52,455 nucleotides of DNA from Actinomycetes bacterium (GTDB lineage: Bacteria > Actinomycetota > Acidimicrobiia > Spongiisociales > UBA5794), in assembly GCA_023336815.1 (NCBI GenBank), contig JAMBLJ010000065.1, forward strand, positions 1 to 52,455, given 5' to 3'. Shown here in pieces: positions 1 through 52,455 of the stretch (position 1 is its first letter; each line of letters starts with the position of its first letter). The notes beneath the pieces are model-generated. The model saw only the letters and a list, made by a program, of their open reading frames with translations. It was not told where the DNA came from and did not search any database. The translations under genes and the position numbers were made by a program.

Positions 1-455
1 GACACCGATGACTCGTCTGCACTCGAGTCCGGTACACCAACTGAGTCGAGGGACCGTTGGGTCTCAGGTGAACCGTCGGTCGTGAAAAAGTCCGTCACGT
101 ACCACTCCGCCAACGCCACGGACCGCCAGTGGACCTCACTTCCAACGTCCCGTGGCTGGGCTGCCATCAGATCAGCCTCGGAAACGACGACGCCGGACAC
201 AGGTCCCGGAACTGAGGGAGCAGCCGTTGTCACATGGGCTGTGGACTCCGTTGGCGTCTGAGCGGTGGGTTGCGGTTGGGGTTGGGGTTGGGCCGCTCCG
301 CCAAGGAACCGGGACCCGAAGAAGAGAACGACGATGGCGCCAACCACGCCGAAAACCAGGTACACCCTTCGATCGACACCAGCTGGCTGTTCTGCCATCA
401 AGGACGACCAGGGTATCTGCTCGAATTCCTCTGTATCCAGTAGCTGTTCATCCAT
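1..455 (-). CDS. Hypothetical single-TM protein, partial (runs off left edge); Pro/Gln-rich linker after the TM segment
   Basis: Manual reverse-strand translation from ATG at 455: MDEQLLDTEEFEQIPWSSLMAEQPAGVDRRVYLVFGVVGAIVVLFFGSRFLGGAAQPQPQPQPTAQ... stays open to base 1; absent from ORF track because no stop lies in the window. Confidence 0.7.
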   Translation of the reverse strand, partial: MDEQLLDTEEFEQIPWSSLMAEQPAGVDRRVYLVFGVVGAIVVLFFGSRFLGGAAQPQPQPQPTAQTPTESTAHVTTAAPSVPGPVSGVVVSEADLMAAQPRDVGSEVHWRSVALAEWYVTDFFTTDGSPETQRSLDSVGVPDSSADESSV

Positions 456-963
456 GGGTGCCTCCGGGTATCGCAAGAACCTGTCCGGGAAGAATGAGAT
501 CGGGATCGGGACCGATAACGGTCGTATTGGCCTCGTAGATGGACCGCCAGAAGACCGACACTTCGGAACCGGACGGCACGACTCCGGACTGCGCGAGGCG
601 CTCCCTTGCGATGGCCCACAGCGAATCACCTGCCACAACGGTGTACGCGGTTGGTCCGGAGGACGACGAGAACAAGAACCGCCCTGGCCAGGACACGAGC
701 GAAGCCGATACTTCACCGGGATCATTCGTCGTGAGTACGATTCGTTCACTCGGCGGCGGAGTAACGGCTACAACTCGAGACGGCCGCACCATACCGACGA
801 GAAGCACTGCGGTGACCACTATCGCCGCAAGACGGGCAAGTGTGGGGGAAAGCAGTGACAGCACACGGACCGTAGCCCGAAGAATCGGTAGGACTTCAGA
901 CAGAGCGAATGAGAGTGCGGAGAGACCGACGACGGACCAGGCGAGGACAAGAGCGGGACTCAT
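448..963 (-). CDS. LysM-domain membrane protein
   Basis: TM helices then YTVVAGDSLWAIARERL...IYEANTTVIGPDPDLILPGQVLAIP, a canonical LysM; end overlaps the next minus-strand start at 455. Confidence 0.8.
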   Translation of the reverse strand: MSPALVLAWSVVGLSALSFALSEVLPILRATVRVLSLLSPTLARLAAIVVTAVLLVGMVRPSRVVAVTPPPSERIVLTTNDPGEVSASLVSWPGRFLFSSSSGPTAYTVVAGDSLWAIARERLAQSGVVPSGSEVSVFWRSIYEANTTVIGPDPDLILPGQVLAIPGGTHG

Positions 964-1012
964 GGCGCCAACATGTCAGGACACCAGACCTAATGCAATG
1001 GGTCCGTTCTAG

Positions 1013-2428
1013 CTACCTGGCGAAGAGTTTCGCGACCTGCTGTGTGTCGTACATTCCGTCTTCGACGGCTCGATCGCTCTCCACCACGCGTTCATGGAGT
1101 TTCGCGACCATGTGAGATGGAAGTTTGCACACGAAATACGTGAGACCGTTGGTTCGTGTGTAGCTGAGAGACCCGCCCATACCAACGGTGAGACTCCTCG
1201 CTATCGCAAGACCGAGACCAACACTTCCCTGGAGCAACGGCTCGTCACCTTCGTGCATGTATCGCTCGAAGAGGTTCTCGATGATCTCGTCAGGAACACC
1301 AGGACCGTCATCCATCACGAACACCGAAACCATTCCAGCTCCGTGTTCCGCGAAAACATCGATATTCGAGCCGCCGTGGTGTGCGGCGTTCGACAGGAGT
1401 GTTCGCATGATCTGTTCGAACCGTTTCGCATCTGCCTCGGCACTGAACCCCGATGATGAGACCGTGATATCAACCCCGGAACGGATATACGGCTCCACGA
1501 TCCGCGTGATAATCGGATCGATATCGATATCGGTAACTTCGAATGCGACTTTGCCGGTCTCGATCTGGCCCGCGGTGATCAGGTCGTCCACCATCCGAGA
1601 CAGCTCTCCGGCTTCGGTGATGATATGCCCCGTGAGTTCGGACGCCATGTTCGGGTCCTCGAATCCGGACTCGTCCAGCGCGAGAGCGAAGCCGTAGATA
1701 CCGGTGAGGGGTGTTCTGAGTTCATGCGACAGATTCGTCACGAACTCGTCCTTCTGTGCGTTCATCTGCATTTGATGGTCCAGCTCAGCATGGAGTTGTT
1801 CTCGCTCGCGACGCCGGCGGAAGACACGACGGAACAACAACATCGCCCCGATTGGAATCACGACAACGACGAGGAAACGCACCGCATCGGTGACCTGGAC
1901 GACGCTCTCTGCTGCGATTGCCACCTCACCGATTCGCGAATCTCTGATATCGAGAAGATCGACCACGATCGCGTCGTACGCAGCGGGGGGAACACTCTGG
2001 ACACGCGATGTTGCTCCATCTGCCGGCTCACTGAGAGCTGCGATCGTCTTCCTGGATTCCTCGATGAACGCCGCACTCGACCGGGTCACCGCATCCTGTT
2101 CAGCATCATCGAGCCGCGATACGAGGCGGTTAGCACGGAGCTGGAACTCGCTCGTAATGCCGTTGAGGGAATCAACCGCCTCCGACACGACGGACATATC
2201 GTAGAGACCACCAACACGGCCGTCCTCAAGGATCAGTGCCTGCGTCGTGGCATTGCGAACAGCCGAGACTGCGCTGAGTGTCTCTTCGGCCATGATCGCA
2301 ACCTGGCCAGCTTTCCCGACCTCGGTCGACCCCTGCTCTGTGGCTTGAATCGACACGAACACGAGCATGAGGACGAGGGCACCAGCAATCGCGAGCACAC
2401 TAAGGGTGCTTGCAATCAGGCGCCGCAT
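1013..2428 (-). CDS. Sensor histidine kinase (two TMs, HisKA + HATPase)
   Basis: VTNLSHELRTPLTGIYGFALAL, N-box SNAAHHG, GLGLAIARSL; internal start MRRLIAST preceded by GGGAGGACAAC chosen over the longer ORF. Confidence 0.88.
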   Translation of the reverse strand: MRRLIASTLSVLAIAGALVLMLVFVSIQATEQGSTEVGKAGQVAIMAEETLSAVSAVRNATTQALILEDGRVGGLYDMSVVSEAVDSLNGITSEFQLRANRLVSRLDDAEQDAVTRSSAAFIEESRKTIAALSEPADGATSRVQSVPPAAYDAIVVDLLDIRDSRIGEVAIAAESVVQVTDAVRFLVVVVIPIGAMLLFRRVFRRRREREQLHAELDHQMQMNAQKDEFVTNLSHELRTPLTGIYGFALALDESGFEDPNMASELTGHIITEAGELSRMVDDLITAGQIETGKVAFEVTDIDIDPIITRIVEPYIRSGVDITVSSSGFSAEADAKRFEQIMRTLLSNAAHHGGSNIDVFAEHGAGMVSVFVMDDGPGVPDEIIENLFERYMHEGDEPLLQGSVGLGLAIARSLTVGMGGSLSYTRTNGLTYFVCKLPSHMVAKLHERVVESDRAVEDGMYDTQQVAKLFAR

Positions 2429-2527
2429 GTTGTCCTCCCGTTGGAGCTTTCGATACTTGTCGGCACGGCAGCCTTCAGTCTTGAGAGCCAGGTTCAAGAA
2501 CAACCGTCGAATTGCCGATAAGGGCGA

Positions 2528-3496
2528 ATGCGTCGCCTGACCCTTCGATTCACGCTTGTATACGCCATTCTCGTGGTCCTGTTCGCCGCGGTCACGGTTC
2601 CCGTATCAGCCGCGGAAAGCATCGAGTCAATTCAAGCCAAGATCGCACAGACCGTTGAGCGCGCCGAGGCGGACATGCAGAGCGTTCTCAATCGCTTCAC
2701 CGTTGACGCTATCGATGCCACAAGCCAGGGTGAACTCGCATCGCTCCGCTCACGAGCACACAACGACATCACCTCGATACACAACACAGCGATCAATCGA
2801 CTCGATGGCTTCCTGACCGTCTATCCGGAAGAGGTCGCGGGCGAGGTTGCTCAGGCTCAGAATCGCGTCGCAAGCGCCGCGAGCGGCGCCCATGGTGAGA
2901 TCGACGCTATCGCTCAACAGATCGCGCCGACCCTGCCTCCCGACGTCGAACCGACAACAACTGTGCCCGCCACCACTACGACGGCTACGACAACGACCAC
3001 GATCGCCCCGACAACCACGACTGTGCCCCGCACAACGACGACAACTGCTGCCACAACGACAACGACTGCTACTACCGATGGATCCACGACCACTACGACC
3101 TCAGCGCCCACAACGACAACAACACCCGCCGCGAGCGTTACTCCACCACCGCCGTACGGCACCGACCAGCCACCCACGGGTGGTACCCCCGATGCGATGC
3201 CGGCAACAGCGGTGTTCGACGATTCGAGTCGCTCATCCCTCAGTTTCGCCGAGGCCATGCGTGCCGACAGCGCCATGATGACAGGAAGCCTCGTTGAAGG
3301 AATGTCAGTCGTTCTTCCCCCATCCGTCGCGACTGCCGTGTTGTCTCTTCCGATAGTCATCGAGATCATTCTCGGAACTCTGTTCGATAGCGCGCAGTCG
3401 CTGTTCGTTCCTGTACTGATACTCGTAGCCGCCGGGCTCATCCTTTTCTGGCGGGAGAACAGATCGAGGGCGGTTGTTGCTCGCCAGCGGGCGTAA
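2528..3496 (+). CDS. Secreted/membrane-anchored protein with coiled N-domain, long Thr-rich linker and C-terminal TM
   Basis: Signal-like N-terminus, TTTT-rich region, C-terminal hydrophobic helix followed by RENRSR. Confidence 0.7.
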   Translation: MRRLTLRFTLVYAILVVLFAAVTVPVSAAESIESIQAKIAQTVERAEADMQSVLNRFTVDAIDATSQGELASLRSRAHNDITSIHNTAINRLDGFLTVYPEEVAGEVAQAQNRVASAASGAHGEIDAIAQQIAPTLPPDVEPTTTVPATTTTATTTTTIAPTTTTVPRTTTTTAATTTTTATTDGSTTTTTSAPTTTTTPAASVTPPPPYGTDQPPTGGTPDAMPATAVFDDSSRSSLSFAEAMRADSAMMTGSLVEGMSVVLPPSVATAVLSLPIVIEIILGTLFDSAQSLFVPVLILVAAGLILFWRENRSRAVVARQRA

Positions 3497-3511
3497 CGAC
3501 GGCGGTGGTTA

Positions 3512-4516
3512 TCAGCCGCCGATATAGCTCATCTCGACCCTTGGAAAATCAAGTGGGGCAGCACCACGGAGTTCGGAGTAACGATCATCACGCGCTGCCC
3601 AGACACCGAGCAGGATCTCGGCGAGATCATCATCGGAGGCACCTGTACGCATCGGCAACTTGAAGTCGGTGCCACTCGATGCGAACAGACAGGTGTACAC
3701 CGTGCCGTCCGCGGCAAGTCTCAGTCTTGAGCAGTCGCCACAGAACGGTTCAGAAACAGAAGAGATGAAACCGATCTCGCCCTGGCCATCTTCGAAGCGG
3801 TAACGACTCGCGACTTCGCCCCGATATGCCTGTCCCACCGCAACGATCGGCCATTTCTGAGCGATCTGCGTGAGGAGGTCTGCTGAACGCACGACCTCGT
3901 CGGACTTCCACGAGTTCGTAGTTCCGACATCCATGTACTCGATGAATCTGACCGTATGACCGGTTCCTCTGAAATGCTCTATCAGGGGAATGATCTGGCT
4001 TTCGTTCCACCCGCGCCGTACAACCGTATTGATCTTGATCGGTCCAAGACCTGCGTCAGACGCGACATCGATCGCGTCGAGGATCGTGTCGACCGACACA
4101 TCGGTATCGATCATTGCACGGACAACCTTGTCATCGATGCCGTCGAGACTCACCGTCACCCGATCGAGGCCTGCATCAGCAAGAGCGTTCGCTTGTTTCC
4201 CAAGCAACTGACCATTTGTCGTCATCGCGAGATCACCGATCCCGTCGATGTCGCTCAGCTCTTGCACGAGTTTCTCGATCTCACGACGGAGCAGCGGCTC
4301 GCCACCCGTGAGTCGGATCTTCGCGACTCCGAATTCAGCGGCGATTCTGGCGAAGCGTGCGATTTCGCCATACGTCAGGATCTCGGAACGCGCGAGGTAT
4401 TCGTGGTCGTCGTAGATCTCGCGGGGCATGCAGTAGGTACACCGGAACGAACATCGATCGGTGACCGAGATACGAAGATCCCGCATCGGGCGGTTGAGGG
4501 TGTCAGCCTGCATCAC
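3512..4516 (-). CDS. moaA: GTP 3',8-cyclase (radical SAM)
   Basis: RISVTDRCSFRCTYCMP radical SAM motif, RLTGGEPLLR, second Cys cluster FCGDCSRLRL...YTCLF, C-terminal GG. Confidence 0.95.
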   Translation of the reverse strand: MMQADTLNRPMRDLRISVTDRCSFRCTYCMPREIYDDHEYLARSEILTYGEIARFARIAAEFGVAKIRLTGGEPLLRREIEKLVQELSDIDGIGDLAMTTNGQLLGKQANALADAGLDRVTVSLDGIDDKVVRAMIDTDVSVDTILDAIDVASDAGLGPIKINTVVRRGWNESQIIPLIEHFRGTGHTVRFIEYMDVGTTNSWKSDEVVRSADLLTQIAQKWPIVAVGQAYRGEVASRYRFEDGQGEIGFISSVSEPFCGDCSRLRLAADGTVYTCLFASSGTDFKLPMRTGASDDDLAEILLGVWAARDDRYSELRGAAPLDFPRVEMSYIGG

Positions 4517-4559
4517 GTAACGGTAGCGGTGTCAGACACGTGCCGTTCCGAGGATCTCT

Positions 4560-5696
4560 TTAGTTCGTGAAGTTGAGGAACTCGTTGCGGGTGAGCGCAT
4601 CGGTCTTGAACGTACCACGCATTGCACTGGTGATCATGTTGCTTTCCTGTTTCTGGACACCACGCATCATCATGCACAGGTGTTTCCCTTCCATCACGAC
4701 GCCAACGCCATACGGATCGAGAATGTCCGACATAGCGTCGGCTACCTGGTTGGTGAGGCGTTCTTGAACCTGCAGTCTCCTGGCGAAGACGTCCACGATT
4801 CGAGCGATCTTCGACAGACCGATGATCTTTCCCTTCGGAAGGTAGGCAACCGTTGCCTTGCCGAAGAATGGAAGCATGTGGTGCTCGCACATCGAGTAGT
4901 ACTCGACATCGCGAACAACAACCATCTCTGAGGCACCCTCTGCGTCGAAGATTGCATCGTTGACGACCTCATCGAGGGACGTTGTGTAACCACTCGTCAA
5001 GAAGTCCATCGCCTTTGCGACACGAAGCGGCGTGCGTGCAAGTCCCTCACGGTCGGGGTCTTCTCCGATCTCGATCAGCTGGTCGCGTACGATGGATTCG
5101 AGCCGGGGTGCATACATCCCTTCGGTGTCGTCGAAGTCTTCGGCCCCTCGTGCTGTGTACGGGGTACTGAGTTTGATAGCCATGGTGGGAAATCCCTCCG
5201 GTTGGTGGGCTGAAAGTTCATCGGCGATCACGGACGCCGTTTTTCCTGTTGACGGGTGCACCCAACGGGGAGCAACGTCAGCGACGGGGACAGCAACGTG
5301 CAGTTGGTTCTCGAGATCGGGATCGGGAAGACTCCACCCGTCGTACTCCTTCACGACATCGGCGTACAACACGATGTCCAGATCGATGGTTCGTGGGGCG
5401 TTGCGGTCATCAGAGCGAACCCGGCCGAGTTGATCCTCGATCGTGTGCAGCTCGGAGCGAAGCTCCTCCGGACTGAGGTCGGTAGTGACCAGCGCCGCCG
5501 CGTTGAAGAAATCAGGTGCGTCGTCCGGCCCACCGACCGATGGACTCTCGTAGCAATCGCTCACCGCCCGGACGTGGATCCTGGGGTGTCTGCGCATACG
5601 TCGGATCGACTCAGGCAGACACCGTTCCTTGTCAAGGTTCGATCCAGCAAGAATCACCGCTGTTACCGATGGGGCTACGATGCCCATGTCCTTCAC
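4560..5696 (-). CDS. folKE: Bifunctional HPPK / GTP cyclohydrolase I fusion (FolK N-terminal, FolE C-terminal)
   Basis: N-half: LAGSNL...[14 protein letters not shown] (FolK); C-half: [19 protein letters not shown]...[22 protein letters not shown] (FolE), one uninterrupted frame. Confidence 0.9.
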
Positions 5697-5705
5697 CGCA
5701 CTCTC

Positions 5706-6071
5706 TTACGTTGAGGAATCAACACGCGAACGCATGATGCTGATTCCCACTGATTCAGCGTGACGCAGCGCACCGGGTTTTTCAACCGTCACTTCGACTT
5801 CGTTGACCCGTTCGTCACCTAGACAGATGTCAGCGATCTCCTGGACGAGACGTTCAACGAGCATTGGCTCACCTTCTTCGATATGCGTGATTATCCGCTT
5901 GGTGATGGTGCGATAGTTAACGGCGTCGTCGATGTTGTCGGATCGAGCGGCACGGGATGTGTCAACGTACATTTCCACGTTCACACGGATGTTCTGTTCG
6001 TTGATCCGCTCATCAGGTTTGATACCGATGATTCCCGGAACCACGAGGTCCTTTATGAGTATGCGATCCAT
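5706..6071 (-). CDS. folB: Dihydroneopterin aldolase
   Basis: MDRILIKDLVVPGIIGIKPDERINEQ...VNYRTITKRI...VEKPGALRHAESVGI. Confidence 0.9.
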   Translation of the reverse strand: MDRILIKDLVVPGIIGIKPDERINEQNIRVNVEMYVDTSRAARSDNIDDAVNYRTITKRIITHIEEGEPMLVERLVQEIADICLGDERVNEVEVTVEKPGALRHAESVGISIMRSRVDSST

Positions 6072-6130
6072 GGGGGGAAGATACTCAGGTGCACGTCTGG
6101 CAATGACGCGCGGTCTGTCGGTGCGACAAC

Positions 6131-6871
6131 TCAGGCGAGGTGCGCGCCACCATCGAGCCGAATTATCTCACCTGTGACGAAGTCATTTCTCGCCAGGTAC
6201 ACAACGGTATCGGCAACGACGTCTGCCCCACCGGCCCGTGCAAGAGGAAGCTCGGCTGCAAGCGCGCTGAGATACTCCTCCGATTCACCCGGTGGAGGAA
6301 GGATCACACCAAGCGCCACGGCGTTGACTCGAATATGCGGAGCAAGCGCGAGTGCAGCCGCCTTGGTGAGGGTGTCGACACCGCCCTTGGCGATCACGTA
6401 CGACAGATGCTGGAGGTATGGCCTGTCGGTTTTCATATCGGTCACGTTGACCACGGCACCCATCTTCTCCTTATCCATACGTTCAGCGAAGGCCTGCGTG
6501 AGGAAGATCGGTGACCCAAGCGTGAGATCCATCGTCCTGCGCCAGGCATCGACGGACACATCCTGGAGGGTGTCCGTTGGAAAGCCAGATGCGCTGTTGA
6601 CAAGAACCGACACAGGACCGAGCGCCTCGATGGCGGCATCGACGATCGAGCCAGCTGTTCTGGGATCGGAGAGGTCACCCGAACCGACGGCAGCCGTGCC
6701 ACCCGATGCGATTATCTCATCCCTGAGCTGGGCGGCCGGTCCCTCGGAACGGTTGTAGTGGATGTACACGTTCGCCCCTTCCCTAGCCAGGGCGAGGCTG
6801 ATAGCACGGCCAAGACGAACAGCTCCGCCGGTGACGATTGCGGTTCTACCATGAAGTTCCATGGTGGACAT
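6131..6871 (-). CDS. SDR oxidoreductase, pteridine reductase/FolM-like
   Basis: TGGAVRLGRAISLALAREGANVYIHYNRS (TGxxxRxG, Arg as in PTR1/FolM), YVIAKGGVDTLTKAAALALAP; next to folB/folKE. Confidence 0.78.
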   Translation of the reverse strand: MSTMELHGRTAIVTGGAVRLGRAISLALAREGANVYIHYNRSEGPAAQLRDEIIASGGTAAVGSGDLSDPRTAGSIVDAAIEALGPVSVLVNSASGFPTDTLQDVSVDAWRRTMDLTLGSPIFLTQAFAERMDKEKMGAVVNVTDMKTDRPYLQHLSYVIAKGGVDTLTKAAALALAPHIRVNAVALGVILPPPGESEEYLSALAAELPLARAGGADVVADTVVYLARNDFVTGEIIRLDGGAHLA

Positions 6872-6918
6872 CGTAGCGATGATGTTCTCTTCTACGGAGA
6901 CCGCCTAAGCTCTCGGGC

Positions 6919-7497
6919 GTGAGTAAAGAGGATCCCAAGCCAGGTCGTTGGATACTTCCTGTCGTCATCGTCGCGCTGATCGGCTTCACGTATGTCTTCG
7001 TGAACGCCCTTCCACCTGCCGACGTCTCGGCCTCATCGACCACGACCGTCCCAACCACCACATCCACCTCGGTGGCATCGACGACGACGTCGACACTCCC
7101 GACGGACATCTTGGCCTTCCTCGCGGAGGTTGACCGATTCGAGGCGACGGCTGCCGAACTCCTGGTTCTGCTGAATACAGTCAACGAACAGTGGGAGGCG
7201 AGGGAGATCACCCAGGAGGAGACACTCGCTGGATTCACTGAAGTCCACGATGGTGCACAAGACCTGGCGAACCAGGTCGCGGCAACAACGGTCCCGGATC
7301 CATTCTCGCCAGCATGGCCAGACACGATCACTGCCTCTCAGGACCTCGTCGTGAAGGCAGAGGCTGTCATTGAGGGACTCGAGGCACCCGATGACGGGAC
7401 CTTACGAAGGGAAGCCGTGCAGGCCTACAACGACTCATCGATCGCATTCGCCACGCAGATAGATGTCGTTCGGGGTCTCACTCCAAGTTCCGGATGA
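6919..7497 (+). CDS. Hypothetical membrane-anchored protein with Ser/Thr linker
   Basis: GTG start; TM helix plus STTTVPTTTSTSVASTTTSTLP then helical domain. Confidence 0.65.
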   Translation: MSKEDPKPGRWILPVVIVALIGFTYVFVNALPPADVSASSTTTVPTTTSTSVASTTTSTLPTDILAFLAEVDRFEATAAELLVLLNTVNEQWEAREITQEETLAGFTEVHDGAQDLANQVAATTVPDPFSPAWPDTITASQDLVVKAEAVIEGLEAPDDGTLRREAVQAYNDSSIAFATQIDVVRGLTPSSG

Positions 7498-7646
7498 GCT
7501 GGGCGATGCTCCTTGGCATCGTGGGAGTACTCGGGATCGCAACCCTGATCGTCCTCCTCATACTCAAACTCCTGGCCCGCCGCGGTTGGCTCTACCTCGA
7601 CCGCGAAGAACCAGAAGACAGACAGCAGACAGCAGACGACAGATGA
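7494..7646 (+). CDS. Small membrane protein, 50 aa
   Basis: ATGA overlap with upstream stop; MSWAMLLGIVGVLGIATLIVLLILKLLARRGWLYLDREEPEDRQQTADDR*; below the ORF-track length cut-off; C-terminus encoded by heptad repeat. Confidence 0.6.
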   Translation: MSWAMLLGIVGVLGIATLIVLLILKLLARRGWLYLDREEPEDRQQTADDR

Positions 7647-7778
7647 CAGAAAACAGAAAACAGAAAACAGAAAACAGACGAGGCCTGCCGACAGCTGCTA
7701 GCTGAAAGCTTCTTCCGCTAACGGCTTCTTCTGCTGATGTCTGCTGTCTGTCGTCTGCTGTCTGCTGTCTGCTGTCTG
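7612..7778. repeat. Heptad-period inverted repeat element (CAGANNN family), locus A
   Basis: Ten consecutive CAGANNN heptads 7612-7681; six on the opposite strand 7778-7737; perfect 25-nt inverted repeat 7619-7643 / 7747-7771. Confidence 0.95.
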
Positions 7779-7785
7779 CCGACCT

Positions 7786-8784
7786 CTATCCCAGTTTGCT
7801 ACACACCGTCTCGGTGATCATGGTTGCGACCACATACGGATCGGCGTTCGCGTTAGGGCGCCTGTCCTCGATGTACCCCTTCTTATCAACATCGACCATC
7901 CAGGGAATACGCACTGAGGCACCACGATCCGAGACGCCGTAGCTGAACTCAGACCAGGGTGCAGTTTCGTGGAGTCCTGTCAGGCGCTGCTGGATTCCCG
8001 CGCCGTAGTTGTCGACATGCTCCTGCGCCTTTTCACCAAGCGCCTCACAAGCAGCAATGATCGGGTCCCAGCTCTCACGCATGGCTTTGGTTGAGAAGTT
8101 CGTGTGCATCCCTGCGCCGTTCCAGTCGCCCTTCACCGGCTTGGGATTCAGGGTCGCCGAGATGTCGTAGTCCTCAGCAATCCTGTAGAGCAGCCATCGA
8201 GCGATCCATAGCTGGTCGCCCACCTCGACGGTGTCGACCGGTCCGATCTGGAACTCCCACTGTCCGATCATGACCTCAGCGTTGGTCCCCGAAATCGCAA
8301 GGCCAGCCTCCATACACGCCCACGTGTGGTCTTCGACAACGTCGCGGCCCCAGATCTCGTCGGCGCCGATCCCGCAGTAGTACCCACCCTGGGGTGCAGG
8401 AAATCCTCCGATCGGCCATCCGTGCGGTCTGCCGTCCTTGAAGAATGTGTACTCCTGCTCAAGACCGAACCATGGTTCCTGATCTCCGTACTGAGCAAGG
8501 GCAGCAACAGCAGCTGCCCTCGTGTTGGACTCATGAGGAGTCATGTCGGTGTTCAACACCTCGCACATGACAAGAACGTCGTCGCCACCGCGGATCGGGT
8601 CGGGAACGGTCTTCACCGGACGCAGCACACAATCCGAGTTGCTCCCTGGGGCCTGGCCGGTCGATGATCCATCGAACCCCCAGATGGGCGGCTCCAGACC
8701 ATCTCCAACGACCTTCGTCTTAGAGCGGAGCAGGGCAGTCGGTTTGCGACCGTCGATCCAGATGTACTCGGCGCGATACGGCAT
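7786..8784 (-). CDS. glnII: Glutamine synthetase, type II (eukaryotic-like GSII)
   Basis: MPYRAEYIWIDG...PIWGFDGSSTGQAPGSNSDCVLRPV...GGYYCGIGADEIWGRDVVEDH...WNGAGMHTNFST. Confidence 0.93.
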   Translation of the reverse strand: MPYRAEYIWIDGRKPTALLRSKTKVVGDGLEPPIWGFDGSSTGQAPGSNSDCVLRPVKTVPDPIRGGDDVLVMCEVLNTDMTPHESNTRAAAVAALAQYGDQEPWFGLEQEYTFFKDGRPHGWPIGGFPAPQGGYYCGIGADEIWGRDVVEDHTWACMEAGLAISGTNAEVMIGQWEFQIGPVDTVEVGDQLWIARWLLYRIAEDYDISATLNPKPVKGDWNGAGMHTNFSTKAMRESWDPIIAACEALGEKAQEHVDNYGAGIQQRLTGLHETAPWSEFSYGVSDRGASVRIPWMVDVDKKGYIEDRRPNANADPYVVATMITETVCSKLG

Positions 8785-8861
8785 GGGTCCTCATTTCGGG
8801 CAGGATGCGTGACTCAGCAACGGCATGACACCGTTCATGGTCACAAGGATGGGCCATGTCC

Positions 8862-8899
8862 GTTTCGTACCGGTAACTGCAATGTGAACTCTGTGTTAC
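8862..8899 (-). promoter_or_regulatory. Predicted GlnR-type operator, four 5-mers on an 11-bp phase
   Basis: Minus strand reads GTAAC-n6-TTCAC-n6-GTTAC-n6-GAAAC, matching gTnAc-n6-GaAAc-n6-gTnAc-n6-GaAAc except the second 5-mer; lies between divergent GS genes. Confidence 0.65.
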
Positions 8900-8940
8900 A
8901 TGACCCATCTCATCTGGCACTCGTCTCAGAAACCAATACG

Positions 8941-10299
8941 ATGGCACCACACACATATCAGGGAGGTCCCGTGGACCGACAGCGGGAATACGTGCTCAGC
9001 ACCGTCAAGGAACGAGGCATTCGCTTCATTCGTTTGTGGTTTACGGATGTTCAGGGCTTTCTGAAGTCGTTTGCGATCACACCGGCGGAGCTTGATATCG
9101 CACTCGAGGAGGGCGTCTCGTTCGATGGGTCTTCCATCGATGGATTTTCGCGATCTCATGAAGCCGACATGCTCGCCAAGCCGGATCCGTCAACGTTTCA
9201 GATCCTCCCATGGAAGAGCGGAGACGCCGGAGTGGCACGCATGTTCTGCGACATCGTGACACCAGCAGGGGATCCGTTTCCAGGCGATCCACGACATGTT
9301 CTGCGACAGAACGTCACACGGGCCGCCGAACTAGGGTACTCGTTCTATGTCGCCCCGGAGGTGGAGTTCTTCTACTTCGAGGATGCCTCGCCGGACCCCA
9401 AAGTGCTCGACAAGGGTGGCTACTTCGACCTCACACCCCTCGATGTTGCGCAGGAGTACCGCAGATCTACCATCGTCGCACTCGAGAAGTTGGGTATCCC
9501 TGTTGCGTTCAGCCATCACGAGGTGTCTCCATCCCAACATGAACTTGACCTTCGCCATACAGATGCTTTGACCATGGCGGACACGATCATGACGACCCGT
9601 CTCACGGTCAAGGAGGTCGCTATGGAACACGGCATCTATGCAACCTTCATGCCCAAACCGCTGCCGAGGGTTGACGGCAGCGGCATGCATCTCCACCTGT
9701 CTTTGTTCCAGGGAGACGACAACGCCTTCCACGATCCGTCTGGCGAATACGGTCTCTCCAAGGTGGCGAAGGGTTTCATTGCTGGCCTGCTGGCGCATGC
9801 CTCCGAACTGACAGCCGTCACAAACCAGTGGGTCAACTCGTACAAACGTCTCGTCGGTGGCTTCGATGCACCGATATACGAGACGTGGGCACGAAACGAC
9901 CAAAGCGCCCTTGTCAGAGTGCCAGCGACCAGGAGGGGCAAGATCGACTCGACTCGTATCGAGTACCGATCGCCCGATGCCTCATGTAACCCCTACCTTG
10001 CGCTGTCGGTGATCCTCGCCGCGGGGCTCGCGGGCATCGCGAACAACTACGAGCTCCCACCTGAGATGGGTTCTGATGTCCTCGAGATGACATCGGCACA
10101 GCGGCGGGAAGCAGGGATCAGACACATCCCCCACAACCTCAGCGAGGCGATCACAACGATGGAGCGCTCAGAGCTCGTCAGAGACGCACTAGGTGACCAT
10201 GTTTTCGAGTGGTTCCTCAGGAACAAGAAACGTGAGTGGACCCGATACGAACAGCACGTGTCTCGATACGAGCTCGAGGAGTACCTTCCGATCCTGTGA
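8941..10299 (+). CDS. Glutamine synthetase family protein, type I-like
   Basis: GVSFDGSSIDGF, APEVEFFYFE, DGSGMHLHLSL, RVPATRRGKIDSTRIEYRSPDASCNPYLAL; start ambiguous (ATG 8941 or GTG 8971). Confidence 0.9.
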   Translation: MAPHTYQGGPVDRQREYVLSTVKERGIRFIRLWFTDVQGFLKSFAITPAELDIALEEGVSFDGSSIDGFSRSHEADMLAKPDPSTFQILPWKSGDAGVARMFCDIVTPAGDPFPGDPRHVLRQNVTRAAELGYSFYVAPEVEFFYFEDASPDPKVLDKGGYFDLTPLDVAQEYRRSTIVALEKLGIPVAFSHHEVSPSQHELDLRHTDALTMADTIMTTRLTVKEVAMEHGIYATFMPKPLPRVDGSGMHLHLSLFQGDDNAFHDPSGEYGLSKVAKGFIAGLLAHASELTAVTNQWVNSYKRLVGGFDAPIYETWARNDQSALVRVPATRRGKIDSTRIEYRSPDASCNPYLALSVILAAGLAGIANNYELPPEMGSDVLEMTSAQRREAGIRHIPHNLSEAITTMERSELVRDALGDHVFEWFLRNKKREWTRYEQHVSRYELEEYLPIL

Positions 10300-10961
10300 A
10301 TCAGTCACCAACATTCGTAGGGGTCTTCCCCGAGGCGCCCTCGCCCTCGCTGACGTCAGCCTTGCTCGACGCGGGCTTCACACCTGTTCCCGTCGACGGT
10401 GTCGCCGATGCGAGAGACAAACAGCCAGAGGCTGGCTGGAGAGCCTTCGTCGTGGAGGTCGGCAGGGATCCCGACACCGCTGTAAACGTTGCATCCAAGC
10501 TCTGCGAGGACCTCGCAGCAGCTGTCCTCCTTGTCGTCGACCGCACGCTCACAGAAGATCTCATCGACCATAGGGACTTCGATGACTTCATCCTCACACC
10601 GATCGACGCCACCGAGCTACGGATCAGGCTCGCACGGATCGGTCTTCCGGCGAACACACAACGCGACGTGAACGTCATCCAACACGAGGACCTCGAACTC
10701 AACACCGATACCTACCAGGCGACGCTCGGCGGACAACCAACCGACCTCACCTACATGGAGTACGAGCTCCTCCGGTTCCTTGTCGAGAACTCACATCGTG
10801 TTTGGAGCAGAGAACAGCTGCTCTCCAGGGTGTGGGGATACGACTACTTCGGTGGCTCACGAACCGTTGATGTACACGTACGACGCCTCAGAGCGAAACT
10901 GGGCGAAGAACGCGCCTCCTGGATAACAACAGTCCGCTCCGTCGGCTACCGGTTTGGATAG
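10296..10961 (+). CDS. GlnR-like OmpR-family regulator with degenerate receiver domain
   Basis: GTG overlaps the GS stop; C-terminal winged helix LTYMEYELLRFLVENSHRVWSREQLLSRVWGYDYFGGSRTVDVHVRRLRAKL; receiver lacks acidic pair, phosphoacceptor region reads FVVEVG. Confidence 0.8.
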   Translation: MNQSPTFVGVFPEAPSPSLTSALLDAGFTPVPVDGVADARDKQPEAGWRAFVVEVGRDPDTAVNVASKLCEDLAAAVLLVVDRTLTEDLIDHRDFDDFILTPIDATELRIRLARIGLPANTQRDVNVIQHEDLELNTDTYQATLGGQPTDLTYMEYELLRFLVENSHRVWSREQLLSRVWGYDYFGGSRTVDVHVRRLRAKLGEERASWITTVRSVGYRFG

Positions 10962-10970
10962 ATCAGAAGG

Positions 10971-11056
10971 CAGACGACAGACAGCAGATGACAGAACCAC
11001 TGCCCCATCACCTGCCGCTTGTGCTCTGCTATCTGACATCTGTGCTCTGCTATCTG
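10971..11056. repeat. Heptad-period inverted repeat element (CAGANNN family), locus B
   Basis: CAGACGA CAGACAG CAGATGA CAGAACC 10971-10998; opposite strand CAGATAG CAGAGCA CAGATGT CAGATAG CAGAGCA 11056-11022. Confidence 0.9.
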
Positions 11057-11057
11057 T

Positions 11058-13091
11058 CTAGAACTCCACCCACTCGATCTGGTCGAGGGTGTCGATGTCC
11101 GAGGCAAGCATCCCGAGCTCTGAAATCGTGAACAGCGTGTCACCGATCACGAGCGACCGCATGATGGGGGCAGCCCAACCAGGACAACCTTCACACCCAG
11201 GATCGGTGGCGTTGGGGTGTTCTATCACACCGAGCTGCTTGACGCGCTGAGGAGATGCGCTGATGATCACAGCACCCGAGAAAGAGTCGTCCTTCTGGGT
11301 GCGCTCATCCCATGACCATCTCTGCATCGGAAGAACCGAGATGCCCTTCGGAGCCCACCACAAGAACGCGTGCGTATCCCATTCAGCCTGGGACTGCGAG
11401 TCATCGAAGGTCATCCGTGCCAGACGATGCGGGTTCGTTGGGTCCGACACGTCGAACACCGATACCTGTGTCCCCAGCGTCCGTCCCTCATCGGTTGCGT
11501 CCTGGCCAACACCGAGGAGCAGGTCTTCACCGATCGGATGGAGGTAGGCCGAGTATCCGTTGATCTTGAGTTCGCCCGTGACGGTCGGATTCTTCGGATC
11601 CGAAAGATCAACGACGTACAGTGGGTCGACCTGTCGAAAGGTCACCACGTACCCCTTGTCTGCAATGAAGCGTACGGCATAGACACGTTCGTTCTTGCCG
11701 AGACCATCAACCGAGCCGACCACGACCAGTTTCTTCTCATCTCGTTGCAGTGTCACGACCGAGCTGTCTGGTACGTCTGACGAGTTCCACCATGGTGTCT
11801 CGTTGGTCACAACGACCCTGAGCGTTCCCTCGTACTCGTCCATCGACCACTGCGATAGCAGCGTTCCCTCGACGTCGCCGGATGCCACGTACGAGGCCTC
11901 AATGGGATCGGAGATGTCGAACATGTGGATCTGGGTCGTCAAGGTCTCGGGGCGGTCGCCATCCTCAGCGAACGTTGTTATCGGCCACGCCATCCAAGGT
12001 GCCGTTGCGACATACAGACTTTCGCTCGATGCGTACACCGTTTGCCCTTCAGCAAGGAGACCGATCCCGTTCCCTGGCTCAAGACCTTCTCCGAGATCGA
12101 CCGAAAGAATGGTCAACATCGACAGACCTGAGAAGTCGTTTGGATAGCCAACCTGTCCACATCCAAGTAGTGGCCCATCGGATGTAACACCCGACTCGTG
12201 GTCTTCGAGGACGTACCAGGGGACCCAGTTTTCGAGGGTCGAGTCTTCGATGATCTTCTTGTTCGCTTCAGTGGCCTTCTGCTCGGCACGGATTCCGTTG
12301 CCTTCGGGGTAGGTCCATGCGAAACCCGTTGGCTGAGATCGCACAACAACTCTGACCGTTCCATCGGCCAGACGCGATGAGATCATCGACCCATCGAACG
12401 TCAATGTTCGAACGGCGCGCATCGACCCCGCTTCGGACACATCTACCTCGGTGAGAACTGTCCTCTCACTGTTTCCGGGATTTGTGTCTGGTGCGAATCC
12501 CCGACCGAGGAACGGTTCGATTCCGTATCCGCCACCCGATGTCATGACGAGAAGTGTGTCGCCGGAGAGAAACAGTTGCTGCCCCCAACCATCGAGGCTC
12601 ATCGAGTCCACGACCTTTGGAGTCGCTGTCGCGTCGATCCAATACAGACGACCCTGTGCGACGACGAAGATCCTGCTGCCATCCGTCTTTACGAGATCGG
12701 GTTCGTCGATTCCCGCAACCTGGACATTGGTTCCTGAGTAGTCGACACCTTCTATAGACGGTGCTGCCGACGTCCTCGTGCTCGTATCCGCGCCGCCATC
12801 CAGAGTGGCAGACACTTCGCTGAACACAAGATCGTCGGTCGCGTACCGTTTGGAGAACCCATATCCATCAAGACCGTATGGGCCAACACGCTCGATCGCA
12901 TGGTCCTTCGCATAGTCGAGGAACTCGCTACACGACGAGAACGGCTGAACAACACCAGCGGCAAAAACCCCTGCACCCGTCGACCCGAAGCCCCCCGTAT
13001 TGCGCGTATCCGTCCCCACCGGTGCACCTGCTGTACACGCCGCTACCACGATCGCAAACGTTGCAACCATAGCGATTGTGATCCGTCTCAT
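11058..13091 (-). CDS. Secreted lipoprotein with beta-propeller domain
   Basis: Lipobox-like FAIVVAACTAG; VAGIDEPDLVKTDGSRIFVV...YAVRFIADKGYVVTFRQVDPLYVVDLSDPKNPTVTGELKINGYSAYLHPI typical of actinobacterial Beta_propel proteins. Confidence 0.85.
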   Translation of the reverse strand: MRRITIAMVATFAIVVAACTAGAPVGTDTRNTGGFGSTGAGVFAAGVVQPFSSCSEFLDYAKDHAIERVGPYGLDGYGFSKRYATDDLVFSEVSATLDGGADTSTRTSAAPSIEGVDYSGTNVQVAGIDEPDLVKTDGSRIFVVAQGRLYWIDATATPKVVDSMSLDGWGQQLFLSGDTLLVMTSGGGYGIEPFLGRGFAPDTNPGNSERTVLTEVDVSEAGSMRAVRTLTFDGSMISSRLADGTVRVVVRSQPTGFAWTYPEGNGIRAEQKATEANKKIIEDSTLENWVPWYVLEDHESGVTSDGPLLGCGQVGYPNDFSGLSMLTILSVDLGEGLEPGNGIGLLAEGQTVYASSESLYVATAPWMAWPITTFAEDGDRPETLTTQIHMFDISDPIEASYVASGDVEGTLLSQWSMDEYEGTLRVVVTNETPWWNSSDVPDSSVVTLQRDEKKLVVVGSVDGLGKNERVYAVRFIADKGYVVTFRQVDPLYVVDLSDPKNPTVTGELKINGYSAYLHPIGEDLLLGVGQDATDEGRTLGTQVSVFDVSDPTNPHRLARMTFDDSQSQAEWDTHAFLWWAPKGISVLPMQRWSWDERTQKDDSFSGAVIISASPQRVKQLGVIEHPNATDPGCEGCPGWAAPIMRSLVIGDTLFTISELGMLASDIDTLDQIEWVEF

Positions 13092-13156
13092 CAGGATCTC
13101 CTCTCGTTCCCTCGACCATGCGACGGTCAGAAGGTTCCGTAAGGTTCCAGAAATTC

Positions 13157-13867
13157 TTAGGTAGTTCTCACGTCATCGATCGTGGATTCGCCACGAAGCT
13201 CTACGAATACGTAATACACGACCGCTGCTTGCACGACCACGGTGATCGCAGACACGACCACACCGAGCAGGAATCCGACAGCACCTGGTGCGAATCGAAG
13301 GGTTCCGACAACCAGATTGAAAAGTGCAACGGTGACGATGATGCCAAACACGGACCACCACGATCCACGAACGAGTCGAACCGATTCCTTGAACGATGCC
13401 AGCGGGCCTCTTCTCTCGAGAAAGAAGATCGCCATGGATGGGACAAGGCTCACCGCAATCCAGATACCCGGAATGAAAAGAAGGATGAAACCGACTGTCA
13501 TAGCCACCCCTGACACCACCATGAGACCCACAAGGGGAAAGAACCTGGCGAACGTGGTGGAAACGGCGATGTTGATATCGGGGGATCCGGATCGATCTGC
13601 TTCAGCCACCAGGTTCAACATCACCGCGGTGATAACAACACCGAGGAGCACGCTCACCATGGTCCAGAGGAAAAGACCCCCATCTACTCGTGCCGCTCCA
13701 TCCGCGGCCTGATCCAACGGATCGATGTCGAGTTTGTCGAAGTACAGCACCTGAGACAACAGTCCGATCAGTTCGCTGAGGGCACCGATAGCCAGAGCAG
13801 CACCCGCAAGCGTCTGCCACTTCTCCCGTATGAAACGGACCGTCTGTCCAAGAACCTTGCCAACCAC
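13157..13867 (-). CDS. Multi-pass membrane protein of unknown function
   Basis: Several TM segments; GTG start at 13867 (VVGKVLGQTVRFI) with upstream GGAGA preferred over the longer ORF that overlaps the next gene. Confidence 0.7.
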   Translation of the reverse strand: MVGKVLGQTVRFIREKWQTLAGAALAIGALSELIGLLSQVLYFDKLDIDPLDQAADGAARVDGGLFLWTMVSVLLGVVITAVMLNLVAEADRSGSPDINIAVSTTFARFFPLVGLMVVSGVAMTVGFILLFIPGIWIAVSLVPSMAIFFLERRGPLASFKESVRLVRGSWWSVFGIIVTVALFNLVVGTLRFAPGAVGFLLGVVVSAITVVVQAAVVYYVFVELRGESTIDDVRTT

Positions 13868-13951
13868 TGAGCTATCTCCCGCCGCATCGCAGGAGCAAGG
13901 ATACGACGGAGCGGCGTTGCGTAGCAACGTCACTCCGGTGATACTGACACA

Positions 13952-14992
13952 ATGCTGGATCACAACGTCATCGGTGCAGAGTTCGCCGGAGGCAGGGACT
14001 ATTTCAACACAGCAAGTCTCGGGATCCCTCCACGCAGATCGCTGGATGCTCTTCAATCGTCGATTGCCGCGTGGCGGTCGGGACACATCGAACCTCCCGA
14101 CTTCGACAACGACGTCTCGGCCGCGCGGCGATCGTTCGCGTCGCTCCTTTCCGTCCCGGTGGAGTGGGTGGCTATCGGTAGTCAGGTATCGGCGCTCGTC
14201 GGTCTCGTCACGACGACCCTTCGACCTGGTGCAACCGTTCTCTACCCCGAGGGCGAATTCACATCGGTCATCTTTCCCTTCCTCGTTCGCGATGATCTCG
14301 ATCTCGAGGTGAAGTCAGTCCCGCTCGACCGATTGGCCGAAGCGATCGTTCCGGGAGTCGACATTGTGGCGTTCAGCGCGGTGCAGTCATCCAACGGTCG
14401 AGTCGCTGACCTTCCGTCGATCAGACAGGCCGCAAGGACCAGCGGTACCCTGACGTTGGTGGATGCAACTCAAGCAGCTGGGTGGCTTCCGATCAACGCG
14501 ACTGATTTCGATTTCGTTGTCGCAGGAACTTATAAGTGGCTACTGAGTCCGAGGGGTACGGCATTCCTCACCATCCGACCAGAGCTGCGTGACCGCATGC
14601 GTCCACTGTACGCAGGCTGGTATGCGGGCGAGGATCCATGGGAGAGCATCTACGGCGATCCACTCCGTCTCGCGGCGGATGCTCGACGCTTCGACCTGTC
14701 GCCGGGGTGGCTCGCCTGGGTCGGCACAGCACCAGCACTCGCCCTGCTTGGCTCCATCGGTGTGGAGGCGATCCACGATCACAACATCGGGTTGGCAAAT
14801 TCATTGCTGTCCCAACTTGGTTATCCATCGTCGAACTCGGCAATCGTGTCTCTCGACCTGGACCCGAACTTCCCCCAGGCGCGCCTGGACGGGCTCAGGG
14901 TTGCATACCGTGCAGGGCGCCTCAGAGTCGGCTTCCATCTCTACAACTCTGCCGGCGACGTGGCCAGTCTCGTGAGAGCTCTCACCGACTGA
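13952..14992 (+). CDS. Aminotransferase class V family protein
   Basis: YFNTASLGIPPRRSLDAL, TLVDATQAAGWLPIN, AGTYKWLLSPRGTAFL (PLP Lys), RVGFHLYNSAGDV. Confidence 0.87.
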   Translation: MLDHNVIGAEFAGGRDYFNTASLGIPPRRSLDALQSSIAAWRSGHIEPPDFDNDVSAARRSFASLLSVPVEWVAIGSQVSALVGLVTTTLRPGATVLYPEGEFTSVIFPFLVRDDLDLEVKSVPLDRLAEAIVPGVDIVAFSAVQSSNGRVADLPSIRQAARTSGTLTLVDATQAAGWLPINATDFDFVVAGTYKWLLSPRGTAFLTIRPELRDRMRPLYAGWYAGEDPWESIYGDPLRLAADARRFDLSPGWLAWVGTAPALALLGSIGVEAIHDHNIGLANSLLSQLGYPSSNSAIVSLDLDPNFPQARLDGLRVAYRAGRLRVGFHLYNSAGDVASLVRALTD

Positions 14993-15034
14993 CGCCAGGT
15001 GAAGCGACCCAACAACCTGAGCTGCAGGTATCCG

Positions 15035-16546
15035 CTACGAGAAATCGATGCCCTGGGCAAGCGGAAGATCCTTCGACCAGTTGATGGTGACGGTCTGGCG
15101 ACGCATATAGGCCTTCCACGCGTCGGACCCAGACTCGCGCCCCCCTCCGGTTTCCTTCTCGCCACCGAAGGCTCCACCGATCTCGGCACCCGACGTCCCG
15201 ATGTTGACATTCGCGATACCGCAGTCCGAGCCTTCGGCCGACAAGAACAGTTCCGAGTTGCGAACTGAATCGGTGAAGATCGCTGAGGACAGACCCTGAG
15301 GCACATCGTTCTGGACGGCGATCGCTTCCTCGATCGAGTTGACCTCGATCAGGTACATGATCGGACCGAAGGTCTCCTGTTGCACGATCGGCGCTTCTCC
15401 GGGAATACGGACGAGCGTTGGCTCGAAGAAGTAGCCGGTGCCCTCCAAAGCGTTGCCTCCAGCAACAAGTGTGCCGCCCTGTTCGAGAGCGATCTCGAGC
15501 GCCGCCTTCGTGGTGTCGACCGCCTGTTGATTGACCATGGGTCCGATCAGCGTTCCGACCTCAAGTGGATCACCGATCGAGATTTGGCCATAGGCCGTGG
15601 CGAGCTTCTCAGAAAGCGCCTCGATGATGTCCGTATGGACGATCAGCCGGCGAAGCGATGTACATCGCTGACCCGTCGTACCGGCGGCGGAGAACAACGA
15701 CGCCCGAACAACAAGATCGAGATCTGCATCGTCCATGACGGTGATCGCGTTGTTGCCTCCGAGTTCGAGGAGGGAACGACCGAGCCTTTGCGCAACAACC
15801 GTACCAACCTGTTGTCCCATTCTGACGGAGCCTGTGGCGGAGATAAGCGGAAGACGTTTGTCCGCAACCATCGCTTCACCAACAGGATCTACGTCGCCTA
15901 TCGCGAGGTTGAAAACGCCTTCGAATCCCGAACCCTCCATAACCTCGTGGCAGATGTTGGTCACAGCTACGGCACTCAAGGGAGCGATCGGTGATGGCTT
16001 CCAGATCATCGAGTCACCACAAACAGCGGCGAGCATGGCGTTCCATGACCACACGGCAACCGGGAAGTTGAACGCTGAGATGATCCCGATCGGGCCGAGC
16101 GGTTGCCACTGCTCATACATGCGGTGACGCGGCCGCTCCGATGCGATCGTGAGGCCGTAGAGCTGACGCGAGAGCCCAACAGCGAAATCGACTACGTCGA
16201 TCATCTCCTGAACCTCGCCCTCGCCCTCAGCGCGAATCTTGCCTGTCTCCATCGAAACGAGAGCGCCAAGAGGCTCCTTGTAGGAACGAAGGGCTTCGCC
16301 GATCAATCGTACGTACCTCCCACGCTCGGGCGCGGGGACCATTCGCCACTCGGCGAAGGCATTCTGAGATGCGATGACTGCAGCCTCGTAGTCAGCAAGA
16401 TCAGCTTGTCTTACCGTCGCGATCGCCTGTTCGGTCGTTGGATCGATCGACTCGATGGTCGCTCCCCCGCCAGATCTCCAACCTCCCGCGTAGGCACCGG
16501 ACGTGACCGGTGAGATTCCAAGGGCATCAAGTACGTGTTCGCGGTT
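15035..16546 (-). CDS. Aldehyde dehydrogenase, ALDH7 (piperidine-6-carboxylate/aminoadipate semialdehyde) type
   Basis: LELGGNNAITV, TTGQRCTSLRRL, FGGEKETGGGRESGSDAWKAYMRRQTVTINW; start MNREHV. Confidence 0.88.
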   Translation of the reverse strand, partial: NREHVLDALGISPVTSGAYAGGWRSGGGATIESIDPTTEQAIATVRQADLADYEAAVIASQNAFAEWRMVPAPERGRYVRLIGEALRSYKEPLGALVSMETGKIRAEGEGEVQEMIDVVDFAVGLSRQLYGLTIASERPRHRMYEQWQPLGPIGIISAFNFPVAVWSWNAMLAAVCGDSMIWKPSPIAPLSAVAVTNICHEVMEGSGFEGVFNLAIGDVDPVGEAMVADKRLPLISATGSVRMGQQVGTVVAQRLGRSLLELGGNNAITVMDDADLDLVVRASLFSAAGTTGQRCTSLRRLIVHTDIIEALSEKLATAYGQISIGDPLEVGTLIGPMVNQQAVDTTKAALEIALEQGGTLVAGGNALEGTGYFFEPTLVRIPGEAPIVQQETFGPIMYLIEVNSIEEAIAVQNDVPQGLSSAIFTDSVRNSELFLSAEGSDCGIANVNIGTSGAEIGGAFGGEKETGGGRESGSDAWKAYMRRQTVTINWSKDLPLAQGIDFS

Positions 16547-16625
16547 CATGTGGTGCCAACCTCCGGCATCGTCTTCGGTAGGTGCTGAATGCATGGATCA
16601 TCGCAGGGCAACAGCCACACTGGAA

Positions 16626-17009
16626 TCAACGAGCAGCAATGCACTCGATCTCAACATCGAAACCACCGGGAAGTGCTCCCGCCTGGAACGTCGAGCGGGC
16701 CGGTTTCGAATCACCGACGTAGATTCCGTATACCTCGTTCACCGCAGGGAAGTCAGCGATGTCTGAAAGGAAAATCGTCGTCTTCACGATGTCGTCGTAC
16801 CCGAGCCCAACGTCACCGAGAATGGCACCGATATTCTTCATCACCTGATGTGTCTGGGCAGTGACATCCCCGTCGATTGCCGCTCCCGCCGCTGGGTCGA
16901 TCGCGACCATGCCGGAACAGAACACAAAGCCGTTGGCTTCGGTGATCATGCTGTACGGACCCATGGGTTCAGGACCGCTCGGCGCGGAGTGGATAGTTTT
17001 TGGCATCAT
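16626..17009 (-). CDS. Rid family protein
   Basis: GPYSMITEANGFVFCSGMVAIDP...QTHQVMKNIGAILGDVGLGYDDIVKTTIFL...VYGIYVGDSKPARSTFQ. Confidence 0.88.
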   Translation of the reverse strand: MMPKTIHSAPSGPEPMGPYSMITEANGFVFCSGMVAIDPAAGAAIDGDVTAQTHQVMKNIGAILGDVGLGYDDIVKTTIFLSDIADFPAVNEVYGIYVGDSKPARSTFQAGALPGGFDVEIECIAAR

Positions 17010-17089
17010 CGGACCTCGTTTCGTGAGCGAAATACCTTCACGATTCTTGCAGGTTCCCGATGTCACCCGACGGTCGTCGGCCTGGGTTG

Positions 17090-17443
17090 TTAGGAGAAGC
17101 TCTTCCCACAACCACAGCTACCGGTTGCGTTCGGGTTCTCGATAGCGAACCCAGCACCAGACAGACCATCGTCTTTGAAATCGATGGTGGCACCCGAAAC
17201 CATCTCGAGGCTCGCTGCATCCACCGCAACCTTGACACCATCGGTCTCGGTGACGATATCGCTGGCGTCGATGGCTGAGTCGAAGAACATGTCGTAGGCG
17301 TAGCCTGAACAACCCGACCGCTTCACCGCAAGCCGTAGCGCCATATCGGCATCACCCTCAGCTTCGATGAGCGCCTTGACCTTTTCGGCAGCGCTCGATG
17401 TCAGTTCGACACCTTTGGTGGTTGTGAACTCGAGTGCTGTCAT
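17090..17443 (-). CDS. erpA: A-type Fe-S cluster carrier (IscA/ErpA family)
   Basis: LRLAVKRSGCSGYAYDMFFD...DFKDDGLSGAGFAIENPNATGSCGCGKSF (C-x~64-CGC). Confidence 0.9.
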   Translation of the reverse strand: MTALEFTTTKGVELTSSAAEKVKALIEAEGDADMALRLAVKRSGCSGYAYDMFFDSAIDASDIVTETDGVKVAVDAASLEMVSGATIDFKDDGLSGAGFAIENPNATGSCGCGKSFS

Positions 17444-17551
17444 TCGTGTCTCCAGAATCCGCGGTAGCTTGGAACCACCATGATAGGGGAAATCCCTCGC
17501 ACTTTCGACGGATTCGTCGAAACCAGCAATCGCGGCAGATACCATCGGTCC

Positions 17552-18694
17552 ATGGTCACAGAAGCAACAGTGCGAACAGCCCTTGCGAACGTCATCGATC
17601 CGGAGCTCCATACGGACATCGTCGATCTCGGAATGGTCGGTGAGATCTCGATCTCGGACACCATCGCAACGATCGGACTTGCTCTCACTATCGCAAGCTG
17701 TCCGATGCGTGGGCAGATCGAGTCAGACATCATCCGCCGGGTTACTGCAGTGCCAGGGATCGAGGTCGTCCATATCGTGACGTCCGTGATGTCTCAGGAG
17801 CAGCGCTCGACACTCATGGGACGTGCACGACTTCGAGCTCGCGAGACCGCTACGCCCACCGCCGTCAATCCAGCCACAAGGGTGATCGCTGTCAGCAGTG
17901 GGAAGGGCGGCGTCGGCAAGTCCTCGCTCTCAGCAAACATCGCGCTTGCGATCGCCGACCAGGGACACTCCGTTGGCTTGATGGACGCCGATATCTGGGG
18001 ATTCTCAGCACCACGAATCCTCGGCGCTGGTGAGGACAGGCTCGAGGCAAATGAGGATAGAAAGATTGTGCCTACGGTTGCCCACGGTATTCACCTCGTC
18101 TCCACGGGACTTCTTCTCGACGATGAGGACACAGCACTCATGTGGCGAGGACTGATGCTGACCAAGGCTGTCGAGCAATTCCTGAAAGATGTCGCATGGC
18201 CAAACGATCTTGGCTACCTCGTCATCGACATGCCCCCAGGGACTGGCGATGTGCAGATGGCGCTCGCCAGGCTGCTCCCCCAGGCTGAGATTGTGGTGGT
18301 CACGACGCCTCAGGTCGCTGCACAGAAGGTCGCTGCACGAGTCGCAGACATGGCCAAACGTTCGCACATGCCAATCGTCGGTGTAGTGGAGAATATGGCA
18401 GGATTCACAACTGAGTCTGGAGAGCACTATGACATCTTCGGCTCGGGGGGAGGCGAAACGCTTGCAGACGATCTTGGTGTACCGCTGCTTGGTTCTGTTC
18501 CGATCGATCCGCTTGTCGCCTCAGGTGGCGATCGAGGGCATCCGATCATCATCGAACACCCGGGGTCTGCCGCAGCAGTGGCGATCACGGCGGTAGCCGA
18601 GCGGATCACAGAGGTTCTTCCGCCACTCGCCCTTGACAACTGTGTCGGACGCCTCGGTGCGCTCCTCGATGAAATCCCGGTCGTCTCGAACTGA
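17552..18694 (+). CDS. Mrp/NBP35-family Fe-S carrier ATPase
   Basis: N-terminal MIP18-like domain; VIAVSSGKGGVGKSSLSANIALA; DADIWGFS; VIDMPPGTGDVQM. Confidence 0.93.
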   Translation: MVTEATVRTALANVIDPELHTDIVDLGMVGEISISDTIATIGLALTIASCPMRGQIESDIIRRVTAVPGIEVVHIVTSVMSQEQRSTLMGRARLRARETATPTAVNPATRVIAVSSGKGGVGKSSLSANIALAIADQGHSVGLMDADIWGFSAPRILGAGEDRLEANEDRKIVPTVAHGIHLVSTGLLLDDEDTALMWRGLMLTKAVEQFLKDVAWPNDLGYLVIDMPPGTGDVQMALARLLPQAEIVVVTTPQVAAQKVAARVADMAKRSHMPIVGVVENMAGFTTESGEHYDIFGSGGGETLADDLGVPLLGSVPIDPLVASGGDRGHPIIIEHPGSAAAVAITAVAERITEVLPPLALDNCVGRLGALLDEIPVVSN

Positions 18695-18797
18695 GTCCCT
18701 CCGTCACATGAGTAGTTCGTCCGACCCATTTTCGGCACGCTTCGTTCAAGCTCATTTCGGGCATGCCGATGGGATTGAGACACACGAGGGAAAGACT

Positions 18798-19001
18798 ATG
18801 CAGCCACTCCACCACGTTCACGAGAACACTGCGACCTGTTCGAGGCAATCGGGCGACTCCGACCGCGGCTCAGGGGCGATCACCTGCATCATCTGCGCCC
18901 GCCCTCTCGCAGAGCACGAGATAGGTGATCACGACATCAACGTTGTCCAGAAGATGCTGAGCATCGGATTTCCGACACCCGTCGGCGAGCGCCTTTCCTA
19001 G
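18798..19001 (+). CDS. Small hypothetical protein (67 aa)
   Basis: MQPLHHVHENTATCSRQSGDSDRGSGAITCIICARPLAEHEIGDHDINVVQKML...; competing minus-strand ORF, so tentative. Confidence 0.35.
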   Translation: MQPLHHVHENTATCSRQSGDSDRGSGAITCIICARPLAEHEIGDHDINVVQKMLSIGFPTPVGERLS

Positions 19002-19182
19002 AGAATCAGCCAATCGCACAGTTGCTGCACCATTCAGCGCGCCTCGAAGTACGTAGAACGACTCAGAGGGAACGTGCAACAAGAAGTGGGGAGTGATTCC
19101 CGACACTCCGTGTTGCGAAGATCAACGACCGCTGACTGATCGGGGGCTGCATATGGTTCCGCCGGTTCACGCGTCCCTGCCG

Positions 19183-19332
19183 TTCGTACTTCGTGCTACG
19201 TACTACGTGATACAAGGCTCCGCAGCACTATCTCTTGTGGCACCAGCCTCACCTATCCGCGCGTTCTCTACGTACTTCGCAAAACGTCATACGTCATACG
19301 TCATACGTCATACGGATGACGAATGACGTATG
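19183..19332. repeat. Heptad-period inverted/tandem repeat element (TACGTCA family), locus F
   Basis: TTCGTAC TTCGTGC TACGTAC TACGTGA 19183-19210; TACGTAC TTCGCAA AACGTCA TACGTCA x3 19269-19310; inverted CATACGT CATTCGT CATCCGT 19332-19312. Confidence 0.92.
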
Positions 19333-20071
19333 CCTCGCCGTCTACCCGGACCAGACCGTCCTCCACGAGCTTGTGTAGCTGCACACCCACCTGATGGACG
19401 GCTGCGTGTCGCAACCCGATGGGCAAACCTTCGTACACCACATCGACGATCGTGCCGATCGACCGGGCGCCGCCGCGTACCGCATCGATGATCTGGCGCT
19501 CACGCTCAAGCCTGTGATCGATGTAGCTCGTGATGACCATCGCAGCGTTGTCCATCGAATCACCGTGTCCCGGTTCGAGCGTTCGAACATGGAGGTCACG
19601 CACCAGATACAGACTGTCGAGATAGTCTGCCGCATCCTCGATGATGACCGTCGAGCCTTCCATGATGTGGTCCCCGGTGAACAGCGTGTCACCGAGGAGA
19701 AAACACAGATGATCCGGCGTATGTCCTGGAGTGTGGATCGCGCTAAGCGACAGGGATCCGAAGTCGATCGATCCGCCATCACCCACCATGACGTCGGGGA
19801 CGAACTGTGGACCCCTCTCGTAGCCGTACACCGGGACACCGAGACGCGAACCAAGCGGGTTCGCCATAGGTGCATGATCCGGATGTGTGTGGGTAACAAC
19901 AACACCAACAGGGTCGATGCCCTTGAGTGCAGAGATGATCTCCAGGGTGTGCTCATCGATGATCGGACCCGGGTCGAGAACGAGAGCCTCACCGTTGCTT
20001 ACGAGTACATAGGTGTTCGTTCCGGGACCTGTGTACATGCTCGGATTGGGAGCGAGAAGACGCTGGATCAT
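19301..20071 (-). CDS. Metallo-beta-lactamase-fold hydrolase (LACTB2-like)
   Basis: THTHPDHAP, HTPGHTPDHLCF, LFTGDHIM, LEPGHGD; C-terminal YVIRHPYDV encoded by heptad repeat. Confidence 0.9.
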   Translation of the reverse strand: MIQRLLAPNPSMYTGPGTNTYVLVSNGEALVLDPGPIIDEHTLEIISALKGIDPVGVVVTHTHPDHAPMANPLGSRLGVPVYGYERGPQFVPDVMVGDGGSIDFGSLSLSAIHTPGHTPDHLCFLLGDTLFTGDHIMEGSTVIIEDAADYLDSLYLVRDLHVRTLEPGHGDSMDNAAMVITSYIDHRLERERQIIDAVRGGARSIGTIVDVVYEGLPIGLRHAAVHQVGVQLHKLVEDGLVRVDGEAYVIRHPYDV

Positions 20072-20859
20072 GTGCGTTTCTTGAACTCGACGGGAACACG
20101 CGCCCCCGAAGCAACGACATCGGCAAGTCGCTCGAGGATCGTTGGGTCATCCTGCTGGGCACCCGCTGCAGCGAAATCAGGGTCATCAGGCAGAACGATC
20201 CGTGCTTCTTCGGCGCCCACAAGGAGGCGTGGTTGGATGGGCGGAACGATGTCCATCGACGTGAGCCGATCGGCTAGCCCTGCGGCCGATGGCTCTGATG
20301 CAAGCAGTTCGAGGACGCGGCGTGTGGGGAAAGCTATCGCCCAATCGTCCGCGTCCTCGCGCTGGAGGGCATCGATTGGGGAAACCCATGTCGCACCGAT
20401 GAGTTCGTCGGGATTGAAGGCAGCAGCCTCTCCGACGGTACTGACCGCAAAGTAGAACCTCGTGTCGAACCTGATAGGGAATACCGATGGGGTGATCCAG
20501 TTCGAGAAGTAGATCAACTGATCAAGATCGATCCGATGGCTGGACTCCGCAACAGCATCAAATACATGCGACACGATCGGTAGCGTGTGCGTTCCTGTGC
20601 TCGTGAGCCAGATCCCTGTCTCTTCCATCAACTCGCGAGCAGCGGCAACCTTCCAATCAGACGAATCATCGATAGGTGCGAAAGCAGCCGGCGGACGAGC
20701 ATCCGTATCGTCCACTACGCCTCCAGGAAACACCCAAACGCCAGGCATGAAACGAGCCGTGTGCGGACGCTGCACCATCAGCACCTCGACAGTATCGAGA
20801 TCGCGAACAAGACAGACGGTAGAGGCCCTCCTGAGTTCGCTCACCTGACGACCACCCAT
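20068..20859 (-). CDS. NUDIX hydrolase
   Basis: WVFPGGVVDD...AAARELMEETGIWL (Nudix box). Confidence 0.85.
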   Translation of the reverse strand: MGGRQVSELRRASTVCLVRDLDTVEVLMVQRPHTARFMPGVWVFPGGVVDDTDARPPAAFAPIDDSSDWKVAAARELMEETGIWLTSTGTHTLPIVSHVFDAVAESSHRIDLDQLIYFSNWITPSVFPIRFDTRFYFAVSTVGEAAAFNPDELIGATWVSPIDALQREDADDWAIAFPTRRVLELLASEPSAAGLADRLTSMDIVPPIQPRLLVGAEEARIVLPDDPDFAAAGAQQDDPTILERLADVVASGARVPVEFKKRT

Positions 20860-21221
20860 CGAGACGCCAGCCTGGCAACGAACCAGCCGCGCAGCCCCTC
20901 TCGCACAGCGGGAACGAGCAGCAAGAAGCCTGCGACGTCGGTCAGGAACCCCGGGGTAAGGAGGAGGGCGCCGGCGACGAGGATCATCGCGCCGTGAACG
21001 AGTTGAGCGGTTGGCTGTTGGCCCATGACGATCTCATCGCGGATTCTCACCCACGTTTGTCGACCCTGCCTTGTGACAAGCCATGAACCAGCGAAGGCTG
21101 TTGCTATAACGATCACCAGCGTCGGACCGATACCTATCACGGATCCAACGTATATGAACAGAGCGATCTCCGCGATCGGAACGAAGACGAAAGCCAGGAA
21201 CAACCAGGTTCGGATGCGCAT
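20841..21221 (-). CDS. fxsA: FxsA family membrane protein
   Basis: PIAEIALFIYVGSVIGIGPTLVIVIATAFAGSWLVTRQG...LLLTPGFLTDVAGFLLLVPAVR. Confidence 0.9.
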   Translation of the reverse strand: MRIRTWLFLAFVFVPIAEIALFIYVGSVIGIGPTLVIVIATAFAGSWLVTRQGRQTWVRIRDEIVMGQQPTAQLVHGAMILVAGALLLTPGFLTDVAGFLLLVPAVREGLRGWFVARLASRWVVVR

Positions 21222-21302
21222 GAGCCAAGGGTAGGCCGCACGCTCGATGAGTATCCCCGAGACATAGCGACAGACGAGCCGGATCCGACGCCACCACGCA
21301 GA

Positions 21303-22031
21303 TCAGGCCGTGGCGCTGGTCCTCGATCTCAACACGGTCGTCGTGAACGCGGCTACGTGCAGAACAGCTGCGGTCGCAACCATGCCAAGGAACCAGAACC
21401 GAAACCAGTCCGGCGGTGGGGGTTGTTTGTGAAACGACAGAGTGAAGTGGATGAACAGAAAGTACAACGTATGGAGCGAGCCAACGTAGAACACAAAATA
21501 GGCTCCCGTGTGAAGGAACTTCCACGCTGGCGCTCGCAGCGCACGTATCGCCCGGTCCGATGAGGTCGCGGCCAGCATCAATCCAACCGCAAGAGCTGAC
21601 AGCCCAAGAAGGTTCGCTAAGCCGAACCCAGGCTCCCAGCGTGCTTCACGCTCGAGTTGCGGAATGAATTCATAGCCAAAGAACCGCGACACACTCCACC
21701 GCGCCCAACCATTGAGAATGAGGACCGCGTGCAGAGAAGCAGCTATGGCGAACCAGATTCCAAGCTGTCTTCTCCACGGGAGGAATTTACGCGCTGGTTT
21801 CCACAAGGCGGCAAGGGGACCTAGGACTACGGCTGTCCACAGAAGAACGAAGCCCGCATCACCCGCTGCCTTCCAGAACCGCATGTCGGGCGACCAAGTA
21901 GAACGGCTCAGCCAGAACAACACGAACACGGCGGAGCCAAGAACGGCAGCACCGATGTGCCGACGGTACCGACGCGACCGGCGTCCCGCTTGGACGGGTC
22001 TGGCGGAATCGGCGCGCTTCGTCGATGTCAT
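21303..22031 (-). CDS. Ferric reductase-like transmembrane protein
   Basis: Multi-TM, conserved His in AASLHAVLIL, KFLHTGAYFVFYVGSLHTLYF. Confidence 0.7.
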   Translation of the reverse strand: MTSTKRADSARPVQAGRRSRRYRRHIGAAVLGSAVFVLFWLSRSTWSPDMRFWKAAGDAGFVLLWTAVVLGPLAALWKPARKFLPWRRQLGIWFAIAASLHAVLILNGWARWSVSRFFGYEFIPQLEREARWEPGFGLANLLGLSALAVGLMLAATSSDRAIRALRAPAWKFLHTGAYFVFYVGSLHTLYFLFIHFTLSFHKQPPPPDWFRFWFLGMVATAAVLHVAAFTTTVLRSRTSATA

Positions 22032-22114
22032 CGTGGCAGCCTATCCCGACCTGACAGATACGGGAGATGGGTGTCTGTTCGAACTGGCTCGTCGCGCGGT
22101 ACGCTCATGTCCAT

Positions 22115-23458
22115 ATGCAGCTCAGCGATCTTCCATCGATCGATGTACTCAGCACACAGCTGTGCAATGAGTTCGATCTTCCGGCGCCCATCGTGACCCT
22201 GGCATGTCGAGCAGCCGTGGATGATGCACGCACTGGTCTTTTGTCCGGTCGCGACGTTGATCCAGAAGCAGCTGCACGAACCCACCTTGAGGACATCACG
22301 GCGAGTAGACCACGATCCGTTGTTAATGCCACCGGGGTGCTTCTCCACACCAATCTTGGACGAGCACCCCTCGCATCCTCCACAACCGAGCGATCGTCCG
22401 AGATCCAGGCATCGGCGAGCAACGTTGAGATCGATATTCGAACCGGACGTCGATCGAAGCGGCACGACTACATCGCAACACTTCTCCCTCTCGTGACTCA
22501 CGCGGAGGCAGGGTTCGCTGTGAACAACAACGCCGGTGCGCTGCTTCTTGCCCTCGCAAGTGTGGCCGGAACAGGTGGACGGGTCGCGGTGAGCAGAGGG
22601 GAACTGATCGAGATCGGTGGATCGTTTCGGCTGCCGGATCTGATGTCAGCGAGCGGTGCGAAACTTGTCGAGGTAGGTACGACGAACCGAACGAGAGCTT
22701 CGGACTACGAAGCGGTCGCCTCGACCGTCGATGCGATCCTCAAGGTCCACCCATCGAACTACCGCATCGACGGCTTCCAGCAGGAGGCAAGCTACGGTGA
22801 ACTCGCCCGTGTCGCTCGAGAGGCCGGGGTCCCGTTTATCGCTGACGTGGGCAGCGGTTTGATAGACGAAACCGTTCCGTGGCTTGGCTCGAGCGACAGG
22901 TCGTGGCTGGCAGATGAACCTGGCGTGATCCAGGTCGTCGAAGCTGGCGCCGATCTCGTGTTGTTCTCAGGAGACAAACTGCTTGGCGGCCCGCAGTGTG
23001 GTGTACTCGTCGGACGATCCGACGCGGTCGACCGTGCAAAGAGGCATCCGATTGCCCGTGCCGTCCGACTGGATGGCTCTGCAATCGCTGCTGTTTCAGA
23101 TACGTTCGAGATGTACGCTGACAATCGGGTCAACGACATCCCCTTTTGGGCGATGGCGCGTGCCACTATCGATGAGATCGCTGAGCGCTGTGCGACCGTC
23201 ATCTCCGATCTTGCGATGGATATCGACATCGTCGACGGCGAATCCGTTCCCGGTGCCGGGTCCGTTCCCGGTGCAACAATTCCGTCGCGAGTCATCCGCA
23301 TACCTGGTGGTGCTGACGCCACATGGCTAGCACTCGCCAATGCACACATACCCGTTATCGGTACGCGGCGAGAGAACGCCGTGTTTCTCGATCTCAGAAG
23401 TGTCCTCCCCCACCAGGATCATGTCGTCAGACAGGCCCTGATCGACATCGCTGGTTGA
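22115..23458 (+). CDS. selA: L-seryl-tRNA(Sec) selenium transferase
   Basis: VVNATGVLLHTNLGRAPL, FAVNNNAGALLLAL, LVLFSGDKLLGGPQCGVLVG (PLP Lys). Confidence 0.95.
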   Translation: MQLSDLPSIDVLSTQLCNEFDLPAPIVTLACRAAVDDARTGLLSGRDVDPEAAARTHLEDITASRPRSVVNATGVLLHTNLGRAPLASSTTERSSEIQASASNVEIDIRTGRRSKRHDYIATLLPLVTHAEAGFAVNNNAGALLLALASVAGTGGRVAVSRGELIEIGGSFRLPDLMSASGAKLVEVGTTNRTRASDYEAVASTVDAILKVHPSNYRIDGFQQEASYGELARVAREAGVPFIADVGSGLIDETVPWLGSSDRSWLADEPGVIQVVEAGADLVLFSGDKLLGGPQCGVLVGRSDAVDRAKRHPIARAVRLDGSAIAAVSDTFEMYADNRVNDIPFWAMARATIDEIAERCATVISDLAMDIDIVDGESVPGAGSVPGATIPSRVIRIPGGADATWLALANAHIPVIGTRRENAVFLDLRSVLPHQDHVVRQALIDIAG

Positions 23459-23459
23459 C

Positions 23460-25229
23460 ATGCCGATCGTTGCAACGGCCGGTCACGTCGACCATGGGAA
23501 ATCGACCCTCGTGGAAGCACTTACGGGAAGGGATCCGGATCGTTGGGCCGAAGAAAAGCAGCGCGGTCTGACCATCGATCTCGGCTTCGCGTGGACAGAT
23601 ATCGATGGCCAAGCAGTCGGTTTTGTCGACGTACCCGGTCACGAGCGGTTCATCAAGAACATGCTCGCCGGTGTGGGTGCGGTCGATTGCGCACTCCTCG
23701 TGATCGCTGCCGATAGCGGGTGGATGCCCCAAACCGAGGAGCATGCTGCGGTCCTTGGCCTTCTCGAAACCCGAAACGGTGTCATTGCACTTACCCGAAC
23801 CGACCTCGTCGATGCCGATACGGTAGAGCTCGCGACACTTGAGATACTGGAGGAAATCGAGGGAACACCTCTGGAAACGTGGCCCATAGTCCCGGTTTCG
23901 GCGACGTCCGGTCGTGGGTTGGATCAGCTAAGAAGCGAGATCGGCGCTCGCCTCACGACGTCACCTCCCGATGAGGGACCGTTTCGCATGTGGATCGATC
24001 GATCCTTCACCATCCGAGGGGCGGGTCTGGTTGTAACTGGCTCGATCGCCGGGGGCTCGCTCAGCGTCGACGACTCCGTGGAGGTCCTACCCGTGGGTCT
24101 CACAACTCGCGTGAGGGGAATCCACCGGCATGACACATCAGTCCTGAGGGTCGGCAGGGGTGACCGGGCGGCTATCAACCTCGTGGCAGGGAGTGCAACA
24201 GATATCGAAAGAGGCCATCTGCTTGTCACACCCGGATCGGCAGCAACGACGAGTCGGTTTCTCGGATGGATACGTCCTGCGCGCATCTTCGCCGAAGTTC
24301 CCAAACGGGGTGGTTTTCACATCCATATCGGTACCGCCGACACGTCTGCAACTATCCGACGTGTCCCAGAAACGGATGGCTACATCGTCGCAACCGCTGA
24401 GCCCATTCCCGCGGCCGTCGGCGACAGGTTCATTCTGCGAGACAGTGGTCGACGTTCGGTCGTCGGTGGGGGCAGGGTGCTCGACCCTGGTGCGGGTACC
24501 GTTGCGACATCAGGTGATGTACTCCGGATGGAGGCGGTTCTCGATGCCTCGCCTGATGTGATGGCGGACGCTCTGGTCGACATGCGAGGCATCACCAACG
24601 CGGCAACCGTTGTGCTGGAGACCGGTGGTGGAAGACCGTCAGCGGCTCTTGTGGCAGGAGCGAATCTCGTTTCTGCGGCAAGCGTCCTTCGAATCGAGAC
24701 TGATGTCGAGGAGATCGTCAGCGGCTATCACACCGAGTACCCGCTCAGACCCGGCATACACAGCGCCGAGCTCGCAACGAGACTCCAGCTCGACGATGCC
24801 ATCACGGACGCTGTTGTCATCGAAAGTGACCGATTCGACTCTACCGAAGGTGCAGTACACCTCAAAGGGTTCTCGAACAGCCTCACGCCAGATCAGCAAG
24901 CCAGATGGATCCCGGTCCGCGCCCTCCTCGAAGAAACATTCGATGTGCCCCGGATGAGTGCACTCAAACTCCCAGAGGAGCTCCTCCACGCACTTCTACG
25001 ACAGGGTGATCTCGTCCAGATCGACGACGACCTCGCATTCACATACACGCAGCTGAAGTCGATCACCGCGGATGTCCGAGACCTGCCCGATGGCTTCAGC
25101 GTTTCAGCCTTCAAGGAGCACTTTGGTATGACTCGTCGACAGGCGATACCGACGCTCGAATGGCTCGACCGATCTGGCGTGACCCGGCGTGAAGGTGACG
25201 GAAGGGTCGCTAGGCGGAAACCTTCGTGA
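23460..25229 (+). CDS. selB: Selenocysteine-specific elongation factor
   Basis: IVATAGHVDHGKSTLVEALTGRDPDRWAEEKQRGLTIDLGFAW, DVPGHERFIKNMLAGVG; C-terminal winged-helix region. Confidence 0.95.
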   Translation: MPIVATAGHVDHGKSTLVEALTGRDPDRWAEEKQRGLTIDLGFAWTDIDGQAVGFVDVPGHERFIKNMLAGVGAVDCALLVIAADSGWMPQTEEHAAVLGLLETRNGVIALTRTDLVDADTVELATLEILEEIEGTPLETWPIVPVSATSGRGLDQLRSEIGARLTTSPPDEGPFRMWIDRSFTIRGAGLVVTGSIAGGSLSVDDSVEVLPVGLTTRVRGIHRHDTSVLRVGRGDRAAINLVAGSATDIERGHLLVTPGSAATTSRFLGWIRPARIFAEVPKRGGFHIHIGTADTSATIRRVPETDGYIVATAEPIPAAVGDRFILRDSGRRSVVGGGRVLDPGAGTVATSGDVLRMEAVLDASPDVMADALVDMRGITNAATVVLETGGGRPSAALVAGANLVSAASVLRIETDVEEIVSGYHTEYPLRPGIHSAELATRLQLDDAITDAVVIESDRFDSTEGAVHLKGFSNSLTPDQQARWIPVRALLEETFDVPRMSALKLPEELLHALLRQGDLVQIDDDLAFTYTQLKSITADVRDLPDGFSVSAFKEHFGMTRRQAIPTLEWLDRSGVTRREGDGRVARRKPS

Positions 25230-25464
25230 GAGCGTGTCTGCGTTCGGTCTCTGTAAGACCACCCCAGATCCCGTACGGCTCCATGATCGACATGGCGTAT
25301 GCACGGCAGTCGCCCTGCACCGGACAGATCTGACATACGGCTTTCGCCCGTATCTCTCTCCGTTCTCGTTCGTCCTTGCGTTCCTGTGTGCTCGGTGGGA
25401 AAAAGAGGTGTGAATGGTTTCCGCTGCACAGCGCCGTCGGCTGCCAAGAACGATCTGTGGACAT
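25210..25464 (-). CDS. WhiB-family Fe-S transcription factor
   Basis: LCSGNHSHLFFPP...AVCQICPVQGDCRAYAMSIMEPYGIWGGLTETER. Confidence 0.93.
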   Translation of the reverse strand: MSTDRSWQPTALCSGNHSHLFFPPSTQERKDERERREIRAKAVCQICPVQGDCRAYAMSIMEPYGIWGGLTETERRHALTKVSA

Positions 25465-25620
25465 GGCGGGTCACTTCCTACGTCAGGGGTCGATTGCTCA
25501 GTGCAGCCCAGCATCGCCGCACACCAGATCGAAAATAGTCATCATGACCGCAAAGCCGCAAGGGAAATCTCCGGATTTCGCGAACATTCTTCGCGACCTT
25601 GCACTTCCGTCGTCGACCAC

Positions 25621-26925
25621 TCAGCGTGGGTTCGGTGCGATTATGGGGTCGACCTCGAGCAAGAGACCCGTCACACCGACGATCTCAACCGGGACACCTG
25701 CCGTGATCACAACGCCCCGATCAGCCGTCGCTCTCCATCGTGCTCCGTCAACCATCACTACTCCTAGCGGATCAAGCTCAGTGACGGCAAGGCACCTTTG
25801 GCCAAGAAGATTTTCACGCCCAACGGTCGGTGTGGCGAATCGACCGCGAACGACCGTTGTCATCGAGTACCACATGAAGGTGACGCTGCCGGCGACTGAG
25901 AGCACGACCATCCACCAACTTGGGGGGTACTGAGGACGCGTCGTCGAGAACGTCAGGCCTGCAATGATCAGCAGCAGCGTCCCGAGAACCGCCCTCCAGT
26001 CCACGCGGTTCTGCACGAAACCCCATATGAGCAGTCCGATTCCAACGACGAGCGCAGCGATCGCCGGCCACCAGATCGGCAGTGTGGACAATCCATAACC
26101 AGCGAGCATGAACGACAACGAGGCAACGAAGGCCATGAGCCCTCCGCCGGCTGCGTAGAACTCGAACACAGCAAACGCTATCCCGAACAGCAGAAACAGG
26201 AAGGCAGTTTCGGGTCTCGCCCCCAGGCGTAGGAAGCGATCGAGAAGGCCAGCCTTGACGAACTTCACGGACCGGGTGGCCACAGGTACATCGACACCAT
26301 CGATCGTTTGCGTCGAGGCCGTCGAAAGCTCGAATACCATGTCACCCCGAACGACCGTCTCACCATCGAGGGAGATGATCAGCTGTCCTAGCGCCGGTTC
26401 AAGCCTGTCAACGAACCCGTAGATCGTCGGATCGTCCGGTGACACCGTGCGCGTAGTAGAGACCAGTTCGTCCTCGATGACGGCGAACCGGTCAGGTTCG
26501 TCGCCAGGCCGAACCGACGGCGGATCGTCGTAACCCTTGTGCACCGCCGGATCGAGGTACCCAATCGACGCACCGGGGGCGGCGGTGCGAACATCAGTTT
26601 GGTTGACGAGATAGGCAGAGCCGCCGTACGCCACGGCTGGATTCGGTCCAACCCACGAGATCACAGGAGCAGAAGCGTTCACGACGGCCGAGAACAGAGG
26701 TGTCAGATCGCCTGAGGACACACCAGGGCTATCGATCTTGAGGATGTACGCGTGAGCAACCTCGCCCTCGATCGCAGCGATCACATAGTCAATCGTTCGC
26801 TGGTCGAGTGGGTCGCCAACCTCGATCACAACGATCGGGTCCTCCCCGGATTGAGCGAAGGCCGTACCGACCATGACCACACCGATCACGACGAGGAAGA
26901 CGGAGACGAACCGGGACAAACGCAT
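25621..26925 (-). CDS. NfeD-family membrane protein (ClpP-like N-domain + TM + OB-fold C-domain)
   Basis: IDSPGVSSGDL...APGASIGYLDP, TM block, C-terminal GQRCLAVTELDPLGVVMVDGARWRATAD; start MRLSRF, because the upstream residues are translated heptad repeat. Confidence 0.85.
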   Translation of the reverse strand: MRLSRFVSVFLVVIGVVMVGTAFAQSGEDPIVVIEVGDPLDQRTIDYVIAAIEGEVAHAYILKIDSPGVSSGDLTPLFSAVVNASAPVISWVGPNPAVAYGGSAYLVNQTDVRTAAPGASIGYLDPAVHKGYDDPPSVRPGDEPDRFAVIEDELVSTTRTVSPDDPTIYGFVDRLEPALGQLIISLDGETVVRGDMVFELSTASTQTIDGVDVPVATRSVKFVKAGLLDRFLRLGARPETAFLFLLFGIAFAVFEFYAAGGGLMAFVASLSFMLAGYGLSTLPIWWPAIAALVVGIGLLIWGFVQNRVDWRAVLGTLLLIIAGLTFSTTRPQYPPSWWMVVLSVAGSVTFMWYSMTTVVRGRFATPTVGRENLLGQRCLAVTELDPLGVVMVDGARWRATADRGVVITAGVPVEIVGVTGLLLEVDPIIAPNPR

Positions 26926-26946
26926 CCGGTGAGGGTAGAGGAGGAA

Positions 26947-27201
26947 CAGACGACAGCTGTCAGACGACAGACAACAGACAGCAGACAACAGAAGCAGAAG
27001 AGCGCTGTCAGCCGTCAGCCTTCAGAAGAACACGGCTGAGAGCCAACAGCTCACAGACAGCAGAGGAGGTCGGCGAGAGCGGAGTTTGTTCTCCGGGTTC
27101 CGCAGCTGACGGCTGAGGGCTTCTTCCGCTGCCTGAAGGCTGATGGCTGATGGCTTCTGCCGTCTGCTGTCTGGCATCTGCTGTCTGCCGTCTGTCCTCT
27201 G
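26947..27201. repeat. Long heptad-period inverted repeat element (CAGANNN + TCAGCCN families), locus C
   Basis: Left CAGACGA CAGCTGT CAGACGA CAGACAA CAGACAG CAGACAA; right, opposite strand, CAGAGGA CAGACGG CAGACAG CAGATGC CAGACAG CAGACGG CAGAAGC CATCAGC CATCAGC. Confidence 0.9.
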
Positions 27202-27221
27202 CCTTCGTCTATTCTTACCCC

Positions 27222-27584
27222 ATGAGCACGATTCTTCTCGTTGCCGACAGTGACAGGGTCATCGATTCGGTTCACGCGGCACTCTCGCACCCTGATACGA
27301 ACGTCATCGATGAGCGCGATCCCGAAGTCGCAGCCGAAGTCGCATATGAGGAAGGCGTCGACGCCGTCGTCGTCGACATCCGTATCGGCTCCATGGGCGG
27401 GATGGCACTCGTGCACGCGGTGCGCAACGCGGGTACAGCCGATCACCGTATCCCCGTGACGGTCCTTCTCGACCGCGAAGCCGATGTGTTTCTCGCTCGG
27501 CGGTCTGGTGCTGCCAACTGGGTTGTGAAGACGGCTGCATCATCGGATCTGAGACGAACAGTCGAATCGGGACTACCTGCGTGA
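27222..27584 (+). CDS. Stand-alone response-regulator receiver domain protein
   Basis: ILLVADSDRVIDSVHAAL...VDAVVVDIRIGSMGGMALVHAVR...WVVKTA. Confidence 0.8.
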   Translation: MSTILLVADSDRVIDSVHAALSHPDTNVIDERDPEVAAEVAYEEGVDAVVVDIRIGSMGGMALVHAVRNAGTADHRIPVTVLLDREADVFLARRSGAANWVVKTAASSDLRRTVESGLPA

Positions 27585-27627
27585 TCTCTGACTCGGGCCA
27601 CGAAAGTGGAAGACCGAACACCAGGCA

Positions 27628-28875
27628 ATGAGCACACAAACGTTGATCTACCTTGGTGTGCTCGCTGCCTGCACGCTCGCCTCCGGCTTCTTCTCAGGTT
27701 CTGAGACAGCACTGATAGGCATCTCACGAGAACGTGTCCATCGGTTGGCCGTTGATGACCCTCGTGGGCCAAAGCTCGAGCAACTCGTCTCACAGCCGGA
27801 ACGTATGTTGTCCACGCTTCTCGTGGCCAACAACGCGGTGAACGTTCTCTCCGCATCCGTGGCAACCATCCTGTTCGTCTCACTGATCGGCGCAACCTGG
27901 GGACCCTGGGTCGCTACGGGGGTCATGACTTCTGTCTTGCTCGTATTCGGCGAGATCACACCCAAGACCATCGCAACCAGACACCCTGAAGCCTTCTCGC
28001 TTCGCGTCGCGGGCACGATCTGGAATCTCTCGATCGTGCTCGCTCCCGTTGCGTCATTCTTCTCGGCGATCACCAAGGTGCTGCTCTCTGTCCTTCGCAT
28101 CCATACGGACGATGTTGGTGACGCCGTGACCGAGGAAGACATCATGGCGCTTGCCGACCTGGGCCACAGGGGTGGACACATCGAGGAAGCAGAACGCGAG
28201 ATCATCGATGCACTCTTCACCCTTGGCGATAGATCTGTACGAGACGTCATGACACCCCGATTGGAGATCGACACCTTGCCTCTGCCTCTGTCTGCCGAAG
28301 CGATACGCGAAGCTGTAAGCACCACAGGTCACAGCCGATTTCCCGTTTCCTCCGGTGGGCTCGATGAACTCACCGGCATCGTCCACGTCAAGGATCTTCT
28401 CCAACACCGCGACCCCGCGGAGGGACTCGATCTCGGATCGCTGATCCGCCCACCGAACTATGTGCCAGAGACGATGTCCGTGCTCGACACGATCGAGCAG
28501 ATGCGTGCAAATCGCTATGGCATGGCAGTCGTAGTGGACGAGCACGGGGGTGTCGAGGGCATCGTCACGATCAAGGACCTTGTCGCTGAACTCGTTGGAG
28601 AACTCCAGGACGAATACGATCCAGGTGTTCCGTCCGTCGTTCTGATCTCGGCTGGACTCTGGCTGGTCGACGGGAGACTTGATATCGATGATCTCAGCGA
28701 GACGATCGATTCTCAACTCGAGGAAGGACCATTCTCTACCGTAGGTGGCTACATCATGTCCTTGTTCGGCAAGGTACCTGAGGAAAGCGACAGCATCGAG
28801 CACGAGGGGTTTCGTTTTACGGTACTCACCATGGACAGACAGCGAGTCGACAGGGTTCGGGTAGAGAGGATCTGA
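27628..28875 (+). CDS. Hemolysin/CorC-family CNNM-CBS protein
   Basis: DUF21-type TM region FFSGSETALIGISRERVHRL; ITPKTIATRHPE; CBS pair VRDVMTPRLEIDTLPL; CorC_HlyC tail. Confidence 0.92.
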   Translation: MSTQTLIYLGVLAACTLASGFFSGSETALIGISRERVHRLAVDDPRGPKLEQLVSQPERMLSTLLVANNAVNVLSASVATILFVSLIGATWGPWVATGVMTSVLLVFGEITPKTIATRHPEAFSLRVAGTIWNLSIVLAPVASFFSAITKVLLSVLRIHTDDVGDAVTEEDIMALADLGHRGGHIEEAEREIIDALFTLGDRSVRDVMTPRLEIDTLPLPLSAEAIREAVSTTGHSRFPVSSGGLDELTGIVHVKDLLQHRDPAEGLDLGSLIRPPNYVPETMSVLDTIEQMRANRYGMAVVVDEHGGVEGIVTIKDLVAELVGELQDEYDPGVPSVVLISAGLWLVDGRLDIDDLSETIDSQLEEGPFSTVGGYIMSLFGKVPEESDSIEHEGFRFTVLTMDRQRVDRVRVERI

Positions 28876-28932
28876 TGCAAGGGATGGATCGAGCCGTCAA
28901 CGATGAGACGCCTCCATGCGTATCGTGAACCG

Positions 28933-29553
28933 ATGAGAGACGCAGCCAGATTGCTTCAGACGGAATCGATCGAGATCGTTCCGATCCTCGAATCCCTGGA
29001 CTCGCAGGATTTCAACCGCCCAACGGTTTGTGATCTGTGGTCCGTGCGCGATGTGATCGCCCACTGCGCGGCCGTGCTTCACGACCTCGGCATGGGGGAT
29101 CCTGGCGACTTCACGCCTGAAGCGAACCAACGCGGTGTCGATCTCCGCAGCACGTGGTCCCTGACGGACCTCATCACCGATCTGAGTTCTGGGTACGAGG
29201 CTGCTATCCACACCATCGACACAACGCCTGGTCGGTTCGACGGGATCGCTCGCGGCGAGTGGTTGCATGGTGGCGACATCCGTGATGCGCTCGACATGTC
29301 GGACGCCTACACCTCAGCTGGCGTTGAAATCGCTGTCGATCTCTTCCACGACCGATCAACCGAAATGAAGAAGCGTGCCATCGTTACCCGTATTGATGGC
29401 ACGCTCCGGCAGTTCGGTGCCGACACCGACCCCGTCGGTCGGCTCGCTACAGACACTGAGACCTTCGTTCGTTTGTGCGGGAACCGTCGCCCCGATCCAA
29501 GTCGATGGACAGGTGACGGAGTCGAAGCAGCGGACTTCAACCTGTACACCTGA
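28933..29553 (+). CDS. Mycothiol-dependent maleylpyruvate isomerase/DinB-like family protein
   Basis: LESLDSQDFNRPTVCDLWSVRDVIAHCAAVLHD; EWLHGGDIRDAL. Confidence 0.8.
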   Translation: MRDAARLLQTESIEIVPILESLDSQDFNRPTVCDLWSVRDVIAHCAAVLHDLGMGDPGDFTPEANQRGVDLRSTWSLTDLITDLSSGYEAAIHTIDTTPGRFDGIARGEWLHGGDIRDALDMSDAYTSAGVEIAVDLFHDRSTEMKKRAIVTRIDGTLRQFGADTDPVGRLATDTETFVRLCGNRRPDPSRWTGDGVEAADFNLYT

Positions 29554-29586
29554 GTCGGTTCGGGCCTCCGCCTCACCCGTCGAGTG

Positions 29587-29613
29587 TTCACTCGGTGCCA
29601 CGGCATGTACAAT
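29587..29613 (+). promoter_or_regulatory. Possible promoter of tRNA-Pro
   Basis: TTCACT-15 nt-TACAAT, -10 ends 11 nt before tRNA 5' end; by-eye match only. Confidence 0.3.
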
Positions 29614-29624
29614 CGGGTTCCCGA

Positions 29625-29701
29625 CGGGACGTGGCGCAGCTTGGCAGCGCGCATCGTTCGGGACGATGAGGTCGTCGGTTCAAATCCGACCGTCCCGACC
29701 A
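29625..29701 (+). tRNA. tRNA-Pro(CGG)
   Basis: Acceptor CGGGACG/CGTCCCG, anticodon arm CATCG-TTCGGGA-CGATG (CGG), T-arm GTCGG-TTCAAAT-CCGAC, encoded CCA. Confidence 0.97.
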
Positions 29702-29726
29702 GCCCCTCCATACCCATGGAGGGGCT
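29701..29726 (+). terminator. Intrinsic terminator-like hairpin after tRNA-Pro
   Basis: AGCCCCTCCAT-ACCC-ATGGAGGGGCT, 11-bp perfect stem, then CTGGTTGTTCC. Confidence 0.75.
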
Positions 29727-29766
29727 CTGGTTGTTCCGACCACCGGCCGCAGAGAGCGCTGTGTGT

Positions 29767-30549
29767 TCAGGTCCCGGTGAACGTGGGGGGTCGCTTCTCT
29801 ATGAAGGCCGACACGCCTTCGTAGAAGTCATCTGTCTTGGCAGCATTCATGATGGCCTCGGCCTCTGCGTCCATCTGTGACAACGGATCTGAAGCAAGAG
29901 ACGAACGTACCAACTCGCGCGCTCGAACGTACGCAATGGTGGGCCCTCGAGACAACCGGAGAGCGAGGTTCGCAACTTCCTCGTCGAAGGTATCTCCATC
30001 CGCCACCGCGTTCACGATTCCGAGATCGAGAGCCTCGGCAGCAGACAACCTGCGATTCGTGAGGATCATCTCCATCGCCCTTCTCGTTCCAACGAGTCTC
30101 GGGAGAAAGAAGGTGCTCGACCCATCTGGGGAAACGCCGATTCCCGTGTACGCCATCGTGAACACAGCCGTATCAACCGCAACGGCGAGGTCCGTCGCCA
30201 TCGCAACACCCATCCCGGCACCCGCCACCACACCGTTGATGGCGGCGATAGTCGGGAACGGGGCAGCAAGAATCCTGGAGACTGACCCGTGCAGCCCGTC
30301 GAGAATCGCCCGCATCACATCCGTTGGGTCCTCACGATTGTCGTAGAACGCCTGGACATCGCCCCCGGCACTGAATGCCCTACCTGTACCCGTGATGATG
30401 AGAGCCCTGACGGACTCGTCCGCGCTCACACCATCCATCGCAGCGTCGAAGTCGGCTCCCATCGATGCGCTAAGCGCGTTCAACGACCCTGGATCGTTCA
30501 ATCGGATGGTCGCAACCGACTCCTCGATCGATACGACGACCTGGCTCAT
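29767..30549 (-). CDS. Enoyl-CoA hydratase/isomerase family protein
   Basis: ATIRLNDPGSLNALSASM, GTGRAFSAGGDVQAF, AAINGVVAGAGMGVAMATDLAVA. Confidence 0.92.
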   Translation of the reverse strand: MSQVVVSIEESVATIRLNDPGSLNALSASMGADFDAAMDGVSADESVRALIITGTGRAFSAGGDVQAFYDNREDPTDVMRAILDGLHGSVSRILAAPFPTIAAINGVVAGAGMGVAMATDLAVAVDTAVFTMAYTGIGVSPDGSSTFFLPRLVGTRRAMEMILTNRRLSAAEALDLGIVNAVADGDTFDEEVANLALRLSRGPTIAYVRARELVRSSLASDPLSQMDAEAEAIMNAAKTDDFYEGVSAFIEKRPPTFTGT

Positions 30550-31574
30550 GCGATGAGGAGTTCGGCGAGCTCCACAGCGTTCAACGCAGCGCCTTTGCGG
30601 AGGTTGTCACCGATCGCGAACAGATTGAGCCCGTTGGGCGCACCGATCGTTTCGCGCAGTCGTCCGACGAGAACATCATCGATACCGGCGGCATCGAGGG
30701 GGGTTGGCACTTTGGTGTCATCCCACAACTGGATACCTGGGGCACCGCCGAGAACCGCAACAGCCTCATCGAGATCGACGAGGCGATCAAACCACATCGA
30801 CGCCGCGATGCCGTGGCCGACCATCACGGGGACCCTGACACACGTCGGCTCAACGGCGATGTCGGGTCTGTCAAGGATCTTTCGAGTCTCATTGACCAGC
30901 TTCCATTCCTCGTCCGTGTAGCCGCGCTCCGTGATGGAGCCCGCAAGCGGCAATACGTTGTAAGCGATCGGTCTCGTGTAGAGATCGCCACCTGGGTCCT
31001 GCCAGCGGCCGGTAGCAAGTCCATCGAGATTGTCACCAAAGTGTTCGACTTCGGAGCTCAATTGATCGATACCGGTCTTCCCTGAGCCGGAGACACTCTG
31101 GTACGACGTAGCGATCATCGATCGGAGCCCGGCAGCTTTGTGCAGAGGCCCTGCGGCCATCAATATCGTCATCGTGGTGCAATTCGGGTTCGCGACGATG
31201 CCGTTGTGCTGCTCGATCGCACCGTTGTTGACGTTCGCAACGACAAGGGGCACGTCTTCGTGCATCCTGAATGCGGACGAATTGTCGATGACTGTTGCAC
31301 CAGCCTTTGCAAACCGCGGGGCGAACTCCAAGGACCGAGCGCCACCCGCCGAGAACAGGGCTATGTCTATCCCGTCAGGGTCAGCTGTCGCAAGATCCTC
31401 GACGATAACGTCACCCCACATCGTCTTTATCGAACGGCCCTGCGATCTGCTCGATGCCATGAGTCTCAAGTTTTCGAGTGGGACGCCGCGTTCCTGGAGG
31501 ATCGAGATCATCGTTGCGCCGACGGCACCGGTCGCTCCAACGATGGCAATCCTGGGTTGGGCATACGTCTTCAT
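30546..31574 (-). CDS. asd: Aspartate-semialdehyde dehydrogenase
   Basis: RIAIVGATGAVGATMISIL, DNSSAFRMHEDVPLVV, VANPNCTTMTI, TYQSVSGSGKTG; 4-nt overlaps on both sides. Confidence 0.95.
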   Translation of the reverse strand: MKTYAQPRIAIVGATGAVGATMISILQERGVPLENLRLMASSRSQGRSIKTMWGDVIVEDLATADPDGIDIALFSAGGARSLEFAPRFAKAGATVIDNSSAFRMHEDVPLVVANVNNGAIEQHNGIVANPNCTTMTILMAAGPLHKAAGLRSMIATSYQSVSGSGKTGIDQLSSEVEHFGDNLDGLATGRWQDPGGDLYTRPIAYNVLPLAGSITERGYTDEEWKLVNETRKILDRPDIAVEPTCVRVPVMVGHGIAASMWFDRLVDLDEAVAVLGGAPGIQLWDDTKVPTPLDAAGIDDVLVGRLRETIGAPNGLNLFAIGDNLRKGAALNAVELAELLIA

Positions 31575-32794
31575 TGAGGATCCTCACCATCGAGTCCGAG
31601 CCCCGAGTGGAGCGTCCGGACCGCTTCATCCACTCTATCGCCCGCTATGACGCACGAGATCCTGATCGGCGATGTCGAGATCATCTGGATATTGATGCCC
31701 TGGTCGGAAAGCAGTCGAAACATCCGCGCGGCAATACCGGACTCAGTCTTCATACCGATACCGACGACGCTCACCTTTGCAATGCTCTCATCGATCGACA
31801 CACCCCCGGCTTCGACCGACGCCGCAACGCCACGAGCGATATCTCGCGCTGTTGCGATGCTCACACTCGGAACGGTGAAGCTGATATCGGTCGTCCCATC
31901 ATGGGATACATTCTGCACGATCATGTCGACGTTCACTCCGGCCGCGGCGAGAGGTTCGAACAGTGATGCGGCGACACCGGGTGTATCTGGTACCTGGTAC
32001 ACCGTCACCTTGGACTCATCGGAATTCTGGGCGATTCCGCGAACAACTGCCTCTTCCATCGTTTCCTCCTTGACCCATGTTCCTTCGCCCTTGTGAAAGG
32101 ACGATCTGACGTGGATCGGAATAGTGAACCGGCGACCGAACTCGACAGAGCGCGGCATGAGTACACCTGCTCCGGCCGACGCAAGCTCCAACATCTCCTC
32201 GTACGTAACCTCATCGAGTTTCGTCGCACTCGCAACGACACGCGGATCAGCCGTGTACACCCCATCGACATCGGTGAAGATCTCACATCGATCGGCGCCC
32301 AATGCCGCAGCGAGGGCGACCGCTGTTGCATCAGAACCTCCGCGACCGAGAGTCGTCACGTCGCGAGAGTTGGGATCAACACCCTGGAAACCCGCGATGA
32401 TGACCACCTTGCCTTGATCCAGGCCATCCCGGACACGTCCTGCGCGGATCTCCAGGATCTCGGCCTGGCCGTGGCGTCCCGTTGTCAGAATCCCCGCTTG
32501 AGAGCCCGTGAAGCTCGTAGCGGGCACACCGAGATCCTCGATTGCCATCGCTACAAGGGCCATCGTGACGCGCTCCCCGGCCGTGAGCAACATGTCGAGC
32601 TCCCTGGGATGTGACCGATCCGAAACGTCCTGGGCGAGGGCGAGCAGCTCATCGGTTCGTCTACCCATCGCGCTCACAACAGCGACTACGCCGTCGCCGC
32701 CCTTGTGAACCTCGACGATTCGAGATGCAACATTGCGAATCCGCGCGGCGTCAGCAACCGACGTACCGCCGTATTTGTGAACCACGAGTGCCAT
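31571..32794 (-). CDS. lysC: Aspartate kinase
   Basis: MALVVHKYGGTSVADAARI, TLGRGGSDATAVALAAALGADRCEIFTDVDGVYTADPR, two ACT domains. Confidence 0.96.
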   Translation of the reverse strand: MALVVHKYGGTSVADAARIRNVASRIVEVHKGGDGVVAVVSAMGRRTDELLALAQDVSDRSHPRELDMLLTAGERVTMALVAMAIEDLGVPATSFTGSQAGILTTGRHGQAEILEIRAGRVRDGLDQGKVVIIAGFQGVDPNSRDVTTLGRGGSDATAVALAAALGADRCEIFTDVDGVYTADPRVVASATKLDEVTYEEMLELASAGAGVLMPRSVEFGRRFTIPIHVRSSFHKGEGTWVKEETMEEAVVRGIAQNSDESKVTVYQVPDTPGVAASLFEPLAAAGVNVDMIVQNVSHDGTTDISFTVPSVSIATARDIARGVAASVEAGGVSIDESIAKVSVVGIGMKTESGIAARMFRLLSDQGINIQMISTSPIRISCVIAGDRVDEAVRTLHSGLGLDGEDPQ

Positions 32795-32842
32795 CGACGC
32801 GGGAGTGTAGGTGTATACACCTTCGACCAATACCATCGCGCA

Positions 32843-33589
32843 ATGCGCACTGGAAAACTCCCCCTCATGATCATCACGCTCGCACTCGTCGCTGCTGCAT
32901 GCTCCACTTCGACCGACAGTGAAATGGCGGCCGATGCGGCGACAGGGTCGACAACCACCTCGGCGACCACATCGACCGTTCCACCTGGGACGGTTCCCTC
33001 GGACTACGCAGGTTTTCTCCTTCAGCCAACAGCGTGCGGTGCTCAACAGCCGGCACCTGTAGTCGAGATGCAGTACGAGGCACCTGACGATGCCGGAATC
33101 GCAGCACCAACCACCGTGACCCTCACAACATCATGTGGCGAGATCGAGATCCTCCTTGACCCCCAGGTTGCACCCGAAACGGTCAATTCGTTCGTCTTCC
33201 TGGCCGAGTCCGGCTACTTCGACGGCTCGGTTTCGCACCGCGTCGTTCCCGGTTTCATGATGCAAGCAGGTGACCCGACCGCCACGGGTCTTGGAGGTCC
33301 GGGCTACAGCGTTCCCGACGAGTACCCGGACGAGAGCGACTACCGACGTGGCGTCGTGGCAATGGCGAACGCCGGACCAGGGACAACGGGTAGCCAGTTC
33401 TTCATCCTCTTTGAGGACTCGCTGTGGCTACCCCCGACCTTCTCGATCTTCGGGGAGGTGACGGAGGGTTTCGACACACTCGACCTCATCCAACAGATCC
33501 CTCTCGGCCGCGGCCCAACCAGCCCAGACAGGGAGCCCTCGACACCTGTCGAGTCACTCTTCATAGAGTCGGTAACCGTATCCGGGTAA
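32843..33589 (+). CDS. Cyclophilin-type peptidyl-prolyl isomerase lipoprotein
   Basis: Lipobox ALVAAACS; VNSFVFLAESGYFDGSVSHRVVPGFMMQAGDPTATGLGGPGY; AGPGTTGSQFFI. Confidence 0.93.
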   Translation: MRTGKLPLMIITLALVAAACSTSTDSEMAADAATGSTTTSATTSTVPPGTVPSDYAGFLLQPTACGAQQPAPVVEMQYEAPDDAGIAAPTTVTLTTSCGEIEILLDPQVAPETVNSFVFLAESGYFDGSVSHRVVPGFMMQAGDPTATGLGGPGYSVPDEYPDESDYRRGVVAMANAGPGTTGSQFFILFEDSLWLPPTFSIFGEVTEGFDTLDLIQQIPLGRGPTSPDREPSTPVESLFIESVTVSG

Positions 33590-33598
33590 TCTTGTTGT

Positions 33599-33766
33599 AT
33601 GGCAACCGACAAGAGAGCACGTCAACGGGCCAACCGTGAAGCCAAACAGGCGGAACAGGCAAAGTCCGACAAACGAAAACATCGATTGAACCAGGTCAAG
33701 AGGTACGGGTCGTACGCCCTGTTGTTCATTGCATCCATCGTGATCCTGCGCTTCATCGCTGGCTGA
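33599..33766 (+). CDS. Small membrane protein, 55 aa
   Basis: MATDKRARQRANREAKQAEQAKSDKRKHRLNQVKRYGSYALLFIASIVILRFIAG*: basic N-terminus plus C-terminal TM; below ORF-track cut-off. Confidence 0.65.
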   Translation: MATDKRARQRANREAKQAEQAKSDKRKHRLNQVKRYGSYALLFIASIVILRFIAG

Positions 33767-33784
33767 TCCGGCACTGATCTCGCT

Positions 33785-34627
33785 GTGCGCACAGATCTCC
33801 ATCTCCATTCCACAGCATCGGATGGTGTGGACAGCCCCGCGATGATCGTCACGATGGCGGCCGAACTCGGCCTCGACGCTATCGCTCTCACTGACCACGA
33901 CACGCTTGCTGGCATGCCCGAGGCAAAGGCTGCAGCGGACAAGATGGGGCTCGGGCTCATCCCAGGAGTCGAGCTTTCCGTCAATCACCGTGGAACCAAG
34001 ATCCATATGCTGGTCTACGGCATCGAACCGGGGACCGGGCCGATTCAGGACAAGCTCGAGCATCTCAGATCCGGTCGCACCGCCAGGAACCACAAGATCG
34101 TTGCCGCGCTCGTCGATCTCGGATACGAGATCACCATGGATGACGTTCTTCGCCACGCACACGGACCATCCGTCGGCCGACCTCACATCGCAGATGCGCT
34201 GGTCGAAGGGGGATACATCGCAAGTAGAGACGAGGCGTTCGCTGATCTTCTCCACGATGGCGGTGTCGCCTACTTCCCGAGGATCCATCTCTCAGCCATC
34301 GAGGCGATAGAACTGGCCACCGAGAGCGGCGGTGTGAGCGTCATCGCTCATCCGAAGACGGTGAACCTTCGGAGTGATCCTTTCGTGGAGATGCTGAAGG
34401 AGCTTGCTTCCAAGGGTCTCGGCGGTATCGAAGCGCACCACCCGATGCACGACGCTGATCTTCGTCACCACCTGGAGGGCCTCGCTCATCAGCTCGGGCT
34501 GATCGCTACGGGAGGGTCCGACTATCACGGAATGACGCAGCGAACTTTTCGCATCGGCACGGGTACCGGAGACCTGCGTATCCCTCCTGAGGCCTTCGAT
34601 CAGATCTCGTCCCTGATTCGGCGATAG
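33785..34627 (+). CDS. PHP-domain phosphoesterase
   Basis: DLHLHSTASDGVDSP, ALTDHDTLAG, GVELSV, SVIAHPKTV, GGSDYHG. Confidence 0.9.
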   Translation: MRTDLHLHSTASDGVDSPAMIVTMAAELGLDAIALTDHDTLAGMPEAKAAADKMGLGLIPGVELSVNHRGTKIHMLVYGIEPGTGPIQDKLEHLRSGRTARNHKIVAALVDLGYEITMDDVLRHAHGPSVGRPHIADALVEGGYIASRDEAFADLLHDGGVAYFPRIHLSAIEAIELATESGGVSVIAHPKTVNLRSDPFVEMLKELASKGLGGIEAHHPMHDADLRHHLEGLAHQLGLIATGGSDYHGMTQRTFRIGTGTGDLRIPPEAFDQISSLIRR

Positions 34628-34676
34628 TCCTTTATCGGTCCCTTTTGTGCGCCGATACAACGGCTGAGGTGCGCAC

Positions 34677-35978
34677 ATGATGTCACTGCCCACGCGGGCA
34701 CCAATCGCATACGAGGATCTGCGACTTCAATACAACGCGGTACGCGGTCTTGGATCACTCCTGGTCCTCGTTGGGGTATCAGTGTTCGTTGCGACCGGGG
34801 GCGAGACTGAACTCCTCTTCATCGCGATCCCTGCGCTTGCGATCGCCGTTGACTCCGCCATCCGGATCAATCGGGGTTCGTCACCACTTGTACCTGTGAT
34901 GATCGACGCCACGGTGATCGGTGTAGCCATGTACCTGCGTGGCCCCGCGCCCGCGATTCACGCGGTGATGATCCTCTCCGTGTTCGTCATTTCTGCCCTC
35001 CTTCTTCCATTCGTTCACGCTGGACTCGTCCTGCTGTACACGGTCATCTGGTCCATCGCTATCACCGCGATCAGCAACTTCGAATCACTACCGTATCTTG
35101 GGATCATCGATGAGTCGGGCGTGGCAGTGACCGCGGACCGGATCACGATCGTGGCTGTGATCGCTGTTGTCGTCGGAATACTGTTCCAATCGGTTCTCGT
35201 CATCCTCGCCGCACAGGATCGGCAGGAGGAAGCTCTCGCTCAAGAACGGCGAGCAGTTCAACTCAAGAACGAATTCGTATCGATGGTCAGCCACGAACTG
35301 CGGACGCCATTGACCGGGATCACTGGCTTCACTGAGACACTGGTCGAATCATGGACGAATCTCCCCCCAAGTGAGGTCGACGAATTCCTCAAGATCATGT
35401 TCCACGAAACGGAACACCTGTCGAACCTCGTCGAGGACATTCTCGTCATACCGAGGCTTGAGGCAGGCCAACTGCGTCTCCACCCCGAGGACCTCGATCT
35501 CACCGTAGAAGCACATGGCGTAGCGAATGTGGTCTTCAACGATCTGGACTACAGCGTCTCAATCCCCGCCAATGTGATCGTGAGAGCTGACAGAACACGT
35601 GTACGCCAGATCATGCGAAATCTTCTCGAGAACGCCAGGAAGTACGGTGGCGACCAGGTGCTCATAGAGGGGGAACTCGCATCTCCGGGTCTCTACAAGG
35701 TTTCGGTATCGGACAACGGTCGCGGTATCGGGAGCGAGGACCAGGAACGGATCTTCAAGCACTTCGAACAACTATCGACCGGAGACGCACGGATCCAGCA
35801 AGGCGTTGGGTTGGGTCTCCCGATCGCACGAACCCTCGCCAGGGCGATGGGTGGTGACCTCTGGTACGAGAACCGCTTCCCTGTCGGCTCCAAGTTCTGT
35901 TTCACGGTCCAGATCTCGGGATCTGACCATGGGGACTCGGATGCAGACGAGCAGCCAATTACACACGCACACGTGTGA
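34677..35978 (+). CDS. Membrane sensor histidine kinase
   Basis: Multi-TM N-domain; FVSMVSHELRTPLTGITGFTETL; MRNLLENARKYGG; GVGLGLPIARTLARAMGGDLWYE. Confidence 0.9.
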   Translation: MMSLPTRAPIAYEDLRLQYNAVRGLGSLLVLVGVSVFVATGGETELLFIAIPALAIAVDSAIRINRGSSPLVPVMIDATVIGVAMYLRGPAPAIHAVMILSVFVISALLLPFVHAGLVLLYTVIWSIAITAISNFESLPYLGIIDESGVAVTADRITIVAVIAVVVGILFQSVLVILAAQDRQEEALAQERRAVQLKNEFVSMVSHELRTPLTGITGFTETLVESWTNLPPSEVDEFLKIMFHETEHLSNLVEDILVIPRLEAGQLRLHPEDLDLTVEAHGVANVVFNDLDYSVSIPANVIVRADRTRVRQIMRNLLENARKYGGDQVLIEGELASPGLYKVSVSDNGRGIGSEDQERIFKHFEQLSTGDARIQQGVGLGLPIARTLARAMGGDLWYENRFPVGSKFCFTVQISGSDHGDSDADEQPITHAHV

Positions 35979-35996
35979 CGCGGTAGCGTTCACCAG

Positions 35997-36407
35997 GTGC
36001 TGCCATACAACATCCACCACACCGCGATAGCGGTGTCCGATCTCGACCGTACGCTCGAGTACTACGCCACGAACTTCAAGATCCGCCCGATCTCCATCGA
36101 AACGATCGATGACCAGGGCGTCCGTGAAGCGATGATCGCGCTCGGCGGCTCACACATTCAGCTTCTCGAGCCGCTGCATCCCGATACACCGGTCGGCAGG
36201 TTCCTTGCCAAACATGGTGAAGGTCTCCATCACATCGCGTTCGCGGTCACCGATATCGATACAGCAGTCGCTCATCTCAGGGAACAAGGAGTCAGCCTGA
36301 TCGACGAAGTACCCCGTCGTGGTGGCGGGGGTCATCGAATCGCATTCGTCCATCCGCGGGACCACAATGGGACCTTGATCGAACTCGTAGAGGTGCACGA
36401 TGGTTGA
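35997..36407 (+). CDS. mce: Methylmalonyl-CoA epimerase
   Basis: IHHTAIAVSDLDRTLEYY, HGEGLHHIAFAVTDIDTAVAHL, LIELVEV. Confidence 0.92.
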   Translation: MLPYNIHHTAIAVSDLDRTLEYYATNFKIRPISIETIDDQGVREAMIALGGSHIQLLEPLHPDTPVGRFLAKHGEGLHHIAFAVTDIDTAVAHLREQGVSLIDEVPRRGGGGHRIAFVHPRDHNGTLIELVEVHDG

Positions 36408-36633
36408 CAACATCGAGATCAGAGGCGGTGCCGGCGCCGAGGAGGCTGCCGCGATCGCAGCAGTTGTTGCACGAATCGGCGCGGACGAACTCGCCGCAGC
36501 TGCGGTCAGACCCCACCCGATCCACAAGAGCCAGTGGGTACAGGCGGGTCGACCGCTCGACCACATGGCACCGGTGCCACCCGAGGAGTACGACAAACAG
36601 CCAGAGAGACTCTCATCCGACCCCTCTCGCTGA
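36400..36633 (+). CDS. Acyl-CoA carboxylase epsilon-subunit-like protein
   Basis: Small acidic/Ala-rich, EIRGGAGAEEAAAIAAVVARI...SQWVQAGRPLD; overlaps mce end. Confidence 0.5.
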   Translation: MVDNIEIRGGAGAEEAAAIAAVVARIGADELAAAAVRPHPIHKSQWVQAGRPLDHMAPVPPEEYDKQPERLSSDPSR

Positions 36634-36699
36634 TCATCTTGCCCCCCACCAGCAGGCCTGCCTGTAGCATTCGGGTGTCGCGACGATGAAAGGACGGCA

Positions 36700-37878
36700 A
36701 TGAATCCCGTCATCTGTTCGATCGCACGAACACCGATCGGTCGTTTCAACGGTTCCTATTCACCGCTATCAGCAATGGACCTCGGCGGCATCGCCATCGC
36801 CGAAGCTCTGCAGCGTTCGAACCTCGAACCGACAAAGGTCGATGAGGTCATCTTCGGCCACGTACTTCAGGCAGGTCAGGGTCAGATCACCGCACGCCAG
36901 GCCGCTGTGAAGGGCGGGATACCCATGTCGGTCCCGGCTGTGACGATCAACAAGGTCTGTCTGTCCGGTATGACATCGATCGCCGAGGCAGCGAATCACA
37001 TTCGCCTTGGCGAGTCTTCCTTTGTTGTCGCAGGCGGAATGGAGTCGATGACGAACGCTCCCTACGTTCTTCCAGGCGCCAGGGCCGGGTATCGAATCGG
37101 GGACACAACGCTGGTTGACTCGATGATGCACGACGGGTTGTTCTGCTCCTTCGACTCGTGCATGATGGGTGACAGCTCCGACCGCAAGAACGATCAACTC
37201 GACGTCAGTCGACAGGACCAGGATGGCTGGTCGGCACGCTCACACGCTCGCGCAGCAGCTGCGACGGATTCGGGCATCTTTGCAAGAGAGATCGTTCCTG
37301 TCGAAGTGCCCCAAAGAAGGGGAGATGCCATCGTCGTGTCACAGGACGGCGGTATTCGAAGAGATACAACGGCAGAATCCCTCGCCGATCTACGGCCAGC
37401 GTTCAATAGCGACGGATCGATCACGGCAGGCAACGCATCCCAGATCTCGGACGGTGCGGCTGCGGTCATAGTCGCCGACCGTGGGGCAGCGGAACGCGCA
37501 GGGCTACCGATCCTCGCCGAGATCGTCTCGTACGGTCAGGTTGCTGGGCCCGATGCGACGCTCCACGAGCGTCCTGCCGAAGCGCTTCGCGTGGCCATGA
37601 CGAAGGCCTCGCTCGATGTGGACGATCTCGATCTCTTCGAGATCAACGAGGCATTCGCGTCAGTTGCACTCTGGTCGACACACATGCTTGGCGTTGACCC
37701 GAACAAGGTGAACATCCATGGCGGTGCTGTTGCGCTCGGGCATCCCCTCGGAGCCACCGGCGCTCGAATCGTCGTGACATTGATCAACGCTCTCAAAGAA
37801 ACTGACGGAACGTATGGAGGGGCGTCACTCTGCGGAGGAGGCGGCCAGGGTGATGCACTGATCGTGAAGGTGGTCTGA
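36700..37878 (+). CDS. Acetyl-CoA acetyltransferase (thiolase)
   Basis: NKVCLSGMTSIAEAA (nucleophile Cys), FEINEAFASVALW, NIHGGAVALGHPLGATGARI, SLCGGGGQGDA. Confidence 0.95.
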   Translation: MNPVICSIARTPIGRFNGSYSPLSAMDLGGIAIAEALQRSNLEPTKVDEVIFGHVLQAGQGQITARQAAVKGGIPMSVPAVTINKVCLSGMTSIAEAANHIRLGESSFVVAGGMESMTNAPYVLPGARAGYRIGDTTLVDSMMHDGLFCSFDSCMMGDSSDRKNDQLDVSRQDQDGWSARSHARAAAATDSGIFAREIVPVEVPQRRGDAIVVSQDGGIRRDTTAESLADLRPAFNSDGSITAGNASQISDGAAAVIVADRGAAERAGLPILAEIVSYGQVAGPDATLHERPAEALRVAMTKASLDVDDLDLFEINEAFASVALWSTHMLGVDPNKVNIHGGAVALGHPLGATGARIVVTLINALKETDGTYGGASLCGGGGQGDALIVKVV

Positions 37879-37881
37879 GAC

Positions 37882-38868
37882 ATGCAAGTTGCGAGTTATC
37901 TACCGAACAGGAACCTGGCGCTCGAGCTCGTACGGGTCACCGAAGCAGCGGCGATCTCCGCGGCACGTGAGCAAGGACGCGGGGACAAACACCTCGTGGA
38001 CCAGGCAGCAGTCGACGCCATGCGCGCCGTGCTGTCGAGAACCGATCTCGACGGGATTGTCGTCATAGGCGAAGGCGAAAAGGACGAGGCTCCGATGCTC
38101 TACAACGGAGAACGCGTTGGAAACGGGAACCCCCCACAGGTCGATGTAGCGGTTGACCCCGTTGATGGGACCAGACTCACAGCAGAGGGCAAGGGCGGAG
38201 CCCTTGCCGTGATCGCACTCGCTGAGAAGGGGTCGATGTACGCGCCAGGAAGCCTCGTCTATATGGACAAGATCGCTGTCGGGGAAGAAGCCGCAGGGAC
38301 GATAGACATCGATGCACCGGTTCTCCACAATCTCAAACAGGTCGGAAAGGCAGTCGGCAAGGAGATCAACGAACTCACCGTCGTGATCCTCGAGCGACCG
38401 CGCAACAACGACTACATTCGCCAGGTACGCGAGGCAGGTGCGCGTATCTCCCTCATCGCTGATGGCGACATCCAGGGAGCGATAACCACCGCGATCAGAG
38501 GCAACGGCATCGACCTCATGCTTGGCATCGGCGGTTCACCGGAGGCTGTAACGACCGCATGCGCCATGGCGGCGCTTCGTGGCGAGATCCAGTGCAAGCT
38601 GTGGCCACGAGACGATGTCGAGCGAACGTACGCTCGCGAACACGGACACGACCTCAACCGGGTGCTCACCACAAAGGATCTTGTCGACTCGGACAACACG
38701 TTCTTCGCCGCAACGGGTGTCACGACAGGTGCGTTGCTGCGTGGTGTCCGCTTTGGTGGAATCCACACATCAACACACTCCGTCATCATGCGTTCAGAAT
38801 CCGGAACCGTTCGATTCATCGAGGCGGACCACAGGGTCGAATGGGTTGAAGGTGCGATAAAGCCATAG
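37882..38868 (+). CDS. glpX: Class II fructose-1,6-bisphosphatase
   Basis: IGEGEKDEAPMLYNGERVG, VDPVDGTRLTAEGKGGALAVIA, GIGGSPEAV. Confidence 0.96.
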   Translation: MQVASYLPNRNLALELVRVTEAAAISAAREQGRGDKHLVDQAAVDAMRAVLSRTDLDGIVVIGEGEKDEAPMLYNGERVGNGNPPQVDVAVDPVDGTRLTAEGKGGALAVIALAEKGSMYAPGSLVYMDKIAVGEEAAGTIDIDAPVLHNLKQVGKAVGKEINELTVVILERPRNNDYIRQVREAGARISLIADGDIQGAITTAIRGNGIDLMLGIGGSPEAVTTACAMAALRGEIQCKLWPRDDVERTYAREHGHDLNRVLTTKDLVDSDNTFFAATGVTTGALLRGVRFGGIHTSTHSVIMRSESGTVRFIEADHRVEWVEGAIKP

Positions 38869-38870
38869 GG

Positions 38871-38898
38871 CAGACGACAGACAACAGACGGCAGACAG
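38871..38898. repeat. Short heptad array (CAGANNN x4), locus D
   Basis: CAGACGA CAGACAA CAGACGG CAGACAG immediately downstream of glpX; single arm. Confidence 0.9.
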
Positions 38899-38900
38899 CG

Positions 38901-38943
38901 GGAACGCCAAAGGCGTTCCTTGGGAGTTCGCTTTGCGAACTCC
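38901..38943. terminator. Two adjacent perfect hairpins between convergent genes (bidirectional terminator candidate)
   Basis: GGAACGCC-AAA-GGCGTTCC (38901-38919) and GGAGTTCGC-TTT-GCGAACTCC (38923-38943). Confidence 0.75.
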
Positions 38944-38958
38944 AGTCCGGTCCGAGAA

Positions 38959-40056
38959 TCAGATGGCCGCAGCGAGCTCGGCGAGCACCTTGTCATAGGT
39001 TGGGGCGATGGTTGACCAGTCGTAGATGGTCGTTGCCCGTCTCGCTCGTTCGCTCACATCGCGTTCGAACGCATGTCTGATCAGGTCGACGGCGGTGGAA
39101 GGCGAGTCGTAGAGGATCGTGCCGGCATCGAAATCGAGGGCTGAAACTCGCTCGGGATAGACGAGGCGATCTGGCAGAACGGGGTGGGCACCAGCAGCGA
39201 CCGCTTCGATTACGCCGATACCGAAGAACTCTTGCTCGGCAGTCGAAAGGACAACGGTGGCTTCGCTCAGAAGGGCCGCGTAGTCCGCCGGTTCGGCCCA
39301 GCCCTCATGGACCAACCGATCGCCGAGCAGGCTGGTGATCGCCGCGAATGTGGATGGCACGGATACAAAGACCTCGCCACACATCGCCATTCGGAAGTCG
39401 GCGCCATGTTCGATGAGTCCACCCACGATCGCCAGCAGATCCTTCGGTCCCTTGTCATGCTCCCAGCGATGGTTCCAGACCACCAGCGGTATGTCAGACC
39501 TCACGACCTGCCGGTGCTGGAGTGCTTGGAGATCGATGCCGACGGGCAGCACGACCGAGCGATCGATCACACCATCCACTTTGTGAACATGTTTGTACTC
39601 GGGGAACTGGTTGAGGAATCGTGCTGCTTCCCTACGAAATACATCCCGGTGGAACACCGAATTGAAGACGACGAGATCGGCGATCGATGCGCTCGACCAG
39701 TTCTTCATCGGGTACGTCGCATCTGCTCGATCCGCCGGTGACAGCGGGTACGTGAACTGGCTCTCATGGAAGTACACAGCGATCGGCACTTCAGGGGCCA
39801 TGTGTCTCACTGCACCCGCAAATGCGGCTACGTCCATCATGGACGAGACCAGCAGGACGTCAGGTCGATCCCCTGTAGCGATCTGCCCCTTGAGTTCTTC
39901 AGCAAGCGTGAGGAAGGCACCATGCATTCGCCACTTCCAGAATCGCGCCTCGTGGGAGACAATCGAGACGTCGTGGTTCGAATGCGATGCGTATCCATCT
40001 GCCCATGCGCGGTGTGACCCGCCGTAGTACGGCTCAACGAGGGTGACGCGCATCAC
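38959..40056 (-). CDS. Glycosyltransferase with DUF3524-type N-domain (tRNA-queuosine alpha-mannosyltransferase/GTDC1 family)
   Basis: [100 protein letters not shown]. Confidence 0.85.
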
Positions 40057-40646
40057 AATTCGGTTCTGCCAACCAGAGCCCTTCCGACCGTTATCTCGTC
40101 GGCATAGTCGATATCGCCGCCGACAGGAAGACCCGATGCCAGCCTCGTCACCGTGACGCCCAGGGGTTTCAGCGAGCGAGCGAGGTACATGGCTGTGGTA
40201 TCACCCTCGAGATTCGGATTCGTCGCGGCGATGATCTCGACGATGTTCTCCGTCTCGATCCTCGTCTGGAGTTCCTTCATACGAAGCTGCTCAGGGCCGA
40301 TGCCCGCTATCGGTGAGATCGCACCCCCAAGGACGTGGTACCGGCCGCGAAACGCCTGAGTTCTTTCTATCACCGGAATGTCCTGAACTCGTTCGACGAC
40401 ACACACGATCGTCGTGTCCCTTCGCAGGTCCTGACAGATCGCACACTCATCATCGGCCGTGACATTGAAACATCGTGCGCACAGATGCACCGACGTACGC
40501 ATATCTGTTATGGCCTCAGAGAGCCTGCTCGCATCGGCCTCCTCTGCATTGAGGAGATGAAATGCGAGCCGCTGGGCACTCTTGGTTCCGATTCCAGGAA
40601 GACGCGCGAACTCATCGATGAGTCGCTGTACCGGTGGCTCGAACAT
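40053..40646 (-). CDS. recR: Recombination protein RecR
   Basis: [42 protein letters not shown], Toprim [20 protein letters not shown]. Confidence 0.97.
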
Positions 40647-40960
40647 CAGCCGAGCATACCGCCCATATCCATCCCGCCCATCGAACCTTCGGCATCTGCG
40701 CTCATCGCGCCGAAAGCCAGGTTCAACGCGGCAACAACGAGGTCGCCAGCCATCTCGGGATCGTTGGGATCCAGAACCTCGGGTTCGAACACTACTGACA
40801 GCACCTCACCCGAACCTTTCACGACAACCGTGACAGCCCCGCCGCCAGCGGTTCCCTCGTACGTCTTTGCAGCGAGCGTCTCCTGCGCTGCCATCATCTG
40901 TTGCTGCATCTGTTGGGCCTGCGCCATCAACTGCTGCATATCTTTTGGCATTCGTGACAT
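40646..40960 (-). CDS. ybaB: YbaB/EbfC nucleoid-associated protein
   Basis: [62 protein letters not shown]. Confidence 0.94.
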
Positions 40961-40978
40961 GAGCAAGATGGTAGCTGT

Positions 40979-41076
40979 CAGATAAGAGACAACAGACAAC
41001 AGATTCCAGACACAATCCGAGCCCTCACCGATCGGCCACAGCTGTCTGTGTTCTGTTGTCCGTGCTCTGATGTCTG
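40979..41076. repeat. Heptad-period inverted repeat element (CAGANNN family), locus E
   Basis: CAGATAA GAGACAA CAGACAA CAGATTC CAGACAC 40979-41013; opposite strand CAGACAT CAGAGCA CGGACAA CAGAACA CAGACAG 41076-41042. Confidence 0.9.
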
Positions 41077-41100
41077 CAACCCGTCTACTGTTCCGAACGA

Positions 41101-42939
41101 ATGAACTATCAAGCTCTGTACAACAAGTATCGACCGCAACGGTTCGATGAGGTCATCGGCCAGGACCATGTCACGACCACCCTCGCACGCGAGGTCGTCG
41201 ACGCCAAGGTTGCCCATGCGTACCTCTTCACTGGACCGAGAGGAACGGGCAAAACCACCTCTGCGAGGCTTCTCGCAAAGTCGCTGAACTGTCCAAACAG
41301 GGCATCCGATGGCGAACCGGACAACACATGTCCCTCATGTATCGCTATCACTGAGGGGACATCACTCGATGTGATCGAACTTGATGCGGCGTCACACAAC
41401 AAGGTTGAGGACATCCGCGAGATCCGGGTGAACGTATCGACCGTAGCAGCAGCCGCCGGAGCACGGCGTATCTACATCCTCGACGAGGCACACATGCTGT
41501 CGCGAGCTGCAAGCAACGCCCTCCTCAAGACACTGGAGGAACCGCCAGAACATGTGGTGTTCGTCCTGGCAACGACCGAGCCCTACAAACTATTGGACAC
41601 CATCAGATCGAGAACACAGCGATTCGACTTTCAACCTGTCGGTACCGAGACACTGATCGCGTACCTTGCCATGATCTCCGCCAAGGAGGGTTTCGACTAC
41701 GACCACGCAGCACTCGGTGCCGTGACGTCACACGCAGGTGGATCCGTGCGAGACGCGATGAGTCTCCTCGAACAGGTTGCCGCTCTAGGTGCAGGGACGG
41801 TCTCAAGCGCAGGGGTTGCCAGAGCCCTAGGCCTTGCTGATGCAGAAGCGTACGGAAGGCTTCTCGGCGCAGTGCACGACAACGACGCTCCAAGCGCCCT
41901 CACACTTGTCTCCGAGCTTGCAGCCCAGGGTGCCGACCTTCGTCGATTCGTGGCCGATGCGATCAGCTACCTGCGGGGAGTGTTTCTCACCCAGTACACG
42001 ACGAACATCGAAGAGGTAGCTGACGAGAGCACAGAAACGATCGAGGAATGGAAACTCCAGGCAACCAAGCTCACCAGCTCCGAGGTCCTCCGCTCTATCG
42101 ATGGACTCTCGGAGGCACTGACCCAACTCCGGGAAGGGCGCGAAGAGCGGCTGGTTGTCGAGCTCGCTGTCCTGAAACTCGCCCGACCCGAAACGTCACC
42201 AGATCTCGACTCGATCACAGTTCGTCTGGACCGTGCCGAACGAGAGATCAGGGAACTGAAGCGCGGAGTTCCATCCGTCGCCAGTCCGCCGGTCGTGCAG
42301 AAACCGGACATCCCGGAGCAGCCAGATCGTCCCTTTACGACTCCCCAGAACCCGACCCGCAGGGATACCGAACCGACATCCGTGGACGGTCCTAAGCCGA
42401 ACGATGCCTCCACGACAGCTCCACAACGAGAGCCGGACCCTGATCAGTCGTCAGCCGATACCGGACCAGAGACGCCTGTTGCCTCCACAGACGGGGCCCG
42501 TCAGCGGCCGTCAGAAGGAGATCTTGCCTTCGAGGATTTCGAACGAGCCTGGCCCGCTATCGTCGCAACCATTCGTCAGGATGTCGGTCCCCGGCGCCAT
42601 GCGCTCCTCAGGGAAGCAACGCCGTTTGCGATCGAGGGGAACACGGCGGTGTTCGTCGTTGCGGCTCACATGCATTTCCACCTCGAGCAGCTGAAGACGG
42701 ACGCAGGTATCACGGATGCGATCGTCGCAGCGACCACTGATCAGCTCGGTAAGACCATCGAGGTCTCCTTCCGATCCGCGGGGAACGACGAGCGACCGAT
42801 ACCAGAGGAAGCCGAAACCGTGCCGGACAAGGATGATCTGATCGAGGCAGGTGACGAGGCTGCTACCGACCCTGCCGATATCGTCCTCGACATCCTCGGC
42901 GGGGAGATCGTCAGCGACACCAGTGGATCGGCTACCTGA
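41101..42939 (+). CDS. dnaX: DNA polymerase III gamma/tau subunit
   Basis: YNKYRPQRFDEVIGQDHVTTTL, FTGPRGTGKTTSARLLAKSLNC, DEAHMLSRAASNALLKTLEEPP. Confidence 0.97.
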   Translation: MNYQALYNKYRPQRFDEVIGQDHVTTTLAREVVDAKVAHAYLFTGPRGTGKTTSARLLAKSLNCPNRASDGEPDNTCPSCIAITEGTSLDVIELDAASHNKVEDIREIRVNVSTVAAAAGARRIYILDEAHMLSRAASNALLKTLEEPPEHVVFVLATTEPYKLLDTIRSRTQRFDFQPVGTETLIAYLAMISAKEGFDYDHAALGAVTSHAGGSVRDAMSLLEQVAALGAGTVSSAGVARALGLADAEAYGRLLGAVHDNDAPSALTLVSELAAQGADLRRFVADAISYLRGVFLTQYTTNIEEVADESTETIEEWKLQATKLTSSEVLRSIDGLSEALTQLREGREERLVVELAVLKLARPETSPDLDSITVRLDRAEREIRELKRGVPSVASPPVVQKPDIPEQPDRPFTTPQNPTRRDTEPTSVDGPKPNDASTTAPQREPDPDQSSADTGPETPVASTDGARQRPSEGDLAFEDFERAWPAIVATIRQDVGPRRHALLREATPFAIEGNTAVFVVAAHMHFHLEQLKTDAGITDAIVAATTDQLGKTIEVSFRSAGNDERPIPEEAETVPDKDDLIEAGDEAATDPADIVLDILGGEIVSDTSGSAT

Positions 42940-42942
42940 ACG

Positions 42943-43491
42943 ATGCGTCTGGGAATCGACCTCGATGGTGTTGTCGCCGACTTCAACGCTGGTTGGATGG
43001 AGCGCTACAACCAGGAGAACGGAACCGAACTTGTTCCCGATTTGGTCACGACATGGGATGCCATGCTCCCGCTCACCCGATTCTCCTCGATCGACGAGTT
43101 CTGGCAATGGGCTCGCAATGACGGCGGAAGCGGATTATTCCGCGATCTCCCTGTCTTCCCTGATGCCGTAGAAACCCTCACACGTCTCTACCGACACCAT
43201 GAGATCGTGATCATCACAACCAAACCCCCCTGGGCGAACGCCGAAACCTTCTCGTGGATCGGAGAGCATGCCATCCCGACTCGCGAGGTCCACATCATCG
43301 GAGAGAAATGGCGGGTCGATTGCGATGTATACCTCGACGATGGACCACACAATCTCGAATCACTTGTTCTCGAACGTCCGGACAGAACCGTATGTCGATT
43401 CGTTCGACCGTGGAACCGGCCAGTCCCTGGTGTCGTCGACATCACGGACTGGCACGCATTCGAATCTCTCATCGACAAGAAGCATCGCTGA
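42943..43491 (+). CDS. HAD-family 5'(3')-deoxyribonucleotidase-like (NT5C) protein
   Basis: GIDLDGVVADFNAGW, IITTKPPW, VYLDDGPHNLE. Confidence 0.85.
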   Translation: MRLGIDLDGVVADFNAGWMERYNQENGTELVPDLVTTWDAMLPLTRFSSIDEFWQWARNDGGSGLFRDLPVFPDAVETLTRLYRHHEIVIITTKPPWANAETFSWIGEHAIPTREVHIIGEKWRVDCDVYLDDGPHNLESLVLERPDRTVCRFVRPWNRPVPGVVDITDWHAFESLIDKKHR

Positions 43492-43571
43492 AAGAACTCC
43501 GCACCTCGCAATCAAGTAACATGACTCGTGGTTGGGGAACCACACGGTTACCTGCCGGAGGGAGATAAACA

Positions 43572-44738
43572 ATGCGAAGGCGAAATATCGTCTCGTTGGT
43601 GATTGCACTCATGCTGGTTCTCGCGGCTTGCGCGTCGACAGGATCAGATGACACAACAACAACAGCCGCAGATTCGGGCGGCGAGGCAACAACAACAACA
43701 GCCGCAGATTCGGGCGGCGAGGCAACAACAACAACTGCAGCAGCGACGACAACCACAGCGGACCCGAAGGCCGATTGGCCTGAGACGCTCCTCTTTGGTT
43801 TCATCCCGTCGGAGAAGCAGGAGAAGCTCGCTGACACGGTCCAACCGTATATGGACTATCTGACGGAGCAGATCGGTATCACGTTCGAAGGCATCATCAC
43901 GGCCGACTACAACGGACTCGTTGTGGCCATGGGTGCAGGGAACGCGGATCTCGGCGCTTTCGGTCCGTTTGGTTACGTTCAGGCCCAGGAGCAGTATCCA
44001 GGGATCGGTGTGTTGATCCAGTCAATCCGTTTCGGCTCCGATCTGTATCACGGTCAGTGGTTCACAAACGATGCTTCTATCTGTGAAGAAGAACCGGTCG
44101 TTGGTGCGTTCGAATGGGTCGATGGTGTTCCCACGATCCTCGATCCCACCGAGGTACCTGCACTCCAGGTCGGTTGGGCTTACAACGATGGTGAACTCGG
44201 AGCAGAGGTCCTCGACGACGGTCAAGCCGTTGCCCAGGGTCTCGTATGCAACGCTCCACTCGAGTCTGTGGTTGGCAAGAACATTGCCTTCACGAGCGCA
44301 ACGTCCACATCGGGCGGAGTGTTCCCACAGCTCCAGCTGTTCAACCTCGGCATCGACATCGAGGAAGACCTCGACTATTCGTACCTGACGTCGCACGACG
44401 CAACGGTGGCAGCTGTCTACAACGGTGACTTCGACATCGGCCTCAGCTTCGACGACGCTCGTCGTACGCTCCGCAAGGAGAAGACTGATGTCGGGCAGAA
44501 GGTGATCGTTTTCAACATCACCGATGACATCCCGAATGATGTTGTTGCTGTCCGCGAAGGTTTGCCGGAGGACCTCCAGCTTGCGATCTTCGACGCAACG
44601 AAGGCGTATCTCGGTACCGAAGAGGGCGAGGCAGTCTTCGATGAGATCTACGGATGGACTGACATCCGCCTCGCACGCGACGAAGATTTCGACGTCGTAC
44701 GCGAAGCAGCAGTCAAACTCGGCGTAGCCGACGAATAA
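43572..44738 (+). CDS. phnD: PhnD-type phosphate/phosphite/phosphonate ABC substrate-binding lipoprotein
   Basis: Lipobox MLVLAACAS; LLFGFIPSEKQEKLADTVQPYMDYLTEQIGITFEG; first gene of phnDCEE. Confidence 0.92.
   Translation: MRRRNIVSLVIALMLVLAACASTGSDDTTTTAADSGGEATTTTAADSGGEATTTTAAATTTTADPKADWPETLLFGFIPSEKQEKLADTVQPYMDYLTEQIGITFEGIITADYNGLVVAMGAGNADLGAFGPFGYVQAQEQYPGIGVLIQSIRFGSDLYHGQWFTNDASICEEEPVVGAFEWVDGVPTILDPTEVPALQVGWAYNDGELGAEVLDDGQAVAQGLVCNAPLESVVGKNIAFTSATSTSGGVFPQLQLFNLGIDIEEDLDYSYLTSHDATVAAVYNGDFDIGLSFDDARRTLRKEKTDVGQKVIVFNITDDIPNDVVAVREGLPEDLQLAIFDATKAYLGTEEGEAVFDEIYGWTDIRLARDEDFDVVREAAVKLGVADE
43653..43724 (+). repeat. Two perfect 36-bp in-frame tandem copies plus partial third (TTTTAADSGGEA)
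   Basis: acaacaacaacagccgcagattcgggcggcgaggca x2, then acaacaacaact. Confidence 0.95.
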
Positions 44739-44750
44739 GGCGTAGTGATC

Positions 44751-44780
44751 GTGGGGGCTGGTCCCAGGACCAGCCCCCAC
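44751..44780 (+). terminator. Perfect hairpin between phnD and phnC (attenuator/mRNA-stabilising candidate)
   Basis: GTGGGGGCTGGTCC-CA-GGACCAGCCCCCAC, 14-bp arms, no U tract. Confidence 0.7.
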
Positions 44781-44793
44781 CACTACCTCACCC

Positions 44794-45558
44794 ATGGGCT
44801 CCATCGAATTCACAAACACGTCCGTCACCTATCCGGGCGGTCTCGTCGCACTCAAAGATGTGTCTCTGAGCATCGATGAAGGCGAGTTCGTCGTTGTCGT
44901 CGGGCTCTCGGGAGCCGGAAAGTCCACGATGCTCCGTGCGATAAATGGTCTCGTGCCGGTATCGGGCTCCGTTATGGTCGATGGCCGCGAGGTCGTCGGT
45001 GCGTCGCAGAGCGAGCTGCGAGCCATCCGCTCCGATGTGGGCATGATCTTCCAGACCTTCAACCTCGTCAACCGGTCGCGCGTGGTCAACAACGCCCTCA
45101 TGGGGAGACTTTCGAAGATCCCGCGCTGGCGCAGCCTTCTCGGCCTGTGGCCTGCCGAGGACAAGGAGATCGCGCTTCAGTCGCTTGAGCGTGTGAACAT
45201 CGTTGAGAAGGCGTACGTGCGGGCCTCGGATCTCTCCGGTGGTCAGCAGCAGAGGGTTGGTATCGCTCGGGCACTCGCACAGGAGCCTCAGATCATCCTT
45301 GCAGATGAACCCGTTGCATCCCTGGACCCTGTTACGTCTCACATGGTGATGCGCGATCTCCAGAGGATCAACCGCGATCTTGGGATCACGACCCTCATCA
45401 ACCTGCATTTTCTGGACCTGGCCAGACAATATGGCCGGCGTCTCATCGGTCTGAACGACGGCAGAGTCGTATTCGATGGCGATATCGCCGATGTCGACGA
45501 CGAGGTATTCCGCGGTATCTACGGCCGAGCGATCACACCAGACGACCTGCTCGACTAG
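44794..45558 (+). CDS. phnC: Phosphonate-type ABC transporter ATP-binding protein
   Basis: VVVGLSGAGKSTMLRAINGL, LSGGQQQRVGIARALAQEPQIILADEPVASLDP. Confidence 0.95.
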   Translation: MGSIEFTNTSVTYPGGLVALKDVSLSIDEGEFVVVVGLSGAGKSTMLRAINGLVPVSGSVMVDGREVVGASQSELRAIRSDVGMIFQTFNLVNRSRVVNNALMGRLSKIPRWRSLLGLWPAEDKEIALQSLERVNIVEKAYVRASDLSGGQQQRVGIARALAQEPQIILADEPVASLDPVTSHMVMRDLQRINRDLGITTLINLHFLDLARQYGRRLIGLNDGRVVFDGDIADVDDEVFRGIYGRAITPDDLLD

Positions 45559-45560
45559 AG

Positions 45561-46919
45561 GTGAACACCTTCGCGCCGGAAACCCAGGTACGGCCCACCG
45601 AACCACCGCGTGCGGTCCGGTACCTCACACCACTGGCGGCTGGGATCGCGGCTACCGGTGTAATTGGCCTCGCCGGTCCGGTGGGTCCTCTGTGGGGAAC
45701 ACTCGTCGGGTTGGTCACATTCGGCGCACTCTTCTGGGCAGACATCACGAGACGTATCCTCGACGCTGGCATCCTCGTCGCTGCCGGTATCGCAGGAATG
45801 TCCTATTTCGACTGGGTGCTTGCAGGACGTTCTGGTCCGATCGACTTCAAACTCTCGCTCATCGCTGCTGTGGGTTGGGTTGTCTACGGTGCGGGCACCG
45901 GGTTCGTGATCCACAGGGCACAACCCAGCTATCGCAGAACCATCATCGGCGCCCAGGCTGTCGCATGGGGCGGTGGCGCCACCCTGGCGCTTTTTACCGC
46001 GACCGCGATGGGCGTGCTTGCGCCGCTCAACGCACGCCAGATCAGCAACGGAGACATCCAGGAACTCACGATCGGTCTGTTCATCGTCACGGGTCTTGCG
46101 GCTGCGGGCGTTGGGCTTGGTGCCAACTTCTCGTTCGCCACACGGCTCCCGTCTTTGTTCGCCAGCGGTCTCGTGCTCGTCGTGTCGGTGATGGCGTACA
46201 ACGAGATCAAGTTCTCAACAGCAGCGATCGCGACACAGTTGGGCCGCATCGGTGAGATCGCCGATGATTTCTGGCCACCGGTGTGGAAGTGGCCAAAGAG
46301 CCTCGGGCAACCGGATACGTTCAACATCATCGAACCGTTCATCGAGACCCTCCAGATCGCGATCATCGGTGCGGTGACCGGCAATCTGCTCGCGCTACCC
46401 CTCGCGTTCTACGCCTCCAGGATGACCGCACCCTCGAATGTTGCGTATCGCATCGCCAAGGGATTCCTCAACGTTGTGCGGACTATCCCCGATCTCGTCT
46501 GGGGTATCTTCTTCGCCACCGCTGTCGGCTTCGGGAACCCCTTCGCCGGTGCCCTTGCGATGATCATGTTCTCCCTGGCAATCATGGCGAAACTCCTGTC
46601 CGAGACTGTCGATGCGATCGATATCGGTCCCCTCGAGGCTGGAAGGGCTGCAGGCGCACGCCATACCCAGGTGATCCAGTATGGAGCATTCCCCCAGGTC
46701 AAACCGAACTATGTGGCGTATGCGCTCTACATATTCGAACTGAACATCCGTGCCTCGGTGGTGATCGGTTTCGTCGGAGCAGGGGGAATCGGGCGGCTGC
46801 TGAATGAGCGACGCAACTTCTTCCAATGGGATCAGGTCATGGCGATCGTCCTCGTCATCTTCGTTTCGGTGCTGCTCATTGAGTGGTTCTCGATCTGGGC
46901 GAGGAGGAAGCTGGTATGA
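45561..46919 (+). CDS. phnE: Phosphonate-type ABC transporter permease with extra N-terminal TM domain
   Basis: ETLQIAIIGAVTGNLLALPLAFYASRM; EAGRAAGARHTQVIQYGAFPQV; VIGFVGAGGIG. Confidence 0.92.
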   Translation: MNTFAPETQVRPTEPPRAVRYLTPLAAGIAATGVIGLAGPVGPLWGTLVGLVTFGALFWADITRRILDAGILVAAGIAGMSYFDWVLAGRSGPIDFKLSLIAAVGWVVYGAGTGFVIHRAQPSYRRTIIGAQAVAWGGGATLALFTATAMGVLAPLNARQISNGDIQELTIGLFIVTGLAAAGVGLGANFSFATRLPSLFASGLVLVVSVMAYNEIKFSTAAIATQLGRIGEIADDFWPPVWKWPKSLGQPDTFNIIEPFIETLQIAIIGAVTGNLLALPLAFYASRMTAPSNVAYRIAKGFLNVVRTIPDLVWGIFFATAVGFGNPFAGALAMIMFSLAIMAKLLSETVDAIDIGPLEAGRAAGARHTQVIQYGAFPQVKPNYVAYALYIFELNIRASVVIGFVGAGGIGRLLNERRNFFQWDQVMAIVLVIFVSVLLIEWFSIWARRKLV

Positions 46920-47821
46920 CCGTACCCGACCTCACCCCGGATCAGCAGATGCAACAGCTCCGACCAAAGGAACCACTCGCACCGAGAGTGATCCGATGGA
47001 TCGTGGGAATTCTGATCGTCATCCCATTCATCTGGGCCACCATTGGGCTCGAGATCTCGCCCGAGCGTATCTGGCGCGCACCCGCAGAGATCTGGGTGCT
47101 CCTCACGGGGATGTTCCCACCCGATTTCGAGGACAGCGGAAGGATCGTCGCAAAGCTGCTGGAGTCCGTGTACATCGCATGGATCGGAACGATGATGGGC
47201 GCCGTATTCTCGTTCCCGCTCGGGTTCATGGCGGCAACCAACGTCGCCCCCCGATGGATCGCCATACCGACACGCGGTATCTTGAGCGCGATCAGGGCGT
47301 TCCCCGAACTCATCCTCGCTGTGATCCTGATCGTGCCCTTCGGACTCGGACCATTCACGGGTGCACTGGCAATCGGTCTCCACTCGATCGGAACACTTGG
47401 CAAGTTGTCCTCCGAGGTCATCGAAGGAGTAGACGGTGGCCCCATCGAGGCGATCGGCTCTGCCGGTGGCACGTTGCCCCTTCAGATGCGATACGGCATC
47501 GTCCCCCAGGCGATGCCGACGATCGTCTCGTACTGGTTGTACCGGTTCGAGATCAACATCCGTGCCTCTGCGGTACTCGGCCTCGTTGGAGCCGGCGGAA
47601 TCGGTGCGGAAATCGTCGCACGACTCTCGTTCCGGGCCGATTGGCCGAAAGCCGGAGCCGCACTCCTAGCAACGATCGCAGTCGTCCTCATCGTCGACGC
47701 GGTGTCCTCATCAATCAGACGACGGATCATCACAGGTCAACCGTCAACAAGTCTGCTGTCGAAGGGAATGACCGCCCTCACCGGTGCGGGAAGGCCTCCG
47801 AGCACCGAACTCGAGGCTTGA
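46916..47821 (+). CDS. phnE: Phosphonate-type ABC transporter permease, second copy
   Basis: ATGA overlap; ESVYIAWIGTMMGAVFSFPLGFMAATN; GGTLPLQMRYGIVPQAMPTI; VLGLVGAGGIGAEI. Confidence 0.92.
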   Translation: MTVPDLTPDQQMQQLRPKEPLAPRVIRWIVGILIVIPFIWATIGLEISPERIWRAPAEIWVLLTGMFPPDFEDSGRIVAKLLESVYIAWIGTMMGAVFSFPLGFMAATNVAPRWIAIPTRGILSAIRAFPELILAVILIVPFGLGPFTGALAIGLHSIGTLGKLSSEVIEGVDGGPIEAIGSAGGTLPLQMRYGIVPQAMPTIVSYWLYRFEINIRASAVLGLVGAGGIGAEIVARLSFRADWPKAGAALLATIAVVLIVDAVSSSIRRRIITGQPSTSLLSKGMTALTGAGRPPSTELEA

Positions 47822-48822
47822 TGTCCGAGTTCCGACTCCGTACCAGGGAGTCGGCAGAAGCACGGGAGCTCGACTCATTGGCGCCAGGGGCAACACTGTC
47901 AGCAGAATCCCGGGGACGGGTGTCCTTCGAGGAACCAGACATGTGGCGAACGGCATTCGAGCGCGACCGCGACCGCATCCTCCACGCCAAGGCCTTTCGG
48001 CGGCTCAAACACAAGACACAGGTCTTCATGAACCCCGAGGGGGACCATTTCGTCACCAGGATGACCCACACCCTTCAGGTCACCCAGATCGGCGGAGCGA
48101 TCGCTCGGTCACTCTCGCTCAACGACGATCTGACCGAGGCAGTATGCCTCGGTCACGACGTAGGACACTCACCGTTCGGTCACACCGGTGAGGATGCGCT
48201 GTCCGAATTCGTCGATGGCGAGTGGAGACATTCGGACCAATCGGTTCGCATCTTCAGCGTCCTCGAACCACTCAACCTCACCTGGGAGGTTCTTGATGGC
48301 ATTAGGGCACATCCCTGGAAGGTGGAGGATCCCGCGTCAACACACGAGGGGAACATCGTTCGCTTCTCCGACCGAATCGCGTATCTCGCTCATGACGCCC
48401 TCGATGCCCTCCGCGCGTCAGTTCTTGATGAGGGCTCGCTGCCAGCGGGCGTTGTCGCGACCCTCGGCGCACCCGGGCGTGATTGGGTGGATGTGATGGT
48501 GCAATCGGTCATCGATGAGTCCTATCGCCAGGGCCATATCACCATGGAGCCCTTCATCCTCGAAGCAATGCACACACTGCGAGATTTCATGTTCGCACAC
48601 GTCTACCTACGTGCAGATGCTGAACCTCAGCGACGCCGGGCGCAGCAGATCGTGCGCGAGCTCGTCGAGTACTACCTCGAACACCTCGAGGAGTTGCCAG
48701 ACTCGTATCTCCACGCGGAAGCAGACGACCTGACCCAGGTACTCGACTATGTCTCAGGGATGACGGATCGGTATGCCATCCGTGTCCACGACGAACTGTT
48801 CCGACCACGCCTGTTCGAGTAG
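47821..48822 (+). CDS. dgt: dGTP triphosphohydrolase-like HD-domain protein
   Basis: RILHAKAFRRLKHKTQVF, RMTHTLQVTQIGGAIARSL, LGHDVGHSPFGHTGEDAL; TGATG overlap with phnE. Confidence 0.92.
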   Translation: MSEFRLRTRESAEARELDSLAPGATLSAESRGRVSFEEPDMWRTAFERDRDRILHAKAFRRLKHKTQVFMNPEGDHFVTRMTHTLQVTQIGGAIARSLSLNDDLTEAVCLGHDVGHSPFGHTGEDALSEFVDGEWRHSDQSVRIFSVLEPLNLTWEVLDGIRAHPWKVEDPASTHEGNIVRFSDRIAYLAHDALDALRASVLDEGSLPAGVVATLGAPGRDWVDVMVQSVIDESYRQGHITMEPFILEAMHTLRDFMFAHVYLRADAEPQRRRAQQIVRELVEYYLEHLEELPDSYLHAEADDLTQVLDYVSGMTDRYAIRVHDELFRPRLFE

Positions 48823-48823
48823 C

Positions 48824-49000
48824 GAGACGTTTACCGTTTACCGTTTACCGTTTACCGAGCCGTATCAGAAGCCGATGTTTTGCGGATCCGGACCGTCGAA
48901 CGACGCCGTCGAAGGTCAATCGACGCACCGCTGAACCTCAGATATGCGGCGCTGGCCACCTACACCCTTCTTGCGGTAAACGGTGAACGGTAAACGTCTC
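48824..49000. repeat. Heptad-period inverted repeat element (TTTACCG family), locus G
   Basis: GAGACG + TTTACCG x4 (48824-48857); opposite arm CGGTAAACGGTGAACGGTAAACGTCTC (48974-49000); 27-nt arms with one mismatch. Confidence 0.95.
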
Positions 49001-49007
49001 CGCCGAC

Positions 49008-49667
49008 TCAGCCTTGAGCTGTCGGCTTCCAGAGGGACTCGTCTACTGACCAGCCGGGTGATGTTCCCCATCGCTCTTCGTAGACGACATTCTGGACAGG
49101 TGCCCGTTTCGCAAGACCCCACTTCCCGAGCGGGTACCCGCATGTGATCGCCGCCGCGTTCTGCCAACCTTTGTCAGGGGGGACACCAAGGAGGTCAGCG
49201 ACTTCCTTCTGCTTGAAGATGCCAAGGACGGTCGTCAAGGTGGTTCCTACGTTGTGAGCACGTGCCGCAAGCATCATGCTCCAGACGCCGGGATATATCG
49301 ACGCCCCACTTGGATCATTGCGGAAGAACGGGAAGACAACAAGCGGGACCTTCTCGAAGTTGTCGGCGAGCCATTGCGACGAACTCAATACCCTCTTCGT
49401 CGCCTCATCTCCCCGCTCCTCCGCGGCCTCCTTCTTACCCTTGTAGAACGTCTCGTTCAGTTCCACCCACGCCTCTGCATACAGCTCACCCAGGACACCA
49501 ATGGCCGAACGGTCGGTGACGGTCAACCACCGCCAATTCTGCGAGTTACCGCCAGACGGTGATCTGATCGCCGCATCGAGCATGGAACGCACCACGTCGC
49601 CGGGGATAGGGTCGGAGGACACACGGCGCATGGCGCGTGTCGTGTACAGGGCTTCGAATATTTCCAT
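49008..49667 (-). CDS. Nitroreductase family protein
   Basis: MEIFEALYTTRAMRRVSSDPIP, SPSGGNSQNWRWL, GTTLTTVL, AITCGYPLGKWG. Confidence 0.9.
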   Translation of the reverse strand: MEIFEALYTTRAMRRVSSDPIPGDVVRSMLDAAIRSPSGGNSQNWRWLTVTDRSAIGVLGELYAEAWVELNETFYKGKKEAAEERGDEATKRVLSSSQWLADNFEKVPLVVFPFFRNDPSGASIYPGVWSMMLAARAHNVGTTLTTVLGIFKQKEVADLLGVPPDKGWQNAAAITCGYPLGKWGLAKRAPVQNVVYEERWGTSPGWSVDESLWKPTAQG

Positions 49668-49685
49668 GAGGTGACGTTAGACCGG

Positions 49686-50096
49686 TCAGGCAGTCAGTGA
49701 GGCCACAACGGCGATGGCAACGAGATTGAACGCAGTCCAGGTCACACAAACGACGACGTACCGACGTATGAACACAAGCCAGTCGCCTGACCCCCGCGCG
49801 AGAGCTACGCCGAGGATGTACCAGATTGGGAAGCTGGTCACGATCCCGAATACCAGAACGGTGAACCTGGTCACATCGATGAAACTGAACGAGAGAACCC
49901 AGGCGGTTGGTGCAGCGATGAGGAACAGGACGGACGCCGCGAGTGTCGCAGCGAACTCGCCCATGTCTCCCGCTCTCCGGAACCCAACCGATAGAGAGAT
50001 CGCCGTGAGGAGAACCGGATAGGAGATACCAATGAACCCACCGATCAGCGGTGAGATGCCATGCCTCCTGGGAGCGAATGAAACGTCCTTCTTCAC
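49686..50096 (-). CDS. Hypothetical membrane protein
   Basis: Four predicted hydrophobic segments; no recognised family. Confidence 0.55.
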   Translation of the reverse strand: MKKDVSFAPRRHGISPLIGGFIGISYPVLLTAISLSVGFRRAGDMGEFAATLAASVLFLIAAPTAWVLSFSFIDVTRFTVLVFGIVTSFPIWYILGVALARGSGDWLVFIRRYVVVCVTWTAFNLVAIAVVASLTA

Positions 50097-50164
50097 GGGG
50101 ATGCAGCGTACCCTGCTGGATGACCATCGCGCTGATGCGGCTACGATTCTGTTCCGGAGGTCAT

Positions 50165-50383
50165 ATGCCAGATCGACTCGACACGAGCGCTCTCAAGATC
50201 ATCGAGATCATGGGTGTCTCTACGAAGAACTATGAGGACGCCCTCGAACACGCCGTCGCAAAGGCGTCAGAAAGCATCAAAGGCATCACGAAAGTCGAGT
50301 TGATCGACCAAACGGCCTCCGTGCGCGATGGGAAGATCGTGCGCTACGAGGTGAGAGTAAAGCTCTGGTTCGTCGTCCACTGA
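50165..50383 (+). CDS. Dodecin family protein
   Basis: KIIEIMGVSTKNYEDALEHAVAKASESIKGITKVELIDQTASVRDGKIVRYEVRVKLWFVV. Confidence 0.95.
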   Translation: MPDRLDTSALKIIEIMGVSTKNYEDALEHAVAKASESIKGITKVELIDQTASVRDGKIVRYEVRVKLWFVVH

Positions 50384-50423
50384 ACATCTAGCCACTCGCG
50401 GTGTACCTCGTTTCCCGTGCTCA

Positions 50424-50443
50424 CACGGTGGACCGGCACCGTG
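50424..50443 (+). terminator. Hairpin after dodecin gene
   Basis: CACGGTG-GACCGG-CACCGTG. Confidence 0.45.
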
Positions 50444-50501
50444 GGATAACACATCGTCACACCGCGCTATCCGGACAGCCACACTACGCTGCTGGTTCCG
50501 C

Positions 50502-51596
50502 ATGAAAAATCTGATCACGTATCGTGCTCTCCTTCCGTTGCTCCTCCTCGGGCTCCTCGCCGTGGCGCCTATTCCCGCGTCCGCACAAACGTCAGGTGAT
50601 GTGTCGAGAGCCAAAGAGGCAGAAGAGCAGGCGTACCTGGAACTGCTTGCGGCAGATGCGAAACTGATAGAGGGCCTCGAGGAACTCGAACGGATCCAGG
50701 GCAAGATCTACAACCTGAACTGGCGTATGGATCGGTTGGAGGAAGCCCTCACCGAATATGGCGACAACGTCGACTCGCTCAATGAGCGTGCCCGATTGCT
50801 CGTCTTTGAGGCGTACACGGCCGGTGGACGCAATCTGGTCACAACTGCGTTCAGCGCAAACAACATCCAGGACCTCATCACCAGTCAGGCACTCTTCGAT
50901 GAAGCATCGACACGAAACTCCAGCCAGCTCGACCAGCTAGCTGCGGTGAACAGACAGATGGACCGTTTGACTGAGGAACTCACGGAGAAGGAAGCAGAGG
51001 TCCAGGTGCTCAAGGTCCAGCAGGACGCGGTGAACGCACAGCTCGTCGATGACCGCGAACATGCGGACGAGCTTCACGCCAGGGCACAGAAGAATTATTC
51101 AGCGGCATTTGCACGTTACGAGGCGGAGAAGCGGAGACTGGCAGCCGTTGCTGCAGCGAAGGCTGCAGCACGCACGGGTGGCGCAGCAGGTGTTCCCGCT
51201 GCCACCAATGGAGTCAACTGTCCGATCGCTGGAAGCAACTACTTCATCGATACCTGGGGATATCCGCGGTCTGGCGGACGAACACACAAGGGCACAGACA
51301 TGATCGCAGCCCGCGGAACGAAACTCGTTGCAATGCGCTCCGGAACGGTTCGACTGAACTCACATCCACTCGGCGGCCGGCAGGTGTACGTTTTCGGCGA
51401 TGACGGCATCACCTACTACTACGCACACCTCTCGAGTTACCCGTCCGGTCTGTCGACCGGAAGCCGCGTGGGTCAGGGTGACGTCGTAGGTTTCGTGGGA
51501 AGCTCAGGAAACGCAACCACGAATGTGCTCCACCTCGGCATGATCGTCGGCGGAAGGTACGTCAACCCGTACCCGACCGTCCGCCGAGCCTGCTGA
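50502..51596 (+). CDS. Secreted coiled-coil M23-family (LytM/EnvC-like) peptidase
   Basis: Signal peptide, long coiled coil, GGRTHKGTDMIAARGTKLVAMRSGTV...YYYAHLSSYPSGLSTGSRVGQGDVVGFVGSSGNATTNVLHLGM. Confidence 0.92.
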   Translation: MKNLITYRALLPLLLLGLLAVAPIPASAQTSGDVSRAKEAEEQAYLELLAADAKLIEGLEELERIQGKIYNLNWRMDRLEEALTEYGDNVDSLNERARLLVFEAYTAGGRNLVTTAFSANNIQDLITSQALFDEASTRNSSQLDQLAAVNRQMDRLTEELTEKEAEVQVLKVQQDAVNAQLVDDREHADELHARAQKNYSAAFARYEAEKRRLAAVAAAKAAARTGGAAGVPAATNGVNCPIAGSNYFIDTWGYPRSGGRTHKGTDMIAARGTKLVAMRSGTVRLNSHPLGGRQVYVFGDDGITYYYAHLSSYPSGLSTGSRVGQGDVVGFVGSSGNATTNVLHLGMIVGGRYVNPYPTVRRAC

Positions 51597-51622
51597 CCGA
51601 GCACCAGCGAACGTTCGGCGAA

Positions 51623-52177
51623 TCACTCGTCTTCGTCGTTGACAATCTCAACATCGAGTTCCTCGACAACAACATCGTCGATGTTGCCATCACCAGTTGT
51701 GTCGAGGCCGTAGAGACGTACGCCGCTCGCTTCCACGTCGGAGAGTGTCCCATCCTCGCCTGGCTCGATTCCTGAAGCCGTGATGACCTCGGTTCGGGTT
51801 ACATCAGGCTCTCCGTCACCATCGATGTCATAGGCGACGGTGCGGACTTCGGTGATCTCGACACTGTCGATCGTGCCATCACCTGTGAGGTCCATCTCGG
51901 TTTCCGATGTCTCGACTGTGGTTATGACGTCGATGACGCCGTCTCCATCGACGTCGACAACAGTCTCCTCGATCCTCACAGTTTCGATGATGTCGGCAAC
52001 TCCGTCTCCATCGATGTCAAGTTCTCTGACCTCCGTGTAGACCGTCCGTGCGCCGTCTGGCTCGCCGTCTCCGGTGATATCGATCTCGCTGTACGTGGTC
52101 TCGATCACGGCATCATCAGCCGCGTCAGGTGAGGCCAGATCGCCGTTCGCGCCAGTATCGACATCGTCAGTGTTCAC
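51623..52177 (-). CDS. Acidic Ca-binding-loop repeat protein (DxDGDGxxD x6), no signal peptide apparent
   Basis: DITGDGEPD, DIDGDGVAD, DVDGDGVID, DLTGDGTID, DIDGDGEPD at exact 21-residue spacing, plus DTTGDGNID. Confidence 0.8.
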   Translation of the reverse strand: MNTDDVDTGANGDLASPDAADDAVIETTYSEIDITGDGEPDGARTVYTEVRELDIDGDGVADIIETVRIEETVVDVDGDGVIDVITTVETSETEMDLTGDGTIDSVEITEVRTVAYDIDGDGEPDVTRTEVITASGIEPGEDGTLSDVEASGVRLYGLDTTGDGNIDDVVVEELDVEIVNDEDE

Positions 52178-52267
52178 AGATCATCCTTCGTAGAGTGGTT
52201 TCATCGTAGCGACCAGCCGGCACTGGGTCTTCTGCGAGTAGCCAGGATAAAAGCCAGCGGTCGCGCT

Positions 52268-52455
52268 CTACATCGCAACGGCTGGTGTGTCGGCTCGGGC
52301 GACGACACGCAGGCTCTCGACGCTGACGACCATCACGACGGCGAGTAGGAAGAGCACGGGTGCAATGGTCAGTGGTCCGGAGGTGTTCACAAGAAGACCG
52401 ATCAGCGCGGGTATCACGGCTATCGCCACCATCGCTGCCGACAACTGATACCCGA
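52268..52455 (-). CDS. C-terminal fragment of a membrane transporter (MFS-like), partial at right edge
   Basis: Manual translation: GYQLSAAMVAIAVIPALIGLLVNTSGPLTIAPVLFLLAVVMVVSVESLRVVARADTPAVAM*. Confidence 0.55.
   Translation of the reverse strand, partial: GYQLSAAMVAIAVIPALIGLLVNTSGPLTIAPVLFLLAVVMVVSVESLRVVARADTPAVAM

Follow-up and report, generated by a model that had tools for sequence, protein, structure and literature searches.

A putative GlnR operator between divergent glutamine synthetase genes in uncultured Acidimicrobiia

Described GlnR boxes and the operator of the window

Most work on the GlnR nitrogen switch has been done in Streptomyces, mycobacteria and their relatives. The amtB promoter of Streptomyces coelicolor carries 5-mers spaced 11 bp apart, with a2 at the -35 position (PMC5826061), and the glnII site identified by ChIP in Streptomyces venezuelae is composed of GTAACACGGGGTTCAC and GCAACCGACGGGAAAT (PMC3087709). 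GlnR activates glnA in the species studied, and in other actinomycetes it acts as a repressor on some targets (PMC10704036). Other regulators act at the same places: GlnRII of Streptomyces, encoded close to glnII, binds the same promoters as GlnR (PMC3087709; PMC10704036), GlnR boxes serve as binding sites for MtrA, and PhoP is a competitor at glnA, glnII and amtB in Streptomyces (PMC10704036).

We analyzed a whole stretch of DNA of 52,455 nucleotides (hereafter the window), whose nearest named relatives are metagenome-assembled genomes (MAGs) of Acidimicrobiia. In Streptomyces glnA (SCO2198), glnII (SCO2210) and glnR (SCO4159) lie apart, whereas in the window a single operator (8862-8899, minus strand) is placed between divergent GSII and GSI-glnR. 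This segment is very probably one GlnR operator for two divergent promoters, the regulator itself being a product of the GSI operon, and would extend the GlnR nitrogen switch to uncultured Acidimicrobiia. In the literature searched (subscription papers excluded), no description of GlnR together with glutamine synthetase in Acidimicrobiia was found; the GlnR-type switch is known from Streptomyces, but we came across no account of the compact, two-way layout with its own regulator gene in this uncultured actinobacterial group.

The operator reads GTTTC-gtaccg-GTAAC-tgcaat-GTGAA-ctctgt-GTTAC on the plus strand and GTAAC-acagag-TTCAC-attgca-GTTAC-cggtac-GAAAC on the minus strand, the latter comprising the 5-mers a1 (GTAAC; 8899-8895), b1 (TTCAC; 8888-8884), a2 (GTTAC; 8877-8873) and b2 (GAAAC; 8866-8862) in the order a1-b1-a2-b2, with starts 11 bp apart. 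Re-reading of the sequence reproduced exactly what the first-pass annotation had stated on 5-mer starts (8862, 8873, 8884 and 8895), 11-bp phasing and distance to the GSII start at 8784 (78-115 nt). It had also rightly counted three of the four 5-mers as agreeing with GTnAC/GAAAC (15 of 18 positions of the S. coelicolor GlnR consensus, on which our score is based). A GlnR box is recognized by at least two GTnAC/GaAAC 5-mers with 6-nt spacing in 11-bp phase at promoters of nitrogen-assimilation genes; the operator shows this arrangement in the GSII/GSI intergenic region, and a similar array occurs at amtB in the same genome.

With its score of 15/18 the operator is the top-scoring site in the window, and this score was reached in 1 of 30 Markov shuffles. 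Given the composition, a 3-Mb genome would be expected to contain about one site with such a score, and the 187-bp intergenic region 8e-5. The genome scan, allowing at most three mismatches to the generic consensus, gave two places as against one with the reversed control, and by itself the generic consensus therefore carries little weight; matches to a two-site generic pattern were as frequent in the genome as those to its reverse. What places the operator beyond chance, as judged from sequence comparison, is its position and the same register conserved in about 40 relatives.

Other readings of the block were considered and rejected. A second, weaker match (14/18; 8840-8877) arises through an in-register GTCAC (8840-8844), but a longer array reaching 8840 is not tenable, as this GTCAC is not conserved and relatives have a GSII -10-like element in its place. 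TnrA sites follow TGTnA-n7-TnACA, NtcA sites GTA-n8-TAC and CRP/GlxR sites TGTGA-n6-TCACA. Compared by spacing with these consensuses, the TnrA-like reading is off by one in the spacer and is not kept in relatives; the NtcA and CRP/GlxR readings misfit in half-sites or spacing.

The flanking genes and the regulator

The genes next to the operator encode (i) the glutamine synthetase GlnII (GSII; 7786-8784, minus strand; 332 aa; NCBIfam NF041605, 630 bits, cut-off 500), (ii) a type I glutamine synthetase (GSI; 8971-10299, plus strand; 442 aa, GTG start; TIGR00653, 463 bits, cut-off 429), and (iii) a GlnR-like OmpR-family regulator (10296-10961, plus strand). GSI is the only protein above the GlnA cut-off in the assembly. 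It is devoid of an NLYDLP-type adenylylation motif, the region reading SDVLEMTSAQRREAGIRH.

The presence of a GlnR-like gene in the GSI operon, proposed on first reading, was borne out: the GSI stop codon and the GTG start of glnR share bases (GTGA; 10296-10299), and the three best PDB matches of the regulator are the GlnR structures 8hig, 8hih and 8hml (profile E 4.5e-50). A clade profile compared with PDB scored 173.7 bits against GlnR and 116.1 bits against RegX3. The winged-helix half aligns end to end with these GlnR-type orphan response regulators, whereas the receiver-like half is strongly divergent. Pfam recognizes only the winged helix-turn-helix (PF00486) and no receiver domain in this protein. 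Within the clade the winged-helix part is near-invariant, the receiver-like part strongly divergent, and the phospho-acceptor position holds no conserved Asp. The protein thus shows the two traits by which GlnR is recognized, an OmpR-type winged helix nearest to characterized GlnR and an atypical receiver domain. The glnR neighbors are a glutamine synthetase gene and a gene for a beta-propeller protein; no histidine kinase gene is adjacent.

Like the window regulator, GlnRII is encoded by an OmpR-type gene near glnII; the window gene is placed instead in the GSI operon, and regulators encoded near Streptomyces glnII match the window regulator mostly over the winged helix only. The PDB ranking, together with synteny, supports a tentative assignment of the 10296-10961 protein to GlnR rather than to GlnRII or another OmpR paralogue. 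At least eight further OmpR-type paralogues are encoded in the genome.

Conservation of the operator, gene loss and partner exchange

GSII of the window's type is encoded in 67 of the 99 genomes searched, whose flanks were taken and used for locating GSII, GSI and GlnR. In genomes with the divergent GSII/GSI-glnR layout, an unbiased scan for GTnAC/GAAAC recovered the array in the same register, with TTCAC or TTCAT as the second or neighboring 5-mer, and in a plain alignment of these relatives the operator is the strongest conserved intergenic block. The 43 sites listed were picked by a pattern fixing parts of the first three 5-mers, so that the selection itself accounts in part for the invariance of these. 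The fourth 5-mer played no part in the picking, and in 43/43 sites it has G at position 1 and A at positions 3 and 4. The spacer preceding it drifts freely, and the first spacer is partly conserved (A-C-A-G-n-G).

TTCAC had initially been taken for a mismatching 5-mer. This view had to be abandoned: nearly all relatives retain TTCAC, and it is also found in the S. venezuelae glnII site, whose GTAAC-n6-TTCAC and GCAAC-n6-GAAAT are of the same 5-mer types as the operator (PMC3087709). The glnII loci of Streptomyces, Actinomadura and Streptosporangium have the same order of 5-mers, and 59 of the 69 sites scored contain TTCAC; in Streptomyces the order, the spacing and the 10 nt to a CAnnnT hexamer are all as at GSII. 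Because the order is shared by these three genera and by the S. venezuelae ChIP site, the operator is, on the sequence comparison, the known glnII-type operator, of which TTCAC is a part.

A core pattern (GWAAC-n6-TTCAC-n6-GNNAC) searched in 138 genomes of the order gave 73 matches, compared with 2 for the reversed pattern. Some of these genomes had served to derive the core pattern, and weight is therefore placed on the reversed control and on families not used in its derivation (f4, f8 and most of f2). Of the 73 matches, 61 lie directly beside a glutamine synthetase gene or amtB; the others are unplaced or chance-like, including a repeated element in one genome (G029). The window's genome contains exactly two matches (0.12 expected), the operator and a site (C115:4891-4917) upstream of its only amtB, where GAAAC is followed after 10 nt by TACCTT. 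The first-pass annotation had suggested looking for the pattern near amtB, glnK and nirBD; amtB proved to be a candidate target, nirBD did not emerge as a target, and a glnK gene was not detected, the PII family (PF00543) having no match in the 94%-complete assembly, in which amtB is present. Using a looser composite score, convincing arrays were found at 6 of 19 amtB copies of GlnR-positive relatives versus 0 of 5 in GlnR-negative genomes, which is no more than suggestive; with arrays at only 6/19 copies, amtB is not a general target. Upstream of the match at one amtB locus (L231, genome G028), at about 220 to 160 nt, there are six GlnR-like 5-mers with 11-bp spacing, a row resembling the three boxes described at amtB of S. 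coelicolor.

GSI and glnR are both present or both absent in 29 of the 29 genomes tested for both. The box occurs in 15 of 17 GlnR-positive genomes (one weak) and in none of 12 GlnR-negative genomes with GSII (Fisher 1.8e-6, genomes counted with relatedness ignored; they are not independent, and MAG incompleteness can mimic gene loss). GSII without the box is found in pair-lacking genomes (G006, G008, G025, G033, G044, G046, G015, G031, G068 and members of family f6). The idea that the genus of G008 (g7) uniformly lacks the module was dismissed, since its member G039 keeps GSI, glnR and the box. Two GlnR-positive genomes, G057 and G069, have no recognizable box at GSI. A MAG of SAR202 (Chloroflexota; L195) encodes a GSII 71% identical to that of the window and has no box there; gene transfer or a binning error is possible.

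The partner across the box is exchangeable. In families f4 and f8 it is a housekeeping-type glnA (family checked on f2 copies), not GSII, in 12/12 loci examined, and some loci read as GSI-only turned out to have this divergent partner. In these loci the partner-side hexamer is TA(C/T/G)AA(A/C), not CAnnnT, still at 10 nt. The same operator is found in f2 ahead of a separate glnA, and in f7 GSII and GSI are co-directional behind a single box. The operator was seen at housekeeping-type glnA in f2, f4 and f8 (L254-L267 and L278-L286), with a -10 of the TACAA(A/C) type. One operator with exchangeable glutamine synthetase partners offers a naturally occurring test of the way in which an activator reads two promoters at the same time.

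Predicted promoters, mode of action and alternative explanations

The -10 elements of both promoters are predictions from conservation. On the GSII side, CATCCT (8846-8851, minus strand) lies 10 nt downstream of b2; the second base of this hexamer is A in 39/43 relatives, and its sixth base is T in 42/43. Since the -10 is exactly 10 nt from b2, a2 is placed at the -35 position of the predicted promoter. The same 10-nt geometry is found at glnII loci of Streptomyces (e.g., CAGGCT), Streptosporangium and Actinomadura, and the arrangement of operator, 10 nt and -10 is kept across the class boundary. Compared with S. coelicolor amtB (a3-b3, a1-b1 and a2-b2), a2 is likewise at -35 in the same 11-bp phase (PMC5826061), but four conserved sites and two predicted promoters stand against six sites. 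On the other side, the predicted -10 of the GSI-glnR operon is TACGAT (8937-8942, plus strand), 37 nt from the outer edge of the operator; TACGAT/TACCAT is found at 37-39 nt in most divergent-layout relatives. Transcription would be predicted to begin near 8839 on the minus strand and near 8949 on the plus strand. The operator had at first been placed upstream of GSII; this location is correct, but conserved -10-like spacing marks both promoters rather than that of GSII alone.

According to the proposed mechanism, GlnR protomers would sit side by side on one DNA face along the 11-bp-phased 5-mers. Toward GSII, b2 would end 10 bp before the -10 with a2 in the place of the -35, as in the Streptomyces amtB and glnII boxes, and at this promoter, devoid of a -35 of its own, bound GlnR would bring in RNA polymerase; given the close Streptomyces parallels, activation of GSII is the most likely outcome. 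Toward GSI-glnR, the array would span about -50 to -87, its distance from TACGAT being conserved, and this spacing makes an upstream activator role of GlnR the most likely one, with less certainty than on the GSII side. As glnR follows GSI with overlapping stop and start codons, the circuit would include its own regulator, and autoregulation via the GSI-glnR operon is a sound inference. The regulon of the window's genome would also comprise amtB, and the response is presumably to nitrogen limitation.

A chance resemblance, for which the expectation of about one 15/18 generic match per genome could be cited, is refuted by cross-species conservation, the reversed-pattern control and the neighborhood of the matches, and its probability is virtually nil. 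The initial reading of a GlnR-type operator is in turn supported by conservation in relatives, co-occurrence with glnR and recurrence at amtB. The block could be a real OmpR-family operator read mainly by an MtrA- or PhoP-like regulator, with GlnR secondary, as the binding of GlnR boxes by MtrA and the competition of PhoP at glnA, glnII and amtB in Streptomyces (PMC10704036) and the eight or more other OmpR-type paralogues might suggest; we regard this as very improbable, since genomes lacking GSI-glnR lack the box as well, though they keep OmpR-type candidates (according to first-look lists), and since the box adjoins glnR in most genomes. Moreover, competition by MtrA or PhoP would not exclude GlnR.

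Given GlnR as the reader, it may be asked whether both promoters respond. The operator could serve only the divergent partner (GSII or glnA), with GSI-glnR merely adjacent and independently transcribed: the a1-b1-a2-b2 orientation and the 10-nt, -35-replacing geometry aim at the partner gene, and isolated GSII copies away from GSI (G077 and G095) carry the box too. The distance to the GSI -10 is nevertheless held at 37-39 nt in most relatives, the exception, L091 (27 nt), being shorter by about one 11-bp step, and it stays at 38-39 nt in 10 of the 12 loci with a different partner, which renders service to the partner alone unlikely, though well worth considering. Rather unlikely, too, is that GlnR activates GSII but represses or only modulates GSI-glnR in negative autoregulation, as could be argued from the reversed orientation of the box and its long distance (about -50) with respect to GSI and from GlnR repression of some targets in other actinomycetes; glnA is activated by GlnR in the species studied (PMC10704036). 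The box overlaps neither the predicted GSI -10 nor the start, and repressor sites usually overlap one of these.

Because GSI and glnR strictly co-occur, what GlnR senses is a question that can be put to the test. The two might form an obligate sensor-regulator pair, in which the GSI encoded with glnR, devoid of the usual adenylylation motif, reports glutamine status directly to GlnR; this is improbable, and in Bacillus a feedback-inhibited glutamine synthetase follows an analogous logic with its unrelated GlnR. If true, the operator-GSI-glnR module could be combined with one or another neighboring effector synthetase (GSII or glnA), and the joint keeping or loss of GSI and glnR and the missing PII gene would be explained.

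Apart from the operator, the window contains intergenic repeats with a 7-bp period (CAGACGA/CAGACAG; 7612-7789, 10966-11056, 26977-27185, 38880 and 40988). The exact motif GACAGCAGACGACAG has 13 matches in these repeats (0.3 expected) and was not found in the loci fetched from relatives; at 7619-7778 the repeats form 45-nt inverted arms.
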